Origin: a gamma proteobacterium HTCC2207
GTDB lineage: Bacteria > Pseudomonadota > Gammaproteobacteria > Pseudomonadales > Porticoccaceae
DNA: 64,000 bases
Assembly (NCBI GenBank): GCA_000153445.1
Contig: CH672399.1
Span: forward strand, 1 to 64,000
Direction: 5' to 3'
This document shows positions 1 through 64,000 of the stretch, piece by piece (within the stretch, counting starts at the first letter, position 1; each line of letters starts with the position of its first letter). The notes beneath the pieces are model-generated. The model searched no databases and was not told the DNA's origin. It saw only the letters and a program-made list of their open reading frames with translations. The position numbers and the translations under genes were made by a program.

Positions 1-138
1 ATTTCTAAGTCAAATGGAAAGGCTTTATGGGTGCAAAGTCACTACCCATCTGGTCTCAAGCTCATTCGTGAGTACGTTATACCAATAGCCATTTCGATGG
101 TCAAGCTCCTTTCCACGAAATGGCTACTTTCTTTAGAT
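1..138. other. Noncoding stretch downstream of lon with an inverted repeat
   Basis: No credible gene is seen. It contains a perfect 11-bp inverted repeat (TAGCCATTTCG at 86-96, CGAAATGGCTA at 116-126, 19-nt loop) lying 13 bp past the lon stop. There is no T-run on the lon side, so it is at best a weak terminator or an mRNA 3' stabilising hairpin. Confidence 0.35.
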
Positions 139-2553
139 CTAGTGGGTGCTTGGTCTAGAGGACTGTTGCTCCTTATCGTTTGGCGCACTGCTACGATTAA
201 ATTCTTCGTCGCTTAAAGATTCCGGCTTATGCTCCAAGGCAATGTCCAACACCTCATCGATCCACTTCACCTGACAGATAGTAAGATCAGCTTTAATATT
301 ATCGGGTATCTCCTTCAAATCACTACCATTATCATCGGGAATGATGACCGTGGTGATGCCACCGCGATGGGCTGCAAGAAGCTTTTCTTTCAGTCCACCA
401 ATTTTCAACACCTGACCACGCAGAGTGATTTCACCGGTCATGGCAACATTAGCTTTCACCGGAATACCCGTTAAAACGGATACCAGAGCCGTGCACATGC
501 CAACGCCCGCCGAAGGTCCGTCTTTTGGCGTAGCACCCTCAGGAACATGAATATGCAGATCGTTCTCCTGATAGAAATCCTTGCGTATACCGAGAGCCTT
601 GGCGCGGCTTCTAACCACTGTCAGAGCCGCTTGAATGGACTCCTGCATCACATCACCTAGAGATCCAGTTTTAATTACACGACCTTTGCCAGGGATGGCT
701 GCAGATTCAATCGTCAGTAACTCACCGCCCACTGATGTCCAAGCCAGTCCGGTTACCTGCCCTACTTGGTTTTCCGCTTCGGCACGACCATAGTCAAAAC
801 GTCGTACACCCAGAAGAGCTTCTAATTGCTCAGGACCAACACTGCCCGTTGAGGCGGCTCCATCGCGCACATGCTCAGTGACAATTTTGCGACAGATTTT
901 CGCTATATCTCGATCCAGCCCGCGCACGCCAGCTTCCCGAGTGTAATACCTGATGGCGTCCTGCAGTGCCCCTTCGGTAATCTCCAGCTCAGACTCTTTT
1001 AGGCCGTTGGCTTTGCGCTGTTTAGGCACCAAATATTTTTCAGCAATAGCAACTTTTTCCCCTTCGGTGTAGCCGGGAATTCGAATCACTTCCATACGGT
1101 CTAGCAGCGGGCCGGGAATATTCATCGAGTTGGCAGTACAGATAAACATCACATCAGAGAGGTCGTAGTCCACCTCTAGATAATGGTCGTTAAAAGTATG
1201 GTTTTGTTCTGGATCTAGAACTTCCAACAGTGCCGAAGCCGGATCACCGCGCTGGTCCATACCCATCTTGTCGATCTCATCAAGCAAAAACAGGGGGTTC
1301 TTTACTTTTACTTTTGAGAGTTTCTGAATCACCTTGCCAGGCAGAGAACCAATATAGGTTCTGCGATGACCGCGGATTTCTGCTTCGTCACGCACGCCAC
1401 CCAGGCTCATGCGAACAAACTGTCGACCTGTAGCTCGGGCAATCGATTCACCGAGGGAGGTTTTACCCACACCTGGAGGCCCAACCAAACAGAGTACAGG
1501 ACCCTTTAGCTTTTTAACCCGCTGCTGAACCGCGAGAAATTCGAGAATACGCTCTTTGACTTCGTCTAGACCATGATGGTCTTGATCCAAAGTCTGCTGG
1601 GCTTCAACTAAATTATGTTTAATACGCGAGCGCTTTTTCCAAGGCACACCAATCATCCAATCAATGTAGTTGCGCAAGACGGAGGCCTCGGCTGACATTG
1701 GCGACATCATTTTGAGTTTATTCAGCTCAGACTTGGTCTTCTCTAGGGCGGCTTTTGGCATGCCCACTTCTTCGACTTTTGCCTCAAGCTGGTCAATCTC
1801 AGAACCAGCCTCATCTATGTCACCCAGTTCTTTCTGAATGGCTTTCATCTGCTCGTTTAGATAGTACTCGCGCTGACTCTTCTCCATCTGTTTTTTGACT
1901 CGGCCACGGATGCGCTGCTCAATCTGGAAAAGATCAATTTCAGATTCCATCAAACCCATCAGATGCTCGAAGCGCTCGGTGAGGTCGGCAACTTCTAGCA
2001 CATCCTGCTTCTGCTCGATGCTCAGGGTCATATGCGAGGCAATCGTATCGGCGAGCCGATTAGCGTCCTCAATGCCGCTGACGGTGGCAATGACTTCTGC
2101 AGGAATTTTCTTGCTCAAATTGACATACTGCTCAAAAAGCGACATCGCCGAGCGCGTTAGCACTTCCGATTCGCGCTCATCTAAATCGCCGTCTGGTAAA
2201 TTTTCAATCTTAGTCTGCATAAAGGCACCGCCTTCAGACGCGTCAATCAAACTGACTCTCGAGGCGCCCTCGACTAACACTTTGAGGGTGCCATCGGGCA
2301 ATTTCAGCATCTGCAAGATAGTGGCAAGAGTCCCCACAGAGTAGAGATCCTTGAGTTCAGGATTATCATCTGCAGGGTTACGCTGAGCCAGTAACACCAC
2401 TTGCTTGTCATTTTCCATGGCGTCTTCTAGGGCCGTAATCGACTTTTCTCGTCCGACAAACAAGGGGACAACCATATGCGGATAGACAACTACATCGCGC
2501 AATGGCAGAAGCGGATAGGTCGTGTCTTTAGATTCAGTTGGAGCAGTGGCCAT
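139..2553 (-). CDS. lon: ATP-dependent endopeptidase La (Lon)
   Basis: Cytoplasmic AAA+ serine protease that degrades misfolded and regulatory proteins as a homohexamer. The 804-residue product has the N-terminal LON substrate-binding domain (from about residue 13, YPLLPLRDVVVYPHM), a coiled-coil segment (about 190-300), the AAA+ module with Walker A GPPGVGKT and Walker B FLLDEIDK, and a C-terminal S16 protease domain with the nucleophile in KDGPSAG and the catalytic Lys in LKIGGLKEK. Length is slightly above the usual 780-800 because of a polar Ser/Asn-rich tail. The ATG is preceded by GAGG 6 bp upstream. It is last in the tig-clpP-clpX-lon order, 234 bp after clpX, with a terminator between, so it probably has its own promoter. 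Identification is secure. Confidence 0.98.
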   Translation of the reverse strand: MATAPTESKDTTYPLLPLRDVVVYPHMVVPLFVGREKSITALEDAMENDKQVVLLAQRNPADDNPELKDLYSVGTLATILQMLKLPDGTLKVLVEGASRVSLIDASEGGAFMQTKIENLPDGDLDERESEVLTRSAMSLFEQYVNLSKKIPAEVIATVSGIEDANRLADTIASHMTLSIEQKQDVLEVADLTERFEHLMGLMESEIDLFQIEQRIRGRVKKQMEKSQREYYLNEQMKAIQKELGDIDEAGSEIDQLEAKVEEVGMPKAALEKTKSELNKLKMMSPMSAEASVLRNYIDWMIGVPWKKRSRIKHNLVEAQQTLDQDHHGLDEVKERILEFLAVQQRVKKLKGPVLCLVGPPGVGKTSLGESIARATGRQFVRMSLGGVRDEAEIRGHRRTYIGSLPGKVIQKLSKVKVKNPLFLLDEIDKMGMDQRGDPASALLEVLDPEQNHTFNDHYLEVDYDLSDVMFICTANSMNIPGPLLDRMEVIRIPGYTEGEKVAIAEKYLVPKQRKANGLKESELEITEGALQDAIRYYTREAGVRGLDRDIAKICRKIVTEHVRDGAASTGSVGPEQLEALLGVRRFDYGRAEAENQVGQVTGLAWTSVGGELLTIESAAIPGKGRVIKTGSLGDVMQESIQAALTVVRSRAKALGIRKDFYQENDLHIHVPEGATPKDGPSAGVGMCTALVSVLTGIPVKANVAMTGEITLRGQVLKIGGLKEKLLAAHRGGITTVIIPDDNGSDLKEIPDNIKADLTICQVKWIDEVLDIALEHKPESLSDEEFNRSSAPNDKEQQSSRPSTH

Positions 2554-2658
2554 GGTTACCTCAATTTTTTGAGAGCGCGGAGTTGCGCCCCAGTTCAGTT
2601 TTATTGTTACGTTATGAATTGATATTGGGACTCGCGCAGGAAAAACAACCTTAGCGGC

Positions 2659-2684
2659 AAGCTTAATTAACGAAAATTAAGCTT
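2659..2684. repeat. 10-bp inverted repeat in the lon leader
   Basis: Perfect inverted repeat AAGCTTAATT / AATTAAGCTT with a 6-nt loop, followed by TTTTT on the plus strand. It lies about 110 bp upstream of the lon start. It may be a plus-strand-type terminator or a regulator site in the lon promoter region; the sequence alone does not decide. Confidence 0.4.
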
Positions 2685-2723
2685 TTTATCCCAGCGCCGC
2701 GAGAGAGCGATTATTCCGGACAT

Positions 2724-2751
2724 AAAAAAAGCGACTAACGTCGCTTTTTTT
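2724..2751 (-). terminator. Rho-independent terminator after clpX
   Basis: A-run, GCGAC stem, TAAC loop, GTCGC, T-run: arms 2724-2735 and 2740-2751 form a 12-bp stem including A:T pairs. It lies 36 bp past the clpX stop codon and separates clpX from lon. Its symmetry makes it functional in both directions. Confidence 0.85.
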
Positions 2752-2787
2752 AACTACAGCGTCTTACCGCTGTCATGTAGAACAAAA

Positions 2788-4074
2788 CTAGGCTTCATCC
2801 GTCGCCTGCTTTTGATCATTTTGTTCGTAGACTAGTAGTGGCTCGTTATCACCATTAATCACCGCTGCATCCACTACAACTTTGACCACACTGGTCTCTG
2901 AAGGTATTCGGTACATGGTGTCGAGCAACACGGTTTCTAGAATTGAACGCAGACCGCGCGCACCAGTCTTGCGCTCAATAGCCTTATCCGCAATCGCATC
3001 TAATGCATCACGTCGCAAGTCAAGCTCAACGCCTTCCATGGAGAACAATGATTGGTATTGCTTAAACAGCGCATTCTTTGGTTCAACAAGAATATTCACC
3101 AGCGCATCGCGATCAAGCTCTTGCAGTGTCGCCACTACCGGCAAACGACCGATAAACTCGGGAATTAAACCGTAACCAATAAGGTCACTGGGCTGCACAT
3201 CTAAAAGTGTTTCACCGATCGACTTTTGACTGTCTTTACTGGTGACCTCGGCACTGAACCCTATACCGCCTTTCTCAGACCGGTCTCTGATAACCTTTTC
3301 AAGCCCGGCAAATGCGCCGCCACAGACAAACAGAATATTAGAGGTGTCAACCTGGAGAAACTCCTGCTGAGGGTGTTTGCGGCCTCCCTGAGGTGGAACC
3401 GAGGCGACCGTGCCCTCAATCAACTTTAGCAATGCCTGCTGAACGCCTTCGCCAGAGACATCTCGAGTAATTGAAGGGTTGTCCGATTTGCGAGAAATTT
3501 TGTCGATTTCATCAATGTAGACGATTCCGCGCTGGGCTTTTTCGACATCATAGTCGCATTTCTGCAGGAGCTTCTGAATAATATTTTCAACGTCTTCACC
3601 CACATAACCCGCTTCTGTCAGAGTGGTTGCGTCCGCTATGGTGAAGGGTACGTCTAGCATTCGGGCCAACGTTTCAGCTAGGAGAGTTTTACCGCTACCG
3701 GTTGGGCCGATCAGCAGGATATTACTCTTGCCCAGCTCCACTTCGGAAGCAGAGCTATCCGACTCACTAACTTGCAGACGCTTGTAATGATTATAAACCG
3801 CTACTGATAGAATTCGTTTGGCACGCTCTTGGCCAATAACATAGGCATCGAGGTTGCCCTTAATTTCGGCGGGTATTGGAAGCTCGCCACTACCTTCGGT
3901 GGTTTCGGCGACTATGGCCTCTTCAGAGATAATGTCGTTGCAGAGATCAACACACTCGTCACAAATATAGACTGAAGGTCCTGCAATAAGACGTCGCACT
4001 TCATTCTGGTTTTTGCCACAGAATGAACAGAAGAGAAGCTTGCCGCCTTCCCCTAAAGTGTCATCTTCGCTCAT
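2788..4074 (-). CDS. clpX: ATP-dependent Clp protease ATP-binding subunit ClpX
   Basis: AAA+ unfoldase that recognises substrates such as SsrA-tagged proteins and feeds them into ClpP. The 428-residue product starts with the C4 zinc-binding domain (CSFCGKNQ then CDECVDLC, about residues 16-45), followed by the AAA+ module with Walker A GPTGSGKT (about 123-130), Walker B VYIDEIDK, the RKS-type pore loop and the ClpP-docking IGF-type loop region ([14 protein letters not shown] is the sensor/arginine region). Length is normal. The ATG has a strong GGAGG 6 bp upstream. It lies 65 bp after clpP on the same strand and is probably cotranscribed with it. Identification is secure. Confidence 0.98.
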
Positions 4075-4139
4075 TGTATACCTCCAGTAAAATTATTAAG
4101 GAACAGCCCGTTAACCTCTACATACAAAGGCTAAAAAAC

Positions 4140-4814
4140 CTAGCTACCCTGCTCCCGGCTATCAAGCACGTCATCGACCAAACCATAAGCCTTAGATTCT
4201 TCCGCACTCATAAAGTTATCACGCTCAGTATCTTCAGTGACCTTTTCAACTGACTGACCGGTGTGCTTTGCCATCAAGTTATTAAGGCGCGACTTGATCT
4301 TGAGGATTTCCTGAGACTGAATATGGATATCGGTTGCCTGACCCTGAGCTCCGCCACTTGGCTGATGAATCATAGTGCGCGAATTTGGCAGGCAGTAGCG
4401 CTTGCCCTCTGCGCCAGCGGCTAGTAAGAAGGCGCCCATGCTTGCAGCTTGCCCAATACACATAGTGCTGACATTTGGCTTGATGAACTGCATGGTGTCG
4501 TAGATCGACATTCCCGCAGTAACAGAACCACCTGGGGAATTGATATAGAGATGAATATCTTTATCGGGATTTTCAGATTCCAAGAACAGCATCTGAGCAA
4601 CAATAAGGTTGGCCATGTGGTCTTCAACCTGACCGACCAGAAAGATCACACGCTCTTTTAAAAGTCTGGAGTATATGTCGTAGGCTCTCTCACCGCGTGA
4701 GGTCTGCTCTACTACCATCGGAACTAGCCCGCTGGCTTGAACGTCGTGCGTATGCCCGGCATATGGTTGCTGAAAATTCATCGCGTCCTCGCTGTTATCG
4801 TTATCATTCGTCAA
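4140..4814 (-). CDS. clpP: ATP-dependent Clp protease proteolytic subunit ClpP
   Basis: Serine protease that forms the tetradecameric barrel paired with ClpX (or ClpA). The 224-residue product carries the Ser in [11 protein letters not shown], the His in [10 protein letters not shown] and the Asp in [11 protein letters not shown]. An N-terminal extension of about 30 residues precedes LVPMVVEQT, fitting the usual processed propeptide. An internal Met (residue 12) is an alternative start. It sits between tig and clpX in the conserved order. Identification is secure; the exact start is less so. Confidence 0.97.
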
Positions 4815-4904
4815 TGCTTATGCTGTTCTATACGCATCTAATCCGGCCGTCAGATCCTAGTGACCGCGATTAATATAACTATAGTCCGTTTCAGTGCGCA
4901 AGGC

Positions 4905-4968
4905 TTACCTGAGCTAGGCCTGTTCTTAGCTCAGGCTGCTTTCAGCCCAGGCTGTTCTCAGCTCAGGC
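4905..4968. repeat. 16-bp degenerate tandem repeat at the 3' end of tig
   Basis: Four consecutive 16-bp units of the type TGTTCTCAGCTCAGGC (4905-4920, 4921-4936, 4937-4952, 4953-4968), the first most diverged. The array begins 3 bp after the tig stop codon and lies between tig and clpP. It is one of five such arrays in the window, each with its own unit. Confidence 0.8.
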
Positions 4969-4971
4969 GTT

Positions 4972-6285
4972 TTATGCACCTGGTTCAGGATCGGGCTTTA
5001 CAGCATCTTCATAAGAGCATTCTTCGTCGGCAACTTTTGCCTTCGACAATACCAGTTCAGTTACCTGATCTTCCAACACTACAGCTTCGACCGAGCTCAG
5101 CAGCTGCTGCTGGCTGTAATAATAGTCTACAACTTCTTTCGGCTGCTCATAAGTTGAGGCGATTTCATTAATTCTTTCACGAACACTATCTTCATCGGGA
5201 GTAAGCTCTTCGACTTTAACGATTTCAGAGACTATTACACCCAAGGATGCGCGACGTTCTGCCTTTTCACGGAACATATCGTCTGGAAGCATGCTCAAAT
5301 CTATCTGCTGACCACCACCAAACTGCTGCACCATCTGCTGCTTCAACTGAGTAATTTCATTGTCAACCAATGCGGCAGGCAACTCGACCTTGTTCAGATC
5401 AAACAATTGATTCATAACACGGTTTTTAACTTTGCTGCGAACCGCATTGCGCAGTTCTCGCTCCATATTGTTTTGCACGTCCTCACGGAATTTCTCTAAA
5501 CCACCTGCATCGACGCCGTAGAGTTTGAAGAACTCATCGTTCATCTCTGGAAGCTGCTTAGAAGATACGGAATTGACCACAACGGCGAATTCAACTTTCG
5601 CGCCCTTGAGCTCTTCTGCGTGATAATCTTTAGGGAATTTTAGCTTGAGAACCTTGGTATCGCCAGCACTGGCGCCCACAAGGCCATCTTCAAAGCCGGG
5701 AATCATGCTGTTTGAGCCCAACACTAGATCTTGCCCTTCAGCTTTACCGCCAGCAAACTCTTCTCCGCCTTTGGTCCCTACATAATCGATATTCAGCTGA
5801 TCGCCGTCTACAGCAGCCTTGCCTGATGCTTCAAAGGTCGCTTGCTGATCGCGCAGCACGTCGATCATCTTATCTAAATCGGCATCGCTCAGATCAGTCA
5901 CCGGACGAGTGATTGAAACCTTGTCCAAGTCAGCCAGTGCAATTTCTGGATAGACTTCGAACACTGCCAAGAATTCTAGATCCTGGCCTTCGCTATCTTT
6001 AATATCATCGATTCGAGGCTGTCCTACTGGCTGCAGCTTTTCTTGGGCAATAGCTTCGTAGAAACTAGAGTTGACGATTTCGCCAACCACTTCCTGACGA
6101 ACGCCTTTACCAAACTGCTGCTTAACCACTTTGAAAGGCACTTTGCCTTTACGAAAACCTTTAATGCTAACGGTCTTGGTGGCTTTCTGGAGACGCTGAG
6201 CGACTTCACTCTCTACTCGGTCGGCAGGGACACCAATCTTAAGTTGACGCTCAAGACCAGTGCTAGACTCGATGGAAACCTGCAT
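4972..6285 (-). CDS. tig: Trigger factor (ribosome-associated chaperone/PPIase)
   Basis: Cotranslational folding chaperone that docks near the ribosomal exit tunnel. The 437-residue protein has the N-terminal ribosome-binding domain with the signature GFRKGKVPF (about residues 43-51), a central FKBP-type peptidyl-prolyl isomerase domain (about 155-245, FAGGKAEGQDLVLGS and MIPGFEDGLVGA) and the C-terminal helical chaperone arms. Length is normal. First gene of the tig-clpP-clpX-lon block, 31 bp downstream of tRNA-Leu. Identification is secure. Confidence 0.98.
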   Translation of the reverse strand: MQVSIESSTGLERQLKIGVPADRVESEVAQRLQKATKTVSIKGFRKGKVPFKVVKQQFGKGVRQEVVGEIVNSSFYEAIAQEKLQPVGQPRIDDIKDSEGQDLEFLAVFEVYPEIALADLDKVSITRPVTDLSDADLDKMIDVLRDQQATFEASGKAAVDGDQLNIDYVGTKGGEEFAGGKAEGQDLVLGSNSMIPGFEDGLVGASAGDTKVLKLKFPKDYHAEELKGAKVEFAVVVNSVSSKQLPEMNDEFFKLYGVDAGGLEKFREDVQNNMERELRNAVRSKVKNRVMNQLFDLNKVELPAALVDNEITQLKQQMVQQFGGGQQIDLSMLPDDMFREKAERRASLGVIVSEIVKVEELTPDEDSVRERINEIASTYEQPKEVVDYYYSQQQLLSSVEAVVLEDQVTELVLSKAKVADEECSYEDAVKPDPEPGA

Positions 6286-6316
6286 GGATTTTCCTCACGA
6301 TGATACTCGGTAAATT

Positions 6317-6401
<85 letters not shown>

Positions 6402-6686
6402 ATTAAAAAGAACTTTTAGTAGTAGGTAGTATTCGGGATCATTTAGTTTACTGATAGACCCCTCTAAAAGCGGCGTGAAGTTTGCCACAGCGATTTGCAA
6501 TCGGCAACCGATAAGCGTTGATTAAACGGTAAATAATAGCCTTATTGTTATTGCGCGAGGCAAAACCCCATCTGATTGACTCCGGCAACAATATTTTCCC
6601 TTGATTGACCGCCCTTTTCGCCTGCCCTGAACTATCCTTGATGAGAAAAAACATATTATTTAAATAACCTAGGAAGGAGTAAAGAT

Positions 6687-6986
6687 ATGAAGAAGCACCA
6701 TGTTTTGCTAATTGCCACATTGGCTACCTTGGGCCTGACCGCATGTGACAGTGGAAACTCACCTGAGGAGGGAGCAGTTTCAGGAGTAGGAGTAGAAGAT
6801 ACAACAATGTCCGATGCTAATTCAGATGCAATGACCAATAGTATCGAGAACGCAGCGGATGACGCGATAAACATCATAGAAGATACAGTAGACGAAGCTT
6901 CTAATAACGTTGACCAATTAATGGAAGATATGTCTAGCGATACTGAGAGCGATCTCTCTGACGCTATGGGAAAAATGGAAAAGTAA
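6687..6986 (+). CDS. Small acidic lipoprotein, function unknown
   Basis: Product of 99 residues with a short signal peptide and a lipobox LTAC (Cys20), so it should be lipidated and membrane-anchored. The mature part is strongly acidic and made of repeated Asp/Glu/Asn-rich amphipathic segments, probably helical, without Cys or a recognised domain. A good ribosome binding site (AGGAAGGAG) precedes the ATG and a strong terminator follows 54 bp past the stop, so it looks like a monocistronic real gene. No family was recognised. An antisense reading frame over the same interval is a shadow. Confidence 0.75.
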   Translation: MKKHHVLLIATLATLGLTACDSGNSPEEGAVSGVGVEDTTMSDANSDAMTNSIENAADDAINIIEDTVDEASNNVDQLMEDMSSDTESDLSDAMGKMEK

Positions 6987-7040
6987 GCGCCCTGCAACTT
7001 AATGCTAAAACGATTAGCGCAAAGCCAAGGCTAGAAAACA

Positions 7041-7070
7041 AAAAACCCCGGTGAAAACCGGGGTTTTTTT
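7041..7070. terminator. Bidirectional rho-independent terminator
   Basis: AAAAACCCCGGT, GAAA loop, ACCGGGGTTTTTTT: a 12-bp stem with a GNRA-type loop followed by seven T. It ends the small lipoprotein transcript (plus) and can also stop the converging VPLPA-CTERM gene (minus). Confidence 0.93.
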
Positions 7071-7162
7071 GCTGCTGCAGTTCAATATCTAATATCCGAT
7101 CAAACATTATCTGCAGCGCTATTGCATTAAGCTCAGTGTCTCAAGCTAGACTTGCTTACAAA

Positions 7163-7834
7163 CTAGGCCGCGATCTTACGACGACGCAATCCAGCAAGAC
7201 CTAACAGAGCCGAGCCAAACAGCCAGGCCGCTGCAGGAATAGGCACTTCATTGATACCGGCAACATAAAGGTTTGCTGTAGTTCCACCTTTGACACCTTG
7301 GTTAAAGTTACCCTGACCAAATATTTTCAAAGTCATCAAGCCAACATGCTGAACACCCAAGGTAATTTTTCCCGCAGCTACTGTTAGCAAATCCCAACCG
7401 CCAACATCAGTCCAGAACAGGACATCCTTACCATCAGCAGATTTGTGAGCGCCGTTAATGCCAACCTCAATCTGCTTTTTCGTGTCAAAGACAAACTCAA
7501 GCATCTCACCCAATTGCAAGTTATCGTCCGAAGCTCCCGTGTTAGGACCAGTAGTCGTGTTGCACTTGTTGTTTGTGCCAGTAACACCGCCACTTATAGG
7601 GCCATCACAGACACCCAGGCCAGATAGGTATCCGGAATCTAGATAGGCATAGGTCTTTCGACCATCTGTATAACCATTGACGTTTAGGTCACCAAAGTTT
7701 AACGGCTGCCCTCCACGTTCGTTTTCATCGCCATCAAAATCATAATCGTACGTTGCTGCCATTGACAAACCAGCCGTAGATAGCAGTAAGACGCCTGCGC
7801 ATGACTGCAGTAATTTAACAAAACTCTTGTTCAT
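7163..7834 (-). CDS. Secreted VPLPA/PEP-CTERM-type sorting-signal protein
   Basis: Product of 223 residues with an N-terminal Sec signal peptide (about 1-26, ending SMAAT) and a C-terminal tripartite sorting signal: PIPAAAW, a hydrophobic helix (LFGSALLGLAGL), and RRRK. This is the VPLPA variant of PEP-CTERM, processed by exosortases that attach targets to the outer surface in exopolysaccharide-producing Gram-negatives. The middle is Gly/Asn/Asp-rich and beta-like with one Cys pair (CDGP...NKCN), without a recognised catalytic domain. A ribosome binding site AGGAG lies 9 bp before the ATG. No exosortase gene is in the window, so the enzyme would be elsewhere. The sorting signal is confident; the function is unknown. 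Confidence 0.85.
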   Translation of the reverse strand: MNKSFVKLLQSCAGVLLLSTAGLSMAATYDYDFDGDENERGGQPLNFGDLNVNGYTDGRKTYAYLDSGYLSGLGVCDGPISGGVTGTNNKCNTTTGPNTGASDDNLQLGEMLEFVFDTKKQIEVGINGAHKSADGKDVLFWTDVGGWDLLTVAAGKITLGVQHVGLMTLKIFGQGNFNQGVKGGTTANLYVAGINEVPIPAAAWLFGSALLGLAGLRRRKIAA

Positions 7835-8131
7835 AGCTAAAACTCCTAATAACTCCTAAGTAAAACCTCGCATAAATACCCTACATCCAGAACGATCAAC
7901 TCAAGGGTAGATGCGACCAAATCCACATTTTGAAACGCAATTTAAAAACTGCTTAACAGGCCTAAGTAAACGTAGTTCTCATTTTTTCGAAAGTCAAAAA
8001 ATAAAACTATCTTTTAAAAAGGTTTTTGTATAAGGAAATTTACTAATGAATAATTGATCGAAAACAGCAAAATAAATTTTACCTTATATGTTAATAATCA
8101 ATAATTTATAGTATTTAAATGAAGTGAAATG

Positions 8132-8752
8132 CTATGAGTATTTGATAACAAACATATCGATGGCGCAATGGGTGACTTCTTCAATCTTGGCCGTATCGGT
8201 GTAGATGCCATCAATAAATAATTTGGCAATACCATGCAGCGCACCCCAGATAACCTGAGCGCTACGCAGGGCATTATTTCCAGAAATTACCCCGCAATCC
8301 TGCCAGCAGCGCACCATATCAACCTGATGTTGAAAACAGGGGTAGGCTACGTGGCGTAACTCTTCCGTGCTGTTCTGGTGCTTCCATATACTGCGGCCAA
8401 ACATCAACTCATACTCTTCTGGATTGTCGACAGCAAACTGAACATAGCCATTTGCGTAGTCGTGAAACCTTTCCAGCATGCTCCTAGCACGGTTATCAAA
8501 GTTTGCCGCAGCACTCTGATGCCGACGACGAAAGCCCTCAGCAGCAATAGCGCACAACAAATCGTTCTTGTCCGAAAAATGGTGATAGGGAGCGGTACGT
8601 GAGACCCCTGCCCGCTCGGCAAGTTTGCGCAGAGAGAGGTTCTCTATCCCAGCTTCAGCGATAAGTTGCTTTGCCGCCCGCAACAAAGCCTGTCGCAGAT
8701 CACCATGATGATAGCTTGGACGGATAGTTACTTGTGATGAACTTAGACTCAT
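8132..8752 (-). CDS. TetR/AcrR family transcriptional regulator
   Basis: N-terminal TetR helix-turn-helix (LRQALLRAAKQLIAEAGIENLSLRKLAERAGVSRTAPYHHF) followed by a C-terminal ligand-binding domain (DLLCAIA...QVIWGALHGIAKLFIDG) of the WHG type. The frame extends to a TTG at 8788, but that codon falls inside a palindromic operator (8772-8792), so the ATG at 8752 (206 residues) is preferred. No strong Shine-Dalgarno precedes it. It is divergent from the 2,4-dienoyl-CoA reductase gene, which it probably represses together with its own transcription in response to an acyl-CoA or fatty acid; the ligand is inferred. Confidence 0.9.
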   Translation of the reverse strand: MSLSSSQVTIRPSYHHGDLRQALLRAAKQLIAEAGIENLSLRKLAERAGVSRTAPYHHFSDKNDLLCAIAAEGFRRRHQSAAANFDNRARSMLERFHDYANGYVQFAVDNPEEYELMFGRSIWKHQNSTEELRHVAYPCFQHQVDMVRCWQDCGVISGNNALRSAQVIWGALHGIAKLFIDGIYTDTAKIEEVTHCAIDMFVIKYS

Positions 8753-8771
8753 GAGGGACAATGTAGCAATA

Positions 8772-8792
8772 CATCTTGACAGTGTCAAAATG
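8772..8792. promoter_or_regulatory. Probable TetR operator palindrome
   Basis: Inverted repeat CATCTTGACA-G-TGTCAAAATG with 9 of 10 positions matching, inner TTGACA-G-TGTCAA perfect. It lies 20 bp upstream of the preferred TetR start and in the divergent promoter region shared with the reductase gene. TTGACA could also act as a -35 element. Confidence 0.6.
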
Positions 8793-8913
8793 CATCATTA
8801 ATCTCTTTTGCCAGGTCAACCAAAGCGGAAAAAATTTCGTATATCAGTTAAATAGCGTTGGAGGGCAATGCCTCGCCCTTGCTTTAAGCACCTGCAGCAA
8901 CGAATAAAAATAA

Positions 8914-10968
<2,055 letters not shown>

Positions 10969-11104
10969 TTAGCTCGGACTAGCGCTTGTAATAGATAGTC
11001 CTTGCAACAAAGGGTCAAGCAACGGATCATGCGCGCTCATTTAAACGGCGCACCGTTGCTGGCTTTTATTATTATCACCACAGCGTTTAACGCAAAGCCA
11101 ATAA

Positions 11105-11182
11105 AAGAATTTACCAAAAGAACTTACTAAAAGAACTTACTAAAAGAACTTACTAAAAGAACTTACTAAAAGAACTCACAAG
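11105..11182. repeat. 13-bp tandem repeat upstream of the flavin reductase gene
   Basis: Six units of AAGAACTTACTAA: four perfect copies at 11118-11169, with diverged copies at each end (11105-11117 and 11170-11182). The array ends 6 bp before the start codon at 11189, so it forms the untranslated leader and may supply the purine-rich ribosome binding site. Copy number changes would alter leader length. Confidence 0.9.
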
Positions 11183-11188
11183 AAGACT

Positions 11189-11671
11189 ATGTCCGATAAA
11201 AAACAGAAAACGCTCGACTTCCGCAACGCTCTGGGCAGTTTCGCCACAGGTATCACCGTTATTACCGCATTGGGTAAAGATGGGCAAAAGGTCGGTATGA
11301 CCGCCAATAGCTTTAACTCGGTCTCTCTAGACCCGGCGTTGGTGCTGTGGAGTGTCGCTCGCGACGCCAACTGCTTTGATGACTTTATTGGTGCTGAGTC
11401 CTTTGCTATTCACGTGCTTGCAGCAGATCAAGAGGCTATGTCTAATCGCTTTGCGAAAAGTGGGGCAGATAAATTTGCCGACCTGGACTGTACTGAAGGC
11501 TTAGCGGGCGTGCCAATCTTGCCCCACTACAGTGCCTGCTTCGAATGTCAGATTGAAAATCAATATGAAGGCGGCGACCATATTATTTTAGTCGGCCGAG
11601 TTATTGAGTTTAGAGACAAGGGTCTAGAGCCACTGATCTTTAATCGCGGCAAATACGCGGTACTAGCTTAA
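11189..11671 (+). CDS. Flavin reductase-like, FMN-binding protein (HpaC family)
   Basis: A 160-residue single-domain flavin reductase of the HpaC/ActVB type: FRNALGSFATGITVITA, GMTANSFNSVSLDPALVLWSV and GDHIILVGRVIEF are the typical flavin-binding blocks. Such proteins reduce FMN or FAD with NAD(P)H and supply a two-component monooxygenase. No partner oxygenase is adjacent. The stop overlaps that of the converging isochorismatase-like gene by 4 bp. It follows the dienoyl-CoA reductase by 220 bp that include a tandem repeat, so cotranscription is uncertain. Confidence 0.9.
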   Translation: MSDKKQKTLDFRNALGSFATGITVITALGKDGQKVGMTANSFNSVSLDPALVLWSVARDANCFDDFIGAESFAIHVLAADQEAMSNRFAKSGADKFADLDCTEGLAGVPILPHYSACFECQIENQYEGGDHIILVGRVIEFRDKGLEPLIFNRGKYAVLA

Positions 11672-12285
11672 GGCTCGACACCGCAGAGTGCTGTCAATTG
11701 ACTCAGCACCTGCGCAACCGGTATCACATCTGCATATTTAGCATTTAGATCAAATAGATTAGCGCGGTGCGCCTCGGGATTTCTATCTCCCACAGCCTCT
11801 TCCGCAACCACTACCTGGTAATTGTTCTGTAAGGCATCCACCGCCGAGGCACGTACGCAGCCACTGGTAGTCAACCCTGTCACAACTAACGAATCCACAC
11901 CCAAAGCAGACAGCTGCTGGTCTAGATCCGTATCAAAAAAAGCACTGGCCCACTGTTTCTCTATCACCGGCTCGCCGTCCAACGGCTCTAATGCCGAATC
12001 AACTTTTACCCAGTGACTATCCGACTGAAGCACATTTAACGCCGGCACTTTCTGACGAAACACCTGCGCCTGTTGATCATTACGGTAAACCACTGTGGTG
12101 AAAAATACTGGTAGACCCAAAGCTCTAAACGTCTTGAGCAGCTGTAAATTAGCCGCGACCACCTCGGGGCAGTCAGTTCCCAGAGCACAGGCCGGATCGG
12201 TAAAGCCATTGATCATATCCACCAATAGCAGAGCCGGACTGGTGGTGAGCCCGAGAGCATTTTGCTGCAGATCATTCCAGGTCAT
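11668..12285 (-). CDS. Isochorismatase-like cysteine hydrolase
   Basis: Member of the isochorismatase/nicotinamidase/N-carbamoylsarcosine amidase superfamily. The catalytic Asp is in ALLLVDMINGF, the Lys in VIEKQWASAF and the Cys in VTGLTTSGCVRASA with the usual cis-peptide region before it. The frame opens at 12297, but the ATG at 12285 is preceded by GGGAA at good spacing and gives 205 residues, normal for the family. The TTSGCVR form is typical of N-carbamoylsarcosine amidohydrolase-like members; the substrate is not determinable. It converges with the flavin reductase gene. Confidence 0.87.
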   Translation of the reverse strand: MTWNDLQQNALGLTTSPALLLVDMINGFTDPACALGTDCPEVVAANLQLLKTFRALGLPVFFTTVVYRNDQQAQVFRQKVPALNVLQSDSHWVKVDSALEPLDGEPVIEKQWASAFFDTDLDQQLSALGVDSLVVTGLTTSGCVRASAVDALQNNYQVVVAEEAVGDRNPEAHRANLFDLNAKYADVIPVAQVLSQLTALCGVEP

Positions 12286-12314
12286 AGCCATTCCCATGAG
12301 TATTTTTCTGTCGT

Positions 12315-12357
12315 AAAAAAGCGGGCTGTGCTTTCCTTAACAAGAAGCACAGCCCGC
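12315..12357 (-). terminator. Rho-independent terminator of the TonB-receptor operon
   Basis: 13-bp perfect stem: GCGGGCTGTGCTT at 12321-12333 pairs with AAGCACAGCCCGC at 12345-12357, followed on the minus strand by TTTTTT. It lies 19 bp past the receptor stop and just upstream of the isochorismatase-like gene, isolating the two. Confidence 0.93.
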
Positions 12358-12375
12358 TAGTGATACTACGCTATT

Positions 12376-14907
12376 TTAGAAACGGTAGTTAAAGTCAATC
12401 CCGTAAGAGTCTTTAGCACCTGGGTGAATAAATGAACCACCAAATTCAGGCGCTGGAATAATCTCTTCCAGATACTTTTCATCGGTCACATTGCGTCCCC
12501 AGATAGTCACACCCCAGTTCTCCGCATCAAAAGAGATACGCGCATTGAGTGTATCGTAGGCATCACGCTTCGCTTTGCTCATATCCTGAGTCAAACCTGG
12601 ACCGTTAAATACCTGCCAGATTGTTGGAGTTGCCTCACCCTGCAGGGTGTGGAACGCCATCTCACCAACATACTGCCAATCTAAGCGTGCAGTCATCTCG
12701 ACGCCACTGCTAACTGCCATCTCAAACTGGGCGCCCAAATTGTAGGTGCGATCTGGTGACTGAGGCGCCTCATTGCCCTCAGAGAGCGGACGGTGATCAT
12801 TCTGGATAATTTCGCTATCCAAGAACCCTGCACCACCAAATACCGAGAGGTTTTCTGTAACCACTGCGTTAAAGTCCATTTCAAAACCCTGAATCTCTAA
12901 CTCGTCAATGGTTGTGACAACACGCATCAAACCAAATGGACCAGCAAAGAATTCAAAGAACTGATTGTCTTCAACTTCGGTTTGGAACACCGCGGCATTC
13001 ACGCGCAGACGGTTGTCGAAGAATTCCATTTTGCTACCAAACTCAAAGCTTGTAGAGACTTCTTTTTTGTACTCATCTTGAACACTCAAATTGGCATCCA
13101 CAGCTACACCTGGATCGCCGCAACTAGGAACAAATGACGGGCAGGTATCGCCGTACCAAAGATCTAATAGTGCTTCACTGCCGATAGAGTTAAAGCCACC
13201 ACTGCGGAAACCCACACCCCAACTAGCATAGAGGTTGAGATCTTCAGCAGCATTCCAGCTCCAAGTCACTTTTGGCTGAAATTGGCTAAAGGTTGCACTC
13301 CGCTTCGGTATACCATTTGGGTTACTGGCGAACGCAGGGTTGATTGAACCAGAGGAATTAATATTTAGCCCTGACCCAGCCTCATTTGGTACCTGATTTC
13401 TTACGTCACGCTCTTCACGGTCAAAGCGCCCAGCGACAGCAATCTCCATATCGTCACTGATATCAAACTCGAGCTGACCAAATATCGCCATAACGGAGGT
13501 ATCAAACTGATCACTGAACATTAAGTCAGTGGGATTGGGACCAGTTGGACCCACATAACCTTGGCGCAAGAATCCATTACCTGTATCCGCACCATAGGCG
13601 ACTACCACTTCACGCTCAATCTCAGCAGCGTAGACACCGGCGATCCAGCTGATATCTGCATCATCATCCGACGTCAGGCGGATTTCCAGGCTGGTATCTG
13701 ACTGATTGCGTTCCTGGTATTGATAACCGTCACAGGCTGTGGGGGTATAGGGACCATAGATACCGGTAAAGTCGGGATCAGCTCCGCCATTTCCAGGAAA
13801 TACGCCAAATGGGCCAAAAAAGTCACCGAACAAATCACTGCGATCTGCACCACCAAAAGCGGTAGGCGCATTATTTAAGGTCGCGCGATCTGCCTGACAG
13901 GCGTCCGTTAATTCATAACCATAAAACGTCGCACTGGTGCCGTCCGACAGCAAATACTCTTCCAGATCGCTGTAGCTCAAGATTGCAGTAACATCGACCC
14001 CGTCTCGGTCCCAGTCTGCTTTGATCGAAAACTCAGTGGTTTCCTGCTCATTTTCGCCTGGAACATTATTCGAGAAGATAAACTCATGCTCGTTGACGTC
14101 TTTAAAGAAGGTTGGGCCGAAACCGGCAGCAAATGCTGGAATCGCAAACACCGCATTAAAATTAATCGCACCGCCACTCACTTCACTCATACCACCGCGG
14201 AAATCCAACGACAGCTCTTCATTCACATCCCAAATAACACGCCCGCGCACGGTGGTGTCTTCAAGAAAATCTACAGAACTGGCACCGGTTAGGGCATTGC
14301 TGTAATGACCATCGGTTTCACGCTGACTGACGCTAACACGACCCAGCACACCCTCAGCCAAACCACCGCTCAGCGTTAAACTAGCATTCTTGGAGCCATT
14401 ATTACCGGCACCCACTTTAACTTTTCCTTCAAACTCTTCATCGGGACGGTTAGTGGTGACAATAATCGCACCGGCCACTGCGTTGCGGCCATAGAGTGCA
14501 CCCTGAGGGCCTTTAAGAACTTCAATCTGACTGACATCCATCAGCTCTTCGTTAAAGCCGTTAGGATTGGTTACCAGCACTCCATCAACCACATAGGCGA
14601 AGGTGGATTCCGCATCACGGGTTGAAACAATACCGCGAATGCTGACCTGCGTATCACCCACGTTAGCGGAGTCAACCATGGTCACATTGGGCATCAGGCT
14701 AATAAAGTCGGCTGGACGCTGAATACCGGCACTCTCAATTTGAGCTTCGGTAAAGGCGGTTACCGCAATAGGCACTTCCTGAAGATTTTCCGCACGTTTT
14801 CGCGCTGAAACCACAATCTCTTCAATGGTTATCTCTGCCACCGAGGTGGTGGCTAGACTGGCCATTATGGCCATTGCCATCACATTTCTACTGTTAATTG
14901 CTTTCAT
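12376..14907 (-). CDS. TonB-dependent outer-membrane receptor
   Basis: An 843-residue outer-membrane transporter with a signal peptide (about 1-24), a TonB-box-like start (EEIVVSARKR), a plug domain (LQEVPIAVTAF to about 170, with the GPQGALYGRNAVAGAI block) and a 22-strand barrel ending in aromatic-Phe (FNYRF). The plug motif and length resemble receptors for oligosaccharides or lipophilic organics in marine Proteobacteria and sphingomonads rather than siderophore receptors, but the ligand is not readable. GAGGGGA precedes the ATG. It follows hydantoinase B by 84 bp on the same strand and ends at a strong terminator, so it is likely the last gene of the CoA-transferase/lyase/hydantoinase cluster and imports its substrate. 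Confidence 0.93.
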   Translation of the reverse strand: MKAINSRNVMAMAIMASLATTSVAEITIEEIVVSARKRAENLQEVPIAVTAFTEAQIESAGIQRPADFISLMPNVTMVDSANVGDTQVSIRGIVSTRDAESTFAYVVDGVLVTNPNGFNEELMDVSQIEVLKGPQGALYGRNAVAGAIIVTTNRPDEEFEGKVKVGAGNNGSKNASLTLSGGLAEGVLGRVSVSQRETDGHYSNALTGASSVDFLEDTTVRGRVIWDVNEELSLDFRGGMSEVSGGAINFNAVFAIPAFAAGFGPTFFKDVNEHEFIFSNNVPGENEQETTEFSIKADWDRDGVDVTAILSYSDLEEYLLSDGTSATFYGYELTDACQADRATLNNAPTAFGGADRSDLFGDFFGPFGVFPGNGGADPDFTGIYGPYTPTACDGYQYQERNQSDTSLEIRLTSDDDADISWIAGVYAAEIEREVVVAYGADTGNGFLRQGYVGPTGPNPTDLMFSDQFDTSVMAIFGQLEFDISDDMEIAVAGRFDREERDVRNQVPNEAGSGLNINSSGSINPAFASNPNGIPKRSATFSQFQPKVTWSWNAAEDLNLYASWGVGFRSGGFNSIGSEALLDLWYGDTCPSFVPSCGDPGVAVDANLSVQDEYKKEVSTSFEFGSKMEFFDNRLRVNAAVFQTEVEDNQFFEFFAGPFGLMRVVTTIDELEIQGFEMDFNAVVTENLSVFGGAGFLDSEIIQNDHRPLSEGNEAPQSPDRTYNLGAQFEMAVSSGVEMTARLDWQYVGEMAFHTLQGEATPTIWQVFNGPGLTQDMSKAKRDAYDTLNARISFDAENWGVTIWGRNVTDEKYLEEIIPAPEFGGSFIHPGAKDSYGIDFNYRF

Positions 14908-14991
14908 ACTAATTCCCCTCTTCCATTATTTATGTTGTTACTTCTATTGTTTTAATCTTTCTCTTTTTATTTTTTTACTGCATTTAAAAAA

Positions 14992-16875
14992 TTACTTTGC
15001 TCCCACAAACGTCGGCTTCACTGGAGCTGGCAGATTAGTCTCCGCCTCACAGCGACTGCGAATATCTTCAAGATCGCCACCAAAGTTAAATAGTGCACTG
15101 CTCTCGCCCCGGGCCGCAATTAACTCCGCGCGAAGCTTGTCAGTAGCTGCTTGGTCAACCGTTCCATCAGCGGCCATCACGACACCGTAACGCTTGCTCC
15201 CTTCAATCGAGACCAACCGACGCGCCACATCCTGACGCACCAACTCGGGATCGCGAGCAAAGGGATCGCCCCAGCCACCGCCACCCCAAGTATTGAAATA
15301 CAGCACATCGCCAGTTTTTACCTTAATGCCTTCAACCTTGGCTGCCAGCCACTCCTCAGAACCATCTGCACGGACCAACTTTTTAGTCGAACGCAGCCCA
15401 GTTTCACCCCCGAGCACACCCCAGGGATACGTCAGCCAGCGATCGTCATGAATACCAATATCGCCATCACAGAGAAAGCGATAGGCAACGCTCAAGCCAT
15501 TGCCACCGCGGTGCAAACCGGCACCCCCAGAATCTGGAATGGTTTCGTAGCGCTCGATACGCAGCGGAAAATAGGACTCAATAAATTCATTCGGCACATT
15601 GGTGAATCCAGGCCACAAACTGTGTCCGTCAGGCCCATCACCCACCGGGCGACCGGGAACACCACCAAAACCAATCTGGAATAGCTGGAACCATTCATTG
15701 CCCTTGCCTTCGCGACTGTCATAGCCAGAGAAGAACAGATGCGGCGAGTCAGAGAAGCCTGCAGCATTGAGCATCATCTCCGGCGCGCCCATGCCCAGCA
15801 GCGCACCCAGTACATCAAAAATACGACCCAGAGCATGGGTTCGGCCCGACAGTGCCGCAGGGTAGTTAGGCTTTAACAGCGTACCTTGAGGAATGCGCAC
15901 ATCCACCAGATCATAGAAGCCGTCGTTAAACACAATCTGCGGATCCACCACGTTGATGGTGAACGAGCCAAAGAACATTTTGAACATATCTTCGTTAAGG
16001 AAGAAGTTCACCGAACTCTGTGCTTGAGGGTCGGTGCCGGAAAAATCAAAGATCGCCTTCTCCCCCTCACGCCACATGGTGCACTTAATCTTGTAAGGAC
16101 CCATGCCCATGCCGTCATCGCAGATATAGTCCTCAAACTCGCGTGGCTCTTCGGGAATAAACATACCAATAATATGCTTCATCGCCTCGTAGTTACGCTG
16201 CAACATAATATCCATTGTCGAGAACAGCACATCGTCACCAAAGCGCACCGCCAACTCGACGCAACGCTTGGCGGCCGTATTACAGGCTGCCACCAGTGCA
16301 TTGAGATCAAAGCGGTTCCACTGAGGTGTGCGCACATTGTGGAGAATCAGCTCTAGCAGATCCGCCTGTAGCACACCTTTCTTATATAACTTGGTGGGCG
16401 GAATACGAATACCTTCCTGAAAGATGGTAGTGGCCTGGATAGGAATCGATCCTGGCACCATACCGCCGTTATCTGACATATGACCGAACATGGCCGACCA
16501 AGCGATATGGCGGCCATCTTTAAAGATTGGCACCAACACCACCCAATCTGGCAGGTGAGAGACTGCCGCATTACACATATAGGGATCGTTGGTAAGGATA
16601 ATATCTCCCTCTTCGATCTCTTCATCATAGGCATCTAGAAAGGGCCCGATAAATGAACCGAACTGACCCACTACCATCTTGCCTTCTTTGTTGGCAATCA
16701 TCGGAAAGCAGTCACCCTGCTCACGGATACCCGGAGACATAGCCGTTCTAAACAACACCGCATCCATTTCTTCCCGTGCATTACGCAGGGCATTCTCAAT
16801 AATATCGACGGTGACGCCATCTACATCAATACGCTTTAAGGGATCATTATTGGTTTCTAATAGTCTTGCCGTCAT
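14992..16875 (-). CDS. Hydantoinase/oxoprolinase B-family protein (HyuB-like)
   Basis: A 627-residue member of the hydantoinase B / acetone-acetophenone carboxylase alpha-type family (DPLKRIDVDGVTVDIIENALRNAREEMDAVL, TNDPYMCNAAVSHLPDW, GGAGLHRGGNG). It works with the A subunit in ATP-dependent opening or carboxylation of cyclic amides, ketones or related compounds. The start lies 2 bp after the hyuA stop with GGGGGG upstream, so the two are translationally linked. The family members are hard to separate by eye, so substrate is open. The gene is intact although its partner is frameshifted. Confidence 0.9.
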   Translation of the reverse strand: MTARLLETNNDPLKRIDVDGVTVDIIENALRNAREEMDAVLFRTAMSPGIREQGDCFPMIANKEGKMVVGQFGSFIGPFLDAYDEEIEEGDIILTNDPYMCNAAVSHLPDWVVLVPIFKDGRHIAWSAMFGHMSDNGGMVPGSIPIQATTIFQEGIRIPPTKLYKKGVLQADLLELILHNVRTPQWNRFDLNALVAACNTAAKRCVELAVRFGDDVLFSTMDIMLQRNYEAMKHIIGMFIPEEPREFEDYICDDGMGMGPYKIKCTMWREGEKAIFDFSGTDPQAQSSVNFFLNEDMFKMFFGSFTINVVDPQIVFNDGFYDLVDVRIPQGTLLKPNYPAALSGRTHALGRIFDVLGALLGMGAPEMMLNAAGFSDSPHLFFSGYDSREGKGNEWFQLFQIGFGGVPGRPVGDGPDGHSLWPGFTNVPNEFIESYFPLRIERYETIPDSGGAGLHRGGNGLSVAYRFLCDGDIGIHDDRWLTYPWGVLGGETGLRSTKKLVRADGSEEWLAAKVEGIKVKTGDVLYFNTWGGGGWGDPFARDPELVRQDVARRLVSIEGSKRYGVVMAADGTVDQAATDKLRAELIAARGESSALFNFGGDLEDIRSRCEAETNLPAPVKPTFVGAK

Positions 16876-16877
16876 GA

Positions 16878-18689
16878 TTATTTACCCCCCTGTTGGCTTG
16901 AAGACTGTGTAGCCGAAGCACCTGGATTAATCAGCAAGTTACCGACTTTATCTACCGTGGCCACATAGCCGGGCAGTACTACGGTAGTGGAATCCATCTC
17001 TCCGACAATGGCCGGCCCCACGACCTCTAATCCAGTGCTGAGCTTATTGCGGTCGTAGATAGTCGAGTCGTACCAATTGCCCTCGTAATAGAAACGGCTG
17101 CTGGCAATCTTACACTCATCAAGGCGCATGCCGGTCTCACCAATTTGGCGCTCGGCAATGGCTTTGGCTTTAGCCTTGGCAAGTGCTCGGATCATTAGAA
17201 TCTCGTGACCATCATCCAACTTAAAGGTAAATAGCTGCTCATGCTCGGCATCAAACTGGCCGGTTAACAACGCAACACCTTTCTCTTTAAGCTCGGCCTC
17301 GGTGAAGTCGATGGTGATTTGGAAGGCCTGCCCGGCATAGCGAAGATCAGCCTGATAAGAAATCTCATGCTCTGAAGCCGGAATACTGTCTTTTAACAGC
17401 GCGTCTCCAGCCCGTACCTGTAACTCCATCAAATCCGCCGTCAACTGCGCATCAGAGAGGTCACCGGCCATCGTTAGATAGGTTCGCGCAGCTTCATCCT
17501 GCACCTGAGTGGTGGCATCACCATAGGCACAGAGAACGCCAGGACCCGGTGGAATAATCACTGGCCAAGCGTCCGTTAACACACCCAATGCATTGGCATG
17601 CAATGGTCCTGCGCCGCCAAAGCCAACCAGAGCAAAGTCACGAGGATCATAGCCTTGTTCCACCGACACCAGACGGAGAGCGCCGAACATGGATTCATTG
17701 GCGATTTTAATGATGCCTTCAGCTGCAGCCATTAAATCTATACCCATGGCATCGGCAACCGACTGCACTGCAGCCACCGACGCTTCGCGATTAATCTCCA
17801 TCTTGCCACCCAGCTGCACATCTGAGGGCAGATAGCCCAGTACAACATTGGCATCGCAGACGGTAGGCTGAACGCCACCTTTCATATAACATGCAGGGCC
17901 GGGTACCGCACCGGCAGACTCTGGGCCTACACGCAGTGCTCTAGTCAATTCGGGAACAAAGGCAATAGAACCACCGCCAGCTCCCACTGTTCGCACATCC
18001 ACCGAAGGGGCGCGAACTCGCACATCAGCAACAATGGTCTCGCGACGCACCCGAGCACGGGAGTTTTGGATTAGCGCCACATCGGTGGAGGTACCCCCCA
18101 TATCGCAGGTTAAAATATTGTCGTAACCGGCGCGACTACAGAAGTAGATCGCTCCAGAGACACCCCCAGCAGGACCAGACATCAGCATATTGACCGGGGA
18201 CTCTGCAGAAGCTCTAGCTGAAGCCAAACCACCATCGGAACGCAGAATCGACAGCTGAGTGTCAGGACCCATCTTGTCGTCTAATGCCGCCTGTAGATTA
18301 CTCACATAGGTGGCTACCTCCGGGCGGACATAAGAATTAACTACGGTGGTTTCGGTGCGTTCGTATTCCTGCATCTCCGGCACTACATCGCTGGAGATAG
18401 AAATCGGTGTGTCGGTAAAAATTTCAGCGGCGATTTCACTGGCGCGCTGTTCGTTGGCACCATTGATATAGGCATTGATAAAGCAGATGGTTAAGGCTTC
18501 CACCTCACCTGTGGCATGGAGTTTCGTCAGGTCAGCGCGGAGTTGCTCTTCATCCAGCACTTTCACGACTTCGCCATCGGCACTCATTCGCTCATGGGCG
18601 CCAATAGTTAATTCAAGAGGGGCTAACAGTGGCTTTTTCACAAAGCTAACCCAGCCTCCCAGTCCGCCGGGACAAAAAGATCGCGCCAC
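16878..18689 (-). pseudogene. Hydantoinase/oxoprolinase A-family protein, C-terminal part (frameshifted hyuA-like gene)
   Basis: This frame encodes most of a HyuA-like ATP-dependent subunit (ARSFCPGGLGGW... NILTCDMGGTSTDVALI... PGPACYMKGG... FALVGFGGAGPLHA). It has no proper start: the GTG at 18689 lies inside the domain, and the frame is open to about 18730. Conceptual addition of one G after 18731 (AAGTCGG read as AAGGTCGG on the minus strand) joins it smoothly to the upstream fragment as ...GAKVGLVTTAGYEDTLQVARSF, the expected family sequence. The combined length of about 697 residues is normal. It is either a sequencing/assembly error, a recent inactivating deletion, or, least likely, a programmed frameshift. 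Confidence 0.85.
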
Positions 18690-18721
18690 CTGCAGGGTAT
18701 CTTCATAGCCAGCCGTAGTGA

Positions 18722-18973
18722 CTAGACCGACTTAGCGCCGCGTCCTGTTAGCACCGCATTAGTGGCAACCGTAGTGCCGTGCATCACCCTGCCGACTTCA
18801 GCTGGGTTAACCCCAGACTCATCGCAGATACGTGCAATACCATTAAGCACACCGATGGAGGAATCCTCCGGTGTCGACGGCACCTTGGCCGTATGGGTTT
18901 CCCCGGTCGCTTCATTGATCAGAAGAAGGTCTGTGAACGTTCCCCCTACATCTACCCCTAACCTATAACTCAT
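18722..18973 (-). pseudogene. Hydantoinase/oxoprolinase A-family protein, N-terminal part (frameshifted hyuA-like gene)
   Basis: Encodes the N-terminal Hydant_A_N region with the ATP-binding signature LGVDVGGTFTDLLL and the MHGTTVATNAVLTGRGAK block, then reads into TAG after SV. The natural start is the ATG at 18973, preceded by GGAG at 7 bp; the longer frame to 19036 adds only Lys-rich leader codons. The reading frame is lost at about 18730-18731, where one G is missing compared with the expected GAKVGLVTT. Together with the downstream fragment it is one gene. Confidence 0.85.
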
Positions 18974-19078
18974 CTTTATCTCCGAGCTTTTTTTATGTTT
19001 TATTTTTTTTATATTTTTTAACTTTTTTAGTGCCACTTATAACCGAGCTTTAAATCGTCTGGCCCTAAGATCGCTTGC

Positions 19079-19158
19079 GCTCTAATCAACCTACTCTGTC
19101 ATCCACCTGCTCTTTAATCCACCTGCTCTTTAATCCACCGGCCCTTTAATCCACCTGC
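19079..19158. repeat. 16-bp tandem repeat spanning the mvaB stop codon
   Basis: Five units of TCTTTAATCCACCTGC (19079-19094 most diverged, then 19095-19110, 19111-19126, 19127-19142 and 19143-19158). The unit nearest the gene contains the last codons and stop of the HMG-CoA lyase-type gene, and the others follow it in the spacer before hyuA. On the minus strand each unit carries a GTGGATTAA-like stop, as if the gene end had been duplicated repeatedly. Confidence 0.88.
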
Positions 19159-20060
19159 TTTGCCAGATATCCCTGCAACCAAGTCTTGGATCTACCGCCG
19201 GGCGCAGTGCCGGTTAATCTCTGAGCCAGGTCTGAGGCCTGCATTAATTTACCCAGATCTATACCTGTTTTAAAACCCATCTGCTGCAGCATCATAGCAA
19301 TATCATCAGTGGCGACATTTCCAGACGCCCCTGGGGAAAATGGGCAACCACCCAACCCAGCAATGGAACTGTCAAACCGCCGAATGCCAGACTCGACCGC
19401 GGCGTAGACATTAGCCAGTCCCATAGCGCGCGTATCATGGAAGTGACAACCTAGCTGCTCGGCGCCATGACTTGCCACCAGGGTTGCGGTCAATTCACGC
19501 ACCTGCTGCGGGTGAGCTGCACCCACGGTATCAGCCAACACTAACTGGTCGGCACCAGCGGCAAGAAACTTTGCCACTATGTTTTTTACAACGGCTGGAT
19601 CTGTAGCACCATCAAAGGGACATTCAAAGGCCACTGCAATGGTGGCTATAACTTCTATACCATCCTCTTTCGCCAGTTTAAGGATATCCAAGGTCACTAA
19701 TTCTGCCTCAGCCATGCTCATACCGACATTCTTTTGTGCCATACCGTCACTGGCGTAGACCACCATAGTCACAGTTTTGACACCGGATTCACGGGCAAGC
19801 TCATAGCCTTTCATATTGGGAATAAGTGCGATCGTCGGGGTAACAAACTCTGCCGCATCTAGTGCGGAAAAAACCTGACCGGTGCCGGCCATGGCGGGAA
19901 CGGCTTTTGGAGAGACAAAACTGCCCACCTCAATTTGCGGCACACCGCAATCGGCGATGGCATTGACCAGTTGTAGGCGCTGCTCAACGGAGAGCACCTG
20001 CGGTTGGTTCTGAAGCCCATCTCTGGGCCCAACATCAGTAATCACAACTGTTTCAGACAT
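19146..20060 (-). CDS. mvaB: Hydroxymethylglutaryl-CoA lyase family enzyme
   Basis: A 304-residue TIM-barrel lyase of the HMG-CoA lyase (HMGL) family: VGPRDGLQNQ metal/catalytic motif, the conserved GCPFSPGASGNVATDD loop with the catalytic Cys, and the FHDTRAMGLAN His/metal motif. Its usual reaction splits 3-hydroxy-3-methylglutaryl-CoA into acetyl-CoA and acetoacetate, the last step of leucine breakdown. The ATG overlaps the upstream CoA-transferase stop (TAATG), so the two are coupled. Since the liu operon next door lacks its own lyase, this gene may serve it; alternatively it cleaves a homologous CoA ester made in this cluster. Confidence 0.9.
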   Translation of the reverse strand: MSETVVITDVGPRDGLQNQPQVLSVEQRLQLVNAIADCGVPQIEVGSFVSPKAVPAMAGTGQVFSALDAAEFVTPTIALIPNMKGYELARESGVKTVTMVVYASDGMAQKNVGMSMAEAELVTLDILKLAKEDGIEVIATIAVAFECPFDGATDPAVVKNIVAKFLAAGADQLVLADTVGAAHPQQVRELTATLVASHGAEQLGCHFHDTRAMGLANVYAAVESGIRRFDSSIAGLGGCPFSPGASGNVATDDIAMMLQQMGFKTGIDLGKLMQASDLAQRLTGTAPGGRSKTWLQGYLAKQVD

Positions 20061-21259
20061 TATTTAATAATCCCTTGATCTTTCATCTGTTGTATTTGCT
20101 TTACGCTTAAATTGAGCAATTGGGTCATCACCTCGTCGGTGTGCTGCCCCAGTGTCGGCGCGGCAGTAAATACCTCATCACTGCTGCGGGATAACTTAAT
20201 CGGGTTACCCGGCCCCTTAGTAGAATTGCCATTGGGGTGTTTTAAGTCCACTACCATATTGCGGTGAAGCACCTGAGTATCTGCCAAAGCCTGACTCAGG
20301 GTATTAACCGGTGCACAGGGAATTCGCTGAGCTTCAAACAGCGCCAACCAATAGGCACAACTATTAAAGCTCAACAACTCATTGAGCCGGGCATTGATCA
20401 TGTCGCGGTCTTCCCAGCGACCAGGTTGAGTATCATATTTGGTATTTTCAAACTCAGCGCAATTAAGCACCCCTTTGAGATTGGTCCAGAAATTATCCGT
20501 AATCACCGCAATAACAATCGATCCGTCGGAGCAATGGAAAGTGTTATAGGGCACATGAACAAAGTGGCTATTGCCTATGGGATAGGGATCCTCCTCTGAA
20601 AGAAAGTGCATGGTCGCCATATAGTTGAGCATTGAAATCTGACAATCCAACATAGAAATATCCACATGCTGGCCCAAGCCACTCCGCTCACGTTCATACA
20701 GCGCCGCCAAAATCCCCATCACTCCAAACATGCCACCGCCGAGATCGCCTATAGGAATACCAGCACGCACCATGGACTCGGGGCCAGCTCCCGTAATCGA
20801 CATGCCACCTCCCATGGCCTGAGCAACCTGATCAAAAGCGGGACGCTTGCTACCAGGACCCTCAGAACCAAAGCCGGATACTGTACAGGTGATAATACGA
20901 GGATTGACTTCGCTCAATGAGGTGTAATCAATTCCCAGACGTTCAGGTACCCCAGCGCCAAAATTACTGATCACAATATCCACATTGCTCACCAGATCTT
21001 TAAATAGCGCTAAACCGTCTTCGGTCTTTAGGTCTACCGCAACACTCTTCTTATTGCGGTTTAGGGTAATGTAGTAGGCCCCCATTCCATCGAGCGAATT
21101 ACTCGGATCTGTGGCCAAGAGCTTGCGCGTACCCTCTCCGGTCAAAGGCTCGACTTTAATAGTCTCCGCACCCAAATCAGCGAGAATCATACTGCCGTAG
21201 GGTCCAGACAACATATGGGTAAGGTCAAGTACGCGGACACCGCTTAAGGGCCGACTCAT
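20060..21259 (-). CDS. Type III (CaiB/BaiF) CoA-transferase
   Basis: A 399-residue family III CoA-transferase: N-terminal GVRVLDLTHMLSGPYGSMILADLGAETIKVEP, NRNKKSVAVDLK, the catalytic Asp region (GDLGGGMFGVMGILAALYERERSGLGQHVD) and the C-terminal small domain. It moves CoA between carboxylic acids, activating a substrate acid for the downstream HMGL-type lyase. First gene of the minus-strand operon with a clear AGGAG, divergent from a GntR/UTRA regulator. Close families act on carnitine, oxalate, citramalate/itaconate and bile acids, so the substrate is not assigned. Confidence 0.9.
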   Translation of the reverse strand: MSRPLSGVRVLDLTHMLSGPYGSMILADLGAETIKVEPLTGEGTRKLLATDPSNSLDGMGAYYITLNRNKKSVAVDLKTEDGLALFKDLVSNVDIVISNFGAGVPERLGIDYTSLSEVNPRIITCTVSGFGSEGPGSKRPAFDQVAQAMGGGMSITGAGPESMVRAGIPIGDLGGGMFGVMGILAALYERERSGLGQHVDISMLDCQISMLNYMATMHFLSEEDPYPIGNSHFVHVPYNTFHCSDGSIVIAVITDNFWTNLKGVLNCAEFENTKYDTQPGRWEDRDMINARLNELLSFNSCAYWLALFEAQRIPCAPVNTLSQALADTQVLHRNMVVDLKHPNGNSTKGPGNPIKLSRSSDEVFTAAPTLGQHTDEVMTQLLNLSVKQIQQMKDQGIIK

Positions 21260-21544
21260 AAAATCTCCTGGTTAGTAGACCCCTTGACGAAAATACCGTC
21301 GCAAAGGAATCTAGTTTTACGGATAATCAGTAAATCGAATTAAGGTTGACGTTATTTTACCAGCGCCCTCAACCAAAGGCTTTTACTGTCGATAATTGAC
21401 CTACAGGGAAAATGCTCGTATAACCGGTGGGTCTAAAATGTTTTTGATATATGACATAATGTTATACCAATAGGATAATAGCAACTCTATCTTTTTTTAG
21501 GTACGGCTTTAAGGTACTTTCCGCTACTCAGCAAGGCAGACATT

Positions 21545-22327
21545 ATGAGCAACACTCCAGGCCCAACCCTGTTTACTCGCGCTCTGCGCCGCCATGTTTC
21601 TGCCGATCATCCAGTACCGCTCTATTACCAACTGTATAGTCTAATCAAAAATTTTATACTCGACGGTTCTCTTCACCACAGCGACAAACTGCCTAGTGAA
21701 CAGGAACTGGCGGAATTATTTGATGTGTCACGGATTACCGCCAAACGCGCGGTCAATGAGCTCGCCGCCGAACATTTGGTTGAACGAGCCCGTGGCAAAG
21801 GCACACACGTTATCTACAAATACTCACCAAAGCCGGTTAAGGCGCCGATGATCGGCGTGCTCGAGGAGATCGAGAGTATTGCCGAAGACTCCACTGCCAC
21901 CGTTCTCGAATGCGCTCTGATCAAACCGCCACAAACTATTGGCACAGACTTTGGCATCAAGCCCGGCGACACTCTGCTCCATTTAGTTAGGACTCGAGAA
22001 AGAGCTGGCGGCGTATTTGGCTATTTCGACAGTTGGACCGCCGACGTTCAGCTACCTAAGAGTAACGATATATTTATCAATGAGTCGCGGCATAAATACT
22101 TCCGTGAAAGCGGAGTACATTTCAGCCATGTTACTCAGACTATCGGCGCTATCGCCGCCTGCCCCACTCTTGCCAAGCAACTCGATGTTGAAGTGGGTGC
22201 CCCACTACTGAGCTTAGTGCGACGCTCCTTCCGCCAAAATGGCGAGCAGGAAGAACTGGTCGACTACCTCAATGCATTCTTTAATACCGAGCTATTTCAG
22301 TATCAGATGGATCTCAAGCTCGATTAA
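21545..22327 (+). CDS. GntR family (HutC/UTRA) transcriptional regulator
   Basis: N-terminal winged helix (PLYYQLYSLIKNFILDG...LPSEQELAELFDVSRITAKRAVNELAAEHLVERARGKGTHV, about 24-90) and a C-terminal UTRA ligand-binding domain (about 100-250). 260 residues, normal for HutC-type regulators, which usually sense a small molecule of the pathway they control. It is divergent from the CoA-transferase operon across a 285-bp AT-rich spacer and is its probable regulator. AAGG precedes the ATG. No clear operator could be defined by eye. Confidence 0.92.
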   Translation: MSNTPGPTLFTRALRRHVSADHPVPLYYQLYSLIKNFILDGSLHHSDKLPSEQELAELFDVSRITAKRAVNELAAEHLVERARGKGTHVIYKYSPKPVKAPMIGVLEEIESIAEDSTATVLECALIKPPQTIGTDFGIKPGDTLLHLVRTRERAGGVFGYFDSWTADVQLPKSNDIFINESRHKYFRESGVHFSHVTQTIGAIAACPTLAKQLDVEVGAPLLSLVRRSFRQNGEQEELVDYLNAFFNTELFQYQMDLKLD

Positions 22328-22387
22328 AACTCAGTAATCCGCAGCGCTGAAGACTTACAAATCATCTCCTTTCATACAGCTCTTGAA

Positions 22388-22405
22388 GTTTACGTTGACG
22401 TAAAC
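22388..22405. promoter_or_regulatory. Probable LiuR operator
   Basis: GTTTACGT-TG-ACGTAAAC: perfect 8-bp inverted repeat with a 2-bp spacer, 54 bp before the LiuR-type start. It matches the general form of LiuR sites described for proteobacterial branched-chain catabolism operons (TTGACGTAAACGTCAA-like) and fits MerR-type binding. It should autoregulate the liu operon. Confidence 0.75.
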
Positions 22406-22458
22406 GTTAGATGATAATTATACTAACGGCTGTTTAGTCATTGAGATCGGATTTTGTA

Positions 22459-22878
22459 ATGGTCAAAGCAGCACAGCAAAACAGCGGCCCTGATATCAGC
22501 ATTGAATACAGTATTTCGCAGCTGTCAAAAGAGTTTGATGTCACCACACGAAGCATCCGTCACTATGAAGATCTCGATCTGCTCTCCCCCGCCCGCCGCG
22601 GCCAAACCCGTATTTATTCGCAGGCCGATCGCACTCGACTGCGACTTATTTTGCGCGGCAAGCGTCTCGGGCTGTCTCTAGAAGACTCTCGAGAAATTAT
22701 CGATATGTATGAACCGGGTAAAACCAATGTCGACCAGCTGAAAAAACTGATCGATGCGATTCAACTTCAGCGCAGCAAACTCAATCAACAGCTCGACGAT
22801 ATCAGCAAACTTTTAAAAGACCTTAATCAGGCCGAAGCAGACTGCATCGACGCCCTTAAAACCAATGGAAGCCAATAA
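22459..22878 (+). CDS. liuR: MerR family regulator of leucine/isovalerate catabolism (LiuR-type)
   Basis: MerR winged helix (YSISQLSKEFDVTTRSIRHYEDLDLLSPARRGQTRIYSQADRTRLRLIL) followed by a coiled-coil dimerisation helix (about 75-130) and no metal-binding Cys, as in LiuR. The frame opens at a TTG at 22441; the ATG at 22459 gives 139 residues and a usual MerR N-terminus. It is 3 bp upstream of isovaleryl-CoA dehydrogenase and downstream of a matching palindrome, so it is probably an autoregulated repressor or activator that senses a pathway acyl-CoA. Symbol given from context. Confidence 0.88.
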   Translation: MVKAAQQNSGPDISIEYSISQLSKEFDVTTRSIRHYEDLDLLSPARRGQTRIYSQADRTRLRLILRGKRLGLSLEDSREIIDMYEPGKTNVDQLKKLIDAIQLQRSKLNQQLDDISKLLKDLNQAEADCIDALKTNGSQ

Positions 22879-22881
22879 GCC

Positions 22882-24048
22882 ATGAACACCATTTATCCCA
22901 GTTTGAATTTTAATCTTGGTGAAGATATCGACATGTTGCGCGATAGCGTTTTTCAATTTTGCCAGACCGAAATTGCACCCCGAGCTGCTGAGATTGATCA
23001 GAGCAACGAATTCCCCATGGACCTGTGGCGCAAATTCGGCGATATGGGACTGCTGGGCATTACGGTGGACGAAGAGTACGGCGGGTCAGGCATGGGCTAT
23101 CTGGCGCACTCTGTAGCCATGGAAGAGATATCGAGAGCTTCGGCTTCAGTGGGTCTTTCCTACGGTGCTCACTCCAATCTCTGCCTCAATCAGCTGGCAA
23201 AAAATGGCAGCCACGAGCAGAAACTCAAATATCTACCCAAGCTTTGTTCCGGCGACCATATCGGCGCCCTGGCCATGAGCGAACCCAACGCTGGGTCCGA
23301 TGTAGTCAGCATGAAACTTAGTGCCACTAAACAGGGCGATCACTATCTGCTGAACGGCAATAAGATGTGGATCACCAATGGTCCAGATGCCCACACCTAT
23401 ATTATCTACGCAAAAACCGATACCAGTGCAGGCTCGAAAGGTATTACCGCCTTTATCGTCGAGCGCGATTTCCCCGGCTTTTCACGCCATCAAAAACTCG
23501 ACAAACTCGGCATGCGCGGCTCCAATACCTGTGAGCTCGTCTTCCAAGACTGCGCCGTGCCAGCAGAAAATATTCTCGGCGGCGAAGGCTGCGGTGTCGC
23601 CGTTCTGATGTCCGGCCTAGATTATGAGCGCACCGTTTTATCCGGTGGCCCAGTGGGTATTATGCAGGCCTGTCTCGATGTAGTACTGCCCTATATTCAC
23701 GAGCGCAGTCAGTTTGGCCAGGCGATTGGTGAGTTTCAGCTAATGCAGGGCAAAATCGCCGATATGTACGCCGATTTAAATGCCTCTCGAGCCTATCTTT
23801 ATGCCGTTGCCAGGGCCTGTGATCTGGCTCAAGACTCGCGTAAAGACGCCGCCGCAGTGATCCTCTTTACCGCCGAAAAAGCTACTCAAATGGCCCTGCA
23901 AACTATCCAGGCCCTAGGCGGCAATGGCTACACTAACGAATATCCCGCGGGGCGCTTACTGCGCGACGCCAAACTCTATGAAATTGGTGCCGGCACATCT
24001 GAAGTGCGACGCATGTTGATTGGCCGTGAGTTGTTTAACCAGAGCTAA
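22882..24048 (+). CDS. liuA: Isovaleryl-CoA dehydrogenase
   Basis: A 388-residue FAD acyl-CoA dehydrogenase converting isovaleryl-CoA to 3-methylcrotonyl-CoA. The three family domains are visible (N-terminal helices; beta domain with [14 protein letters not shown] and WITNGPDA; C-terminal domain ending [32 protein letters not shown]). The block [18 protein letters not shown] carries the catalytic Glu at the position characteristic of isovaleryl-CoA dehydrogenase rather than the C-terminal position of short- and medium-chain enzymes. It is second in the liu operon. Confidence 0.95.
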
Positions 24049-24104
24049 AACTGGGCAACCAATAAGCTCGTTAAAAATAGTGCGGAGCCAACAAGGAAAA
24101 ACTT

Positions 24105-25712
24105 ATGCCGATTATCAAAACAAAGATCAATAACAAGAGCGCGGACTTTATTGCCAACGCCGCAGCCATGCAGGCTCAGGTCGAGGACCTTAACAACACA
24201 TTGGCAGGCGTTCGCCAAGGGGGCGGTGAAAAAGCCTGCGCACGACATATGGCACGAGGTAAATTGCTCCCCCGAGAACGGGTCCAAGCACTGTTAGATC
24301 CTGGCTCACCCTTCTTGGAACTCTCCGCCCTGGCCGCTCATGAGGTTTACGCTGAGTCTGTTCCAGCAGCCGGCATTATTACCGGCATAGGTCGTGTTAG
24401 CGGACAGGAATGCGTTGTTGTGGCCAATGACGCCACGGTTAAAGGTGGCAGTTATTATCCCCTGACGGTGAAAAAACATCTTCGCGCTCAGGCCATAGCC
24501 GCAGAAAATAATCTGCCCTGTATTTATCTCGTGGATTCCGGCGGCGCCAACCTGCCCCGTCAGGATGAAGTTTTCCCCGACCGTGAACATTTCGGCCGCA
24601 TCTTCTTTAACCAAGCCAATATGTCAGCACAGAATATTCCGCAAATTGCTGCCGTTATGGGATCCTGCACTGCCGGCGGTGCCTATGTGCCCGCCATGGC
24701 TGACGAATCTATTATCGTCAAAGATCAGGGCACCATTTTTCTCGCTGGCCCGCCTCTCGTTAAAGCCGCCACCGGTGAGGTGGTCACGGCAGAAGAACTC
24801 GGCGGCGCCGATGTTCACTGCCGCACCTCTGGCGTAGCCGACCACCTAGCCAACAATGAGCATCATGCCCTTGTGCTAGCGCGCAACGCAGTGGCAAGAC
24901 TAAACCGCGTTAAGCCAGTTAATGGCGATCTTAAAGACGCGGTGGAACCCATTTATAACAGCACAGAAATTGGCGGCGTAGTGCCCAGTGATTCACGCAA
25001 GTCTTACGATGTTCGCGAGATTATTGCTCGGGTAGTCGACGGCTCTGATTTTGATGAATTTAAAGCACTTTACGGCACCACCCTAGTCTGTGGTTTCGCC
25101 CGAATATTTGGCTACCCGGTGGGCATAGTGGCTAATAACGGCATTCTCTTTGGCGAGTCGGCACAGAAAGGCGCGCACTTTATTGAGCTCTGCGCCCAGC
25201 GCAAAATCCCTCTGGTATTCCTGCAAAATATCACCGGCTTTATGGTCGGCAAGCAATATGAAAATAATGGCATTGCCAAACATGGCGCCAAGATGGTCAC
25301 CGCTGTCGCCACCGCCAATGTGCCCAAATTTACCGTTCTGATTGGCGGTTCTTTTGGCGCGGGTAACTACGGTATGTGCGGTCGCGCCTATGATCCAAGG
25401 TTTATGTTTATGTGGCCCAATGCACGTATTTCAGTAATGGGTGGCGAGCAGGCAGCTGGAGTCTTGGCTCAGGTGACTCGCGATAAAAATGAGCGGGACG
25501 GCATTGACTGGAGTGCGGAGGAAGAAGCTCAATTCAAGCAGCCGATTATGGATAACTATGAGCATCAGGGGCATCCCTACTATGCCTCTGCAAGACTCTG
25601 GGACGATGGTGTGATTGATCCTGCGGATACTAGGATGGTGTTGGGTTTGTCGATTTCGGCGAGCCACAATCGGGTTATAGAAGAGACTAAATTTGGAGTC
25701 TTTAGAATGTGA
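24105..25712 (+). CDS. liuB: 3-methylcrotonyl-CoA carboxylase, carboxyltransferase (beta) subunit
   Basis: A 535-residue carboxyltransferase (crotonase-fold tandem) that moves the carboxyl group from biotin to 3-methylcrotonyl-CoA. N-terminal half has [40 protein letters not shown]-type blocks and [13 protein letters not shown]-terminal half has [26 protein letters not shown] and [41 protein letters not shown], diagnostic for MCC rather than propionyl-CoA carboxylase. AAGGAA precedes the ATG. 56 bp after liuA. Its stop overlaps a strong hairpin. Confidence 0.95.
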
Positions 25713-25733
25713 TATTCGCCTGCGGCGAATATC
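25711..25733. repeat. Perfect 10-bp hairpin overlapping the liuB stop
   Basis: GATATTCGCC-TGC-GGCGAATATC, starting at the last bases of liuB. It has no T-run and is followed by a TCATCCTGAG-type repeat, so it is more likely an mRNA-stabilising or attenuating hairpin inside the operon than a full terminator. Confidence 0.75.
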
Positions 25734-25802
25734 ATCCTGAGAGAGCATAGCGAACCGAAGGATCTCATCCAGAGAGCATAGCGAACCAAAGAACCTCATA
25801 CA
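25734..25802 (+). repeat. TCATCCTGAG-type intergenic repeat with 31-bp duplication
   Basis: TCATCCTGAGAG followed by two 31-bp units, GAGAGCATAGCGAACCGAAG... (25741-25771) and a diverged copy (25772-25802). The core resembles the dispersed TCATCCTGAGCGAAGCCGAAGGATCTC repeat found again at 28661, 28740, 29015 and 62658. It separates liuB from liuD. Confidence 0.8.
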
Positions 25803-25844
25803 GAATTGCAGACCAAGACAAAAACGGACTATAACCAGCAATAA

Positions 25845-27770
25845 ATGGACAAAGAAATGTTTACCAAAATACTAATTGCCAACCGCGGTGAAATCGCCTG
25901 CCGAATCATTCAAACTGCTAAAAAAATGGGTGTTAAAACCGTTGCCGTATTCAGCGAAGCCGACCGCAATTCACTGCATGTTAGCCTCGCTGACGAAGCC
26001 ATTCATATAGGTCCATCGCCCTCCATCGAATCCTATTTGGTTATCGATAATATTATTCAAGCCGCTCTTAGCAGCGGCGCCCAGGCAATCCATCCGGGCT
26101 ATGGTTTTCTCTCAGAAAACGCCGACTTCTGCCGTCAGTGCGACGCCAATAATCTCATTTTTATAGGTCCTCCAGTCGAGGCAATCTTGGCCATGGGCTC
26201 CAAATCCGCGGCAAAAAACATTATGGCAAAAGCCAATGTACCGCTGGTTCCCGGCTATCACGGCGACGACCAAAACTCTGCCACTCTCAAGCAGTCCGCA
26301 GATGATATGGGCTACCCAGTACTGCTCAAAGCCGCCGCCGGTGGCGGTGGTAAAGGTATGCGCGCGGTCTACCATTCAAGCGAATTTGATCAGGCCCTAG
26401 CTGCCGCCAAGCGCGAGGCCAAAAACAGCTTTAACGATGAGATTATGCTGGTGGAAAAATATCTCCAGCAACCTCGACATGTGGAAATTCAAATATTCTG
26501 CGACCAACACAATAATGCCGTACACCTATTCGAACGCGACTGTTCCCTGCAACGTCGCCACCAAAAAGTAATCGAAGAAGCGCCGGCACCGGGCATGACC
26601 GAAGATTTGCGCCAGCGCATGGGTGCAGCAGCAATTCGCGCCGCCACTGCGATCGATTATCAAGGCGCCGGCACCGTCGAGTTTTTACTCGATAGCAACG
26701 GCGAGTTCTTCTTTATGGAGATGAACACCCGCCTCCAAGTAGAACACCCAGTCACTGAAATGATCAGTGGCCAAGACCTAGTAGAATGGCAGCTGCGGGT
26801 CGCCAATGGCGAACCCCTACCCTGCACCCAAGATCAGCTAACACTCAAAGGCCATGCTTTCGAAGCACGGATTTATGCCGAAGATCCAGAGCACGACTTT
26901 CTGCCCTCCACCGGCCAGTTAACCGAACTGCGATCACCATTGGAAACAAACAATGTGCGCATCGACAGCGGTGTGGTTGAAGGAGACGAAGTCTCAGTAT
27001 TCTACGACCCCATGATCGCCAAACTAGTGGTATGGGACTTAGACCGAGAACGTGCCCTTCAACACCTAACTCGTGCCCTGAGCGACTATAAAATCTCCGG
27101 CGTCACTACCAATATTCCATTTCTCTACAACCTCGCCAGCAGCCAAGCCTTTCGCAACGGCGATGTAAATACCGGTTTTATCGAAGAACATGATGATGAG
27201 ATATTCCATCGCCGCCAAGAGGATCTCGGCTACGCCGCGCCATTGGCCGCGCAGGCTATTCTGATCGCACGAGAAGAGTCGGCCCGAGACCTAGCCGAAC
27301 AATCCAACGAACCCAACTCCCCTTGGCACCTAGTTAATCATTGGCGTGTCAGCAACAACAGCCCACAAAGACTAACCGTCACCATCGGCACAGAACAGGT
27401 TAAAGTGATTACAGAGAATTCAGCCCTACCCACCAATATCAAAGCCGTAAACGACGCAACCGGGTTTAATCTATTTACCCCAAATGGTGTCTTTCACTGC
27501 GCCGAAACTCAACCTGATTTGGGTCTAGACCAAGACCAGGACAGCAGTGGCAATCTAGCCGCACCGTTGAACGGCACAGTAGTCACTCTGCTAGTAGACC
27601 CTGGAATACCGGTTACCAAAGGCGAAACCCTAATGGTTATGGAAGCGATGAAAATGGAACACAGCATCGCCGCCCCCAGCGACGGCAAAGTCAGTGAGTT
27701 CTTTTATCAACCCGGCGAGTTGGTGGATGGCGGTGCTGAGTTATTAGCATTCGAACACGCAGAGACCTAA
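25845..27770 (+). CDS. liuD: 3-methylcrotonyl-CoA carboxylase, biotin-containing (alpha) subunit
   Basis: A 641-residue biotin carboxylase plus biotin carrier protein. Biotin carboxylase N-domain (ILIANRGEIACRIIQTAKKMG), ATP-grasp with GGGGKGMR, the EMNTRLQVEHPVTE catalytic block, and a C-terminal biotinyl domain with Lys603 in EAMKMEH. It carboxylates its own biotin with ATP and bicarbonate and feeds the beta subunit. The start may be the ATG at 25857 (MFTKILIANRG), the usual beginning; neither has a strong ribosome binding site. In typical liu operons liuC (methylglutaconyl-CoA hydratase) lies between the two carboxylase genes; here that place is taken by a 132-bp repeat-bearing spacer. Confidence 0.95.
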   Translation: MDKEMFTKILIANRGEIACRIIQTAKKMGVKTVAVFSEADRNSLHVSLADEAIHIGPSPSIESYLVIDNIIQAALSSGAQAIHPGYGFLSENADFCRQCDANNLIFIGPPVEAILAMGSKSAAKNIMAKANVPLVPGYHGDDQNSATLKQSADDMGYPVLLKAAAGGGGKGMRAVYHSSEFDQALAAAKREAKNSFNDEIMLVEKYLQQPRHVEIQIFCDQHNNAVHLFERDCSLQRRHQKVIEEAPAPGMTEDLRQRMGAAAIRAATAIDYQGAGTVEFLLDSNGEFFFMEMNTRLQVEHPVTEMISGQDLVEWQLRVANGEPLPCTQDQLTLKGHAFEARIYAEDPEHDFLPSTGQLTELRSPLETNNVRIDSGVVEGDEVSVFYDPMIAKLVVWDLDRERALQHLTRALSDYKISGVTTNIPFLYNLASSQAFRNGDVNTGFIEEHDDEIFHRRQEDLGYAAPLAAQAILIAREESARDLAEQSNEPNSPWHLVNHWRVSNNSPQRLTVTIGTEQVKVITENSALPTNIKAVNDATGFNLFTPNGVFHCAETQPDLGLDQDQDSSGNLAAPLNGTVVTLLVDPGIPVTKGETLMVMEAMKMEHSIAAPSDGKVSEFFYQPGELVDGGAELLAFEHAET

Positions 27771-27872
27771 ATACACTCACTAAAAACTTTGCCTGCAGGT
27801 TTGCCAAACAGTTGGCACTGCAGGCCAGTAAGCTATACTACCGCCTTCTCAACACCATCCGGAGTAGGCTCC

Positions 27873-28631
27873 TTGACCGCGTTTCGTCCATGTATAGATC
27901 TTCACCAAGGGCAGGTAAAACAGATTATCGGCGGCAGTCTCAATGACTCCGGTGCTGAGACCAACTTCGTCAGTTCACATAATGCAGCCTACTATGCCAA
28001 TCTCTATCGCCAACTAGGTCTAACCGGCGGCCATGTAATTGCTTTGGGCCCAAACAATCAGCAGCAAGTTCTCGAAGCCTTAACAGCCTATCCCAAGGGT
28101 ATGCAGTTTGGTGGTGGCGTCAATCTCAACAACGCAGCAGGCTATCTAGAGGCCGGTGCCTCAGAGATTATTGTCACCTCCTATCTATTTGAGAACGGCG
28201 ACTTTTCCTGGTCCCGTCTGGAGAAAATAAAAGCCGAGGTCGGCGCGGACAAGTTAGTGCTAGATCTAAGCTGTCGCAAAACTCAAGACGGCTGGATGAT
28301 CGCCACCGATCGCTGGCAGACCATTACCAATATGCAGATCAATCAATACACTATCGCCGAACTGGAAAGCCACTGCGTCGAGTTTTTAATTCACGCAGCA
28401 GATGTGGAAGGACTTCAGGCAGGAATCGATAGCGAGCTAGTTAGCTTACTGGGCAACTGCTGCACAATACCCACCACCTATGCCGGTGGCGCCCGCTCCC
28501 TCGCCGACCTAGAACTAGTGCAATCACTCTCCAATGGCAAAGTCGACCTCACCATTGGCAGCGCGCTCGATATCTTTGGGGGCTCTGGTGTAACACTTGA
28601 AGAATGCGTGCACTGGAATCAACAGCCCTGA
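27873..28631 (+). CDS. hisA: Eukaryote-type HisA (ProFAR isomerase, HIS6-like)
   Basis: Predicted 1-(5-phosphoribosyl)-5-[(phosphoribosylamino)methylideneamino]imidazole-4-carboxamide isomerase, step four of histidine synthesis. The sequence follows the fungal/plant HIS6 form, not bacterial HisA: FRPCIDLHQGQVKQI, NFVSSHNAAYYANLY, LTGGHVIALG, LVLDLSCRKTQDG, FLIHAADVEGL, TYAGGARSLADL and LTIGSALDIFGG. The catalytic Asp residues would be in CIDLHQG and VLDLSCR. A TTG at 27873 with GGAG 8 bp upstream gives 252 residues beginning at the conserved block; a longer frame from 27789 adds an unlikely leader. It stands alone after liuD, away from other his genes. Horizontal origin is possible. Confidence 0.85.
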   Translation: MTAFRPCIDLHQGQVKQIIGGSLNDSGAETNFVSSHNAAYYANLYRQLGLTGGHVIALGPNNQQQVLEALTAYPKGMQFGGGVNLNNAAGYLEAGASEIIVTSYLFENGDFSWSRLEKIKAEVGADKLVLDLSCRKTQDGWMIATDRWQTITNMQINQYTIAELESHCVEFLIHAADVEGLQAGIDSELVSLLGNCCTIPTTYAGGARSLADLELVQSLSNGKVDLTIGSALDIFGGSGVTLEECVHWNQQP

Positions 28632-28660
28632 GCGAGTCCACAGCCCCGAACACACAAACC

Positions 28661-29048
28661 TGTCATCCTGAGAGAGCATAGCGAACCGAAGGAGCTCATG
28701 CAGGATTGCAGCCTAAAGCAAAGAACGCAGTAAGCCAGCGAGATCCTTCGACTGCGCTCAGGATGACAAGAGAGGTAGTCACAATCACAGAGCAGACTAC
28801 AAGGTAGTACCGCAATAATCCCGATAGACCCCAGCCCTGCCTTTGCGATCAATCAGGGCCCGTTTATGGGTGACATTATTTTCAGATTAAGAGAGCGCGT
28901 GTCTGAGCGACAGCGAGTTGTGCGAACGCTGAAAATAATGTCATTCATGGGACCGATCGCAAAGGCAGGGCTGGGGTCTATGCCCACGCGACTTTGCTGC
29001 CAACACCTGACAAAAGATCCCTCGTCGCTACGCTCTGTCGGGATGACA
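28661..29048. repeat. Repeat-rich intergenic patch: nested inverted repeats
   Basis: This fills the 478-bp gene-free gap after hisA. It contains a forward TCATCCTGAG-type repeat (28661-28697), an inverted copy (28740-28768), and a long palindrome with perfect 27-bp outer arms (28824-28850 and 28955-28981) and perfect 15-bp inner arms (28871-28885 and 28929-28943). A further inverted repeat copy lies at 29015-29048. The short open frames inside it are by-products of the symmetry. It looks like a nonautonomous REP/MITE-type composite. Confidence 0.8.
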
Positions 29049-29109
29049 ATAGTCATGTTAGGAGCCAGTAAACAGCCCTGAGCCAATTAAACTCCCCAAC
29101 CTCATTAAC

Positions 29110-30369
29110 TCACTTCTCCAGCTTATTACGAATCCTCTTCACCAGCATCAGCGCGCCAGTAAAAATAAACGGCGTTATAATCGCCAACGCCATAGTCTTA
29201 GAGATTAACAAATACTGCTCAATCGGCAACGGTGCAAGCAACAGCTTAATCAAATTCATACTGTAGTACGTCATAGCCACCACCGACAAACCCTCAACCG
29301 TCTGCTGCAACCGCAACTGCAAGGCACTACGCTTATCCATAGAAGCCAGCAGCCGCTGATTCTGTAATTCCAATGACAGCTGCAATCGAGAATTCAGCAA
29401 CTCCGTCGTTCGACTAATCCGTTTCGACAAATCCTCTTTGCGCTTAACCACTGACATACAAGTGTGAAACGCCGGAATAAACCGCCGTACATGAAACTGC
29501 TTCAAGGTACGAATGGTCGGCAACTTCTGTTCACGCAACATATCCAAACGACTTTCAGTCAAACTAAAATATGCCTGAGTCGCAGAAAAACGAAAATTGT
29601 GATCAGCAACCAACTTCTCCAACTGCGTCGCCTCTTCAATCAACTCAGTCATCAAATTTTGTTCATCTGCTACAGTCTCCAGCAGATTAAGTTTGGCATT
29701 GGTCGCAACCAACTGCCCTTCAAGCTTAGTGACTGCCGGCATCAATTCACGGGCTATAGGCAGTGCCAATAGCGTCATAGATCGATAAGCCGCAATCTCC
29801 AGCAAATTGCGAACCGCCCTGCCCGCCTGAAGCGCATCTATACCTTCATCCACAACCAAAGTGCGAATAAAGCCACCAGCATCGTGCTGCACCGAAGTCC
29901 ACACAGTGGCCAAGCCATCGTAAATTTTGCTGCCAACCAAACGGTTGCCCTCAAAATACGCTTGCAACTCTTGAGAACTCATCGATGTCGGACGCAAGTC
30001 AATATGGTTCGCCGCAATCACTTCGCCAGATAAAGCCTCCAGCCAAGCAGAATCAATTAATGAAAATAGATTGCGGCATAATTCGCTCTCTGACTGATGC
30101 TGACAAATTACCGTGTAAGTCGAAAATTCATTATGCCGTTCCCAGCGAAAATCAAATTCTTTAAAACTCTGGTAATAACAGCTTTCACCCTCTAATGGCG
30201 GTGCAACACCGTGCTGGCTAGCGAGTTCGGTAAGTCGATCAATTTCTGACTGCCGATCGCCAGGATTGAGCAGCACCAGGCTTGAAACCTGAGCCGGTAA
30301 CTGCACCACCGGAAAGGTACGGTTGTGAAGTTCTTTAATTAAGCTATTTTTTTGTGGGTGGAATTTCAT
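29110..30369 (-). CDS. DUF3422 family membrane-anchored protein
   Basis: A 419-residue protein matching the DUF3422 type: N-terminal RTFPVVQLPAQVSSLVLLN region, FRWERHNEFSTYTVICQ, long helical or coiled-coil middle (about 200-340, with RISRTTELLNSRLQLSLELQNQRLLASMDKR) and two C-terminal hydrophobic helices (about 365-410) before a basic tail. The coiled coil suggests an oligomeric inner-membrane protein facing the cytoplasm. Function of the family is not known to me. It stands alone on the minus strand. Confidence 0.85.
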   Translation of the reverse strand: MKFHPQKNSLIKELHNRTFPVVQLPAQVSSLVLLNPGDRQSEIDRLTELASQHGVAPPLEGESCYYQSFKEFDFRWERHNEFSTYTVICQHQSESELCRNLFSLIDSAWLEALSGEVIAANHIDLRPTSMSSQELQAYFEGNRLVGSKIYDGLATVWTSVQHDAGGFIRTLVVDEGIDALQAGRAVRNLLEIAAYRSMTLLALPIARELMPAVTKLEGQLVATNAKLNLLETVADEQNLMTELIEEATQLEKLVADHNFRFSATQAYFSLTESRLDMLREQKLPTIRTLKQFHVRRFIPAFHTCMSVVKRKEDLSKRISRTTELLNSRLQLSLELQNQRLLASMDKRSALQLRLQQTVEGLSVVAMTYYSMNLIKLLLAPLPIEQYLLISKTMALAIITPFIFTGALMLVKRIRNKLEK

Positions 30370-30536
30370 CTTGACTTACCCATTTATTATTATTTTAAAT
30401 ACAGTCCCTGAATACAATATCCTTATAGAAAATTATCCTCATACAAAATCTCATTAGCCTAAACGCAGCCACTAGCAATTCTTGTTAGCGGCCACGTTTT
30501 TGTTACCTAACTCTCAGCTTTAAAAAAACCTAACAA

Positions 30537-31715
30537 TCACTCAGCTTCTACAGCAAAGGTTAGTCCCGCATTGGCTTGCAAACGCTCAATCAGGGCTGAT
30601 CCCATAGCCGGCGCTGAAGTCCAAATACCGCCAGAGGCCAATTCAGGATTCAGAACCAGGCATACCGCACTCTCGGCGATCATCTTCGAAGTCGAACCAT
30701 AACCCGGATCCATATCCCCTTTAACGCTAACACGAACCGAGCGACCATCAGCAGCTTCGCCGATCAATAGCACATCATAGTGACCATTGACGCGCTCATC
30801 GAGCGATGGGCCCTCGCCTGGTTGACGGGGATCAGTCGCCATCGACGTATCTTCAGTCACAGCTTTGGCAACAGCTTCGCCACGCTCACCGGGTCCGGTA
30901 ATCATCATTTCATCGTAGACAAAGTCAGTGCCATAGGCATGGCCCAGCAACTTGTTTGAACGGTGAATATTCTTGGTGTTAATGCTTGCCATAACGAAAG
31001 GAGCAATCCAGCTTTGCAGCGCCTCATCAAACTCAGGCTTATCGCCCCGCGGTTGATCGGCACCAACAAAACCTTCAGTTAAAGCAAAGGGGTTGCGTAA
31101 CACATTGATCAGCTCGCGATCTTTACCCGCGGCTGCCATAGTAGCGCGGAAACTCGCCAGCGTACCGCCAGAAAAAGTGCCTTTCATTGAACGCACACGA
31201 CCTTTAACACGCGGCACCATAGCACCCAACTGCTGTTCCGCAGTCTGCTGCAAAAACAACACACCCAGATCAAAAGGAACCGAATCAAAACCACAAGAGA
31301 AGACGATTCTCGCACCGCTGGCCTCCGCCGCTGCAGAGTGCGCACCAATCATTTGATGCATCCAGGCTGGCTCACCACAGAGATCCACATAATCAGTACC
31401 ATGCTCAGCACAGGCGGCAACCAACTCATTGCCGTACAATTGATAGGGCCCTACCGTAGTCAAAATAACCTTACTGCTCAGCACCATTGCATTGACTGAG
31501 TCCATATCAGCGGCATCGGCAACAATTAATGGTACATCGTTAGAAATACCCATTTCGTCGCGCACTGACTCAAGCTTGGCCTGACTGCGTCCGGCCATGG
31601 CCCACTTAACGTCTCCATTAACACCATATTGGTTATTCAAATATTCCGCGACCAACCGTCCAGTAAAACCCGTGGCACCGTAGACCACTACATCTAATTC
31701 TCTGTTACTCTGCAT
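30537..31715 (-). CDS. Saccharopine dehydrogenase-like oxidoreductase (trans-acting enoyl reductase family)
   Basis: A 392-residue protein with an N-terminal Rossmann fold (LDVVVYGATGFTGRLVAEYL) and the family block VGPYQLYGNELVAACAEHGTDYVDLCGEPAWM, then SCGFDSVPFDLG and GGTLAS. This is the saccharopine dehydrogenase NADP-binding family that includes mycobacterial trans-acting enoyl reductases and eukaryotic SCCPDH, and it probably acts on a lipid or acyl substrate rather than on lysine. Monocistronic and divergent from the beta-oxidation gene, with which it may share regulation. Confidence 0.87.
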   Translation of the reverse strand: MQSNRELDVVVYGATGFTGRLVAEYLNNQYGVNGDVKWAMAGRSQAKLESVRDEMGISNDVPLIVADAADMDSVNAMVLSSKVILTTVGPYQLYGNELVAACAEHGTDYVDLCGEPAWMHQMIGAHSAAAEASGARIVFSCGFDSVPFDLGVLFLQQTAEQQLGAMVPRVKGRVRSMKGTFSGGTLASFRATMAAAGKDRELINVLRNPFALTEGFVGADQPRGDKPEFDEALQSWIAPFVMASINTKNIHRSNKLLGHAYGTDFVYDEMMITGPGERGEAVAKAVTEDTSMATDPRQPGEGPSLDERVNGHYDVLLIGEAADGRSVRVSVKGDMDPGYGSTSKMIAESAVCLVLNPELASGGIWTSAPAMGSALIERLQANAGLTFAVEAE

Positions 31716-31904
31716 TGTTATTATTCTCGTGTTGGATTGATAAGATAAATTGATTTTGAAAAGTATATCAGCCTAATGCACAGAAGGGGCTTTGAGAAAG
31801 TGACTGGCCAACCACCGCCATCACTGAGCCGAAAAAAATAACAAGAATTTAAACAGCAGTGGTTTAAAAACAACGATAAACAACAATTCAATGTGGAGAG
31901 ATTT

Positions 31905-34019
31905 ATGTCAGTAGTCAGCCCTTCAGTCACAAGCTATGAAGTCCGTGGTGATATCGGAATAATCTGGATCAACAACCCACCGGTCAATGCATTATCGCAG
32001 GCGCTACGCGACGGTATCTATGCTGCAGTCAACGCCGCCCAAGACGACGCCACCAAAGCCTTGATACTAATCTGCAAGGGTCGCACCTTTATCGCTGGCG
32101 CCGACATCTCCGAGTTCGACAAAGCCCCTACCGAACCTTCCTTTAATCAGGTTCTCGCCACCATAGAGCAATCATCCAAGCCAATGGTCGCCGCTATTCA
32201 CGGCACTGCACTGGGTGGCGGATTAGAAACTGCCCTCGCCTGTCACTACCGCTGTGCGGTGAGCACCGCAATGGTCGGCCTTCCGGAAGTTAAACTCGGC
32301 CTGCTGCCTGGCGCTGGCGGAACCCAGCGTGCACCACGCCTAACCGGTGTTGAAGCCGCCATCAAACTGATTACCAGTGGCAACCCAATCAAAGCCAAAG
32401 CCGCTGTTGGCCTAAATCTTATCGACCATATAATTGATGGTGACGATCTTCTTGAAGGCGCTCTGGCCTATACTCAGCAGTTACTTGCCGATAAGGCTCC
32501 GCTACTTAAAGTGCGCGATATCACGATAGATCCGGCCTCATTTGATCCGGCTATTTTTGATCAGTCTCGCAAGCAGCTCAGCCGTCGCGCTCGCGGACAG
32601 CTGGCGCCACAGCGTATTGTCGACTGTATTGAAGCCGCAGCCACGACGTCTTTCGATGAAGGCTTGGCCACTGAAGGCCGCCTGTTTATGGATCTCAAAG
32701 ACGACAGCCAGTCAGCCGCTATGCGCCATATGTTTTTCGCCCAGCGTGAAGCCAACAAAATTAAAGGCATAGGTAAAGAAACGGTCAAGCGCCCCATACA
32801 GTCGGTAGCCATTATTGGCGGCGGCACCATGGGTGGCGGCATTGCCATGAACTTTGCCAATGTTGGCATTCCCGTAACCATGTTGGAAATCAACGATGAA
32901 GCATTGCAGCGTGGCCTTGGGATTATCGACAAGAACTACTCCATGACAGTGAAAAAAGGCCGACTTAGCGAAGAGCAAAAGCACGGTTGCATGAGCTTAA
33001 TCAGCGGCACCACTGACTATCAGGATCTGGCCACTGCCGATCTGGTGATTGAAGCGGTATTTGAAAATCTCGAGATCAAGCAACAGGTCTTTGCCAAGCT
33101 CGACAAAGTGTGCAAGCCCGGTGCTATCTTGGCCAGCAACACCTCCTATCAGGACGTCAATGCCATCGCCGCAGCCACTCAACGACCCGAAGATGTTATC
33201 GGCCTGCACTTTTTCAGCCCGGCCAATATTATGAAACTGCTAGAAATCGTCCGCGCTGACAAAACCTCTGACGAAGTGATTGCCACCTCGATGGCAGTGG
33301 CTAAGGCAATTGGCAAAGTTCCGGTTCTTTCCGGTGTCTGCTTTGGCTTTATCGGCAACCGCATGTTCAGTGAATATGGCCGCGAAACGCAACTCTGTCT
33401 GATTGAAGGTGCCAGCGCCGAACAGATCGACCGTGTGATGGAAGACTATGGCATGGCCATGGGGCCCTTGGCGGTGAGCGATCTCGCCGGTATTGATATT
33501 GGCTATAAGGTTCGCGAAGGATTATCTGAGGAAGAAAAAGGTGATCCACGGAGCTTCTGCGTCGCCGACGCCCTAGTGGAACAGGGTCGTTTAGGTCAAA
33601 AAACCGGTGCCGGTTTTTATCAATATGATCCCCAGACCCGCGCCCGCATTAGCGATCCTGAGGTCAATGCTCTAATCGAAGCCAAGGCCGCTGAATACAA
33701 TGTTAGCCGCAGAGACTTTAGTGATGAAGAAATCCGCGATCGCCTGCTGTTACCGCTGATTAACGAAGGTGCAAAAATCCTTCAGGAAGGTATTGCCCAG
33801 CGTTCCGGCGATATAGATGTGGTCTACGTGTTTGGCTACGGCTTCCCGGTCTATCACGGTGGCCCCATGCAATATGCCGATCACCTTGGCCTCGAAACGG
33901 TCTATCAAAAGCTTAATGCCCTACACCAGCAGAGCGGTGAAGACTATTGGCAGCCGGCTGATTTAATCAAGACTCTGGCCGAAACGGGCAGCAGCTTCGC
34001 CAAGTGGTCCCAGGAGTAA
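31905..34019 (+). CDS. Bifunctional enoyl-CoA hydratase/3-hydroxyacyl-CoA dehydrogenase (FadJ/MFE1-like)
   Basis: About 704 residues. N-terminal crotonase domain (about 1-190) with both catalytic Glu positions (GGGLETALA and GLPEVKLGLLPGAGGTQR), then an NAD-binding 3-hydroxyacyl-CoA dehydrogenase domain (VAIIGGGTMGGGIAMNFANVG at about 295; LASNTSYQDVNAIA; HFFSPANIMKLLEIV) and C-terminal dimerisation domains. It carries out the hydration and dehydrogenation steps of beta-oxidation. The frame opens with GTG at 31893, but the ATG at 31905 has GGAGAG at ideal spacing. No thiolase gene follows, unlike fadBA operons, and the layout resembles the peroxisomal multifunctional type. The crotonase domain could in principle cover the missing liuC activity. 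Confidence 0.93.
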   Translation: MSVVSPSVTSYEVRGDIGIIWINNPPVNALSQALRDGIYAAVNAAQDDATKALILICKGRTFIAGADISEFDKAPTEPSFNQVLATIEQSSKPMVAAIHGTALGGGLETALACHYRCAVSTAMVGLPEVKLGLLPGAGGTQRAPRLTGVEAAIKLITSGNPIKAKAAVGLNLIDHIIDGDDLLEGALAYTQQLLADKAPLLKVRDITIDPASFDPAIFDQSRKQLSRRARGQLAPQRIVDCIEAAATTSFDEGLATEGRLFMDLKDDSQSAAMRHMFFAQREANKIKGIGKETVKRPIQSVAIIGGGTMGGGIAMNFANVGIPVTMLEINDEALQRGLGIIDKNYSMTVKKGRLSEEQKHGCMSLISGTTDYQDLATADLVIEAVFENLEIKQQVFAKLDKVCKPGAILASNTSYQDVNAIAAATQRPEDVIGLHFFSPANIMKLLEIVRADKTSDEVIATSMAVAKAIGKVPVLSGVCFGFIGNRMFSEYGRETQLCLIEGASAEQIDRVMEDYGMAMGPLAVSDLAGIDIGYKVREGLSEEEKGDPRSFCVADALVEQGRLGQKTGAGFYQYDPQTRARISDPEVNALIEAKAAEYNVSRRDFSDEEIRDRLLLPLINEGAKILQEGIAQRSGDIDVVYVFGYGFPVYHGGPMQYADHLGLETVYQKLNALHQQSGEDYWQPADLIKTLAETGSSFAKWSQE

Positions 34020-34048
34020 ATCGTCTCTGTCAGATAACAAGACATCAC

Positions 34049-34070
34049 GCCCGACATGGACTAGTCGGGC
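34049..34070 (+). terminator. Weak terminator-like hairpin after the beta-oxidation gene
   Basis: GCCCGAC (34049-34055) pairs with GTCGGGC (34064-34070) around an 8-nt loop, 29 bp past the stop. There is no T-run after it, so termination may be factor-dependent. Confidence 0.45.
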
Positions 34071-34274
34071 AATTCTGGCACCGCTCTTTGCGCCAACAGA
34101 CTAAAATCAGTAGTCGTTGAGTCGGCGATTTATAAGCCTTTGTCATGGCACCTCAATTCACCATCATCCCCAATTCACCATCATCTCCAATCACTGTTAC
34201 AATCGCTGCCGCGAAAAACGTTCGCGAAAATCTTACGGCCAAGAGCCGAATACTCTTATCAAAAGGACCTCTCT

Positions 34275-35189
34275 ATGCGGATTCAGCTACTGCGCAATAT
34301 TACCGCGCTTACCCTGCTGTTTATCACCTCTATCTCCAGTGCCTCGCCCTCTGTCTCTAACACTCCTGCCGACACTGAGAGTGCCAAGACATTTGTCTTT
34401 AGCGCCATTCCCGACCAGGATGAAGCCAATCTTCAAGAGCGCTTTGACAAGGTTGCAGTCTATTTGCAGGCTCAGCTAGATATAGACGTTCGCTATATTC
34501 CGGTTAAGAGCTATGCCGCAGCCGTCACCGCATTTCGCAACAACCAGGTTCAGCTAGCTTGGTTTGGTGGACTCTCCGGCGTTCAAGCGCGACGTCTGGT
34601 GCCAGGCAGCCAAGCCGTAGCTCAGGGTACTGAAGACCCTTTTTTCACCAGCTATATTATTGCCCACAGCAGCAGTGGCATAGAACCAAACGACAGTTTT
34701 CCCGCAGCCATAACCGGCAAGACCTTTACTTTTGGCTCCAAGGGTTCCACCTCTGGTCGCCTGATGCCCGAGTTCTTTATCCGCGAAAACTTGGGTGATA
34801 CGCCAGACAAGCTGTTTAGCAAGGTCGGCTATAGCGGCGATCACAGCCGCACTATTGCCTTAGTCCAGTCCGGTGCTTATCAGGTTGGCGCGGTAAATTA
34901 CAAAGTCTGGGACAAACAATTGGCCGCAGGCAAAATCGACAGCGACAAAGTCAAAGTAATCTGGCGAACGCCAAGCTACCCCGATTACCAGTGGACCCTG
35001 CGCGGTGATGTAAACGACAGCTGGGGCCCAGACTTTCAGACGCGCCTAACTGAAGCACTGGTGGGAATGGACGATCCAGACCTGTTGGCAAGCTTTCCCC
35101 GCAGTGGCTTTATTGCCGCCGACAACAAGCTCTACCAACCGATTCTCGATACCGCCATAAGCGTCGGGATTATTGATGCAGGCAAGTAG
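34275..35189 (+). CDS. PhnD-like ABC transporter substrate-binding protein (putative selenate/phosphonate type)
   Basis: Periplasmic binding protein of 304 residues with a Sec signal peptide (MRIQLLRNITALTLLFITSISSA). The fold blocks FSAIPDQDEANLQERFDKVAVYL, AFRNNQVQLAWFGGLSGVQAR, FTFGSKGSTSGRLMPEFF and GAYQVGAVNYKVW are those of the PhnD/PtxB group. They best resemble the branch commonly annotated as putative selenate-binding, where AIPDQ is typical. The ATG at 34275 has AAGGA 7 bp upstream; the longer frame from 34140 is not a gene start. First of a three-gene transporter set. Phosphonate, phosphite or another oxyanion remains possible. Confidence 0.83.
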   Translation: MRIQLLRNITALTLLFITSISSASPSVSNTPADTESAKTFVFSAIPDQDEANLQERFDKVAVYLQAQLDIDVRYIPVKSYAAAVTAFRNNQVQLAWFGGLSGVQARRLVPGSQAVAQGTEDPFFTSYIIAHSSSGIEPNDSFPAAITGKTFTFGSKGSTSGRLMPEFFIRENLGDTPDKLFSKVGYSGDHSRTIALVQSGAYQVGAVNYKVWDKQLAAGKIDSDKVKVIWRTPSYPDYQWTLRGDVNDSWGPDFQTRLTEALVGMDDPDLLASFPRSGFIAADNKLYQPILDTAISVGIIDAGK

Positions 35190-35198
35190 GTAGTATTT

Positions 35199-35882
35199 TT
35201 GAAGGACGTTCTTAACCAGCCAGCACCGCTTTTCCAGTTTAGCGACCAACGCCTGCAGTATCAGGGGCGTACCGTACTTGACAAGCTTTCTCTGAGCATT
35301 GCCAGTGGCGAGCGCGTGGCACTGATTGGAGAGAGCGGTGCGGGCAAATCGACACTGCTTAAAGCGCTGCGCGAGCAGCATCCCGATCAGGTTGCCTGGT
35401 GCCCACAGCAACCCGGCCTGGTGCCTATACTGAGCACCTTTCACAATATCTATATGGGCGCATTGGACAGTCATTCACTGGCCTACAATCTGCTCAATCT
35501 AATCAAACCCCTGCCCGGTGCGCGGACTGCTGTTGAACCTATAGCCAAACAGTTGGGACTCGAGCAGCAACTCTTTAGCTCAGTCGATACACTCTCTGGC
35601 GGTCAGCAACAACGTGCCAGTATCGGCCGCGCACTGATTCAACAGCGGCCCATTTTTCTCGGCGATGAACCAGTGGCCAATGTCGATGAATATCAGGCTG
35701 ATGCGCTACTGCAACTAATCTGCCAACAGCATCAAACCGTGATACTGGCCCTCCACGATATAGAACAAGCTCTGTCCATATGTACCCGCATTATTGGCTT
35801 GCGAGATGGCACCATTGCTCTCGACGCGCCCAGCGATCAATTGCAGGCCAGTGATCTCACTGGTCTCTATGGCGCCAGCTAA
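35199..35882 (+). CDS. ABC transporter ATP-binding protein (PhnC-like)
   Basis: A 227-residue ATPase with Walker A GESGAGKST, the Q-loop CPQQPGLVP, the signature LSGGQQQRASIGRAL, Walker B PIFLGDEP and the switch His in LALHDIEQAL. It energises the transporter. It starts at TTG 35199 with AAGTAGG upstream, 9 bp after the binding-protein gene, and ends 5 bp before the permease start. Confidence 0.92.
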   Translation: MKDVLNQPAPLFQFSDQRLQYQGRTVLDKLSLSIASGERVALIGESGAGKSTLLKALREQHPDQVAWCPQQPGLVPILSTFHNIYMGALDSHSLAYNLLNLIKPLPGARTAVEPIAKQLGLEQQLFSSVDTLSGGQQQRASIGRALIQQRPIFLGDEPVANVDEYQADALLQLICQQHQTVILALHDIEQALSICTRIIGLRDGTIALDAPSDQLQASDLTGLYGAS

Positions 35883-35887
35883 CTTTG

Positions 35888-37402
35888 ATGTCAGCGCCTA
35901 ACTCAAACAAAACCTCCGCCAGCGCCCTGCGCAATATCAGCTTCTGGTTTGCCGTTTCAGCCCTGCTCTGTCTATTGTTGGTAGATCTCGATATCAGTAC
36001 CGCGGATCCCTGGGCGGAACTGAGCCTGATGGCCGCTGGTGCGCTAAGCCCCTCGGTATGGTCCTGGCCGACACTGCTCAGTAGCCTGGCGAATACCTTT
36101 GCCTTTGCCCTTCAGGGCGTGACGCTCGCAGCCATAGCCGGCTTTGCTCTGGCCCTGGGTTATCGCTTTACCTTAGTGCGGGCATTTTGCGCCTTTATCC
36201 GTTCGATCCACGAGCTGTTCTGGGCCCTGCTATTTATGCAAATTGCCGGACTCTCATCGCTCACCGGCTTGCTGGCCATCGCCATCCCCTACGCCGGTAC
36301 ATTAGCGAAAATATATGGCGAACTATTTGAAGAAGTGGATCCGGCCCCGGCTAATAATCTACCCGTCAATAAAAGACGGCCCCTGAGTGAGTTTTTCTAT
36401 AGCACACTGCCACTGGCATGGCGCTCTATGGCCACCTACACCAGCTACCGTTTTGAGTGCGCTATTCGCTCCAGCGCGATCCTCGGTTTTGTCGGTCTGC
36501 CGACCCTAGGATTTCATCTTGAAACGGCGCTTAGCGACGGCCAGTACAGTGAAGCTGCTGCCTTCTTTTATGCACTGTTGCTGCTGATCGGTACATTGCA
36601 TTTATGGCTGCACAAGCGACTACTGCCGGTGTATCTGGTGGCGGTTTTCTACTATCTGCCGCCCCAAGCGACTATCTCCTGGCAGCTGCTGGTGCGCTTT
36701 GTAAGCGAAGATATAGTACCTGCCCCGCTCCGTGGACAGACTCTTGTGAACGCTGAAACAGTGAATAATGTAAACCAGTGGTTTTATGCTCTCTGGCAAC
36801 TGCAGATTTGGCCAGGATTGATCAATACAGTGCTTCTCGGGCAGATCAGTTTGGTTTTTACCGGTCTCCTAGCACTGGTTTTGCTACCACTCAATTCATC
36901 GCTTTTTCTTCACCGTCGCTGGAAGCGTGGCATCGGTGATTCACTCTTAATTTTGCTGCGTACTTTGCCAGAATACCTGCTGGCCTTTATCGGCCTGCTG
37001 ATATTGGGCCCCTCAATGTTGCCAGCCATACTGGCTCTGGGAATTCACAATGGTGCGATTATCGGCCATCTACTCGGGCGCTATACCGAAGAGCTCTGTC
37101 TGCGCGCCGACGCTGACAGAGGCATCACGTTGTATTTTTATGAAGTGCTGCCACGAATTTATCGCCAGTTTTTGGCTTTTCTGTTTTATCGCTGGGAAGT
37201 GATTTTGCGGGAGACCGCGATTTTAGGCATTCTGGGTATTGCCACATTGGGATTTTATATTGACTCCGCCTTTGAGACCTTTCGCTTTGATGTTGCCCTG
37301 CTGCTGATTTTGGTTAGTGCCGCGTTGAATATTAGCGTCGATCAATTCGCTCGCTATCTGCGCCAGCAACTGCAACTCAAGACGGTGCCTGAGTCACTTT
37401 AA
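35888..37402 (+). CDS. ABC transporter permease, two fused PhnE-type modules
   Basis: About 504 residues in place of the usual 260-280. Two permease modules are joined head to tail. Each has a BPD-type EAA-like coupling segment (EFFYSTLPLAWRSMATYTSYRFECAIRSSAILGFVGLPTLGF at about 160-200, and YEVLPRIYRQFLAFLFYRWEVILRETAILGILGIATLGF at about 415-450). Each also has about five to six membrane helices, so one polypeptide can form the whole channel. The ATG at 35888 is preferred to the TTG at 35885. The end overlaps the converging hydrolase gene by 26 bp. Confidence 0.88.
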   Translation: MSAPNSNKTSASALRNISFWFAVSALLCLLLVDLDISTADPWAELSLMAAGALSPSVWSWPTLLSSLANTFAFALQGVTLAAIAGFALALGYRFTLVRAFCAFIRSIHELFWALLFMQIAGLSSLTGLLAIAIPYAGTLAKIYGELFEEVDPAPANNLPVNKRRPLSEFFYSTLPLAWRSMATYTSYRFECAIRSSAILGFVGLPTLGFHLETALSDGQYSEAAAFFYALLLLIGTLHLWLHKRLLPVYLVAVFYYLPPQATISWQLLVRFVSEDIVPAPLRGQTLVNAETVNNVNQWFYALWQLQIWPGLINTVLLGQISLVFTGLLALVLLPLNSSLFLHRRWKRGIGDSLLILLRTLPEYLLAFIGLLILGPSMLPAILALGIHNGAIIGHLLGRYTEELCLRADADRGITLYFYEVLPRIYRQFLAFLFYRWEVILRETAILGILGIATLGFYIDSAFETFRFDVALLLILVSAALNISVDQFARYLRQQLQLKTVPESL

Positions 37403-38339
37403 CGCTTTCATCCGCTCTAGCGGCTTTAGCCTGCTTGCCTTCAACCTTATCCATATGACCGCGCATTCGTGAAATCAATTCCGGTAAAACATTTTCCGGC
37501 ATGTTGTGGCCCATTTCCTCGAGCAGCACAAACTCCGAACCCTGGATTAATTCAGCGGTATGAACACCATGCGGTGGCGGTACCAAAGTGTCATCAACAC
37601 CATGCATCACCAACGTGCTGGCTTGGATACTGGCAACATCTTCAGAGCGGTCACCGGACTTAAACACTGCCATCAGCTGCCGCGGCATTGATTCAGGATA
37701 AAAACCCCGGGCGCGCATCATCGCGTCCCGCTCAGCGGCAGCATCACCCTCCGCAAGGTCACGCAAATTGCCCTCTGCACGCTGTGTCGGCCAGGGTAAA
37801 TGCCGCGCGCCAGTTGAAGACATAATCGAAATCAAACTACGGGTATGCTGGGGATATTCCGCGGCCACAACCTGAGCAATCATGCCGCCCATGGAAGTAC
37901 CAATAATATGCGCATCCTGGTAACCCAGCCGATCCATCAAGGCCACTGTATCCGCCGCCATATCACTCAGCGTGTAAGGGGCATTAACCGGCAGCCCGAG
38001 CTTTTGCTTAATCAGCTGTAACCATATAGTCGGCTGGCCCCAATCATCGAAACGGGTGGACCCGCCAACATCTCGATTATCAAACATCAGTAGCTCATAG
38101 CCACCCTCTACCAGGCCCTTGACCAGCGTATCGCCCCAGACAACATTGGAGCCGCCAAGCCCCATAATAATCACCACCTTAGGTCTGTCTGGGTCTTCAC
38201 CCACAACTCGGTAGGCCATGTCAATTCCATTGACTGCGACTGTCTGCAGGGGATGGGATTCAATGTACGTGCGGGAATACTCGGCACTCACCAAGGGCGC
38301 AGCTAAGATAAATAGAAGCGTTAAAATAATCGTTTTCAT
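37377..38339 (-). CDS. Exported alpha/beta hydrolase
   Basis: A 320-residue alpha/beta hydrolase with a signal peptide (MKTIILTLLFILAAPLVSA). Fold motifs are the oxyanion HG-like VVIIMGLGGSNVVW, the nucleophile elbow GTSMGG, the acid in MHGVDDTLVPP and the His in EEMGHNMPE. ATG 38339 has AGGATAGG upstream; the longer frame to 38405 would run into the preceding oxygenase gene. Last gene of the symporter/oxidoreductase cluster. It is probably a periplasmic esterase or lipase-like enzyme that releases the compound imported by the symporter; substrate unknown. Confidence 0.88.
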   Translation of the reverse strand: MKTIILTLLFILAAPLVSAEYSRTYIESHPLQTVAVNGIDMAYRVVGEDPDRPKVVIIMGLGGSNVVWGDTLVKGLVEGGYELLMFDNRDVGGSTRFDDWGQPTIWLQLIKQKLGLPVNAPYTLSDMAADTVALMDRLGYQDAHIIGTSMGGMIAQVVAAEYPQHTRSLISIMSSTGARHLPWPTQRAEGNLRDLAEGDAAAERDAMMRARGFYPESMPRQLMAVFKSGDRSEDVASIQASTLVMHGVDDTLVPPPHGVHTAELIQGSEFVLLEEMGHNMPENVLPELISRMRGHMDKVEGKQAKAARADESVKVTQAPS

Positions 38340-38364
38340 AATCCTATCCTTATCAAACAGTCCA

Positions 38365-39342
38365 TTACGCGACCAATGAAGCCAGCACCGCGCGTTTTCC
38401 CTCAAAGGGCCGCCGTCCGTGCATCACCAAGAAATTGTCCAAAACAGCAACATCACCGGACTGCCATGGAATATCAAATGTCAGCTCGTCGGCCAATTCG
38501 ATGGCCAGGCCCATATGGGCGCTATCAATAGCCGAACCATCGCCAAAGCAGATCGACTTTTCGCCACTGTTGCGGACATCTTTCCAACCGCGAAAGGCCG
38601 CGATCAACTGATTAAAAAAGACTGTTCGGCCATCCTTCAGTTGACGCACAGCCGGCAGCACCGGGGTAGTCACACTGAGAGAACCGTCATCTTGCCACTG
38701 CCAGTCATAATTCAAATGCCTAAGCTTAGTCTCGGCCTGTTGTCGATTTTCAGCACTTAAAGTGCTCTGCCAACTGCGGCCCTGACCTGAATCCAAATCC
38801 TCTTCCAGAGGCATAGTCTGGGAATAGCGCACGCCCTTATTCTCGCAATCTGCCACAAAATCGGGCAGTTGCTCTCTAAGTTGCTGCAGCAAAATATCCG
38901 ATCGGCAGATCGGTGTAGCACCGCCGCTCTCGGCGGCTTGCTCGCAGAAAAAGAATAATTTGGAGGGGTAAACCGGTGTCTGGGCCATTTCATGATGCAG
39001 GAAAATAGACACCGTTGGCGGTGCTTCATTGGCGGTAAACACCAACTCAGTTCGATTGCGCCTTACCGCATTGGACAGGGACTCGGCATAGGTGAAATTA
39101 AGCCAGTCAAAAGCGCGAATAAAGGCATCAAAATCGCCGTCGTCTGCGACACCAAAACCGCGAAATAAAATCGCGCCAGTGAGTGCCAGTTGATCTTCGA
39201 TATGATCTCGATGCTCAACAATCCACTCGGCTATAACAGCCTTGCTCGCCGGGTGATCCGAGGAGAATGCCAGCGGAAAAACCGCCTCAGCATAAAGCTG
39301 ATGTCCGCCTAGATTAATTCTCTCAACATTGAATTCGCTCAT
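38365..39342 (-). CDS. TauD/TfdA-family Fe(II)/2-oxoglutarate-dependent oxygenase
   Basis: A 325-residue oxygenase with a facial triad: HxE in FLHHEMAQTP (about residue 115) and the distal His in VMHGRRPFEGKR, whose final Arg binds 2-oxoglutarate. The flanking ALTGAILFRGFG and FFCEQAAESGGATPI blocks are typical of the TauD branch that includes SyrP-like and clavaminate synthase-like enzymes, many of which hydroxylate amino acids or small metabolites. It is 5 bp downstream of the aldo/keto reductase gene in the same operon. Substrate unknown. Confidence 0.88.
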   Translation of the reverse strand: MSEFNVERINLGGHQLYAEAVFPLAFSSDHPASKAVIAEWIVEHRDHIEDQLALTGAILFRGFGVADDGDFDAFIRAFDWLNFTYAESLSNAVRRNRTELVFTANEAPPTVSIFLHHEMAQTPVYPSKLFFFCEQAAESGGATPICRSDILLQQLREQLPDFVADCENKGVRYSQTMPLEEDLDSGQGRSWQSTLSAENRQQAETKLRHLNYDWQWQDDGSLSVTTPVLPAVRQLKDGRTVFFNQLIAAFRGWKDVRNSGEKSICFGDGSAIDSAHMGLAIELADELTFDIPWQSGDVAVLDNFLVMHGRRPFEGKRAVLASLVA

Positions 39343-39347
39343 ATTAT

Positions 39348-40340
39348 TTAATCGTAAATCGAGTGGAAGGTATTAAACGCAGCTTCGCAAAACTGTGCCG
39401 GATCATTAAAGCGATGGTTCTGATTGAGCGCTGAAATAGCGTCCATTTCCTCATCGTTTAACGTGAATTCAGTCAATGTTAAATTCTCAATCAAACGCTG
39501 AGGATTACTGGTTTTTGGAATCACCGCCGTGCCTCGCTGAATACCCCAGCGCAATACCACCTGAGCCGCGGTAACCCCATTTCGCTGTGCAGCTGCCAGC
39601 ACTGAAGGATCGGTTAACACTGTGTCATTGGCTCCGGCCATATTGAGTTCCACATAGGACAGGGAACCCAGTGGAGAGAACGCCGTGACTGCCATATTAT
39701 AGGATCGCGCGGTGCGCAATAAAGCTTCCTGAGTAAGGTAGGGGTGAGATTCAATCTGCAACATGGCGGGCTTGATTCGGGCATAGCTCATTAGGTCGTG
39801 CAATAGCACTGCACTGTAATTACACACACCAATTTGACGCACCAGACCACTTTCGACCAACTGTTCCATAGCGCCCCAGGTTTCACTCAGAGGCACCTGG
39901 TCAAGCTCCATAGCAGGATCCTCAGCGCTGTGATCAAAGATCCACTCCGCTGGGTAACGATCATTAAAGTCCACATAGCGCAGAGCAATGGGGAAATGCA
40001 CTAGATAGAGATCAATATAATCCAGACCCAAATCATCCATCGATCGGCGACAGGCCGCCTCTACATGCTCGGCACGGTGATAGGTGTTCCATAGCTTGGT
40101 GGTGATCCATAGCTCTTCACGACTGCAGAGACCCTCGGCAATGGCTCTCGCTATGCCCTCACCGACCTGCTGTTCGTTGCCGTAATCCGCGGCGCTATCA
40201 AGATGGCGATAACCAACTTTAATCGCTTCATAGACTGCTTGCGCAGCGCTGTCCTGAGTTATCTTCCACAGGCCCAGACCCACGGCGGGCATGGACTTGG
40301 AAGAGACTTTAACTCCGGGAACTTGAATAGCATCAGACAT
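39348..40340 (-). CDS. Aldo/keto reductase (xylose-reductase-like)
   Basis: A 330-residue NAD(P)H-dependent (beta/alpha)8 reductase with the tetrad Asp and Tyr in HLDSAADYGNE, Lys in WITTKLWNTYH and His in LYLVHFP. The cofactor region VIPKTSNPQRLIENL is near the end. The YRHLDSAADYGNEQQVGEGI and PIALRYVDFNDRYPAEW blocks resemble D-xylose reductases and related polyol-forming enzymes. 8 bp after the Gfo/Idh/MocA gene. Suggests interconversion of an aldose and alditol or a keto-sugar. Confidence 0.9.
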   Translation of the reverse strand: MSDAIQVPGVKVSSKSMPAVGLGLWKITQDSAAQAVYEAIKVGYRHLDSAADYGNEQQVGEGIARAIAEGLCSREELWITTKLWNTYHRAEHVEAACRRSMDDLGLDYIDLYLVHFPIALRYVDFNDRYPAEWIFDHSAEDPAMELDQVPLSETWGAMEQLVESGLVRQIGVCNYSAVLLHDLMSYARIKPAMLQIESHPYLTQEALLRTARSYNMAVTAFSPLGSLSYVELNMAGANDTVLTDPSVLAAAQRNGVTAAQVVLRWGIQRGTAVIPKTSNPQRLIENLTLTEFTLNDEEMDAISALNQNHRFNDPAQFCEAAFNTFHSIYD

Positions 40341-40348
40341 AAATATTC

Positions 40349-41578
40349 CTAATTTTCTAAGTAATGAGCCAAACCATTGGCCGTCATAAATTGATTGATA
40401 TCCACTGCCCCGCCACTGGCCATAGAGGCCTGCGCCGCACTGGCGACAATCATTGACCAGAGTCCCTGCAGTGGCGTAGCCGCCGACACGGACTTGGCTT
40501 CCAGCTGATCGACAAAAGCAATGTGTTCAAAATAGGTGGCGCCGTGATGACCGCTCTGCTCTATTAGAGCAGGGTAAGTCACATCCATTGATTTGGATGG
40601 CCCCATCTCACCGGCTTCAATCGCCAGGGAGGCAACAGAGCCCTGCTGCTGATGAAAATTAAACACTTCTTTGGCGCTCAAGCGACCGCAGTCGCCACTG
40701 ACAATGAGTTCTTCGCTAAAGTCATGGCAGAACATATTCAACGTGAAATTAGCCTTGGTGCCATTGGCATAATCAATTACCACGAAGGCATGATCATCAA
40801 TATCTGACTTTTTACCGTCCCGTTCAAAGTCGGTAAAATTCACCGCCTGCCCGCCGCTGGCATAGACCTTCACCGGCTGAGACTGAGCCAGGAGATTAAT
40901 CAGATCAAAATAATGGCAGCACTTTTCCACTAATGTGCCACCGCTGGTGATATTAAATTTATTCCACTGACCAACCTTATCTAAAAACGGTGGGCGGTAT
41001 TCGCTGAGGCTAATCGTTTTGATTTTACCCAGCGACGCTCTGTCCAGAGCCTCGTGAAAGGCCTCCACATACTGAGCCTTATAACGGTATTGCAAACCGA
41101 TCTGGATAAACGAGGGATAGTCTCGCGCCATAGCCTCGGTGGCTGCCGCATCTTGCAAGTCAGTGGCCATTGGCTTTTCTAGAAAGATCGCCTTACCCGA
41201 CTTAATCGCGGTATGCAGAATCTCGAAGTGGGTATAGTTTGGCGTGCAAATAAACAACGCATCCACAGCGGGATCATTACAGGCGGACTCTAGGTCCGGG
41301 TAGCGGAGCAGCGATTTATCGGAATAGCTGGCAAAGTTAGCCTCGGCAGTGTCCATGCTGTGCTTTTGAGTATCGTAGATACCATGGATTTGCGCGCGAC
41401 CCAGCAAGGTCGCAACACGCATATGTTCCTGCCCAATAGTGCCGGTGCCGATAACGACCAAATTATGACTAGGAACTGGACGCTGATAGAGATACTGATC
41501 CCCTTCAGCTATATGTTGCTGCCCCGGCGCATCTTCGAAGAAGCGTAGTCTCGGTTTAGTCTTATTAGAATTATTCAA
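40349..41578 (-). CDS. Gfo/Idh/MocA family oxidoreductase
   Basis: A 409-residue NAD(P)-dependent sugar/cyclitol oxidoreductase. Rossmann motif VVIGTGTIGQEHM starts at about residue 36 after an N-terminal extension, the EKP motif is in AIFLEKPMATDL, and the C-terminal domain has GGTLVEKCCHYFDLINLLAQ with the catalytic His pair region. Family members oxidise inositols, glucose derivatives or amino sugars. It follows the symporter by 37 bp and precedes the aldo/keto reductase, forming a probable sugar or polyol pathway. Confidence 0.9.
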   Translation of the reverse strand: MNNSNKTKPRLRFFEDAPGQQHIAEGDQYLYQRPVPSHNLVVIGTGTIGQEHMRVATLLGRAQIHGIYDTQKHSMDTAEANFASYSDKSLLRYPDLESACNDPAVDALFICTPNYTHFEILHTAIKSGKAIFLEKPMATDLQDAAATEAMARDYPSFIQIGLQYRYKAQYVEAFHEALDRASLGKIKTISLSEYRPPFLDKVGQWNKFNITSGGTLVEKCCHYFDLINLLAQSQPVKVYASGGQAVNFTDFERDGKKSDIDDHAFVVIDYANGTKANFTLNMFCHDFSEELIVSGDCGRLSAKEVFNFHQQQGSVASLAIEAGEMGPSKSMDVTYPALIEQSGHHGATYFEHIAFVDQLEAKSVSAATPLQGLWSMIVASAAQASMASGGAVDINQFMTANGLAHYLEN

Positions 41579-41615
41579 TCTGGAGTCCGCATTTATTATT
41601 TTATTGTGCTTTTTA

Positions 41616-43337
41616 TTAACTTTTTACTAGGGCAAATTCCTGTCTCGCCGCATTCCACCATACCAGTATATTAATGCCAACCAGCGTCAATATCAGTGGC
41701 CAAAATGCCACGCTGATACCATCCACCAAACCAATCGGCGAAAACAGCAGATACAGTCCCACTACTGATGACGCCAGTGTGACTGCGCAGGGCACCGCAT
41801 AGCGCCAGCGCTGCAAATCTATTTTGTCACTGCGCACAAAGGTCCAGGCCTGCCGACGGGGATAGAGCTGACCAATCACCAACATCATAGCCACTTCAAT
41901 CACAAATAAAATCGCGTATAGATGCAGAAAATGAATGGTCACCCAATCATCAAAAACAAACTTCAATAATCCGTAGGCAACCACATGAAAAACAATCGCC
42001 AGCTTTGCTGCCAATGCAGGCACTCGACGACTAAATAGCCCGACAATCACGATAGCGATAACCGGAATATTATAGAACCCGGTAAAAATTCGGATAATTT
42101 GCCACAGTCCCTCGGGGGCAAATTGCAGCATGGGAGCCACCACAAAAGAGAACAGCGCAATCACCACCGAGGCCCGCTTGGCAATCTTCACTAGCTGCTT
42201 ATCGTCCACTACCGCAGCACCCTGCCGCTGCTTCAATGGTAGGTAAATATCCAAGCAGAACAGTGTCGCTGCACTATTGAGCAGAGAATTAAACGAGCTA
42301 AATACCGCCCCCAACAAAACCGCCAAAAAGAAGCCCATGGCATAGGTGGGCAATACATCGCGGATCAGTTGCGGATAGGCCAAATCAATTGATGGCAATC
42401 CACCCTCAGAACCAGCCGGACCATAGAGATGAAACGCAATCACCCCGGGAATCATCATAATAAAAGGCACCAGCACCTTAAAAAATCCAGAGAACAAGAC
42501 GCCCTTTTGTCCCTCGGCGAGATTTTTTGCTGCCAGAGTTCGCTGAATCACATATTGATTGGTGCACCAATAAAATAGATTGGCAAAGATCATCCCAGTA
42601 AATAGCGTCGCAAAAGGTGTTGGATCACTGGGCCCACCAACCGCATTGAGCTTCTCGGTGTGAGTATTAGCCACTATATGAAGCCCATCGCCAACACTGC
42701 CATTGCCCAGCGCCGAAAGTCCCAGCAGAGGCACTACAAGGCCGATCAGAAGCAAGCCCATACCGTTTAGTGTGTCGGACACCGCGATCGCTTTGAGTCC
42801 ACCAAAAACGGCATATAGAGCGCCTGTGCTCCCGATCATGACAATCGTCAGGGTTAGCGCCTGACTGTATGGCAGGTCAAACAGGGCCGGTACATCAAAT
42901 AAGCGCAGCACTGCAATAGAACCTGAATAGAGCACTGAGGGAATGGTTACCAAACCGTAGCCGAGCATAAATAACAACACCGTTAGGCGGCGCACATCAT
43001 CATCAAATCGGTCGTTTAAAAATTCGGGAAGGGTCGAAAAGGCGCCAGCCAGATAACGCGGCAGAAAAATAAACGCCATACAGATGGTGGCCACTGCAGC
43101 GGTTACCTCCCAGGCCATGCTACTGAGATTAAATCCATAGGCCGAACCGTTGAGTCCGATCAACTGTTCCGCAGAGAGATTAGTCAGCAGTAAGGAACCG
43201 GCAATAAAAACAGCCGTTAGCCCGCGACCTGCGAGAAAATACCCATCGCGGGTAGCCACTTCGCCTCTACTCTTACGATAAGCGACCCAGGCAACCAGCA
43301 GCATAAAAAATATGCAACTCAGCAGCGTTACGCTCAA
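41616..43337 (-). CDS. Sodium:solute symporter (SSS family, YidK/SGLT-like)
   Basis: A 573-residue inner-membrane symporter with about 14 predicted helices. SSS markers are DGYFLAGRGLTAVFIAGSLLLTNLSAEQLIG (Na+ site region), the GGLKAIAVSDTLNG block and the LGAVFSSFNSLLNSAATLF helix. It resembles sugar-type SGLT/YidK members. The predicted start is TTG at 43337 without a convincing ribosome binding site, so the true start is uncertain. It heads the five-gene minus-strand cluster and carries a 14-bp tandem repeat in its leader. Confidence 0.92.
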   Translation of the reverse strand: MSVTLLSCIFFMLLVAWVAYRKSRGEVATRDGYFLAGRGLTAVFIAGSLLLTNLSAEQLIGLNGSAYGFNLSSMAWEVTAAVATICMAFIFLPRYLAGAFSTLPEFLNDRFDDDVRRLTVLLFMLGYGLVTIPSVLYSGSIAVLRLFDVPALFDLPYSQALTLTIVMIGSTGALYAVFGGLKAIAVSDTLNGMGLLLIGLVVPLLGLSALGNGSVGDGLHIVANTHTEKLNAVGGPSDPTPFATLFTGMIFANLFYWCTNQYVIQRTLAAKNLAEGQKGVLFSGFFKVLVPFIMMIPGVIAFHLYGPAGSEGGLPSIDLAYPQLIRDVLPTYAMGFFLAVLLGAVFSSFNSLLNSAATLFCLDIYLPLKQRQGAAVVDDKQLVKIAKRASVVIALFSFVVAPMLQFAPEGLWQIIRIFTGFYNIPVIAIVIVGLFSRRVPALAAKLAIVFHVVAYGLLKFVFDDWVTIHFLHLYAILFVIEVAMMLVIGQLYPRRQAWTFVRSDKIDLQRWRYAVPCAVTLASSVVGLYLLFSPIGLVDGISVAFWPLILTLVGINILVWWNAARQEFALVKS

Positions 43338-43366
43338 GTCGGTCGTGTTGATTCTATCCCCCCAAA

Positions 43367-43436
43367 GCCTCTATTTGTGAGCCTCTATTTGTGAGCCTCT
43401 ATTTGCAAGCTTCTATGTGTGAGCGTCTATGTAAGA
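43367..43436. repeat. 14-bp tandem repeat upstream of the symporter gene
   Basis: Five contiguous 14-bp units of GCCTCTATTTGTGA: two identical (43367-43380, 43381-43394), then three progressively diverged. The array begins 30 bp upstream of the symporter start, in the promoter/leader region of the operon. Confidence 0.9.
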
Positions 43437-43613
43437 GTCACTTTATGACACTGGTTATTATAATTATGTCGATCTGACGCCCTAATCTTAGCCTGATTCT
43501 ATCCCAGTGTTAACCTAATTCGCCCATTGAAAAGTAAACCCTATCAGTCAGAACAACTATTCATCTTTTTATATACAACTGGAGTAAGCTAATTTTTCAC
43601 AGAGGGTGATCAA

Positions 43614-44108
43614 ATGAAAATAATAACACTGTTTCTCCTTACCATCACATTGTCCGGCTGCAATCTATTCTCCGATTCCTATCAGCAGGAATCCCGTAAA
43701 ATAATCAACTATCTGCTGGCTGATATGCCTTTGCCAGACAACGCAGACATTCAAAAACAACCTACTGTTATTCTCGGAACTGGCACTGGTATTGCCGGTA
43801 GAATAGTACTGCTCTCACCGGTCAGTCCAGCCTCCAACTTGATTTATTACAGCGACGCAACACTGGGCACCGGATGGACTCTTGTTTCGTCCACTGTTGC
43901 AGAAGAGATTGTATTGACTTATACCAAAGACGGTCGCTACGCCACCATCGAGATCCAAAAAACCAATGGTCCCAGCTGGTTTGGCGGTGAAAGCGATAGT
44001 CAGATCATTATTTCAGTTGTACATCCAAGCGCCATCCAAGAGCAAAATCCCTACCTGGCTCTAAAAGAAATAGATAATCGTGACAACCTAGTCGTACTCA
44101 GCGATTAA
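43614..44108 (+). CDS. Lipoprotein of unknown function
   Basis: A 164-residue predicted lipoprotein: signal peptide with lipobox LSGC (Cys16). The mature domain is mixed alpha/beta with a small-protein look (VILGTGTGIAGRIVLLSPVSPASNLIYYSDATLGTGW..., then IVLTYTKDGRYATIEIQK). No family is recognised. AGAGGGTGATCAA lies before the ATG and a strong terminator follows. It is monocistronic and converges with the next membrane protein gene. Confidence 0.8.
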   Translation: MKIITLFLLTITLSGCNLFSDSYQQESRKIINYLLADMPLPDNADIQKQPTVILGTGTGIAGRIVLLSPVSPASNLIYYSDATLGTGWTLVSSTVAEEIVLTYTKDGRYATIEIQKTNGPSWFGGESDSQIIISVVHPSAIQEQNPYLALKEIDNRDNLVVLSD

Positions 44109-44205
44109 TCATTTCACATCTAAGGCGTTAAAGTGAGTAAGGCCAGATAAGCGAATGCCTCTTTTGAAATTTTTTAGCAGTAAAAATTCTCAGCTGACGT
44201 TAGCC

Positions 44206-44235
44206 AAAAAAAAGCCCCCAAACTGGGGGCTTTTT
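44206..44235. terminator. Bidirectional rho-independent terminator
   Basis: A-run, AGCCCCCA (44213-44220), AAC loop, TGGGGGCT (44224-44231), T-run. It serves the lipoprotein gene (plus) and the small membrane protein gene (minus), which converge here. Confidence 0.92.
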
Positions 44236-44248
44236 AACGTAATAAAGC

Positions 44249-44647
44249 CTAGGCTTTTTTCTGCCAAATTTTACCAAACAGCATAATCGCAACAACCAAC
44301 CACCACCCTGCTCTAATAGGATTGCTAACAAGGTTCATCTCCCCAGCTGTACCTGTACCCCAGTCAGCTATAAAACGCATTGCAGAGGCACTATCAGCAC
44401 CAATTTGTGACAGCGAATAAGCTGTGCTGACAAGGTTTAATTCCAAAAGTGCTGAAACCGTCAGACCATTGAAAATGATGCCTGCAGAGAATAGTGAGAG
44501 TAAAACTTTAACCGCAACTGAGTCGGCACTGGTCAGAGTATTAGCGGCACGAAAAGCCACCCATAAAATAAAAAATACACCGGCCATATAGATTGCATTG
44601 GAAATTAAGAAGCTAGTAAATACGCTCCATATTTGAAATTCATTCAT
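44249..44647 (-). CDS. Small inner-membrane protein, unknown
   Basis: A 132-residue protein with four probable membrane helices (about 8-32, 44-70, 70-85 weak, 108-128) and a basic C-terminus (KIWQKKA). Strong AAGGAGAG before the ATG. No family recognised. It lies 86 bp downstream of another hypothetical membrane protein on the same strand, possibly cotranscribed. Confidence 0.75.
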   Translation of the reverse strand: MNEFQIWSVFTSFLISNAIYMAGVFFILWVAFRAANTLTSADSVAVKVLLSLFSAGIIFNGLTVSALLELNLVSTAYSLSQIGADSASAMRFIADWGTGTAGEMNLVSNPIRAGWWLVVAIMLFGKIWQKKA

Positions 44648-44733
44648 AGTACTCTCCTTTATAATTATTGTAGTTTTTTGACAATATCAGAGTCAGACTA
44701 CAAGATAAATTCACCAATGTATAGACCGGAGAT

Positions 44734-45249
44734 TTAATCACGCCTGATGTTAGATAGTTCACTGGTTCCATCAAGTAAATTTTCGGTAAGCTTTTCGCCA
44801 TAGATCTCTACCTCAAACCAGCTGATAAAGTCAGGTTCAAACAGCAGTTTCCAATAGCCCCAAGAGCGTTTTCCTATAGCCGTTTTCATCACCCCTAACC
44901 TTAAGAAATGCACTCTCATTTCTAAATGACTTTTGTCGACAAAACCCTGCTGAACCTTTTGATAAACGTCGCAGAGATCTACCATACAGGTATTAACAAA
45001 CATTGCGATGCGCCACTTTTCACCATCGGTTAAATCCTCATCAGCCCAATTTTTTGCCGAAAACTCTGCATACTCTGAGTCTTTGGCTGACTGGAAATAG
45101 CGCTCATACAATCGGTTACTGGTTGAGTGGCCGAATTGTGCCCTGGTGATTTCATTCTGCTGATGCACCTGCACACCGAGATAGAAAACAGAAACGACCA
45201 CACCAAAAGCAGCAATAACTTGAACGGACAAAAGTACTATTTCTGACAT
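44734..45249 (-). CDS. Hypothetical protein with one N-terminal membrane helix
   Basis: About 171 residues from ATG 45249, which has GAGGGAA at good spacing (the frame extends to 45285). One hydrophobic helix (about 3-25, VLLSVQVIAAFGVVVSVFYLGVQV) is followed by a soluble helical domain with conserved-looking Trp/Tyr (ARAQFGHSTSNRLYERY-like, FVNTCMVDLCDVYQ, WGYWKLLFEPDFISWFE). This architecture is common among uncharacterised marine gammaproteobacterial proteins. No function is assigned. Confidence 0.72.
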   Translation of the reverse strand: MSEIVLLSVQVIAAFGVVVSVFYLGVQVHQQNEITRAQFGHSTSNRLYERYFQSAKDSEYAEFSAKNWADEDLTDGEKWRIAMFVNTCMVDLCDVYQKVQQGFVDKSHLEMRVHFLRLGVMKTAIGKRSWGYWKLLFEPDFISWFEVEIYGEKLTENLLDGTSELSNIRRD

Positions 45250-45503
45250 AAAGATTCCCTCTAAGATTCCCACAGACATTGTCATAATGACTAAAACGAT
45301 GCAAGTAGATAAACATTAGAAATTTAAAGACATTATAAATAGAGCTCCATTTGATTTAGAACGTTGCATTATGGAGAGTTTGATATATTAGAGAGCTGGT
45401 AAGCGAATGAGCTGAAGACCATCTCCAATGATGGCGCGTATAGTTGTTTAACAGATCAACATTACACCGCGGGCCTCAGACAGATGAGCACCTCCGTTCA
45501 AAA

Positions 45504-45941
45504 ATGATCCACCTTATTCAAGACTACCGCGGACAGAACAATGATCTTGGCCATAAGTTTAGCGCCGCCACCATCAATGATATCTGCAACCATATCTAAC
45601 TTCCCTTTTTAGCTAAGCCTCTAACAATATCTGGGCACTCCGAGAAAACCGGTTTTACTCGCAAGAAAGCATTAGAGCAACTCCGGTCATTTGGCCAAAA
45701 TACTGGTGAGTTTTATTTTGCTGAGGCCATTCAGCCGTCAATTGTAAATAGGGTTACAGACAAGAGCGCCCGGGCAAAGTGGATACATCAGTTAATTCAG
45801 GAGGGCGAATCAAGAACCGAGGCAATTGCGCGGGTGGTTGAGCTATGGCAGGTTCCAGACAACTCTCCCGATCTTAATAGACCCTCTGTACAGCGCGAGT
45901 ATCAGCAATGGCTTAAGCAGCAACCTGATAGATCAATCTAA
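45504..45941 (+). pseudogene. Degraded gene with in-frame stop, unrecognised
   Basis: A coding-like frame starting at ATG 45504 (MIHLIQDYRGQNND...) is broken by TAA at 45597-45599 and continues in the same frame to TAA at 45939-45941. The second part reads like a normal protein (FYFAEAIQPSIVNRV, KWIHQLIQEGESRTEAIARVVELW, QREYQQWLKQQPDRS) but lacks its own start. It occupies most of the 825-bp gap 45286-46110. The rest of that gap holds nothing I can name. Could be a decayed cassette-like gene. Confidence 0.45.
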
Positions 45942-46110
45942 AATTGGCTGTTTAAAATTGAAGAGTTAACACCGAATAAGTAAAAAGCCCAGCAGGTAAT
46001 AGCTAGGGGATCTTTTTAAGAGCTTTGGGTTTAAACCTTTAGACTTAGGGCTATAGTCTCAGGACGAAAAAATTTACAATGCCTTAAAACTGCCAATAAA
46101 TAATAAGCCT

Positions 46111-46545
46111 ATGGTCGATCAAGCAGAGAGTAAAAAGCCTTATCTGGAGAAGCGATTCATATTATTGTTGCTGGCGCCCTTTCCCATATGGATGTACCTC
46201 TATTCCATAAACGGTACTAGCTATGGGTACAGCCTGGAGTTCTTCCTAACCTTTGCACTGCTCTACCCCTATGTTGAAGAGATTGTATTTCGCGGCCTAA
46301 TACAACCAGCCTTGGGAAAAAAACTACCTGGCAGCAATGCAATAATCTCGAACGCAAATATTGTCACCAGCTTGCTCTTTTCCTCAGCACATCTGATTAA
46401 CCATTCCCCACTTTGGGCTCTGGCAACCTTTATTCCTTCATTGATTTACGGCTATTCGATGGATCGCTACAAGACTTTGTATGCGCCGACAATTTTGCAC
46501 TGCGTATACAACGCCGGCTACTTTGCAGTAGCCGGCCAGATGTAA
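46111..46545 (+). CDS. mrtJ: CPBP/Rce1-type glutamic intramembrane protease, probable JDVT-CTERM sorting enzyme (MrtJ-like)
   Basis: A compact 144-residue membrane protein with all three CPBP active-site motifs: EExxxR in YVEEIVFRG (Glu56, Glu57, Arg61), FxxxH in LLFSSAHLI (Phe90, His94) and HxxxN in ILHCVYNAG (His130, Asn134), within four hydrophobic segments. The CPBP family includes the myxosortase-like enzymes predicted to process Cys-containing C-terminal sorting signals; MrtJ is the one paired with JDVT-CTERM. The assignment rests on the neighbour: its stop lies 16 bp from the stop of a giant secreted protein ending in such a signal. No clear ribosome binding site precedes the ATG. Enzyme class is secure; the pairing is inferred. 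Confidence 0.8.
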   Translation: MVDQAESKKPYLEKRFILLLLAPFPIWMYLYSINGTSYGYSLEFFLTFALLYPYVEEIVFRGLIQPALGKKLPGSNAIISNANIVTSLLFSSAHLINHSPLWALATFIPSLIYGYSMDRYKTLYAPTILHCVYNAGYFAVAGQM

Positions 46546-46561
46546 CCTTATAGTCTTTTAC

Positions 46562-49500
46562 TTAAAGCTTCAGCAGTCGTCTTCTAAAGAACAGCGCCAG
46601 CCCAATAAACATTATCAACAACAGTGACATATCGGGTGACTGATTAACCGCAACAGTACAACCACCGCCACCACTAGACTTATTAATTGTCAGAGCAGCA
46701 GAGGTCACAGTTGTACTATCAGTTCCATCACTGATCATTGCCGCCACCGTGACGCTGCCACCCGTATTGCCTGGAGTTATTGTCGCAGTGTAGACACCCT
46801 CCCCTTGAGCGGTAAAGCTGCCTACGGAGACGTCAGCAACAGAGGCTGTTGCAGTAACTGTCATACCTTCCAACTGGCGACCATCCGCATCAACCGCGGT
46901 CACAGTCACAGTGGCAGTAGTTGAACCGCCGGCATCCAATTCAGTCGCACTTAATGTAATCGAACTACCACTGCTTGGAGGGCCAAAATACAGTGTTGCT
47001 AAACCACTGGGATCCGTTACAGTGCCGTCGGCGACACCATCTGTATCATTGGGGCCACCATCTTCGATAAACAGCTGTATGCAGCTATCACCGGTAGTCA
47101 AACCACTGACATAGAGGTCACTTCCAGGTTCAGGACAGGCGCCATTAGAGGCCGCCGCTGAAGAGATTGCGTTAGTCGCGTCGACTACAAAATCCTGCCA
47201 ACCAATATTCTCATCGATAAACTTTCTGAACACTGAATTGGCTGGGATAGCAGAGGCAAGTGGCAATACCAGATTATAAGACTCACCGGCCGCAGCACCA
47301 GAAACTGTAAAGTCGAAAAGACCGCTGGGGTATTCATAGTCATCATCAGCAGAGCCAGTTACCACTACTAACTGCTCTTCGCTAAGACCTACCGAATTGG
47401 TACCTGCAGAGAACACAGAATCACCCAGAGCAATAGTAGTACCCACTGGTGCCTGCATTACCTGAATGGAATCACCACCTACTGGCGCCAGATAGCTTTC
47501 AACAATATTGTCTTGGTAATCTGGAATGCCGTCGCCATCAGAGTCATCTAAGCCCTCTTCAGCGTCGAATATGCCATCGCCATCGGTGTCCACTGTGGCT
47601 TCAAGAACCAGCTGCTCAGCCAGTACTTTTAGTACCACTGATTTAGACGCGCTTAATAGCGGGCTGCCATTGTCAGTTACCTTAGCGGCAACCGATACAG
47701 TACCTGCCTGCATAGCACTTGGATCAAAAGTCAGCACCTGATCTGTGATCGAAACACCGGCAAGATCGCTAGTGCTAGGGTCCCATTCAAAGGTATGAGT
47801 ATCCGCTGTATTTTGGTCTGTATAGGTTGCAGTGACTGTTACCAAACCATTATCAGCTGAGACAATTCGCCCTTGCTGTTGGTTTTGCGTAATGGCAAAA
47901 CTCAACTGCGGGGCAAGATTCTCTTCGACAACAGTAACGGTTCGTTCAACCACAGCACCCAGTGCTGCGTTGGTTGGCTCACCCAACGTGATAACGATAG
48001 TCTCAGGGACTTCAGACTCGGCGTCAGCGACAATATCCAGCATCACAGTTGCCGAAGAACCTTCAGTGATCACGACATTGTCACTGGGGACGCTAAAGTC
48101 ATCAGAGAGCGCGGCTGTTCCACTAAGGGTAAAGGGAATCGTTACTGGGTAATCAGCTGCATCGCCGCTCATGATAAAGCGGATTTCAACTTGGCTGCCC
48201 TCAGTGGTAACGGAGGATGGCGTCAAGCTAACCAGTGGCACTACTTTGATCGTTTGAACTGCCGACTCAGTGTTTCCAGCGGCGTCTTCAACAGACCAGG
48301 TGTTGCTGTAAACTCCCGATTTAAGCGTATTCTCCAACAAGCTAGCAACTGGGGTTAGGGCGCCATCTTTGTTATCTACAGCAGATGCCTGGCCAAAATC
48401 AACAGTTGTCATCAGACCAGTAGCCGAGACAATAACATCCTCAGGAATGGACAATACAGGTGGCAGCTCATCCTTAGCTGGGTCTGAACCCGCGGCATAT
48501 TCATCGGCATTGGAAATACCATCGCCATCCAAGTCAGCACTGGCGTCATCGGCATTATTGGGGTCTAGACCGTTTGCCGTTTCATAAAAGTCCGGTAATC
48601 CGTCAGCATCAGTATCCAGAACTACAACTGACACTGTCGCCGTCTTAGTTGTGGTATTTGAGGCCGCATCAGACACAGTGAAGGTGACAAGCGTATCGCC
48701 AATAACAAATTCACCTGGGCGGTCGTCGCTAATATTGGCGGTGATATCACCGTCTTTATTATCCTCTGCAGCCAGCGCGGCAAAGAACTCAGTCAAACTG
48801 CTGGCAGTCGCGGCCACTGCATCGCCGGGCATATCCACATTAATGGTAATGGAACCTGGAACCGTCAACTCAGGCACAACAACATCCAAACTAACGACCA
48901 CTGCAGCAACGGCCGTGCCTGAATTACCGGCGGCATCTGTAGCAGTAAATGTTAGCTGAGTAGTACCAAACGGGAATATGGCTGGTGCATCATTGCTAAT
49001 CGCAGTAATCGTCCCATCAACATTGTCAGTGGCTGAAGCAGATGCAATAAGAGCGGTGATAGCCGCCAGTGATCCCGACACCCCTTCAGATGTGCCCAGC
49101 ACTGTCAGCTTCGCAGGTACAGTGATCACTGGCGCCGTCTGATCTGTCACAGTCACTATTGAGGTTACAGCTACAGCTTCGTTGTCTGCAGTATCTGTTG
49201 CAGTGAAGGTTATAAGGTTAGCACCGAGCACTAAAGTCGTTGGCGCGTTATTCGCCACAGTAACAGTGCTATCAACATTGTCGATAACATCAACCGAAGC
49301 TAGAAAGCTCACCACTGCCGCGTCGCTAGCTGGAGTTCCCGAAGCATCTAAAGCTGCCACCATAATCGGCTCTGGCGGCGGAGAAAGCACTGGCGCAGTT
49401 TGGTCAGCGACCGTTACTGTAGTGCTGGCAGTCTGTGTGTTGTCGGCAGAGTCAGTGGCGCTAAACTCAACAACCGTTGCACCCAGCGGGAATAGCGCTG

Positions 49501-51709
49501 GCGCATTATTGGTCAGGGTAATTGCAGCATCGACATTATCCACTACAGATGCCGTCGCCAGGAGAGCGACCAGGGTCGCCTCAGTAGCTGCTGTACCTGT
49601 TGCATCAACAGCAGCAATAACCGTATTCACTGGTGCAGTCACAACCGGAGCGGTTTGATCGATAACAGTAATCACTGCGGATGCAGTGTTTGTATTGCCT
49701 GCCGCATCAGATGCAGTAAAGATCACTGTTGTGTCACCTAAAGCAAACTGAGTCGGTGCGTTATTAGTGACAGAGGCTTCAGTATCTACATTATCCGCTG
49801 CCGATGCACTGGCTATAAAGCTAGCGATTGCAGAAGCAGTGGCTGCTGTACCAGTGGCGTCAACTGCAGCTACTGTGAGCGAAGCAGGAGCAGTGACCAC
49901 TGGGCCTGTTTGGTCAGTAACCGTAATCGTTGAGGTGACTGCTACAGCAGCATTGCCCGCAGCATCTACTGCAGAAAAGGTTACAACATTGGCACCCAGA
50001 GCTAGCGTTAGTGCAGCGTTATTTTCAATAGTTACCGCGCTATCAACATTATCGGTAACAGCTGCGGCGCCTAAAAATTCTGCCACTGCAGAATTAGTAT
50101 TTGGTGTTCCCAGTTCGTTTACTGCCCCAACAGTTATAGCGTCAGGTGCAGTAAGAACCGGCACAGTTTGGTCAGCAATCGTCACTGTGCTGCTAGCGGT
50201 GCCTGACAGTCCTGACGAATCACTCGCACTAAAGGTCACAACGGTGTCACCCAGAGGGAATTGATCTGGAGCATCACTCGTCAGAGTCAGCTCACCGTCG
50301 ACATTATCTTCGGCCGATGCTGCCGCTAAGAAAACAACAATGGCATTATTAGTGGCCGCAGTACCGGTCGAATCACCCGCCGCAACAACAATAGCGGATG
50401 GTGCACTCACAACCGGATCGGTTTGGTCAGCAACAGTAATGGTTGTCGATCCTGAACTGGTATTGCCTGCGGCATCAGTTGCAGTAAACACTATAGTGGT
50501 GTTGCCTAATGGTAACTGGGTGGGCGCGTTGGTAGTAATAGAAACGTTGACATCAACATTATCCGTTGCTGATGCACTGGCAATAAAGCTAACAACTGTC
50601 GCGTCGGAGGCAGCGACACCATTGGCATCAATGGCTGCAACTGCAGTTGCGCTTGGCGGCGTTATCAGCGGTGGAGTTTGATCCGTTACCGTGACAACCG
50701 AGCTGGCAGCACCCAGATTGCCGAAGGCGTCGGTGGCGCTAAACACGACGGTCGTAGATCCAAGGGGAAAAACACTATCGGCACTGCTGGTGATAACAAC
50801 AGAGCTATCAACATTATCTAAACCAGTTGCGTTATCCAAATACGCAGTAATCGCATCGGTACTGGTTGAAGTACCGGAGGCATCAGTCGCCGCTACTGTT
50901 ATCGAAGCCGGAGCCGTAATAACAGGGCCAGTAACATCTTTACTAACCTCGAGTGAAGCCGTAGCTTGCTCAGAACCAGATTGAGCGGATGCAGTTACGG
51001 TAATAACGCCTTCATTTAATCCACCAGCATCAAGATTATTCTGAGCCCAAACACCATCAACACAGCTGGTCGGTGAACCTCCAGAAATTGATGTAGCACC
51101 ACTTGTCATCTCAACGAAAACAGCAGCTTCGGCACGGTTACAAGTCCCTGAAACCGAATAGCTGTCGTTATTATTATCGCTGTTAATCAATGGCGCGGAG
51201 GTAATCGCCACCGATAGAGATTCTGCAACAGCAACACTCTCAGCGACAAAGGTATAACCTGCGGCATTGGAAGACTTTGAAAAATTAATAATAGTTGCAG
51301 TAAAACCACTTTGAGCGGTGAAAGGCAGACTATAGAGCGCCGCTGGGAGAGTAGTACCATTCGGCCACGAACCGCCGAAATCAAACCAGCTTGTATTGAG
51401 AAATTTATCCGTCGAGCTGTCATTATCAAAATCACTAGAATCGTCTTGAAATTGTGCGGCACCGGCCAGACCAGTGCTCAGCAGGCCCGTAACATCCCCA
51501 GCTGACAGTTTCGAACTATCAAAATGAACTCTCAAGCCCAAACCAGTAGTCAAATCATCATCTGTGGCTTGATAGCTCACAGTAAGCGTTACGCTATCCC
51601 CCGCAGAGATACCCGACTGAGACAATGCTCCAGTGACGGTTTGGTTTTGAGCGGATACAAACCCAGACAGGGTTAAAAGAAGCGCGAAAGAACTTATTAG
51701 ACGAAGCAT
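46562..51709 (-). CDS. Giant secreted HYR-repeat protein with cohesin-like N-terminus and JDVT-CTERM-like sorting signal
   Basis: 1715 residues. Order: signal peptide 1-20; a cohesin-like beta-sandwich (about 24-165, AGDSVTLTVSYQATDD...LGLRVHFDSSKLS); nine HYR-type immunoglobulin-like modules of about 80-85 residues (about 262-1010, repeated TDQTAPVVTAP...DNVD...FPLG...FTATDAAGN). Then a thrombospondin type 3 calcium segment (DTDADGLPD, DLDGDGISN), a tenth HYR module, a Calx-beta-like domain (about 1140-1235) and a second TSP3 stretch (DTDGDGIFD). Next come a choice-of-anchor-U-like domain (about 1405-1575), a bacterial Ig-like domain (about 1580-1678) and the C-terminal signal GGGGCTVAVNQSPDMS (Cys1684), a hydrophobic helix and RRR. 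Acidic, Thr/Ala-rich, Ca-binding adhesin-like. Likely anchored at the cell surface by the adjacent MrtJ-like protease. Confidence 0.88.
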   Translation of the reverse strand: MLRLISSFALLLTLSGFVSAQNQTVTGALSQSGISAGDSVTLTVSYQATDDDLTTGLGLRVHFDSSKLSAGDVTGLLSTGLAGAAQFQDDSSDFDNDSSTDKFLNTSWFDFGGSWPNGTTLPAALYSLPFTAQSGFTATIINFSKSSNAAGYTFVAESVAVAESLSVAITSAPLINSDNNNDSYSVSGTCNRAEAAVFVEMTSGATSISGGSPTSCVDGVWAQNNLDAGGLNEGVITVTASAQSGSEQATASLEVSKDVTGPVITAPASITVAATDASGTSTSTDAITAYLDNATGLDNVDSSVVITSSADSVFPLGSTTVVFSATDAFGNLGAASSVVTVTDQTPPLITPPSATAVAAIDANGVAASDATVVSFIASASATDNVDVNVSITTNAPTQLPLGNTTIVFTATDAAGNTSSGSTTITVADQTDPVVSAPSAIVVAAGDSTGTAATNNAIVVFLAAASAEDNVDGELTLTSDAPDQFPLGDTVVTFSASDSSGLSGTASSTVTIADQTVPVLTAPDAITVGAVNELGTPNTNSAVAEFLGAAAVTDNVDSAVTIENNAALTLALGANVVTFSAVDAAGNAAVAVTSTITVTDQTGPVVTAPASLTVAAVDATGTAATASAIASFIASASAADNVDTEASVTNNAPTQFALGDTTVIFTASDAAGNTNTASAVITVIDQTAPVVTAPVNTVIAAVDATGTAATEATLVALLATASVVDNVDAAITLTNNAPALFPLGATVVEFSATDSADNTQTASTTVTVADQTAPVLSPPPEPIMVAALDASGTPASDAAVVSFLASVDVIDNVDSTVTVANNAPTTLVLGANLITFTATDTADNEAVAVTSIVTVTDQTAPVITVPAKLTVLGTSEGVSGSLAAITALIASASATDNVDGTITAISNDAPAIFPFGTTQLTFTATDAAGNSGTAVAAVVVSLDVVVPELTVPGSITINVDMPGDAVAATASSLTEFFAALAAEDNKDGDITANISDDRPGEFVIGDTLVTFTVSDAASNTTTKTATVSVVVLDTDADGLPDFYETANGLDPNNADDASADLDGDGISNADEYAAGSDPAKDELPPVLSIPEDVIVSATGLMTTVDFGQASAVDNKDGALTPVASLLENTLKSGVYSNTWSVEDAAGNTESAVQTIKVVPLVSLTPSSVTTEGSQVEIRFIMSGDAADYPVTIPFTLSGTAALSDDFSVPSDNVVITEGSSATVMLDIVADAESEVPETIVITLGEPTNAALGAVVERTVTVVEENLAPQLSFAITQNQQQGRIVSADNGLVTVTATYTDQNTADTHTFEWDPSTSDLAGVSITDQVLTFDPSAMQAGTVSVAAKVTDNGSPLLSASKSVVLKVLAEQLVLEATVDTDGDGIFDAEEGLDDSDGDGIPDYQDNIVESYLAPVGGDSIQVMQAPVGTTIALGDSVFSAGTNSVGLSEEQLVVVTGSADDDYEYPSGLFDFTVSGAAAGESYNLVLPLASAIPANSVFRKFIDENIGWQDFVVDATNAISSAAASNGACPEPGSDLYVSGLTTGDSCIQLFIEDGGPNDTDGVADGTVTDPSGLATLYFGPPSSGSSITLSATELDAGGSTTATVTVTAVDADGRQLEGMTVTATASVADVSVGSFTAQGEGVYTATITPGNTGGSVTVAAMISDGTDSTTVTSAALTINKSSGGGGCTVAVNQSPDMSLLLIMFIGLALFFRRRLLKL

Positions 51710-51878
51710 GAAAAATCCCTAGGATTTGCAGAACAATCAAATGTTTTTATTGGGTACCATACTATGCAATTAAGCGTGGTCTATGCAAATTTAAATCGTC
51801 AACTAACAACCTATTTAAAATTTTAGTAAAACAGAAGAATTCACAACAGATCTACAATACAAGTCTAAAAACTTACAG

Positions 51879-51967
51879 ATGCTAGAAATAGCATAATCCA
51901 GAGGACTTTTCGGCGCGCAACCTACCAAACAACCAAGTGCAGCTAATCTTCGATTAGCAGAGAGTCC
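51879..51967. ncRNA. Possible structured RNA in the leader of the giant surface-protein gene
   Basis: The 321-bp gap between the two large secreted-protein genes contains stacked hairpins. These are ATGCTA-GAAA-TAGCAT (51879-51894), a perfect 7-bp hairpin GCTAATC-TTC-GATTAGC (51942-51958), and an enclosing GGACT/AGTCC pairing (51903-51907 with 51963-51967). The GAAA tetraloop exists only if the plus strand is transcribed; on the minus strand this is the 5' leader of the giant gene. No known riboswitch consensus was matched. Confidence 0.3.
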
Positions 51968-52030
51968 CTTACCTAAAGAAGGTGAAAGTTAGCCGGCAGA
52001 GAGAACCCGCCCAACTTCACACCCTGATCC

Positions 52031-54868
52031 TTAATAGCCACTTATTCGTTTGCCATTAGGGCCCTCGACTGTATTGATCTCAGACTGCCATCTACCATAG
52101 GGAATCTCCACAGACAGCACAATCGGCACCCAACCGCTTTCCTTACCCGCCGGCGGCTCAACTATATGGCCGTGATCAAGCTCTATTAGGTTGACCTTAT
52201 TATTGTTCGCCTTCTCAGGCTTGCTCAAAAAATCAGTCGGCTTGTTAATCCAGTTTTGCTGCATATCTTCCACTTTCGCTTGCAGCGAACTGAGATAGGC
52301 CTCGGTATAGATCTCTGGGTAATCCGCCTTTAAATTTTGAAAGGTTGGCTGGTCTTTAAACCTATACCAGCGATACTTAACCTTGCTGCCATCATCCATC
52401 TCTGTCATGTACTCAGTTGAGTCGCAGCCATTCTCTGCAGCGCATATCCAGCAGGCGTAATCGATAAAATCATCATCCGCAGCAAAAAGCTCAGAGGTAT
52501 TACTTCTAACTTCCGCCTCAAACTCTAAATCTGCAGAGGTCTTCACATGAGGCATTAAAGAGGTGGGGTTTGGCTTGTTCGAAATGGATAAACTTTTGAG
52601 TTTCTCTGGCACAGCACTCTCAGACACCGAGAGAAATTGGTAATCAGCTGGACTGTCTCCAGAGGTCACCTTGTAATATTGGCTGAAACCTCTTTCAGCT
52701 CTATTGCGCCAATCATAAAAAAGGTTGACGCCACGATCGACCGTCTCAGTAGTCATTGTCATACCAGCTTGAAAGGCTAAATTATCTCCACTTGACTCTA
52801 ATTCTGACTCGTCCCCTTCCCCTAAAAACTTAAACTCACCTGGCTGTGTAACCTCAGTTTCGGCCCATTTCTCTAGCTCCACAGGATGAGTAAATGCATT
52901 GAGGTCTGTCGCTAATAAATTGGCATTGACCTGGCCATTAAAGAAATCGACAAAATGGTTGTAGGCTTCAACACCATAGCTCCTAGCGCTTAAGGAGTGC
53001 GGTTCGATATTGTTAAGCGAGGGCACGTTTGGCAAAAAGGCCTTGGCATAGATGTCGCCATTTTCATCTAGCGCGGTAAAGACAGATGAATTATCCCGCT
53101 CCGCGCCAATGCTAATCCGACCGGCAGGCGTAAAACCAAAGGAGTCCTGTTCCCTAGACCAATAGTGACCTGATTGATACTCATCCAAACCGTCGGTGTA
53201 CCAGTCTTGTTTGGTCACTACACTCATTAATTGGTCGCGAGAAATTCTACCCGCAACAAAGTCTTTTAATGGCTGCGTAGTTGCCACATTGCTGTCCCAG
53301 TCAGAATCCAGCAATACTTCAAGTGCATTCCACCTATCTATCCTGCGATACCAGAACTCCGGCACATAAGCATAAACAGGCCCGGAAAAATTTTCAGCCT
53401 CGGCAAAAAAGGTCCAGCTGAGCTTCCCTAAATCCTCCGACGTGTCAGCATTGCCCCCTTGAACAGACCAATTCTCTCGCTGCTTACCCTGAATAAAGGG
53501 CAGCGCTAACCAGGCATGACCGAAGAACAACCCGCCCTCATCCTCATGGGTATCCTGATCTTCATCAAATGAAATTAAGTTAGGTGGAACCACTAATGTA
53601 TTGGCAATCTGTACACCGCCAAGATAACCACAGCCGACCCTCTTTTCATAAAAGCCCCATCCCATAATGGAACTATTGCCGTTGTAGAGATGAGTTGCGC
53701 CGCTGGCCATATACTTTGGATAGTATGATCGCCCCATCTTATCATCGGAGAAAATACCACCTTCAATACTTCCTAGAGATGAAAATGGGTGAGAGTTATT
53801 GGGCTGTAACCATTGTCCCCAAATACCCGCCTGAGCTTCCGACCTTATCGCCGAATCCTTGAAAATTCTTGAAAAAAATGACAACCCATACAAACCAAGG
53901 TCTTTGCGCTCCTGCCCAGCCCAGCCGGATACATAGAGCCTAAACTCTACCGACCAATCAGCTTCGCATTGAAGCCCTACCTCTCCCTCCGGAAGCAAGA
54001 CGGTTTGGTGCTGAGTATAGGTCGCTTGCCGCTGAGCCTCGGTAAGGTTGGCATCAGAGAGTAATTTGTGACTGTCGCTAGCATCATCGAAGAAGTGGCA
54101 GTGATGCGCTAAAAATGTACCTGGAATATGTTCAGGATCTGTTTCAGGATCGGCGTAGTAGTCAACCGATAAACCCTGTAGCGAGTTTATAGAAACAGCG
54201 ATATCCTGGGTTGCCAAATCAGTTCCATTAGTCACTGTCACTGTGGCGCTGTAAAAACTCTTCACCGCGTAGTCCGGCGCAGAGGCAAAACTCAAGGCCC
54301 CAGAAGATGAAATCACTAACTCTGCGCCCGAAATACTAAAAGAAAGCGTATCAGGTTCATCAGAGGACGCGCTGACAATGCCTATTGCTAAGTCATCCCA
54401 AGTAACGCTGTCGATAACACTAAAGGACGAACTTGAGGTAAAGAACGGCGCGACGACTCCTCCAGACGTAATATAAGCTAGGATGTCGGCATAACTTACC
54501 CGTGCGGCACCATCACCAACAACACCGTTAGTCATCACATCACCGGTTAAACCAAATAGGTGACGCATCAGCAGTAAACCGTCAGTCAGGGCATCGCCGG
54601 AACCATTCCCATCCAAGTCAAAGGCCGCTGGCCGCTGATCTATATGATTGGCTATGGCCTCCGCATCAGTCACCGAAGCGTCTGGGGCTAGCACGCCATC
54701 AACAAGAGCGCTCCCAGAGAGACCAAACTGGTGCCTGAGCACCAAAATCCCATCAGTCAGGGCATCCGCCTGGCCGTTACCGTCAACATCATAGTCAGAT
54801 GCCATTGCTGAGTTCACAGACAACGTGACCCCTATCAAGATGCTTAACAAACCTGTTCGGAACGTCAT
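52031..54868 (-). CDS. Secreted protein with N-terminal dockerin-like repeats and a large unknown domain
   Basis: About 945 residues from ATG 54868 (the frame opens at TTG 54880). A signal peptide (to about residue 28 of the longer form, ending AMAS) is followed by two dockerin-I-like Ca-binding repeats, DVDGNGQADALTDGILVLRHQFGL (about 31-54) and DLDGNGSGDALTDGLLLMRHLFGL (about 88-111). A cadherin/Ig-like beta domain follows (about 145-235, SFSISGAELVISSSGALSFA). The remaining 700 residues are Trp/Tyr-rich without a recognised fold; an isolated Cys-rich patch (CWICAAENGC) lies near residue 810. Dockerins bind cohesins, and the next gene on the strand begins with a cohesin-like domain, so the two may form an extracellular complex. 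Enzymatic role unknown. Confidence 0.8.
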   Translation of the reverse strand: MTFRTGLLSILIGVTLSVNSAMASDYDVDGNGQADALTDGILVLRHQFGLSGSALVDGVLAPDASVTDAEAIANHIDQRPAAFDLDGNGSGDALTDGLLLMRHLFGLTGDVMTNGVVGDGAARVSYADILAYITSGGVVAPFFTSSSSFSVIDSVTWDDLAIGIVSASSDEPDTLSFSISGAELVISSSGALSFASAPDYAVKSFYSATVTVTNGTDLATQDIAVSINSLQGLSVDYYADPETDPEHIPGTFLAHHCHFFDDASDSHKLLSDANLTEAQRQATYTQHQTVLLPEGEVGLQCEADWSVEFRLYVSGWAGQERKDLGLYGLSFFSRIFKDSAIRSEAQAGIWGQWLQPNNSHPFSSLGSIEGGIFSDDKMGRSYYPKYMASGATHLYNGNSSIMGWGFYEKRVGCGYLGGVQIANTLVVPPNLISFDEDQDTHEDEGGLFFGHAWLALPFIQGKQRENWSVQGGNADTSEDLGKLSWTFFAEAENFSGPVYAYVPEFWYRRIDRWNALEVLLDSDWDSNVATTQPLKDFVAGRISRDQLMSVVTKQDWYTDGLDEYQSGHYWSREQDSFGFTPAGRISIGAERDNSSVFTALDENGDIYAKAFLPNVPSLNNIEPHSLSARSYGVEAYNHFVDFFNGQVNANLLATDLNAFTHPVELEKWAETEVTQPGEFKFLGEGDESELESSGDNLAFQAGMTMTTETVDRGVNLFYDWRNRAERGFSQYYKVTSGDSPADYQFLSVSESAVPEKLKSLSISNKPNPTSLMPHVKTSADLEFEAEVRSNTSELFAADDDFIDYACWICAAENGCDSTEYMTEMDDGSKVKYRWYRFKDQPTFQNLKADYPEIYTEAYLSSLQAKVEDMQQNWINKPTDFLSKPEKANNNKVNLIELDHGHIVEPPAGKESGWVPIVLSVEIPYGRWQSEINTVEGPNGKRISGY

Positions 54869-55120
54869 AATATTAACCAAAACTCATCAACCCAAGTGAA
54901 ATGCGTCTTCAACGATTCACAGTCACCTTCTATACAAAATTGCATATAACAATATTCAACCACAAATAGCTATATGGGCTTCGGGCCCATCAGTAATAAA
55001 AGACAGATCTTTATATCAGGCTCGACCAAGGCAAACCCTGTTATTGCGAACGAAAAATGGTCCAAAATAGTTGAGCTTTCCGTAAGGAACGCACTTGGTT
55101 AGAACACAAAAGGTTGAACT

Positions 55121-55483
55121 ATGTCTGGCTTGAAAAAAGCACTGCTGCCCTACGGAACAACATCTAGTGCACCCTCAATAGTGTTACCTGATACTGCTCT
55201 GTTTCTTTCAGAGCGCGGTTCATTAACCAAGAACTATTTTGAGAACGTCGTTGAGCTGTTGAATAGAGAGTATGAGGCTATAAAAAGCCTTGCTGTTTTA
55301 AATGAGCTTGTCTACAGGGCGTCCTACAACTTTGTTCCTCGTGTTGGCCAACGCTACCACCTGTATAAAAAGGCCGATGACACCTATCTTTTAAGCATGA
55401 TTGAAGATTGGACGGCATATGAGTTTGTCGTCACTGTAGAGTACACCGCCGACAGTGTCTGGAAAGATGTCAGCTCTGTTTAG
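55121..55483 (+). CDS. DUF2452-like small cytoplasmic protein
   Basis: A 120-residue soluble protein. The C-terminal part FVPRVGQRYHLYKKADDTYLLSMIEDW...VWKDV has the pattern of DUF2452 proteins (F-x-P-x2-G-x2-Y-x-LY ... LS-x-I). The N-terminus is variable. AAGG lies 8 bp before the ATG. Function unknown; monocistronic. Confidence 0.75.
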   Translation: MSGLKKALLPYGTTSSAPSIVLPDTALFLSERGSLTKNYFENVVELLNREYEAIKSLAVLNELVYRASYNFVPRVGQRYHLYKKADDTYLLSMIEDWTAYEFVVTVEYTADSVWKDVSSV

Positions 55484-55501
55484 CTAAACCATTGAGCCAA
55501 A

Positions 55502-55571
55502 AATCTAAGCTCTTTAACCTAAGCTCTCTAATTTAAGCTGTCTAACCCAAGCTCTCCAACCTCAGTCTGCC
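55502..55571. repeat. 14-bp tandem repeat spanning the thioesterase stop codon
   Basis: Five 14-bp units of AACCTAAGCTCTCT (55502-55515, 55516-55529, 55530-55543, 55544-55557, 55558-55571). The last overlaps the stop codon of the thioesterase gene, and the others extend downstream of it. Same arrangement as at mvaB but with an unrelated unit. Confidence 0.85.
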
Positions 55572-55993
55572 AAGCTCGGCTGTCGCTCTAAAACATTGGC
55601 CCTGTAGAACGCGGGGATAGGAATAGATTTGCGGGTTTTCGGATCGACAAAGACCTGAGTTAACCCCCCTTTAGCTAAGAGCGTCCCGTCATCGCTATGA
55701 TAGAGCTCAAATACCGCATCAGCACTCGACTTTCCCAGCCGCGAATAGCCAACAGTCACCCTCACCTCGCTATTACCACCGATCTCATTGATATAGTCGC
55801 AGTGGATATTCACCGTAAAGATTAGACAGGGCGCAACAAGCGGATCCATGATATCGAGGCCAAGCTCTTCCATATAGGCACCAAGAACCTCATCCCCATA
55901 TACTAAGTAGTTAGCAAAATAGAGGTGCCCCTGAGCATCTAGATCGCGGAACCGAACTTTGACATTATCGCTAAAAGGTAATTGGCTTTGCAT
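55562..55993 (-). CDS. 4-hydroxybenzoyl-CoA thioesterase family (YbgC/FadM-like) acyl-CoA thioesterase
   Basis: Single hot-dog domain: VRFRDLDAQGHLYFANYLVYGDEVLGAYMEELG with the catalytic Asp in the RDLDAQGH motif, then the central beta sheet with CDYINEIGGNSEVRVTVGYSRLGKSS. It hydrolyses acyl-CoA thioesters in the cytoplasm. The ATG at 55993 (143 residues) with AGAGGA upstream is preferred to the TTG at 56035. Monocistronic. Confidence 0.87.
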   Translation of the reverse strand: MQSQLPFSDNVKVRFRDLDAQGHLYFANYLVYGDEVLGAYMEELGLDIMDPLVAPCLIFTVNIHCDYINEIGGNSEVRVTVGYSRLGKSSADAVFELYHSDDGTLLAKGGLTQVFVDPKTRKSIPIPAFYRANVLERQPSLAD

Positions 55994-56104
55994 GGAGTGA
56001 CTGTCCTCTGAGATCGCCAGAAAAATTCTGACCAAACACTAGTCTACGGCATCGAAAAAAAATGTAAATCAGCGACAAGTTTGGTGACGATATTTAAGCT
56101 TTGT

Positions 56105-56743
56105 TTACTGGTTAGTGACGCTTTGCGATAACTTAGATTGAGGTAAAAGCCTAATCAAGCCCAAATACAACAGTTGCGTCAGTATCAGCCATGGCAACTG
56201 ACTACTCAGCCTAATACTGCGATCGTTAAACTGAAACAGAACCGGATCAAACCAGATTCCCAATGGTGACAGCGGTGCCCAAGAGAGGTGCTTACCATCG
56301 GCTAGCTGATCATGATAGAGAAACATTTCGACAAAGATGTTTTGGCCGATAAAAATCACCATTAATAAGCTAAAAACACGCCAATTCCACTCTCTGTAGA
56401 CAGAGTCTCCACGTCCCATAAGTAGCCAGACCAAAAGTAGGCCACCGCAACATATGGTCCCAGCATCAGCCAGTGAATTGAGCAACCCATTGATATGCAG
56501 CGGAATCATCTGATTTAGAATATCCACTCGCCTAACACTGACACTGTCGCCAGCAACCAAGCCATAGTTAAACCACAGCTCCCAGCCAAGAGCGCAAACC
56601 ACAAACATCGCACCATAGAATCGCAGCACCCAGGATGGAATTAACTTTTGGCGGTGTAGTATCGGAATCAGAATCAACGGCATCAGCGCAGAAAGATACA
56701 CAACGATCACCAAACGTAGTTGCTCAAAGCTTAATAAATCCAA
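56105..56743 (-). CDS. Integral membrane protein, unknown
   Basis: A 212-residue protein with about six hydrophobic helices (about 8-30, 38-58, 88-108, 120-140, 150-165 weak, 183-203) and Trp/His-rich loops (FLYHDQLADGKHLSWAPLSPLGIWFDP). It begins at a TTG with weak GGGA upstream, so the start is uncertain. No family recognised by eye. Divergent from the small protein and esterase genes. Confidence 0.72.
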   Translation of the reverse strand: MDLLSFEQLRLVIVVYLSALMPLILIPILHRQKLIPSWVLRFYGAMFVVCALGWELWFNYGLVAGDSVSVRRVDILNQMIPLHINGLLNSLADAGTICCGGLLLVWLLMGRGDSVYREWNWRVFSLLMVIFIGQNIFVEMFLYHDQLADGKHLSWAPLSPLGIWFDPVLFQFNDRSIRLSSQLPWLILTQLLYLGLIRLLPQSKLSQSVTNQ

Positions 56744-56984
56744 GATAGGGTCCCATAATTTCGCGACACTAAGGCCAGAGTATTGCTCTAGAACGAGCAG
56801 CTAAACAGCGTATCAACGCGCGGCAAAAACTCTGCTCTCTCGACCAAGTATACATCCGAAACTCTAATAGAAGACTATTACAACCCTCATATAGTATTTA
56901 TCAACCATAACTCGTCGTATCCGACCACCAAATGCCCTGCCTTTGCCCAGCAATCCAATTCTTTAGTCTCGGAGTATTAACCCC

Positions 56985-57179
56985 ATGTCTATCAGCGATC
57001 GATTACTCAAATATTTCAACCGGAAGAAGTCAAACTCTACCGACAAAAACCATACCCGCTACAGAAACGATATCTGTAATCACTGGGACTTGGATTATCT
57101 GTCTCTGGAAGAGATCGATAAGCGACTTGAGGCCGGTGATGTGGAAACCACTGTAGTACGTAAAAAGAAAGAGCTTTAA
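56985..57179 (+). CDS. Small highly charged protein, unknown
   Basis: 64 residues, basic N-terminal part (LLKYFNRKKSN) and an acidic middle (LDYLSLEEIDKRLEAGDVET). GGAG lies upstream of the ATG, and it ends 13 bp before the esterase/SGNH lipoprotein gene, probably in one transcript. No family is recognised; coding status rests on the ribosome binding site, spacing and composition. Confidence 0.6.
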   Translation: MSISDRLLKYFNRKKSNSTDKNHTRYRNDICNHWDLDYLSLEEIDKRLEAGDVETTVVRKKKEL

Positions 57180-57192
57180 AAAGAGAAACAGT

Positions 57193-58737
57193 ATGAAGCA
57201 ATTCATTGTGATCTTTGTTTTGATTTTGACTGCCTGCGGCGGCGGTGGCGGGAGCGACCCAAAAATTCCGACCTCTGCAACTCAGACGCCCATCGAGCCC
57301 CCTGCTGTTTCAGATGTTTCAGATGTTTCAGATGTTTCAGATGTTTCAGCATACGAAGAGAGCACCATCACACAAACAGTCGATGGGACGCTTGTGGAGC
57401 GCACTTATCGCCTGCGCTACCCAGAACAAATCACAGAAGAAAAGTACCCTATTCTGTTCTTTTTCCACGATGCTGGAGGGGACGGCAAAGACTGGCTGGA
57501 TAACAACCCGGGACTAGCCGATTTGATCGACGCGGGAGAGTTTATCGGTGTCTTTCCCGATGGTTATAAAAACAGCTGGAATGTGAGCGGTGAAACCAAC
57601 GCCGATGATGTTGATTTTGTCAGCCTAATTATCAATAGCTTTGACCCTACTGGCTTGTTTGATCTGACTAGAATCTATGCAGTGGGCATTGCAAACGGCG
57701 GCGGACTAGTCAACAAAATCGCCAAAGAGACAGGTGTATTTCAAGCCATCGCCCCCCTACTCAGTCAGCAAACCGAATCCTTATTAGAAACTGTGCCACC
57801 CAAGGCATTATCAGTGTTCCAAGTCAATGGTAGCCTAGACACCTTGACGCCTGTAAGTGGTGGCAATGGCTTTGCCAATAGCGTTTTTGTCTCTGCCCAA
57901 GTCAGCGCAGAAAACTGGGCGGAAAGTGCCAACTGCAATATGACAGCCACCAGCCAAATCCAAAACTGGGGTGAGTTCAGTGTTGAGGAGGTTACCTTTA
58001 GTGACTGCATCGACGGTCAAAAAGTTCGCTATGTTATCGTTGCCGAGGGTGGGCACAGCCTTAATTTTGAGAGCGATTTCAATCTCTATGATCGTATTTG
58101 GTCGTTTTTTAAAGACACCGAGCCATTCCAAAAGATAAAACTCCTAGCCCTTGGCGACAGCTACACCATTGGTCAAAGTGTCTGTGAGTCCTGCAGCTTT
58201 CCAATGCAGTTAAAAACCGCTTTAGAAATGGAGTACTCCGAACGGGATCAGATTGACTTACAGATCATTGCCCAGACTGGCTGGAGCACATCCAATTTAA
58301 AAGAAGCGATTTTCACCGCAGCCCCAGCGGCAGATTATGATCTGGCAACCTTACTTATTGGGGTCAATAATCAATTTCGAAAAATCCCCTTTAGCCTCTT
58401 TGAAACCGAGTTTGAAGAACTTGTTAACTCTGCCATTTCTTTTGTCGGAGGCGACCGCAGCAAGGTCATTATTCTCTCAATCCCCGATTATGCATTTACC
58501 CGATTTGGCCAAGGCAGCGGAGCCGCTACAATTACCGCAGAGCTTGAAATGTATAACAATTTTGCCCAAAACTATGCGCAAGAAAATAGCATTTCCTTCG
58601 TTTACATAACCGACATTACCGATCAGGGACTAGAAAACCCTGCCCTAGTAGCCTCTGACGGATTGCATCCCTCAGAAATCGCCTATGCTGAGTTTGTTGA
58701 GCGATTGCTGCCTCTAACGTTAGAAAAAATAAAATAG
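57193..58737 (+). CDS. Lipoprotein: degenerate PHB-depolymerase-like esterase domain fused to SGNH hydrolase
   Basis: 514 residues. Lipobox LTAC (Cys15) followed by GGGGGS and a Val-Ser-Asp repeat linker (about 39-52). The N-terminal domain (about 55-310) has the PHB depolymerase/feruloyl esterase type fold (YPILFFFHDAGGDGKDW, GVFPDGYKNSW). Its elbow reads GIANGGG, so the nucleophile Ser is Ala167 (GCA at 57691), while Asp216 and His288 remain plausible. The C-terminal SGNH/GDSL domain (about 314-514) is intact: GDSYT (Ser323), GVNN (about 390-393), SDGLHPS (Asp489, His492). Membrane-anchored carbohydrate or polymer esterase; only the second domain should be active by the usual mechanism. Confidence 0.85.
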   Translation: MKQFIVIFVLILTACGGGGGSDPKIPTSATQTPIEPPAVSDVSDVSDVSDVSAYEESTITQTVDGTLVERTYRLRYPEQITEEKYPILFFFHDAGGDGKDWLDNNPGLADLIDAGEFIGVFPDGYKNSWNVSGETNADDVDFVSLIINSFDPTGLFDLTRIYAVGIANGGGLVNKIAKETGVFQAIAPLLSQQTESLLETVPPKALSVFQVNGSLDTLTPVSGGNGFANSVFVSAQVSAENWAESANCNMTATSQIQNWGEFSVEEVTFSDCIDGQKVRYVIVAEGGHSLNFESDFNLYDRIWSFFKDTEPFQKIKLLALGDSYTIGQSVCESCSFPMQLKTALEMEYSERDQIDLQIIAQTGWSTSNLKEAIFTAAPAADYDLATLLIGVNNQFRKIPFSLFETEFEELVNSAISFVGGDRSKVIILSIPDYAFTRFGQGSGAATITAELEMYNNFAQNYAQENSISFVYITDITDQGLENPALVASDGLHPSEIAYAEFVERLLPLTLEKIK

Positions 58738-58866
58738 GCGAAGCACAGCTGATCTTTTAAAAAAAATCTAGCAACCAGATTTATCAACCTAAAGTGCGCT
58801 ATCCTATGGTCTTTAAACTCCCTTCCTAAAATAAAAACAGCCGCAGTGCTAAAGGATAATCTTTCC

Positions 58867-59769
58867 ATGGATCAACTGAAAGCACTACGATATTTTAGCA
58901 AGGTTGTAGAAACCGGCAGCTTTACCCGGGCTGCCGAAGCCTTTTCAGTACCCCCTTCTTCTCTCTCTCGGCGCATTGCCGATCTTGAAAAAACATTGGG
59001 TGCAAATCTACTAAAGCGCAGCACCCGAGTCGTTCAGGTAACTGAGATTGGTCAGCTGTATTTTAAGCAGGTAGAGGATATTCTCGCCCAGCTTGAGCAG
59101 AGTGATGAAACTGTGCGCAGCTATCAGGCTAAGCCCAAAGGGGTTCTGCGCATCAGTGCAATGGTCAGTTTTGGCGAGCGTATGCTGCTACCTCTGCTGG
59201 ACGAATTTAAAACGCTCTACCCGGAGATTATTTTGGATCTCAGCCTCAGCGATGAGCTGTCCACACTGTCGCGAGATGATGTGGATATTGCCATCCGCGG
59301 TGGCTATGCCCCCAATGAACGAGTGCAGGCCGTGCGTCTAATGGACAACGAATTTATACCTGTGGCAGCCGCGAGCTATTTAGCCGCCATAGGCACCCCC
59401 ACAAAGGCTACTGAATTAAAACAACATCAGGGTTTGTTTTTTCGCACACCTGCAGGGCCCAGCCCATGGTTATGTCAAATGGATGGCCAATGGCTAGACG
59501 TCTCAGGCTCACCGGCCATCATTTCAAACAATGGCAAATGGCTGGGGCAACAGGCGATTAACGGACGCGGCATTATGATGGCACCCAGATGGTTGATGCA
59601 GGACTATTTCGACAGTGGTGAATTACAAGAGCTATTTATAGAACCGACACTGAGAGTCAGCCAAAATCCGGACCTGGCCATTTATCTCCTCTATCAAAAG
59701 CAGCAGTATCTGGTACCGAAAGTAAAGGTTGCAGTGGATTTTTTGGTGTCACGCTTTGCAAACAGTTGA
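58867..59769 (+). CDS. LysR family transcriptional regulator
   Basis: N-terminal LysR winged helix (MDQLKALRYFSKVVETGSFTRAAEAFSVPPSSLSRRIADLEKTLGANLLKRSTR) and a C-terminal periplasmic-binding-like effector domain. ATG 58867 with AGGA upstream gives 300 residues, the usual length; the GTG at 58846 adds seven residues. It converges with the MDR oxidoreductase gene, so it is not in the classic divergent arrangement and its target is not evident. Confidence 0.93.
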   Translation: MDQLKALRYFSKVVETGSFTRAAEAFSVPPSSLSRRIADLEKTLGANLLKRSTRVVQVTEIGQLYFKQVEDILAQLEQSDETVRSYQAKPKGVLRISAMVSFGERMLLPLLDEFKTLYPEIILDLSLSDELSTLSRDDVDIAIRGGYAPNERVQAVRLMDNEFIPVAAASYLAAIGTPTKATELKQHQGLFFRTPAGPSPWLCQMDGQWLDVSGSPAIISNNGKWLGQQAINGRGIMMAPRWLMQDYFDSGELQELFIEPTLRVSQNPDLAIYLLYQKQQYLVPKVKVAVDFLVSRFANS

Positions 59770-59851
59770 GGCCAAAGCAGCCTACCCCAATCAAAAAGGG
59801 ATACTCAGCCGGATTGCCGAATACCCCAATTAAAATACCTAGAGACTCTGA

Positions 59852-60937
59852 TTAAAGGGCATTTGGCACTATTAATACCTTGCCATTTCTTCCTGGCGCG
59901 GCAGCACGAGAGACTGCCTCTTCGATCTGATCGATAGAAAAGCGTGAGTCAACATTCGCCTTTAAAACACCCTGCGCAATCAACGGAATAATCTGCCCAA
60001 AAGCCGCTTGCTTGGTCTTCATGTCGGCTGTCTGATACCACTTGTAGAGCCAAAAACCGCGTAGGCTAATATCGTTAAAGATAACCTTGCCTGTATTTAC
60101 GCTTGCAGGCTGCCCCGAGAGCACACCATAGGCAACCAGCGTACCGCCGTAACCGAGACTATCTGCCAGACGGGTAAAGGTCTTACCACCCACTGGATCC
60201 AGTGCCAGCGCAATTGGCGCATTGTCTGTGGCAAGAGCGATCTGTGCTGCAAGATCAGGCCCATCAATCAAAACCACATCCGCACCCTTAGCCATTAGAT
60301 CTTCCGCCAAGCCCTCGCGACGCACAACATTAACCGTTTTAATACCGCGCTGTTTTGCCAATTGGATAACGTAACCACCCACCGCGGAATTCGCCGCACT
60401 CTGAACAATCCACTGACCCTCTTCAAGATCGGTAAAACTATTTAGCATTAGCAATGCAGTCAGAGGGTTCACCGCTGACATAGCAAGCTGTTCAATCATT
60501 GTGGCATTGACTGGCCCGAGATTAGGCAAAGGAAGGAAGCCGGTAGCCGGCGCCACTATCTCTTCAGTCCAGGTTCCACCGCTGGCGAGGAGTACCAACT
60601 GGCCCACGGCTATATGCTTCACCTCAGCAGAGACTTCGAGTACGCGACCAACGCCTTCGCTGCCAGGTCTGTATGGTAGGACTGGATCAACACCGTATTT
60701 GCCGGCAATCTGTAATAGGTCAGATGGATTAATCGGCGCGGCCAACACCTCAACCCTAATATCACCAGCGCCTAGTGGCTGAGCCTTTTCGTACTTTATG
60801 TCAAGCACCTCTGCCGGGTTGCCGATCCGACTAAACTCGATGTATTGCTTGCCACTGGCAGCCTCATCACCATTACCTGCGAAAGAGGTAGAGCCTAAAA
60901 AAAGCGCCAAAATTGTAATAATTGATAAATTTTTCAT
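59852..60937 (-). CDS. Zinc-free MDR oxidoreductase with N-terminal signal peptide
   Basis: A 361-residue medium-chain reductase of the quinone/enoyl reductase (QOR/ETR1) type: GroES-like domain with INPSDLLQIAGKYG and YRPGSEGVGRVLEV, Rossmann domain with SAANSAVGGYVIQLAKQRGI, and the C-terminal GRNGKVLIVP. The 2-enoyl-CoA reductase-like NPLTALLMLNSF block is present and no zinc ligands are seen. Unusually it begins with a typical Sec signal peptide (MKNLSIITILALFLGSTSFAG), although NAD(P)H-dependent enzymes normally stay in the cytoplasm. Probable quinone or enone reductase; location uncertain. Confidence 0.87.
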   Translation of the reverse strand: MKNLSIITILALFLGSTSFAGNGDEAASGKQYIEFSRIGNPAEVLDIKYEKAQPLGAGDIRVEVLAAPINPSDLLQIAGKYGVDPVLPYRPGSEGVGRVLEVSAEVKHIAVGQLVLLASGGTWTEEIVAPATGFLPLPNLGPVNATMIEQLAMSAVNPLTALLMLNSFTDLEEGQWIVQSAANSAVGGYVIQLAKQRGIKTVNVVRREGLAEDLMAKGADVVLIDGPDLAAQIALATDNAPIALALDPVGGKTFTRLADSLGYGGTLVAYGVLSGQPASVNTGKVIFNDISLRGFWLYKWYQTADMKTKQAAFGQIIPLIAQGVLKANVDSRFSIDQIEEAVSRAAAPGRNGKVLIVPNAL

Positions 60938-61027
60938 GATCTTGATCCATTACCTTTTTATTGTTGGTTAAACCTAATACCCCTAGCAGGCATTATCGAT
61001 TGTTAATAATTTTTTAATCGGCGACCC

Positions 61028-62368
61028 CTATATCACGCTGCTCTGAGGCGCCATAGAGCTTGTTTCGCTTGGCCGGTCAACTGACCCGCCCTCACCCTGC
61101 TCAAACCAGCGTCCAAGATATATACCCACTAGTGACCAGAGCGCAGCAATACCGGCCCCAACTAAGGCAACCGCAGCTAGCCCCAAACCGAGGCCCTGGG
61201 TTAATCCGGTGAATAACCAGGCCATCAGCATATCGCCGCCACGGTAGGCGACAATATCAATGACCGGCTTGGCCTTAAAGCGGGTTTCCCGGTCAACTCG
61301 CGTAAACAGCATTTCCCGAGCCGGTCGCGTCACAGCATAGTTGCCAGCACGGCGAATCACCTGCAGGGCCACCACTGCGCCTAAAAAGGGTGAAACCGCC
61401 AAAATCAGCAAACCGACACAGATCATTACTGGAACCAGCGCAATAGTAGTGGGCATACCAAATTTGCCAACAATGCGGCTGGTGGCAAATAAGCCCGTCG
61501 CTATGGAGAGAATATTTACCGCCAGATCCATTTGCGCCCAAACTGCTGTGCGCTCTGGGCGACTCAATGCGCTGAGCAAATTCTTTAACTCGAAATAGAC
61601 AAAGGAGCTTATACCGGTATAGAGAAAGATAAACAAGCCGATGGCGAGTAAATAGGGGTTTGAGAAAAACATCTTAAAGCCAGCAAAGGGATTGCCGCCA
61701 ATGGCTCCCCGAGGGGCTTGAAGTTCAGGTTCTTTATTATCAAGGTCTGATACTTTCAGTGACTGCAAATAGAAAATAATCGGGATCGGGATCAATAACA
61801 TCAAGCTGGCAATCAGCATAAGATTATCGGTGCCTAGAGATGCAGAGAAAAATGAGGGTATCGAAGGCCCAACAAGCCCCCCGACACTAGCACCTGCAGC
61901 AATAATGCTAAACAGCCTTCCGGCCTGCTCTTTACTGAACAGATCAGACATAAAGCTCCAGAACACGGAAATATGGAACAGGCTAAAGACACTGACCCAG
62001 ACATAAAATGACTTGTCCACCAGGGTTCGATCAGCAGCGGTCGATGCCAACAGATAAAAAACCACAAAGGTCAGGGCAAAAATAGCGTACATCGCTGGCA
62101 CCAAAAGCCGGAAGCGGACACGCGACACCGCTATGCCGTAGACAGCCACCACCGCGGTGCTGATAAAAAAGTTAAGCGTCCACAGCCAACTGACCTCTGC
62201 ATCAGTCCAGTCGCTGGCCATCGCATCCCGCACGGGCCGCAGAATGTAATAGGCGGACATCAATACCACCACAAACAAAAATGAGCAGAGAACAGCCTTG
62301 GCCTCCGACGCTTCAATCTTTGATATCTTGGTCAAAAAGTTGAATATCGGACTATTGCTCGCTGGCAT
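61028..62368 (-). CDS. MFS transporter resembling ADP/ATP translocases (NTP/NDP exchanger-like)
   Basis: A 446-residue membrane protein with about 12 helices. The opening FLFVVVLMSAYYILRPVRDAM, FFSNPYLLAIGLFIFLYTGISSFVYFE and VIRRAGNYAVTRPAREMLFTRVDRETRFKAKPVIDIVAYRGGDM blocks are those of the Tlc/AAA-family nucleotide-transporter-like branch of MFS, also present in free-living bacteria with unknown substrates. GGAGC precedes the ATG. Monocistronic. Nucleotide transport is not established for these free-living homologues. Confidence 0.85.
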   Translation of the reverse strand: MPASNSPIFNFLTKISKIEASEAKAVLCSFLFVVVLMSAYYILRPVRDAMASDWTDAEVSWLWTLNFFISTAVVAVYGIAVSRVRFRLLVPAMYAIFALTFVVFYLLASTAADRTLVDKSFYVWVSVFSLFHISVFWSFMSDLFSKEQAGRLFSIIAAGASVGGLVGPSIPSFFSASLGTDNLMLIASLMLLIPIPIIFYLQSLKVSDLDNKEPELQAPRGAIGGNPFAGFKMFFSNPYLLAIGLFIFLYTGISSFVYFELKNLLSALSRPERTAVWAQMDLAVNILSIATGLFATSRIVGKFGMPTTIALVPVMICVGLLILAVSPFLGAVVALQVIRRAGNYAVTRPAREMLFTRVDRETRFKAKPVIDIVAYRGGDMLMAWLFTGLTQGLGLGLAAVALVGAGIAALWSLVGIYLGRWFEQGEGGSVDRPSETSSMAPQSSVI

Positions 62369-62992
62369 TGATTGCTCCTAGGCTGAAACCGGCCGGATTC
62401 CGTCTTTAACCGATTATTATTGTTATTCTTCGTTAGGCGCAGGCGCATAGTCGTTAACGAAAGGATGGCTATTATTACCCTCTTGAAAGCGCAGATAAAT
62501 GCCGCTATATGGGTATCTTTGTTGCCATAAAGACAACAATACAGCCTAAATGGTAACGGGTCACCGCACTTCTACCATCCTGCGCCTAATACCTCGGTCG
62601 TCCCGAACGCATTACCCCTGTCATCCTCAGCGCATTACCCAGGTCATCCTGAGCTCATCACCCCTGTCATCCTGAGCGAAGCCGAAGGATCTCAACCAGC
62701 CCGCAACAGACTCTTCCATCTAACTCAAGGTAACAAGTTAAAAGCGAGCGATTTATTAAGGCCAAAAAAAAGCCCTGGGTTAACAGGGCTCTTCTAGGGG
62801 GGGGTAAAATGTGTATTTTCTTTGGGGAAGAAGCATGCACATAAAGTAAGACCCCTATCTGCTGAAAAGTTCATATTTAAATAAACTTTTTTCATTTAAA
62901 TTATTATCCTTAGCATTTAGCCTTCTAACTCAATAATCCCGCTGCTAATCTGACACCACTAAAGCAGTAAAAACGCTCTGTATATAGTGCAG
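62369..62992. other. Gene-free stretch with dispersed repeats and a terminator
   Basis: No gene is seen in these 624 bp. They hold a 23-bp degenerate triplication of ACCCCTGTCATCCTGAGCGCATT (about 62614-62680) ending in a full TCATCCTGAGCGAAGCCGAAGGATCTC repeat (62669-62693 area), the AraC-gene terminator, a run of eight G (62797-62804) and AT-rich sequence. Confidence 0.75.
62764..62790 (-). terminator. Rho-independent terminator of the AraC-family gene
   Basis: AGCCCTG (62771-62777), GGTTAA loop, CAGGGCT (62784-62790); on the minus strand it is followed by seven T (62764-62770). It lies about 200 bp past the AraC stop codon, so the 3' untranslated region would be long. Confidence 0.8.
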
Positions 62993-64000
62993 TTAAAGCG
63001 TGCTAGCCGTAATTTTGGCTTGCCGAATATGCAGCGGAGTTGTTCCCGACCAACGTTTAAATGAACGGCGAAAATTAGCCGAATTATTGAAACCTAACAA
63101 CGCGGCAATTTCTGCAGCAGGTAAATCTGTGCCCTGCAAATACTCCAGCGCAAGCCGATACCGCACCTGATCCAGCAACGGCTGGAATCGAGTCCCCTCT
63201 CTGGTTAGCCGGCGCTGTAAAGTGCTTTCACTCATATACATCTGCTGGGCAACAGCTGCAGCTGTGGGGAATTCTGAGCCTGACAATAGTAGCAACTGCA
63301 CAACCCGCTCACTCACTGCGCCAGAATAGCTGTCGTTAGCCAAAATCCGATCGCACTCGCGGCGAAACACATCTTGGGCAACAGGGTCAGAGGTAGAAAT
63401 AGTCACCGCCAAACTCTGAGCATCGAAAGTCAGCCCGCAGCGACTAGAGTTAAACTGAATATTGGAGCCAAAGACCGACTCATAAAACGCTCGGTCTTGT
63501 GGCTGTCCGTAATTCAATTCAAGCTCGGCTACTGCACTCTGGCTATCGGTAAGCAGTTTCAAGTTAGTCACCAAACCCGCATAGAGTGCATCTTTGTAAA
63601 ACTGCTCTAAAGCCTGAGGAAGATGGGGTGCTGCGCTGCGCAACTCCACAGAACCTTCACTTGCTATTAAGTCAATACGCACACTAGGGAGCAGCGCACG
63701 CTTGTAGCGCACCAATAATTTAAGCACATCATCCACCGTCGCACTGGTCATTAGGGCGTAACCCAAAATGCCCAGAGAAACCATATCCAACCGGGTGCCC
63801 AGCTTGATACCCAGCAAACTATCGTCCGCAAGCGCCAGAGCTCTGCCGCAAATCTCATCGGCTTGCTCGGCACTAAACAGCTGTGTCTTACTGAGGTCTA
63901 ATCCCTCCAACCCAGTGTTTTCGAGTAGTTGAGTCTTGGAGATACCCTGCTCTGCTAACAGATCTATCAATACAGGCAACACAAACGAAATCATAAGCAC
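62993..64000 (-). CDS. AraC family transcriptional regulator (possibly 5'-truncated by the window edge)
   Basis: A 335-residue regulator with an N-terminal arabinose-operon-binding-like domain of the OruR/MmsR-like group (GLEGLDLSKTQLFSAEQADEICGRAL..., about 1-190). A C-terminal double helix-turn-helix (VAQQMYMSESTLQRRLTREGTRFQPLLDQVRYRLALEYL ... ALLGFNNSANFRRSFKRWSGTTPLHIR) follows. The frame reaches the last base of the window at GTG 64000 or ATG 63994, so the true start may lie outside. Length is already typical. No target gene is visible here; such regulators often control fatty acid or sterol-like catabolism. Confidence 0.9.
   Translation of the reverse strand: MLMISFVLPVLIDLLAEQGISKTQLLENTGLEGLDLSKTQLFSAEQADEICGRALALADDSLLGIKLGTRLDMVSLGILGYALMTSATVDDVLKLLVRYKRALLPSVRIDLIASEGSVELRSAAPHLPQALEQFYKDALYAGLVTNLKLLTDSQSAVAELELNYGQPQDRAFYESVFGSNIQFNSSRCGLTFDAQSLAVTISTSDPVAQDVFRRECDRILANDSYSGAVSERVVQLLLLSGSEFPTAAAVAQQMYMSESTLQRRLTREGTRFQPLLDQVRYRLALEYLQGTDLPAAEIAALLGFNNSANFRRSFKRWSGTTPLHIRQAKITASTL

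Follow-up and report, generated by a model that had tools for sequence, protein, structure and literature searches.

A probable MrtJ/JDVT-CTERM protein-sorting pair in a SAR92-clade marine gammaproteobacterium

A 64,000-nucleotide stretch of contig CH672399.1 from gammaproteobacterium HTCC2207 (the window) very probably encodes a MrtJ/JDVT-CTERM protein-sorting pair of this SAR92-clade gammaproteobacterium, with an adhesin that would be lipidated, cleaved by MrtJ and anchored at the surface. Enzyme and sorting tail both exceed their family cut-offs and their genes adjoin, beyond the chance seen in control genomes. The predicted cohesin-fold head of the anchored protein and the dockerin-like module in the next gene appear to be new here.

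46111..46545, + strand: mrtJ, 144-aa CPBP-family glutamic intramembrane protease assigned to the JDVT-CTERM system (NF033192, PF02517)
46562..51709, - strand: JDVT-CTERM target, 1715-aa secreted adhesin-like protein with HYR repeats, choice-of-anchor U, Invasin D3 and sorting tail
46565..46675, - strand: sorting tail, residues 1679-1715 (SGGGG-Cys1684-TVAVNQSPDMS, hydrophobic helix, FFRRRLLKL), from alignment with 32 other tails

The two genes stand tail to tail with 16 bp between stop codons, and the genome is 98.6% complete. The convergent frames of 144 and 1715 aa are exactly those of the original prediction, and its family call was borne out by HMMs. The 144-aa protein matches the NCBIfam MrtJ model NF033192 at 94.7 bits (curated cut-off 75) and PF02517 at 69.7 bits (Pfam). 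It is the only PF02517 match in the genome, and thus the sole CPBP protein found. The 1715-aa protein matches JDVT-CTERM NF033191 at 28.2 bits in a whole-protein scan, narrowly over the cut-off of 27; its tail scored 33.9 bits in the genome search. When seven other JDVT-matching proteins were rescanned whole, two came out below the threshold, at 24.6 and 22.0 bits, both of them over it in the genome search. Pfam recognised HYR (109 bits) and Invasin_D3 (37.6 bits) in the target, and MYXO-CTERM TIGR03901 (cut-off 20 bits) was absent among its matches listed at E≤10. A search for other proteins sharing the tail in this genome gave none further over cut-off. Across 14 control genomes, the MrtJ model had matches in 11 and the JDVT-CTERM model at E≤10 in 12, neither over its cut-off in any; the latter had no match at E≤0.01.

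The three protease motifs named in the original prediction are present as E56-E57-I-V-F-R61 (EExxxR, 56-61), F90-S-S-A-H94 (FxxxH, 90-94) and H130-C-V-Y-N134 (HxxxN, 130-134). Residues E56, E57, R61, F90, H94, H130 and N134 are invariant in 22 of 22 aligned MrtJ sequences, the window's included. An AlphaFold2 model of MrtJ (pLDDT 91.4) contains nothing but helices. Foldseek matched it to no PDB entry at E≤0.001, and the MrtJ profile matched no PDB sequence at E≤1, so the Rce1-like assignment comes from sequence families. No experiment on MrtJ itself was found in the literature searched.

The tail also has the predicted composition of Gly run, Cys, Asp, helix and RRR. It lies at the very C-terminus and is tripartite, with a Gly-rich run and Cys, a hydrophobic helix and a basic end. 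The final 36 residues are GGGGCTVAVNQSPDMSLLLIMFIGLALFFRRRLLKL. Cys1684 is the last of five cysteines in the protein, and a 15-residue stretch of the tail has a mean Kyte-Doolittle value of 2.72. In 33 aligned tails (the window's and 32 others; alignment A3, from 48 tails listed), Asp at tail position 15, L18 and R31 occur in at least 90%. GGC is invariant, partly by construction, because the rows came from the JDVT model or from a filter for Cys with Gly nearby. By eye, a signal peptide looks present at the N-terminus (MLRLISSFALLLTLSGFVSA).

In the proposed mechanism, Sec would export the adhesin, and the C-terminal helix would retain it in the inner membrane and leave Cys1684 on the outer face, probably to be lipidated there. 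MrtJ would then cut beside Cys1684 and free the helix, and the adhesin would move to the outer surface, most likely by the type II secretion system (T2SS). We infer lipidation, cleavage, the T2SS route and surface anchoring from MrtX/TraA of Myxococcus; MrtX cleavage and its dependence on the conserved Cys are published (PMC11980579, accessible part). The genome has a gsp operon with GspD, GspJ, GspK and GspL over cut-offs and GspI just under. Lgt (PF01790) has a single match in genome G000; of 35 genus genomes examined, 32 have one match each and three have no match. A dedicated Lgt-like lipidating enzyme was rejected, since genomes hold at most a single PF01790 irrespective of MrtJ and no Lgt paralogue therefore tracks the system. 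A further conserved neighbour of the two genes was likewise rejected, as MrtJ is the only family common to at least two of five order-level loci. Clusters c22, c37 and c39 each link a single order-level locus to loci at genus or family rank, and none adjoins MrtJ. With no third linked gene and no second Lgt, the search for the Cys-lipidating enzyme narrows.

Enzyme and tail occur and decay together in the genus, as a cross-genome check of the predicted pairing revealed. Among 50 congeners, 22 have MrtJ and tail, three MrtJ only, one tail only and 24 neither (Fisher p 1e-9, counted irrespective of kinship). MrtJ without a recognised tail is thus rare (3 of 25 MrtJ-positive congeners: G016, 99% complete; G027, 76%; G049, 80%). 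A NusA tree covers 45 genomes and leaves out seven genus genomes having no usable NusA (G012, G027, G030, G032, G037, G038 and G048); on it, MrtJ changes eight times. The tail follows MrtJ in 5.6 of seven independent pairs on average, and the opposite direction never occurs (sign test, median p 0.031, range 0.031-0.125). Profiles A3, A4 and A5 include sequences from the genomes searched, so some of their matches arise by construction; the independent NCBIfam search and A3 give the same 23 genus genomes with tails. Two JDVT tails in G136 (99% complete) score strongly, at 47.3 and 44.9 bits, and the genome gave no CPBP match at E≤0.001, so a tail can exist without MrtJ unless an assembly gap hides the enzyme. 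G005 was rejected as a natural case of tail without enzyme because a 100-N assembly gap adjoins the tail, leaving it uninformative. Both genes of the pair are broken in G058. MrtJ is degenerate in G008, where only its C-terminal half is clearly recognisable, and reduced to a relic of about 80 bp of its end in G041; neither genome has a target. These relics show enzyme and tail decaying jointly. Physical linkage alone could account for joint deletion, but not for separate relics.

The original prediction also proposed a dedicated one-enzyme, one-target system. The 1:1 ratio stands in this genome, and G032 (85% complete) shares the site-C pair and likewise has a single tail. As a general rule, a strictly dedicated cassette is already contradicted and is very unlikely. 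MrtJ has no adjacent tail-bearing gene in 16 of 34 MrtJ-positive genomes (6-20 kb around MrtJ), and in 14 of these 16, one to five JDVT tails lie elsewhere in the genome. Of the 28 genomes having enzyme and tail, 10 combine a single MrtJ over cut-off with two to five tails. G023 has a site-A target without MrtJ there and MrtJ at site C only, whereas G044 has a site-C target without MrtJ there and MrtJ at site A only; this reciprocal loss implies service in trans. Judged from gene content, a single MrtJ evidently suffices for several JDVT proteins in trans. Adjacency is frequent but dispensable: 15 of the 34 genomes have paired or near-paired genes, at differing sites and in convergent, divergent or co-directional orientation.

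It is very improbable that MrtJ acts as a general CPBP protease, of a bacteriocin-immunity-like or housekeeping kind for instance, and lies beside a Cys-tailed adhesin by coincidence. CPBP proteins are common, with PF02517 matched in 11 of 14 control genomes, and the three congeners with MrtJ and no recognised tail fit that reading. However, MrtJ exceeds its own cut-off in none of those controls, and the co-occurrence counts, the independent-pair results, the joint decay at several loci and the pairing at various sites and orientations all argue against coincidence. Alternatively, the tail could be a plain C-terminal membrane anchor and MrtJ could degrade or shed the protein, for example by release without lipidation. 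The neighbourhood, which suggests no lipidating partner, and the single Lgt are in keeping with this. A plain anchor would nevertheless have no need of the invariant GGC (its Cys-Gly partly built in) and near-invariant Asp of the 33 tails. According to the accessible text of PMC11980579, the relative MrtX depends on the conserved Cys to cleave and brings about anchoring at the surface. A plain anchor with degradation or shedding by MrtJ is unlikely, and sorting by a MrtJ/JDVT-CTERM pair, with lipidation, cleavage and anchoring, is the preferred reading.

The two-gene MrtJ/JDVT-CTERM system was reportedly presented by Haft in 2024 in J Bacteriol 206:e00173-23. The window pair resembles it in passing both family cut-offs, in having the enzyme beside one target and in its gammaproteobacterial host. 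Rhombosortase, a serine rhomboid, and exosortase, a cysteine enzyme, are unrelated to MrtJ. Rhombosortase/GlyGly-CTERM and exosortase/PEP-CTERM use the same tripartite C-terminal sorting logic (PMC11980579, in part). The MrtJ/JDVT neighbourhood has already been described in beta- and gammaproteobacteria (accessible part of PMC11980579), and the window pair is, by its sequence, a further case. Unlike the system as that part describes it, this genus often separates the enzyme from several targets, and the target here has a predicted cohesin-fold head. MrtX/MYXO-CTERM of Myxococcus xanthus, as far as the same text goes, shares a CPBP protease with EExxxR and HxxxN, a tripartite invariant-Cys tail and a genomic T2SS; it has 35 targets versus one in this genome, and the MrtX model NF040593 scores 31.8 bits against its cut-off of 180 on the window's enzyme. 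These results place the system in the marine SAR92 clade. The pairs, split pairs and relics of related genomes amount to a natural experiment; they suggest an enzyme able to act on distant targets and retained chiefly as long as a target is present.

The anchored adhesin is predicted to present a cohesin-fold domain at its far end.

51215..51649, - strand: residues 21-165 of the target, predicted cohesin fold (AlphaFold2 and Foldseek)

The AlphaFold2 model of this domain has pLDDT 86.6. Cohesin or cohesin-dockerin entries make up 49 of the 50 Foldseek matches listed against PDB (best E 2.9e-6), with TM up to 0.71 (4uyq_A) among the cohesin matches listed; the remaining match is a CLIPPER domain (TM 0.65/0.75). 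Pfam gave no match at E≤10 to the first 199 residues of the target, and the domain's alignment profile matched no PDB sequence at E≤10.

52031..54880, - strand: secreted-looking 949-aa neighbour with a tandem dockerin-like module, hypothetically part of the system
54437..54802, - strand: tandem dockerin-like module, residues 27-148 of the 949-aa protein, two DxDGNGxxDALTDGLLxxRxLFGL-type repeats

The whole 949-aa protein matches no Pfam or NCBIfam family at E≤0.01. Its first 200 aa match Dockerin_1 PF00404 at 16.6 bits (E 0.009), below the cut-off of 22.9. In a profile search of PDB sequences with the module, the best dockerin (E 0.45) came behind cocaine esterases and was not above noise. The protein's own module scores 178 bits by construction because it is the first row of alignment A5. 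Together, the predicted cohesin-shaped head and dockerin-like neighbour suggest that the adhesin may retain other proteins at the cell surface, a concrete candidate job for the anchored protein. Tentatively, the MrtJ-anchored adhesin could be a one-socket surface scaffold of the SAR92 clade, into which dockerin-like secreted proteins such as the 949-aa neighbour plug. If true, this would be a Gram-negative marine cohesin-dockerin display, with a myxosortase-type anchor in place of S-layer or sortase anchors. The arrangement resembles cellulosome anchoring scaffoldins in combining a surface-anchored, predicted cohesin-fold protein with secreted proteins bearing dockerin-like modules. It differs in the single cohesin-like domain seen per JDVT adhesin, in the Gram-negative host and in scores below the Pfam cohesin and dockerin cut-offs. 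Pfam also found no clear glycoside hydrolase in eight module-bearing proteins; one Glyco_hydro_42M match, at 20 bits, lies under its cut-off of 25.8.

At E≤1e-8, the dockerin-like module occurs in 21 of 25 MrtJ-positive and 10 of 25 MrtJ-negative congeners; an obligate role for it in the MrtJ system is not supported. Cohesin-like and dockerin-like domains occur together in 20 of the 50 congeners, cohesin-like only in two, dockerin-like only in 11 and neither in 17 (p 3e-4). Independent pairs gave three in the same direction, one opposite and three without difference (median p 0.625); the association is present in the raw counts but not demonstrable in independent pairs. G008, with a broken MrtJ, has 14 module copies, and G014 and G035, which have no MrtJ, have 10 apiece. 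Elsewhere in the genus, the module is C-terminal in secreted proteins or fused to cohesin-like domains.

The window encodes a pairing of a known kind, a MrtJ protease of the CPBP family (glutamic intramembrane proteases) with a target carrying a JDVT-CTERM tail, a Cys-containing C-terminal sorting signal. The pair and the next gene are:

46111-46545, + strand: MrtJ protease ORF, 144 aa
46562-51709, - strand: JDVT-CTERM target ORF, 1715 aa
52031-54880: dockerin-like neighbor, 949 aa, with two DxDGNGxxDALTDGLLxxRxLFGL-type repeats

The stop codons of protease and target are separated by 16 bp. The original prediction placed both ORFs and this gap exactly, and the protease motifs and tail composition it described are present in the sequence. 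The tail reads GGGG-Cys1684-TVAVNQSPDMS, followed by a hydrophobic helix and RRRLLKL. Against NCBIfam, both proteins score over cut-off as predicted: the 144-aa protein matches MrtJ (NF033192) at 94.7 bits (cut-off 75) and falls under cut-off for the ten further families listed, and residues 1679-1711 of the 1715-aa protein match JDVT-CTERM (NF033191) at 28.2 bits (cut-off 27). The MrtJ/JDVT call is correct. The target also contains a choice-of-anchor U domain (41.1 bits, cut-off 32; NCBIfam), HYR repeats and an Invasin D3 domain (Pfam). The HTCC2207 genome (G000; 2.63 Mb, 98.6% complete) encodes a single CPBP protein and one JDVT tail over cut-off; the next match in the genome search is far under (11.9 bits, E 0.78). 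A profile of 33 tails, the window tail among them, likewise has one match. In 14 control genomes neither MrtJ nor a JDVT tail scored over cut-off. In the NCBI taxonomy HTCC2207 belongs to the SAR92 clade (Porticoccaceae), and the window presumably comes from the SAR92 lineage.

Co-occurrence was surveyed in 193 genomes including G000. MrtJ is over cut-off in 34; 33 have JDVT tail matches at E<=0.01, and 27 have them over cut-off. Both occur in 28 genomes, MrtJ only in 6 and tail only in 5; within the genus the counts are both 22, MrtJ only 3, tail only 1 and neither 24. A NusA tree covering 45 genomes, 43 from the genus and two from the family, shows eight changes of MrtJ. Across 7 independent pairs, the tail changes in the same direction in 5.6 on average and never in the opposite one (p median 0.031, range 0.031-0.125). 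Among the MrtJ-only genomes, G152 has a Cys-tail gene adjoining MrtJ, with a tail that matches MYXO-CTERM (22.4 bits, cut-off 20) and not JDVT; G068 has MrtJ at the edge of a contig; completeness is 76% for G027 and 80% for G049; in G016 an 87-aa secreted-looking ORF overlaps MrtJ; and the 19.5 kb retrieved for G176 contain no tail. Among the tail-only genomes, the matches in G130 and G159 are weak and partial, G078 has a completeness of 64%, and in G005 an assembly gap of 100 N falls at this place. As far as its assembly shows, G136 is a genuine exception. It is 99% complete, has two strong JDVT tails (L096:1440-3800 and L097:8068-9723) and no CPBP match at E<=0.001. The contig of one of these tails ends 1.4 kb away, and the case reflects either orphan signals or a hidden assembly gap.

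For the remaining 33 MrtJ-positive genomes, the sequence around MrtJ was also retrieved, between 5.4 and 20 kb depending on the contig. A tail-bearing gene adjoins or lies close to MrtJ in 15 of 34 genomes. The two genes are convergent in G000, G023, G032, G116 and G149 (here separated by one small ORF), divergent in G002, G010, G036, G039, G043, G044 (target broken by a stop codon) and G046, and co-directional in G115 and G152; in G058 neither gene is intact and some 1.2 kb separate them. MrtJ stands alone in 16 of 34, in each case at the same site next to the nusA region, and 14 of these 16 genomes have tails elsewhere; G016, G068 and G176 were counted as neither paired nor solitary. Up to five tails occur per genome (5 in G042, 4 in G033, 3 in G061 and G071). 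The predicted one-enzyme, one-target arrangement fits the gene content of G000 but is too narrow as a general rule.

Two genomic sites, A and C, suggest that MrtJ can serve targets in trans. G023 has MrtJ at site C only; its site A holds an intact 765-aa JDVT target but no MrtJ. In G044 the enzyme is present at site A only, beside a target broken by one in-frame stop codon, and site C holds an intact 1580-aa target with no trace of MrtJ. In a quick tree of this short protein, the enzymes of site C fall into a separate clade (SH-aLRT 99), and the G044 enzyme groups with site-A enzymes (SH-aLRT 91). The simplest reading would be two pairs in an ancestor, followed by loss of either redundant enzyme. 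At site C of G041, which the NusA tree makes the sister of G023, all that is left of MrtJ is about 80 bp from its end, with another residue in place of the HxxxN Asn, and the target is absent; in G001 (80% complete) this site is empty. G008 has a degenerate MrtJ, with the C-terminal half alone clearly recognizable, and no target; in G058, of another genus, MrtJ and target are both broken. No runs of N occur in the decayed stretches of these four genomes, which are read as joint decay of enzyme and target.

The mechanism is modeled on MrtX, the related myxosortase of Myxococcus. According to PMC11980579, the protein is exported by Sec, held in the membrane by its C-terminal helix, lipidated on the Cys by an as yet unnamed enzyme, cut by the CPBP protease and brought to the surface via a T2SS. 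That paper also reports the two-gene MrtJ/JDVT neighborhood as already known from beta- and gammaproteobacteria. By analogy, the window target would be exported by Sec and held by its C-terminal helix, lipidated at the Cys, cleaved by MrtJ and passed to the surface via a T2SS. G000 has a gsp operon (GspD 465 bits; cut-offs are passed by GspJ, GspK and GspL and narrowly missed by GspI) and one Lgt match. Secretins are found in 56/56 genomes examined, with or without MrtJ. The MrtJ neighborhood points to no lipidating enzyme.

The N-terminal region of the target has no Pfam match. Residues 21-165, aligned with 11 relatives, gave an AlphaFold2 model with pLDDT 86.6 (five models, 50-87). Foldseek against the PDB returned 68 matches at E<=0.001; among the 50 listed, 49 come from structures of cohesins or cohesin-dockerin pairs (scaffoldins), and the other is a CLIPPER domain. 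A profile of this cohesin-like head (E<=0.001) finds it in 22 of 50 congeners and at one place in G000, and 11 JDVT-tailed ORFs of the genus start with it. Weaker relatives in ten other genomes (e.g., G017, G018, G034) have no JDVT tail in the ORFs inspected.

The 949-aa neighbor scores under cut-off for Dockerin_1 (16.6 bits, cut-off 22.9). A profile of its dockerin-like module (E<=1e-8) matches 31 of 50 congeners and four copies in G000, all near the N-terminus. In fetched loci the module lies at the extreme C-terminus of 12 ORFs (G016, G020, G044) and straight after a cohesin-like domain in 9 (G008, G010, G014, G036, G043). Cohesin-like and dockerin-like modules go together in raw congener counts (both 20, cohesin-like only 2, dockerin-like only 11, neither 17), an association that independent pairs leave unsettled. 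Dockerin-like modules occur in 10 of 25 genomes without intact MrtJ. MrtJ, the tail and both the cohesin-like and the dockerin-like modules are present in G023 and absent from its relatives G041 and G001. A surface scaffold built from the head and these modules is a rather doubtful lead, and head and neighbors are the part worth following. No paper on SAR92 with cohesin or dockerin was found among the openly licensed papers searched. A lone dockerin-like repeat motif occurs in secreted-looking proteins next to the site-A pair (L088:9604-10737, also with collagen repeats; L090:8896-9414; L091:64-1341; L259:1739-3715), the first three as weak profile matches (33-34 bits). Besides the module, L310:808-3006 (G000:C4) has a domain of the phosphatidylethanolamine-binding-protein type and a stretch resembling YHYH that narrowly misses its cut-off.

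Other targets differ in content. The G015 target scores as choice-of-anchor B (451 bits), with a JDVT score of 24.6 bits in the whole-protein scan and 31 in the genome search, and the G028 target (2869 aa) has a Reprolysin-type peptidase domain. A second target family comprises L202:604-3102, scoring as choice-of-anchor B, and its BLAST relatives L203, L209, L206 and L219, which share 77-94% identity across genomes and whose genes lie apart from MrtJ. In G152, of the same order, the MrtJ-type protease gene and a metalloprotease-like gene overlap (the two at L092:9730-10095 and 10089-11714), and the tail of the latter is over the MYXO-CTERM cut-off. MrtJ-like proteases found by tblastn adjoin JDVT tails over cut-off on MAG contigs labeled Campylobacterota (L114:842-1303, tail 46.2 bits), Sulfurovum (L117:7854-8282, tail 37.2 bits) and Nitrospira (L115:7827-8318, tail 28.7 bits); these labels, which may reflect binning errors, fall outside the beta- and gammaproteobacterial range of PMC11980579. 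By eye, a Cys-tail adjoins the protease in 6 of the 22 named loci inspected (22 of 80).
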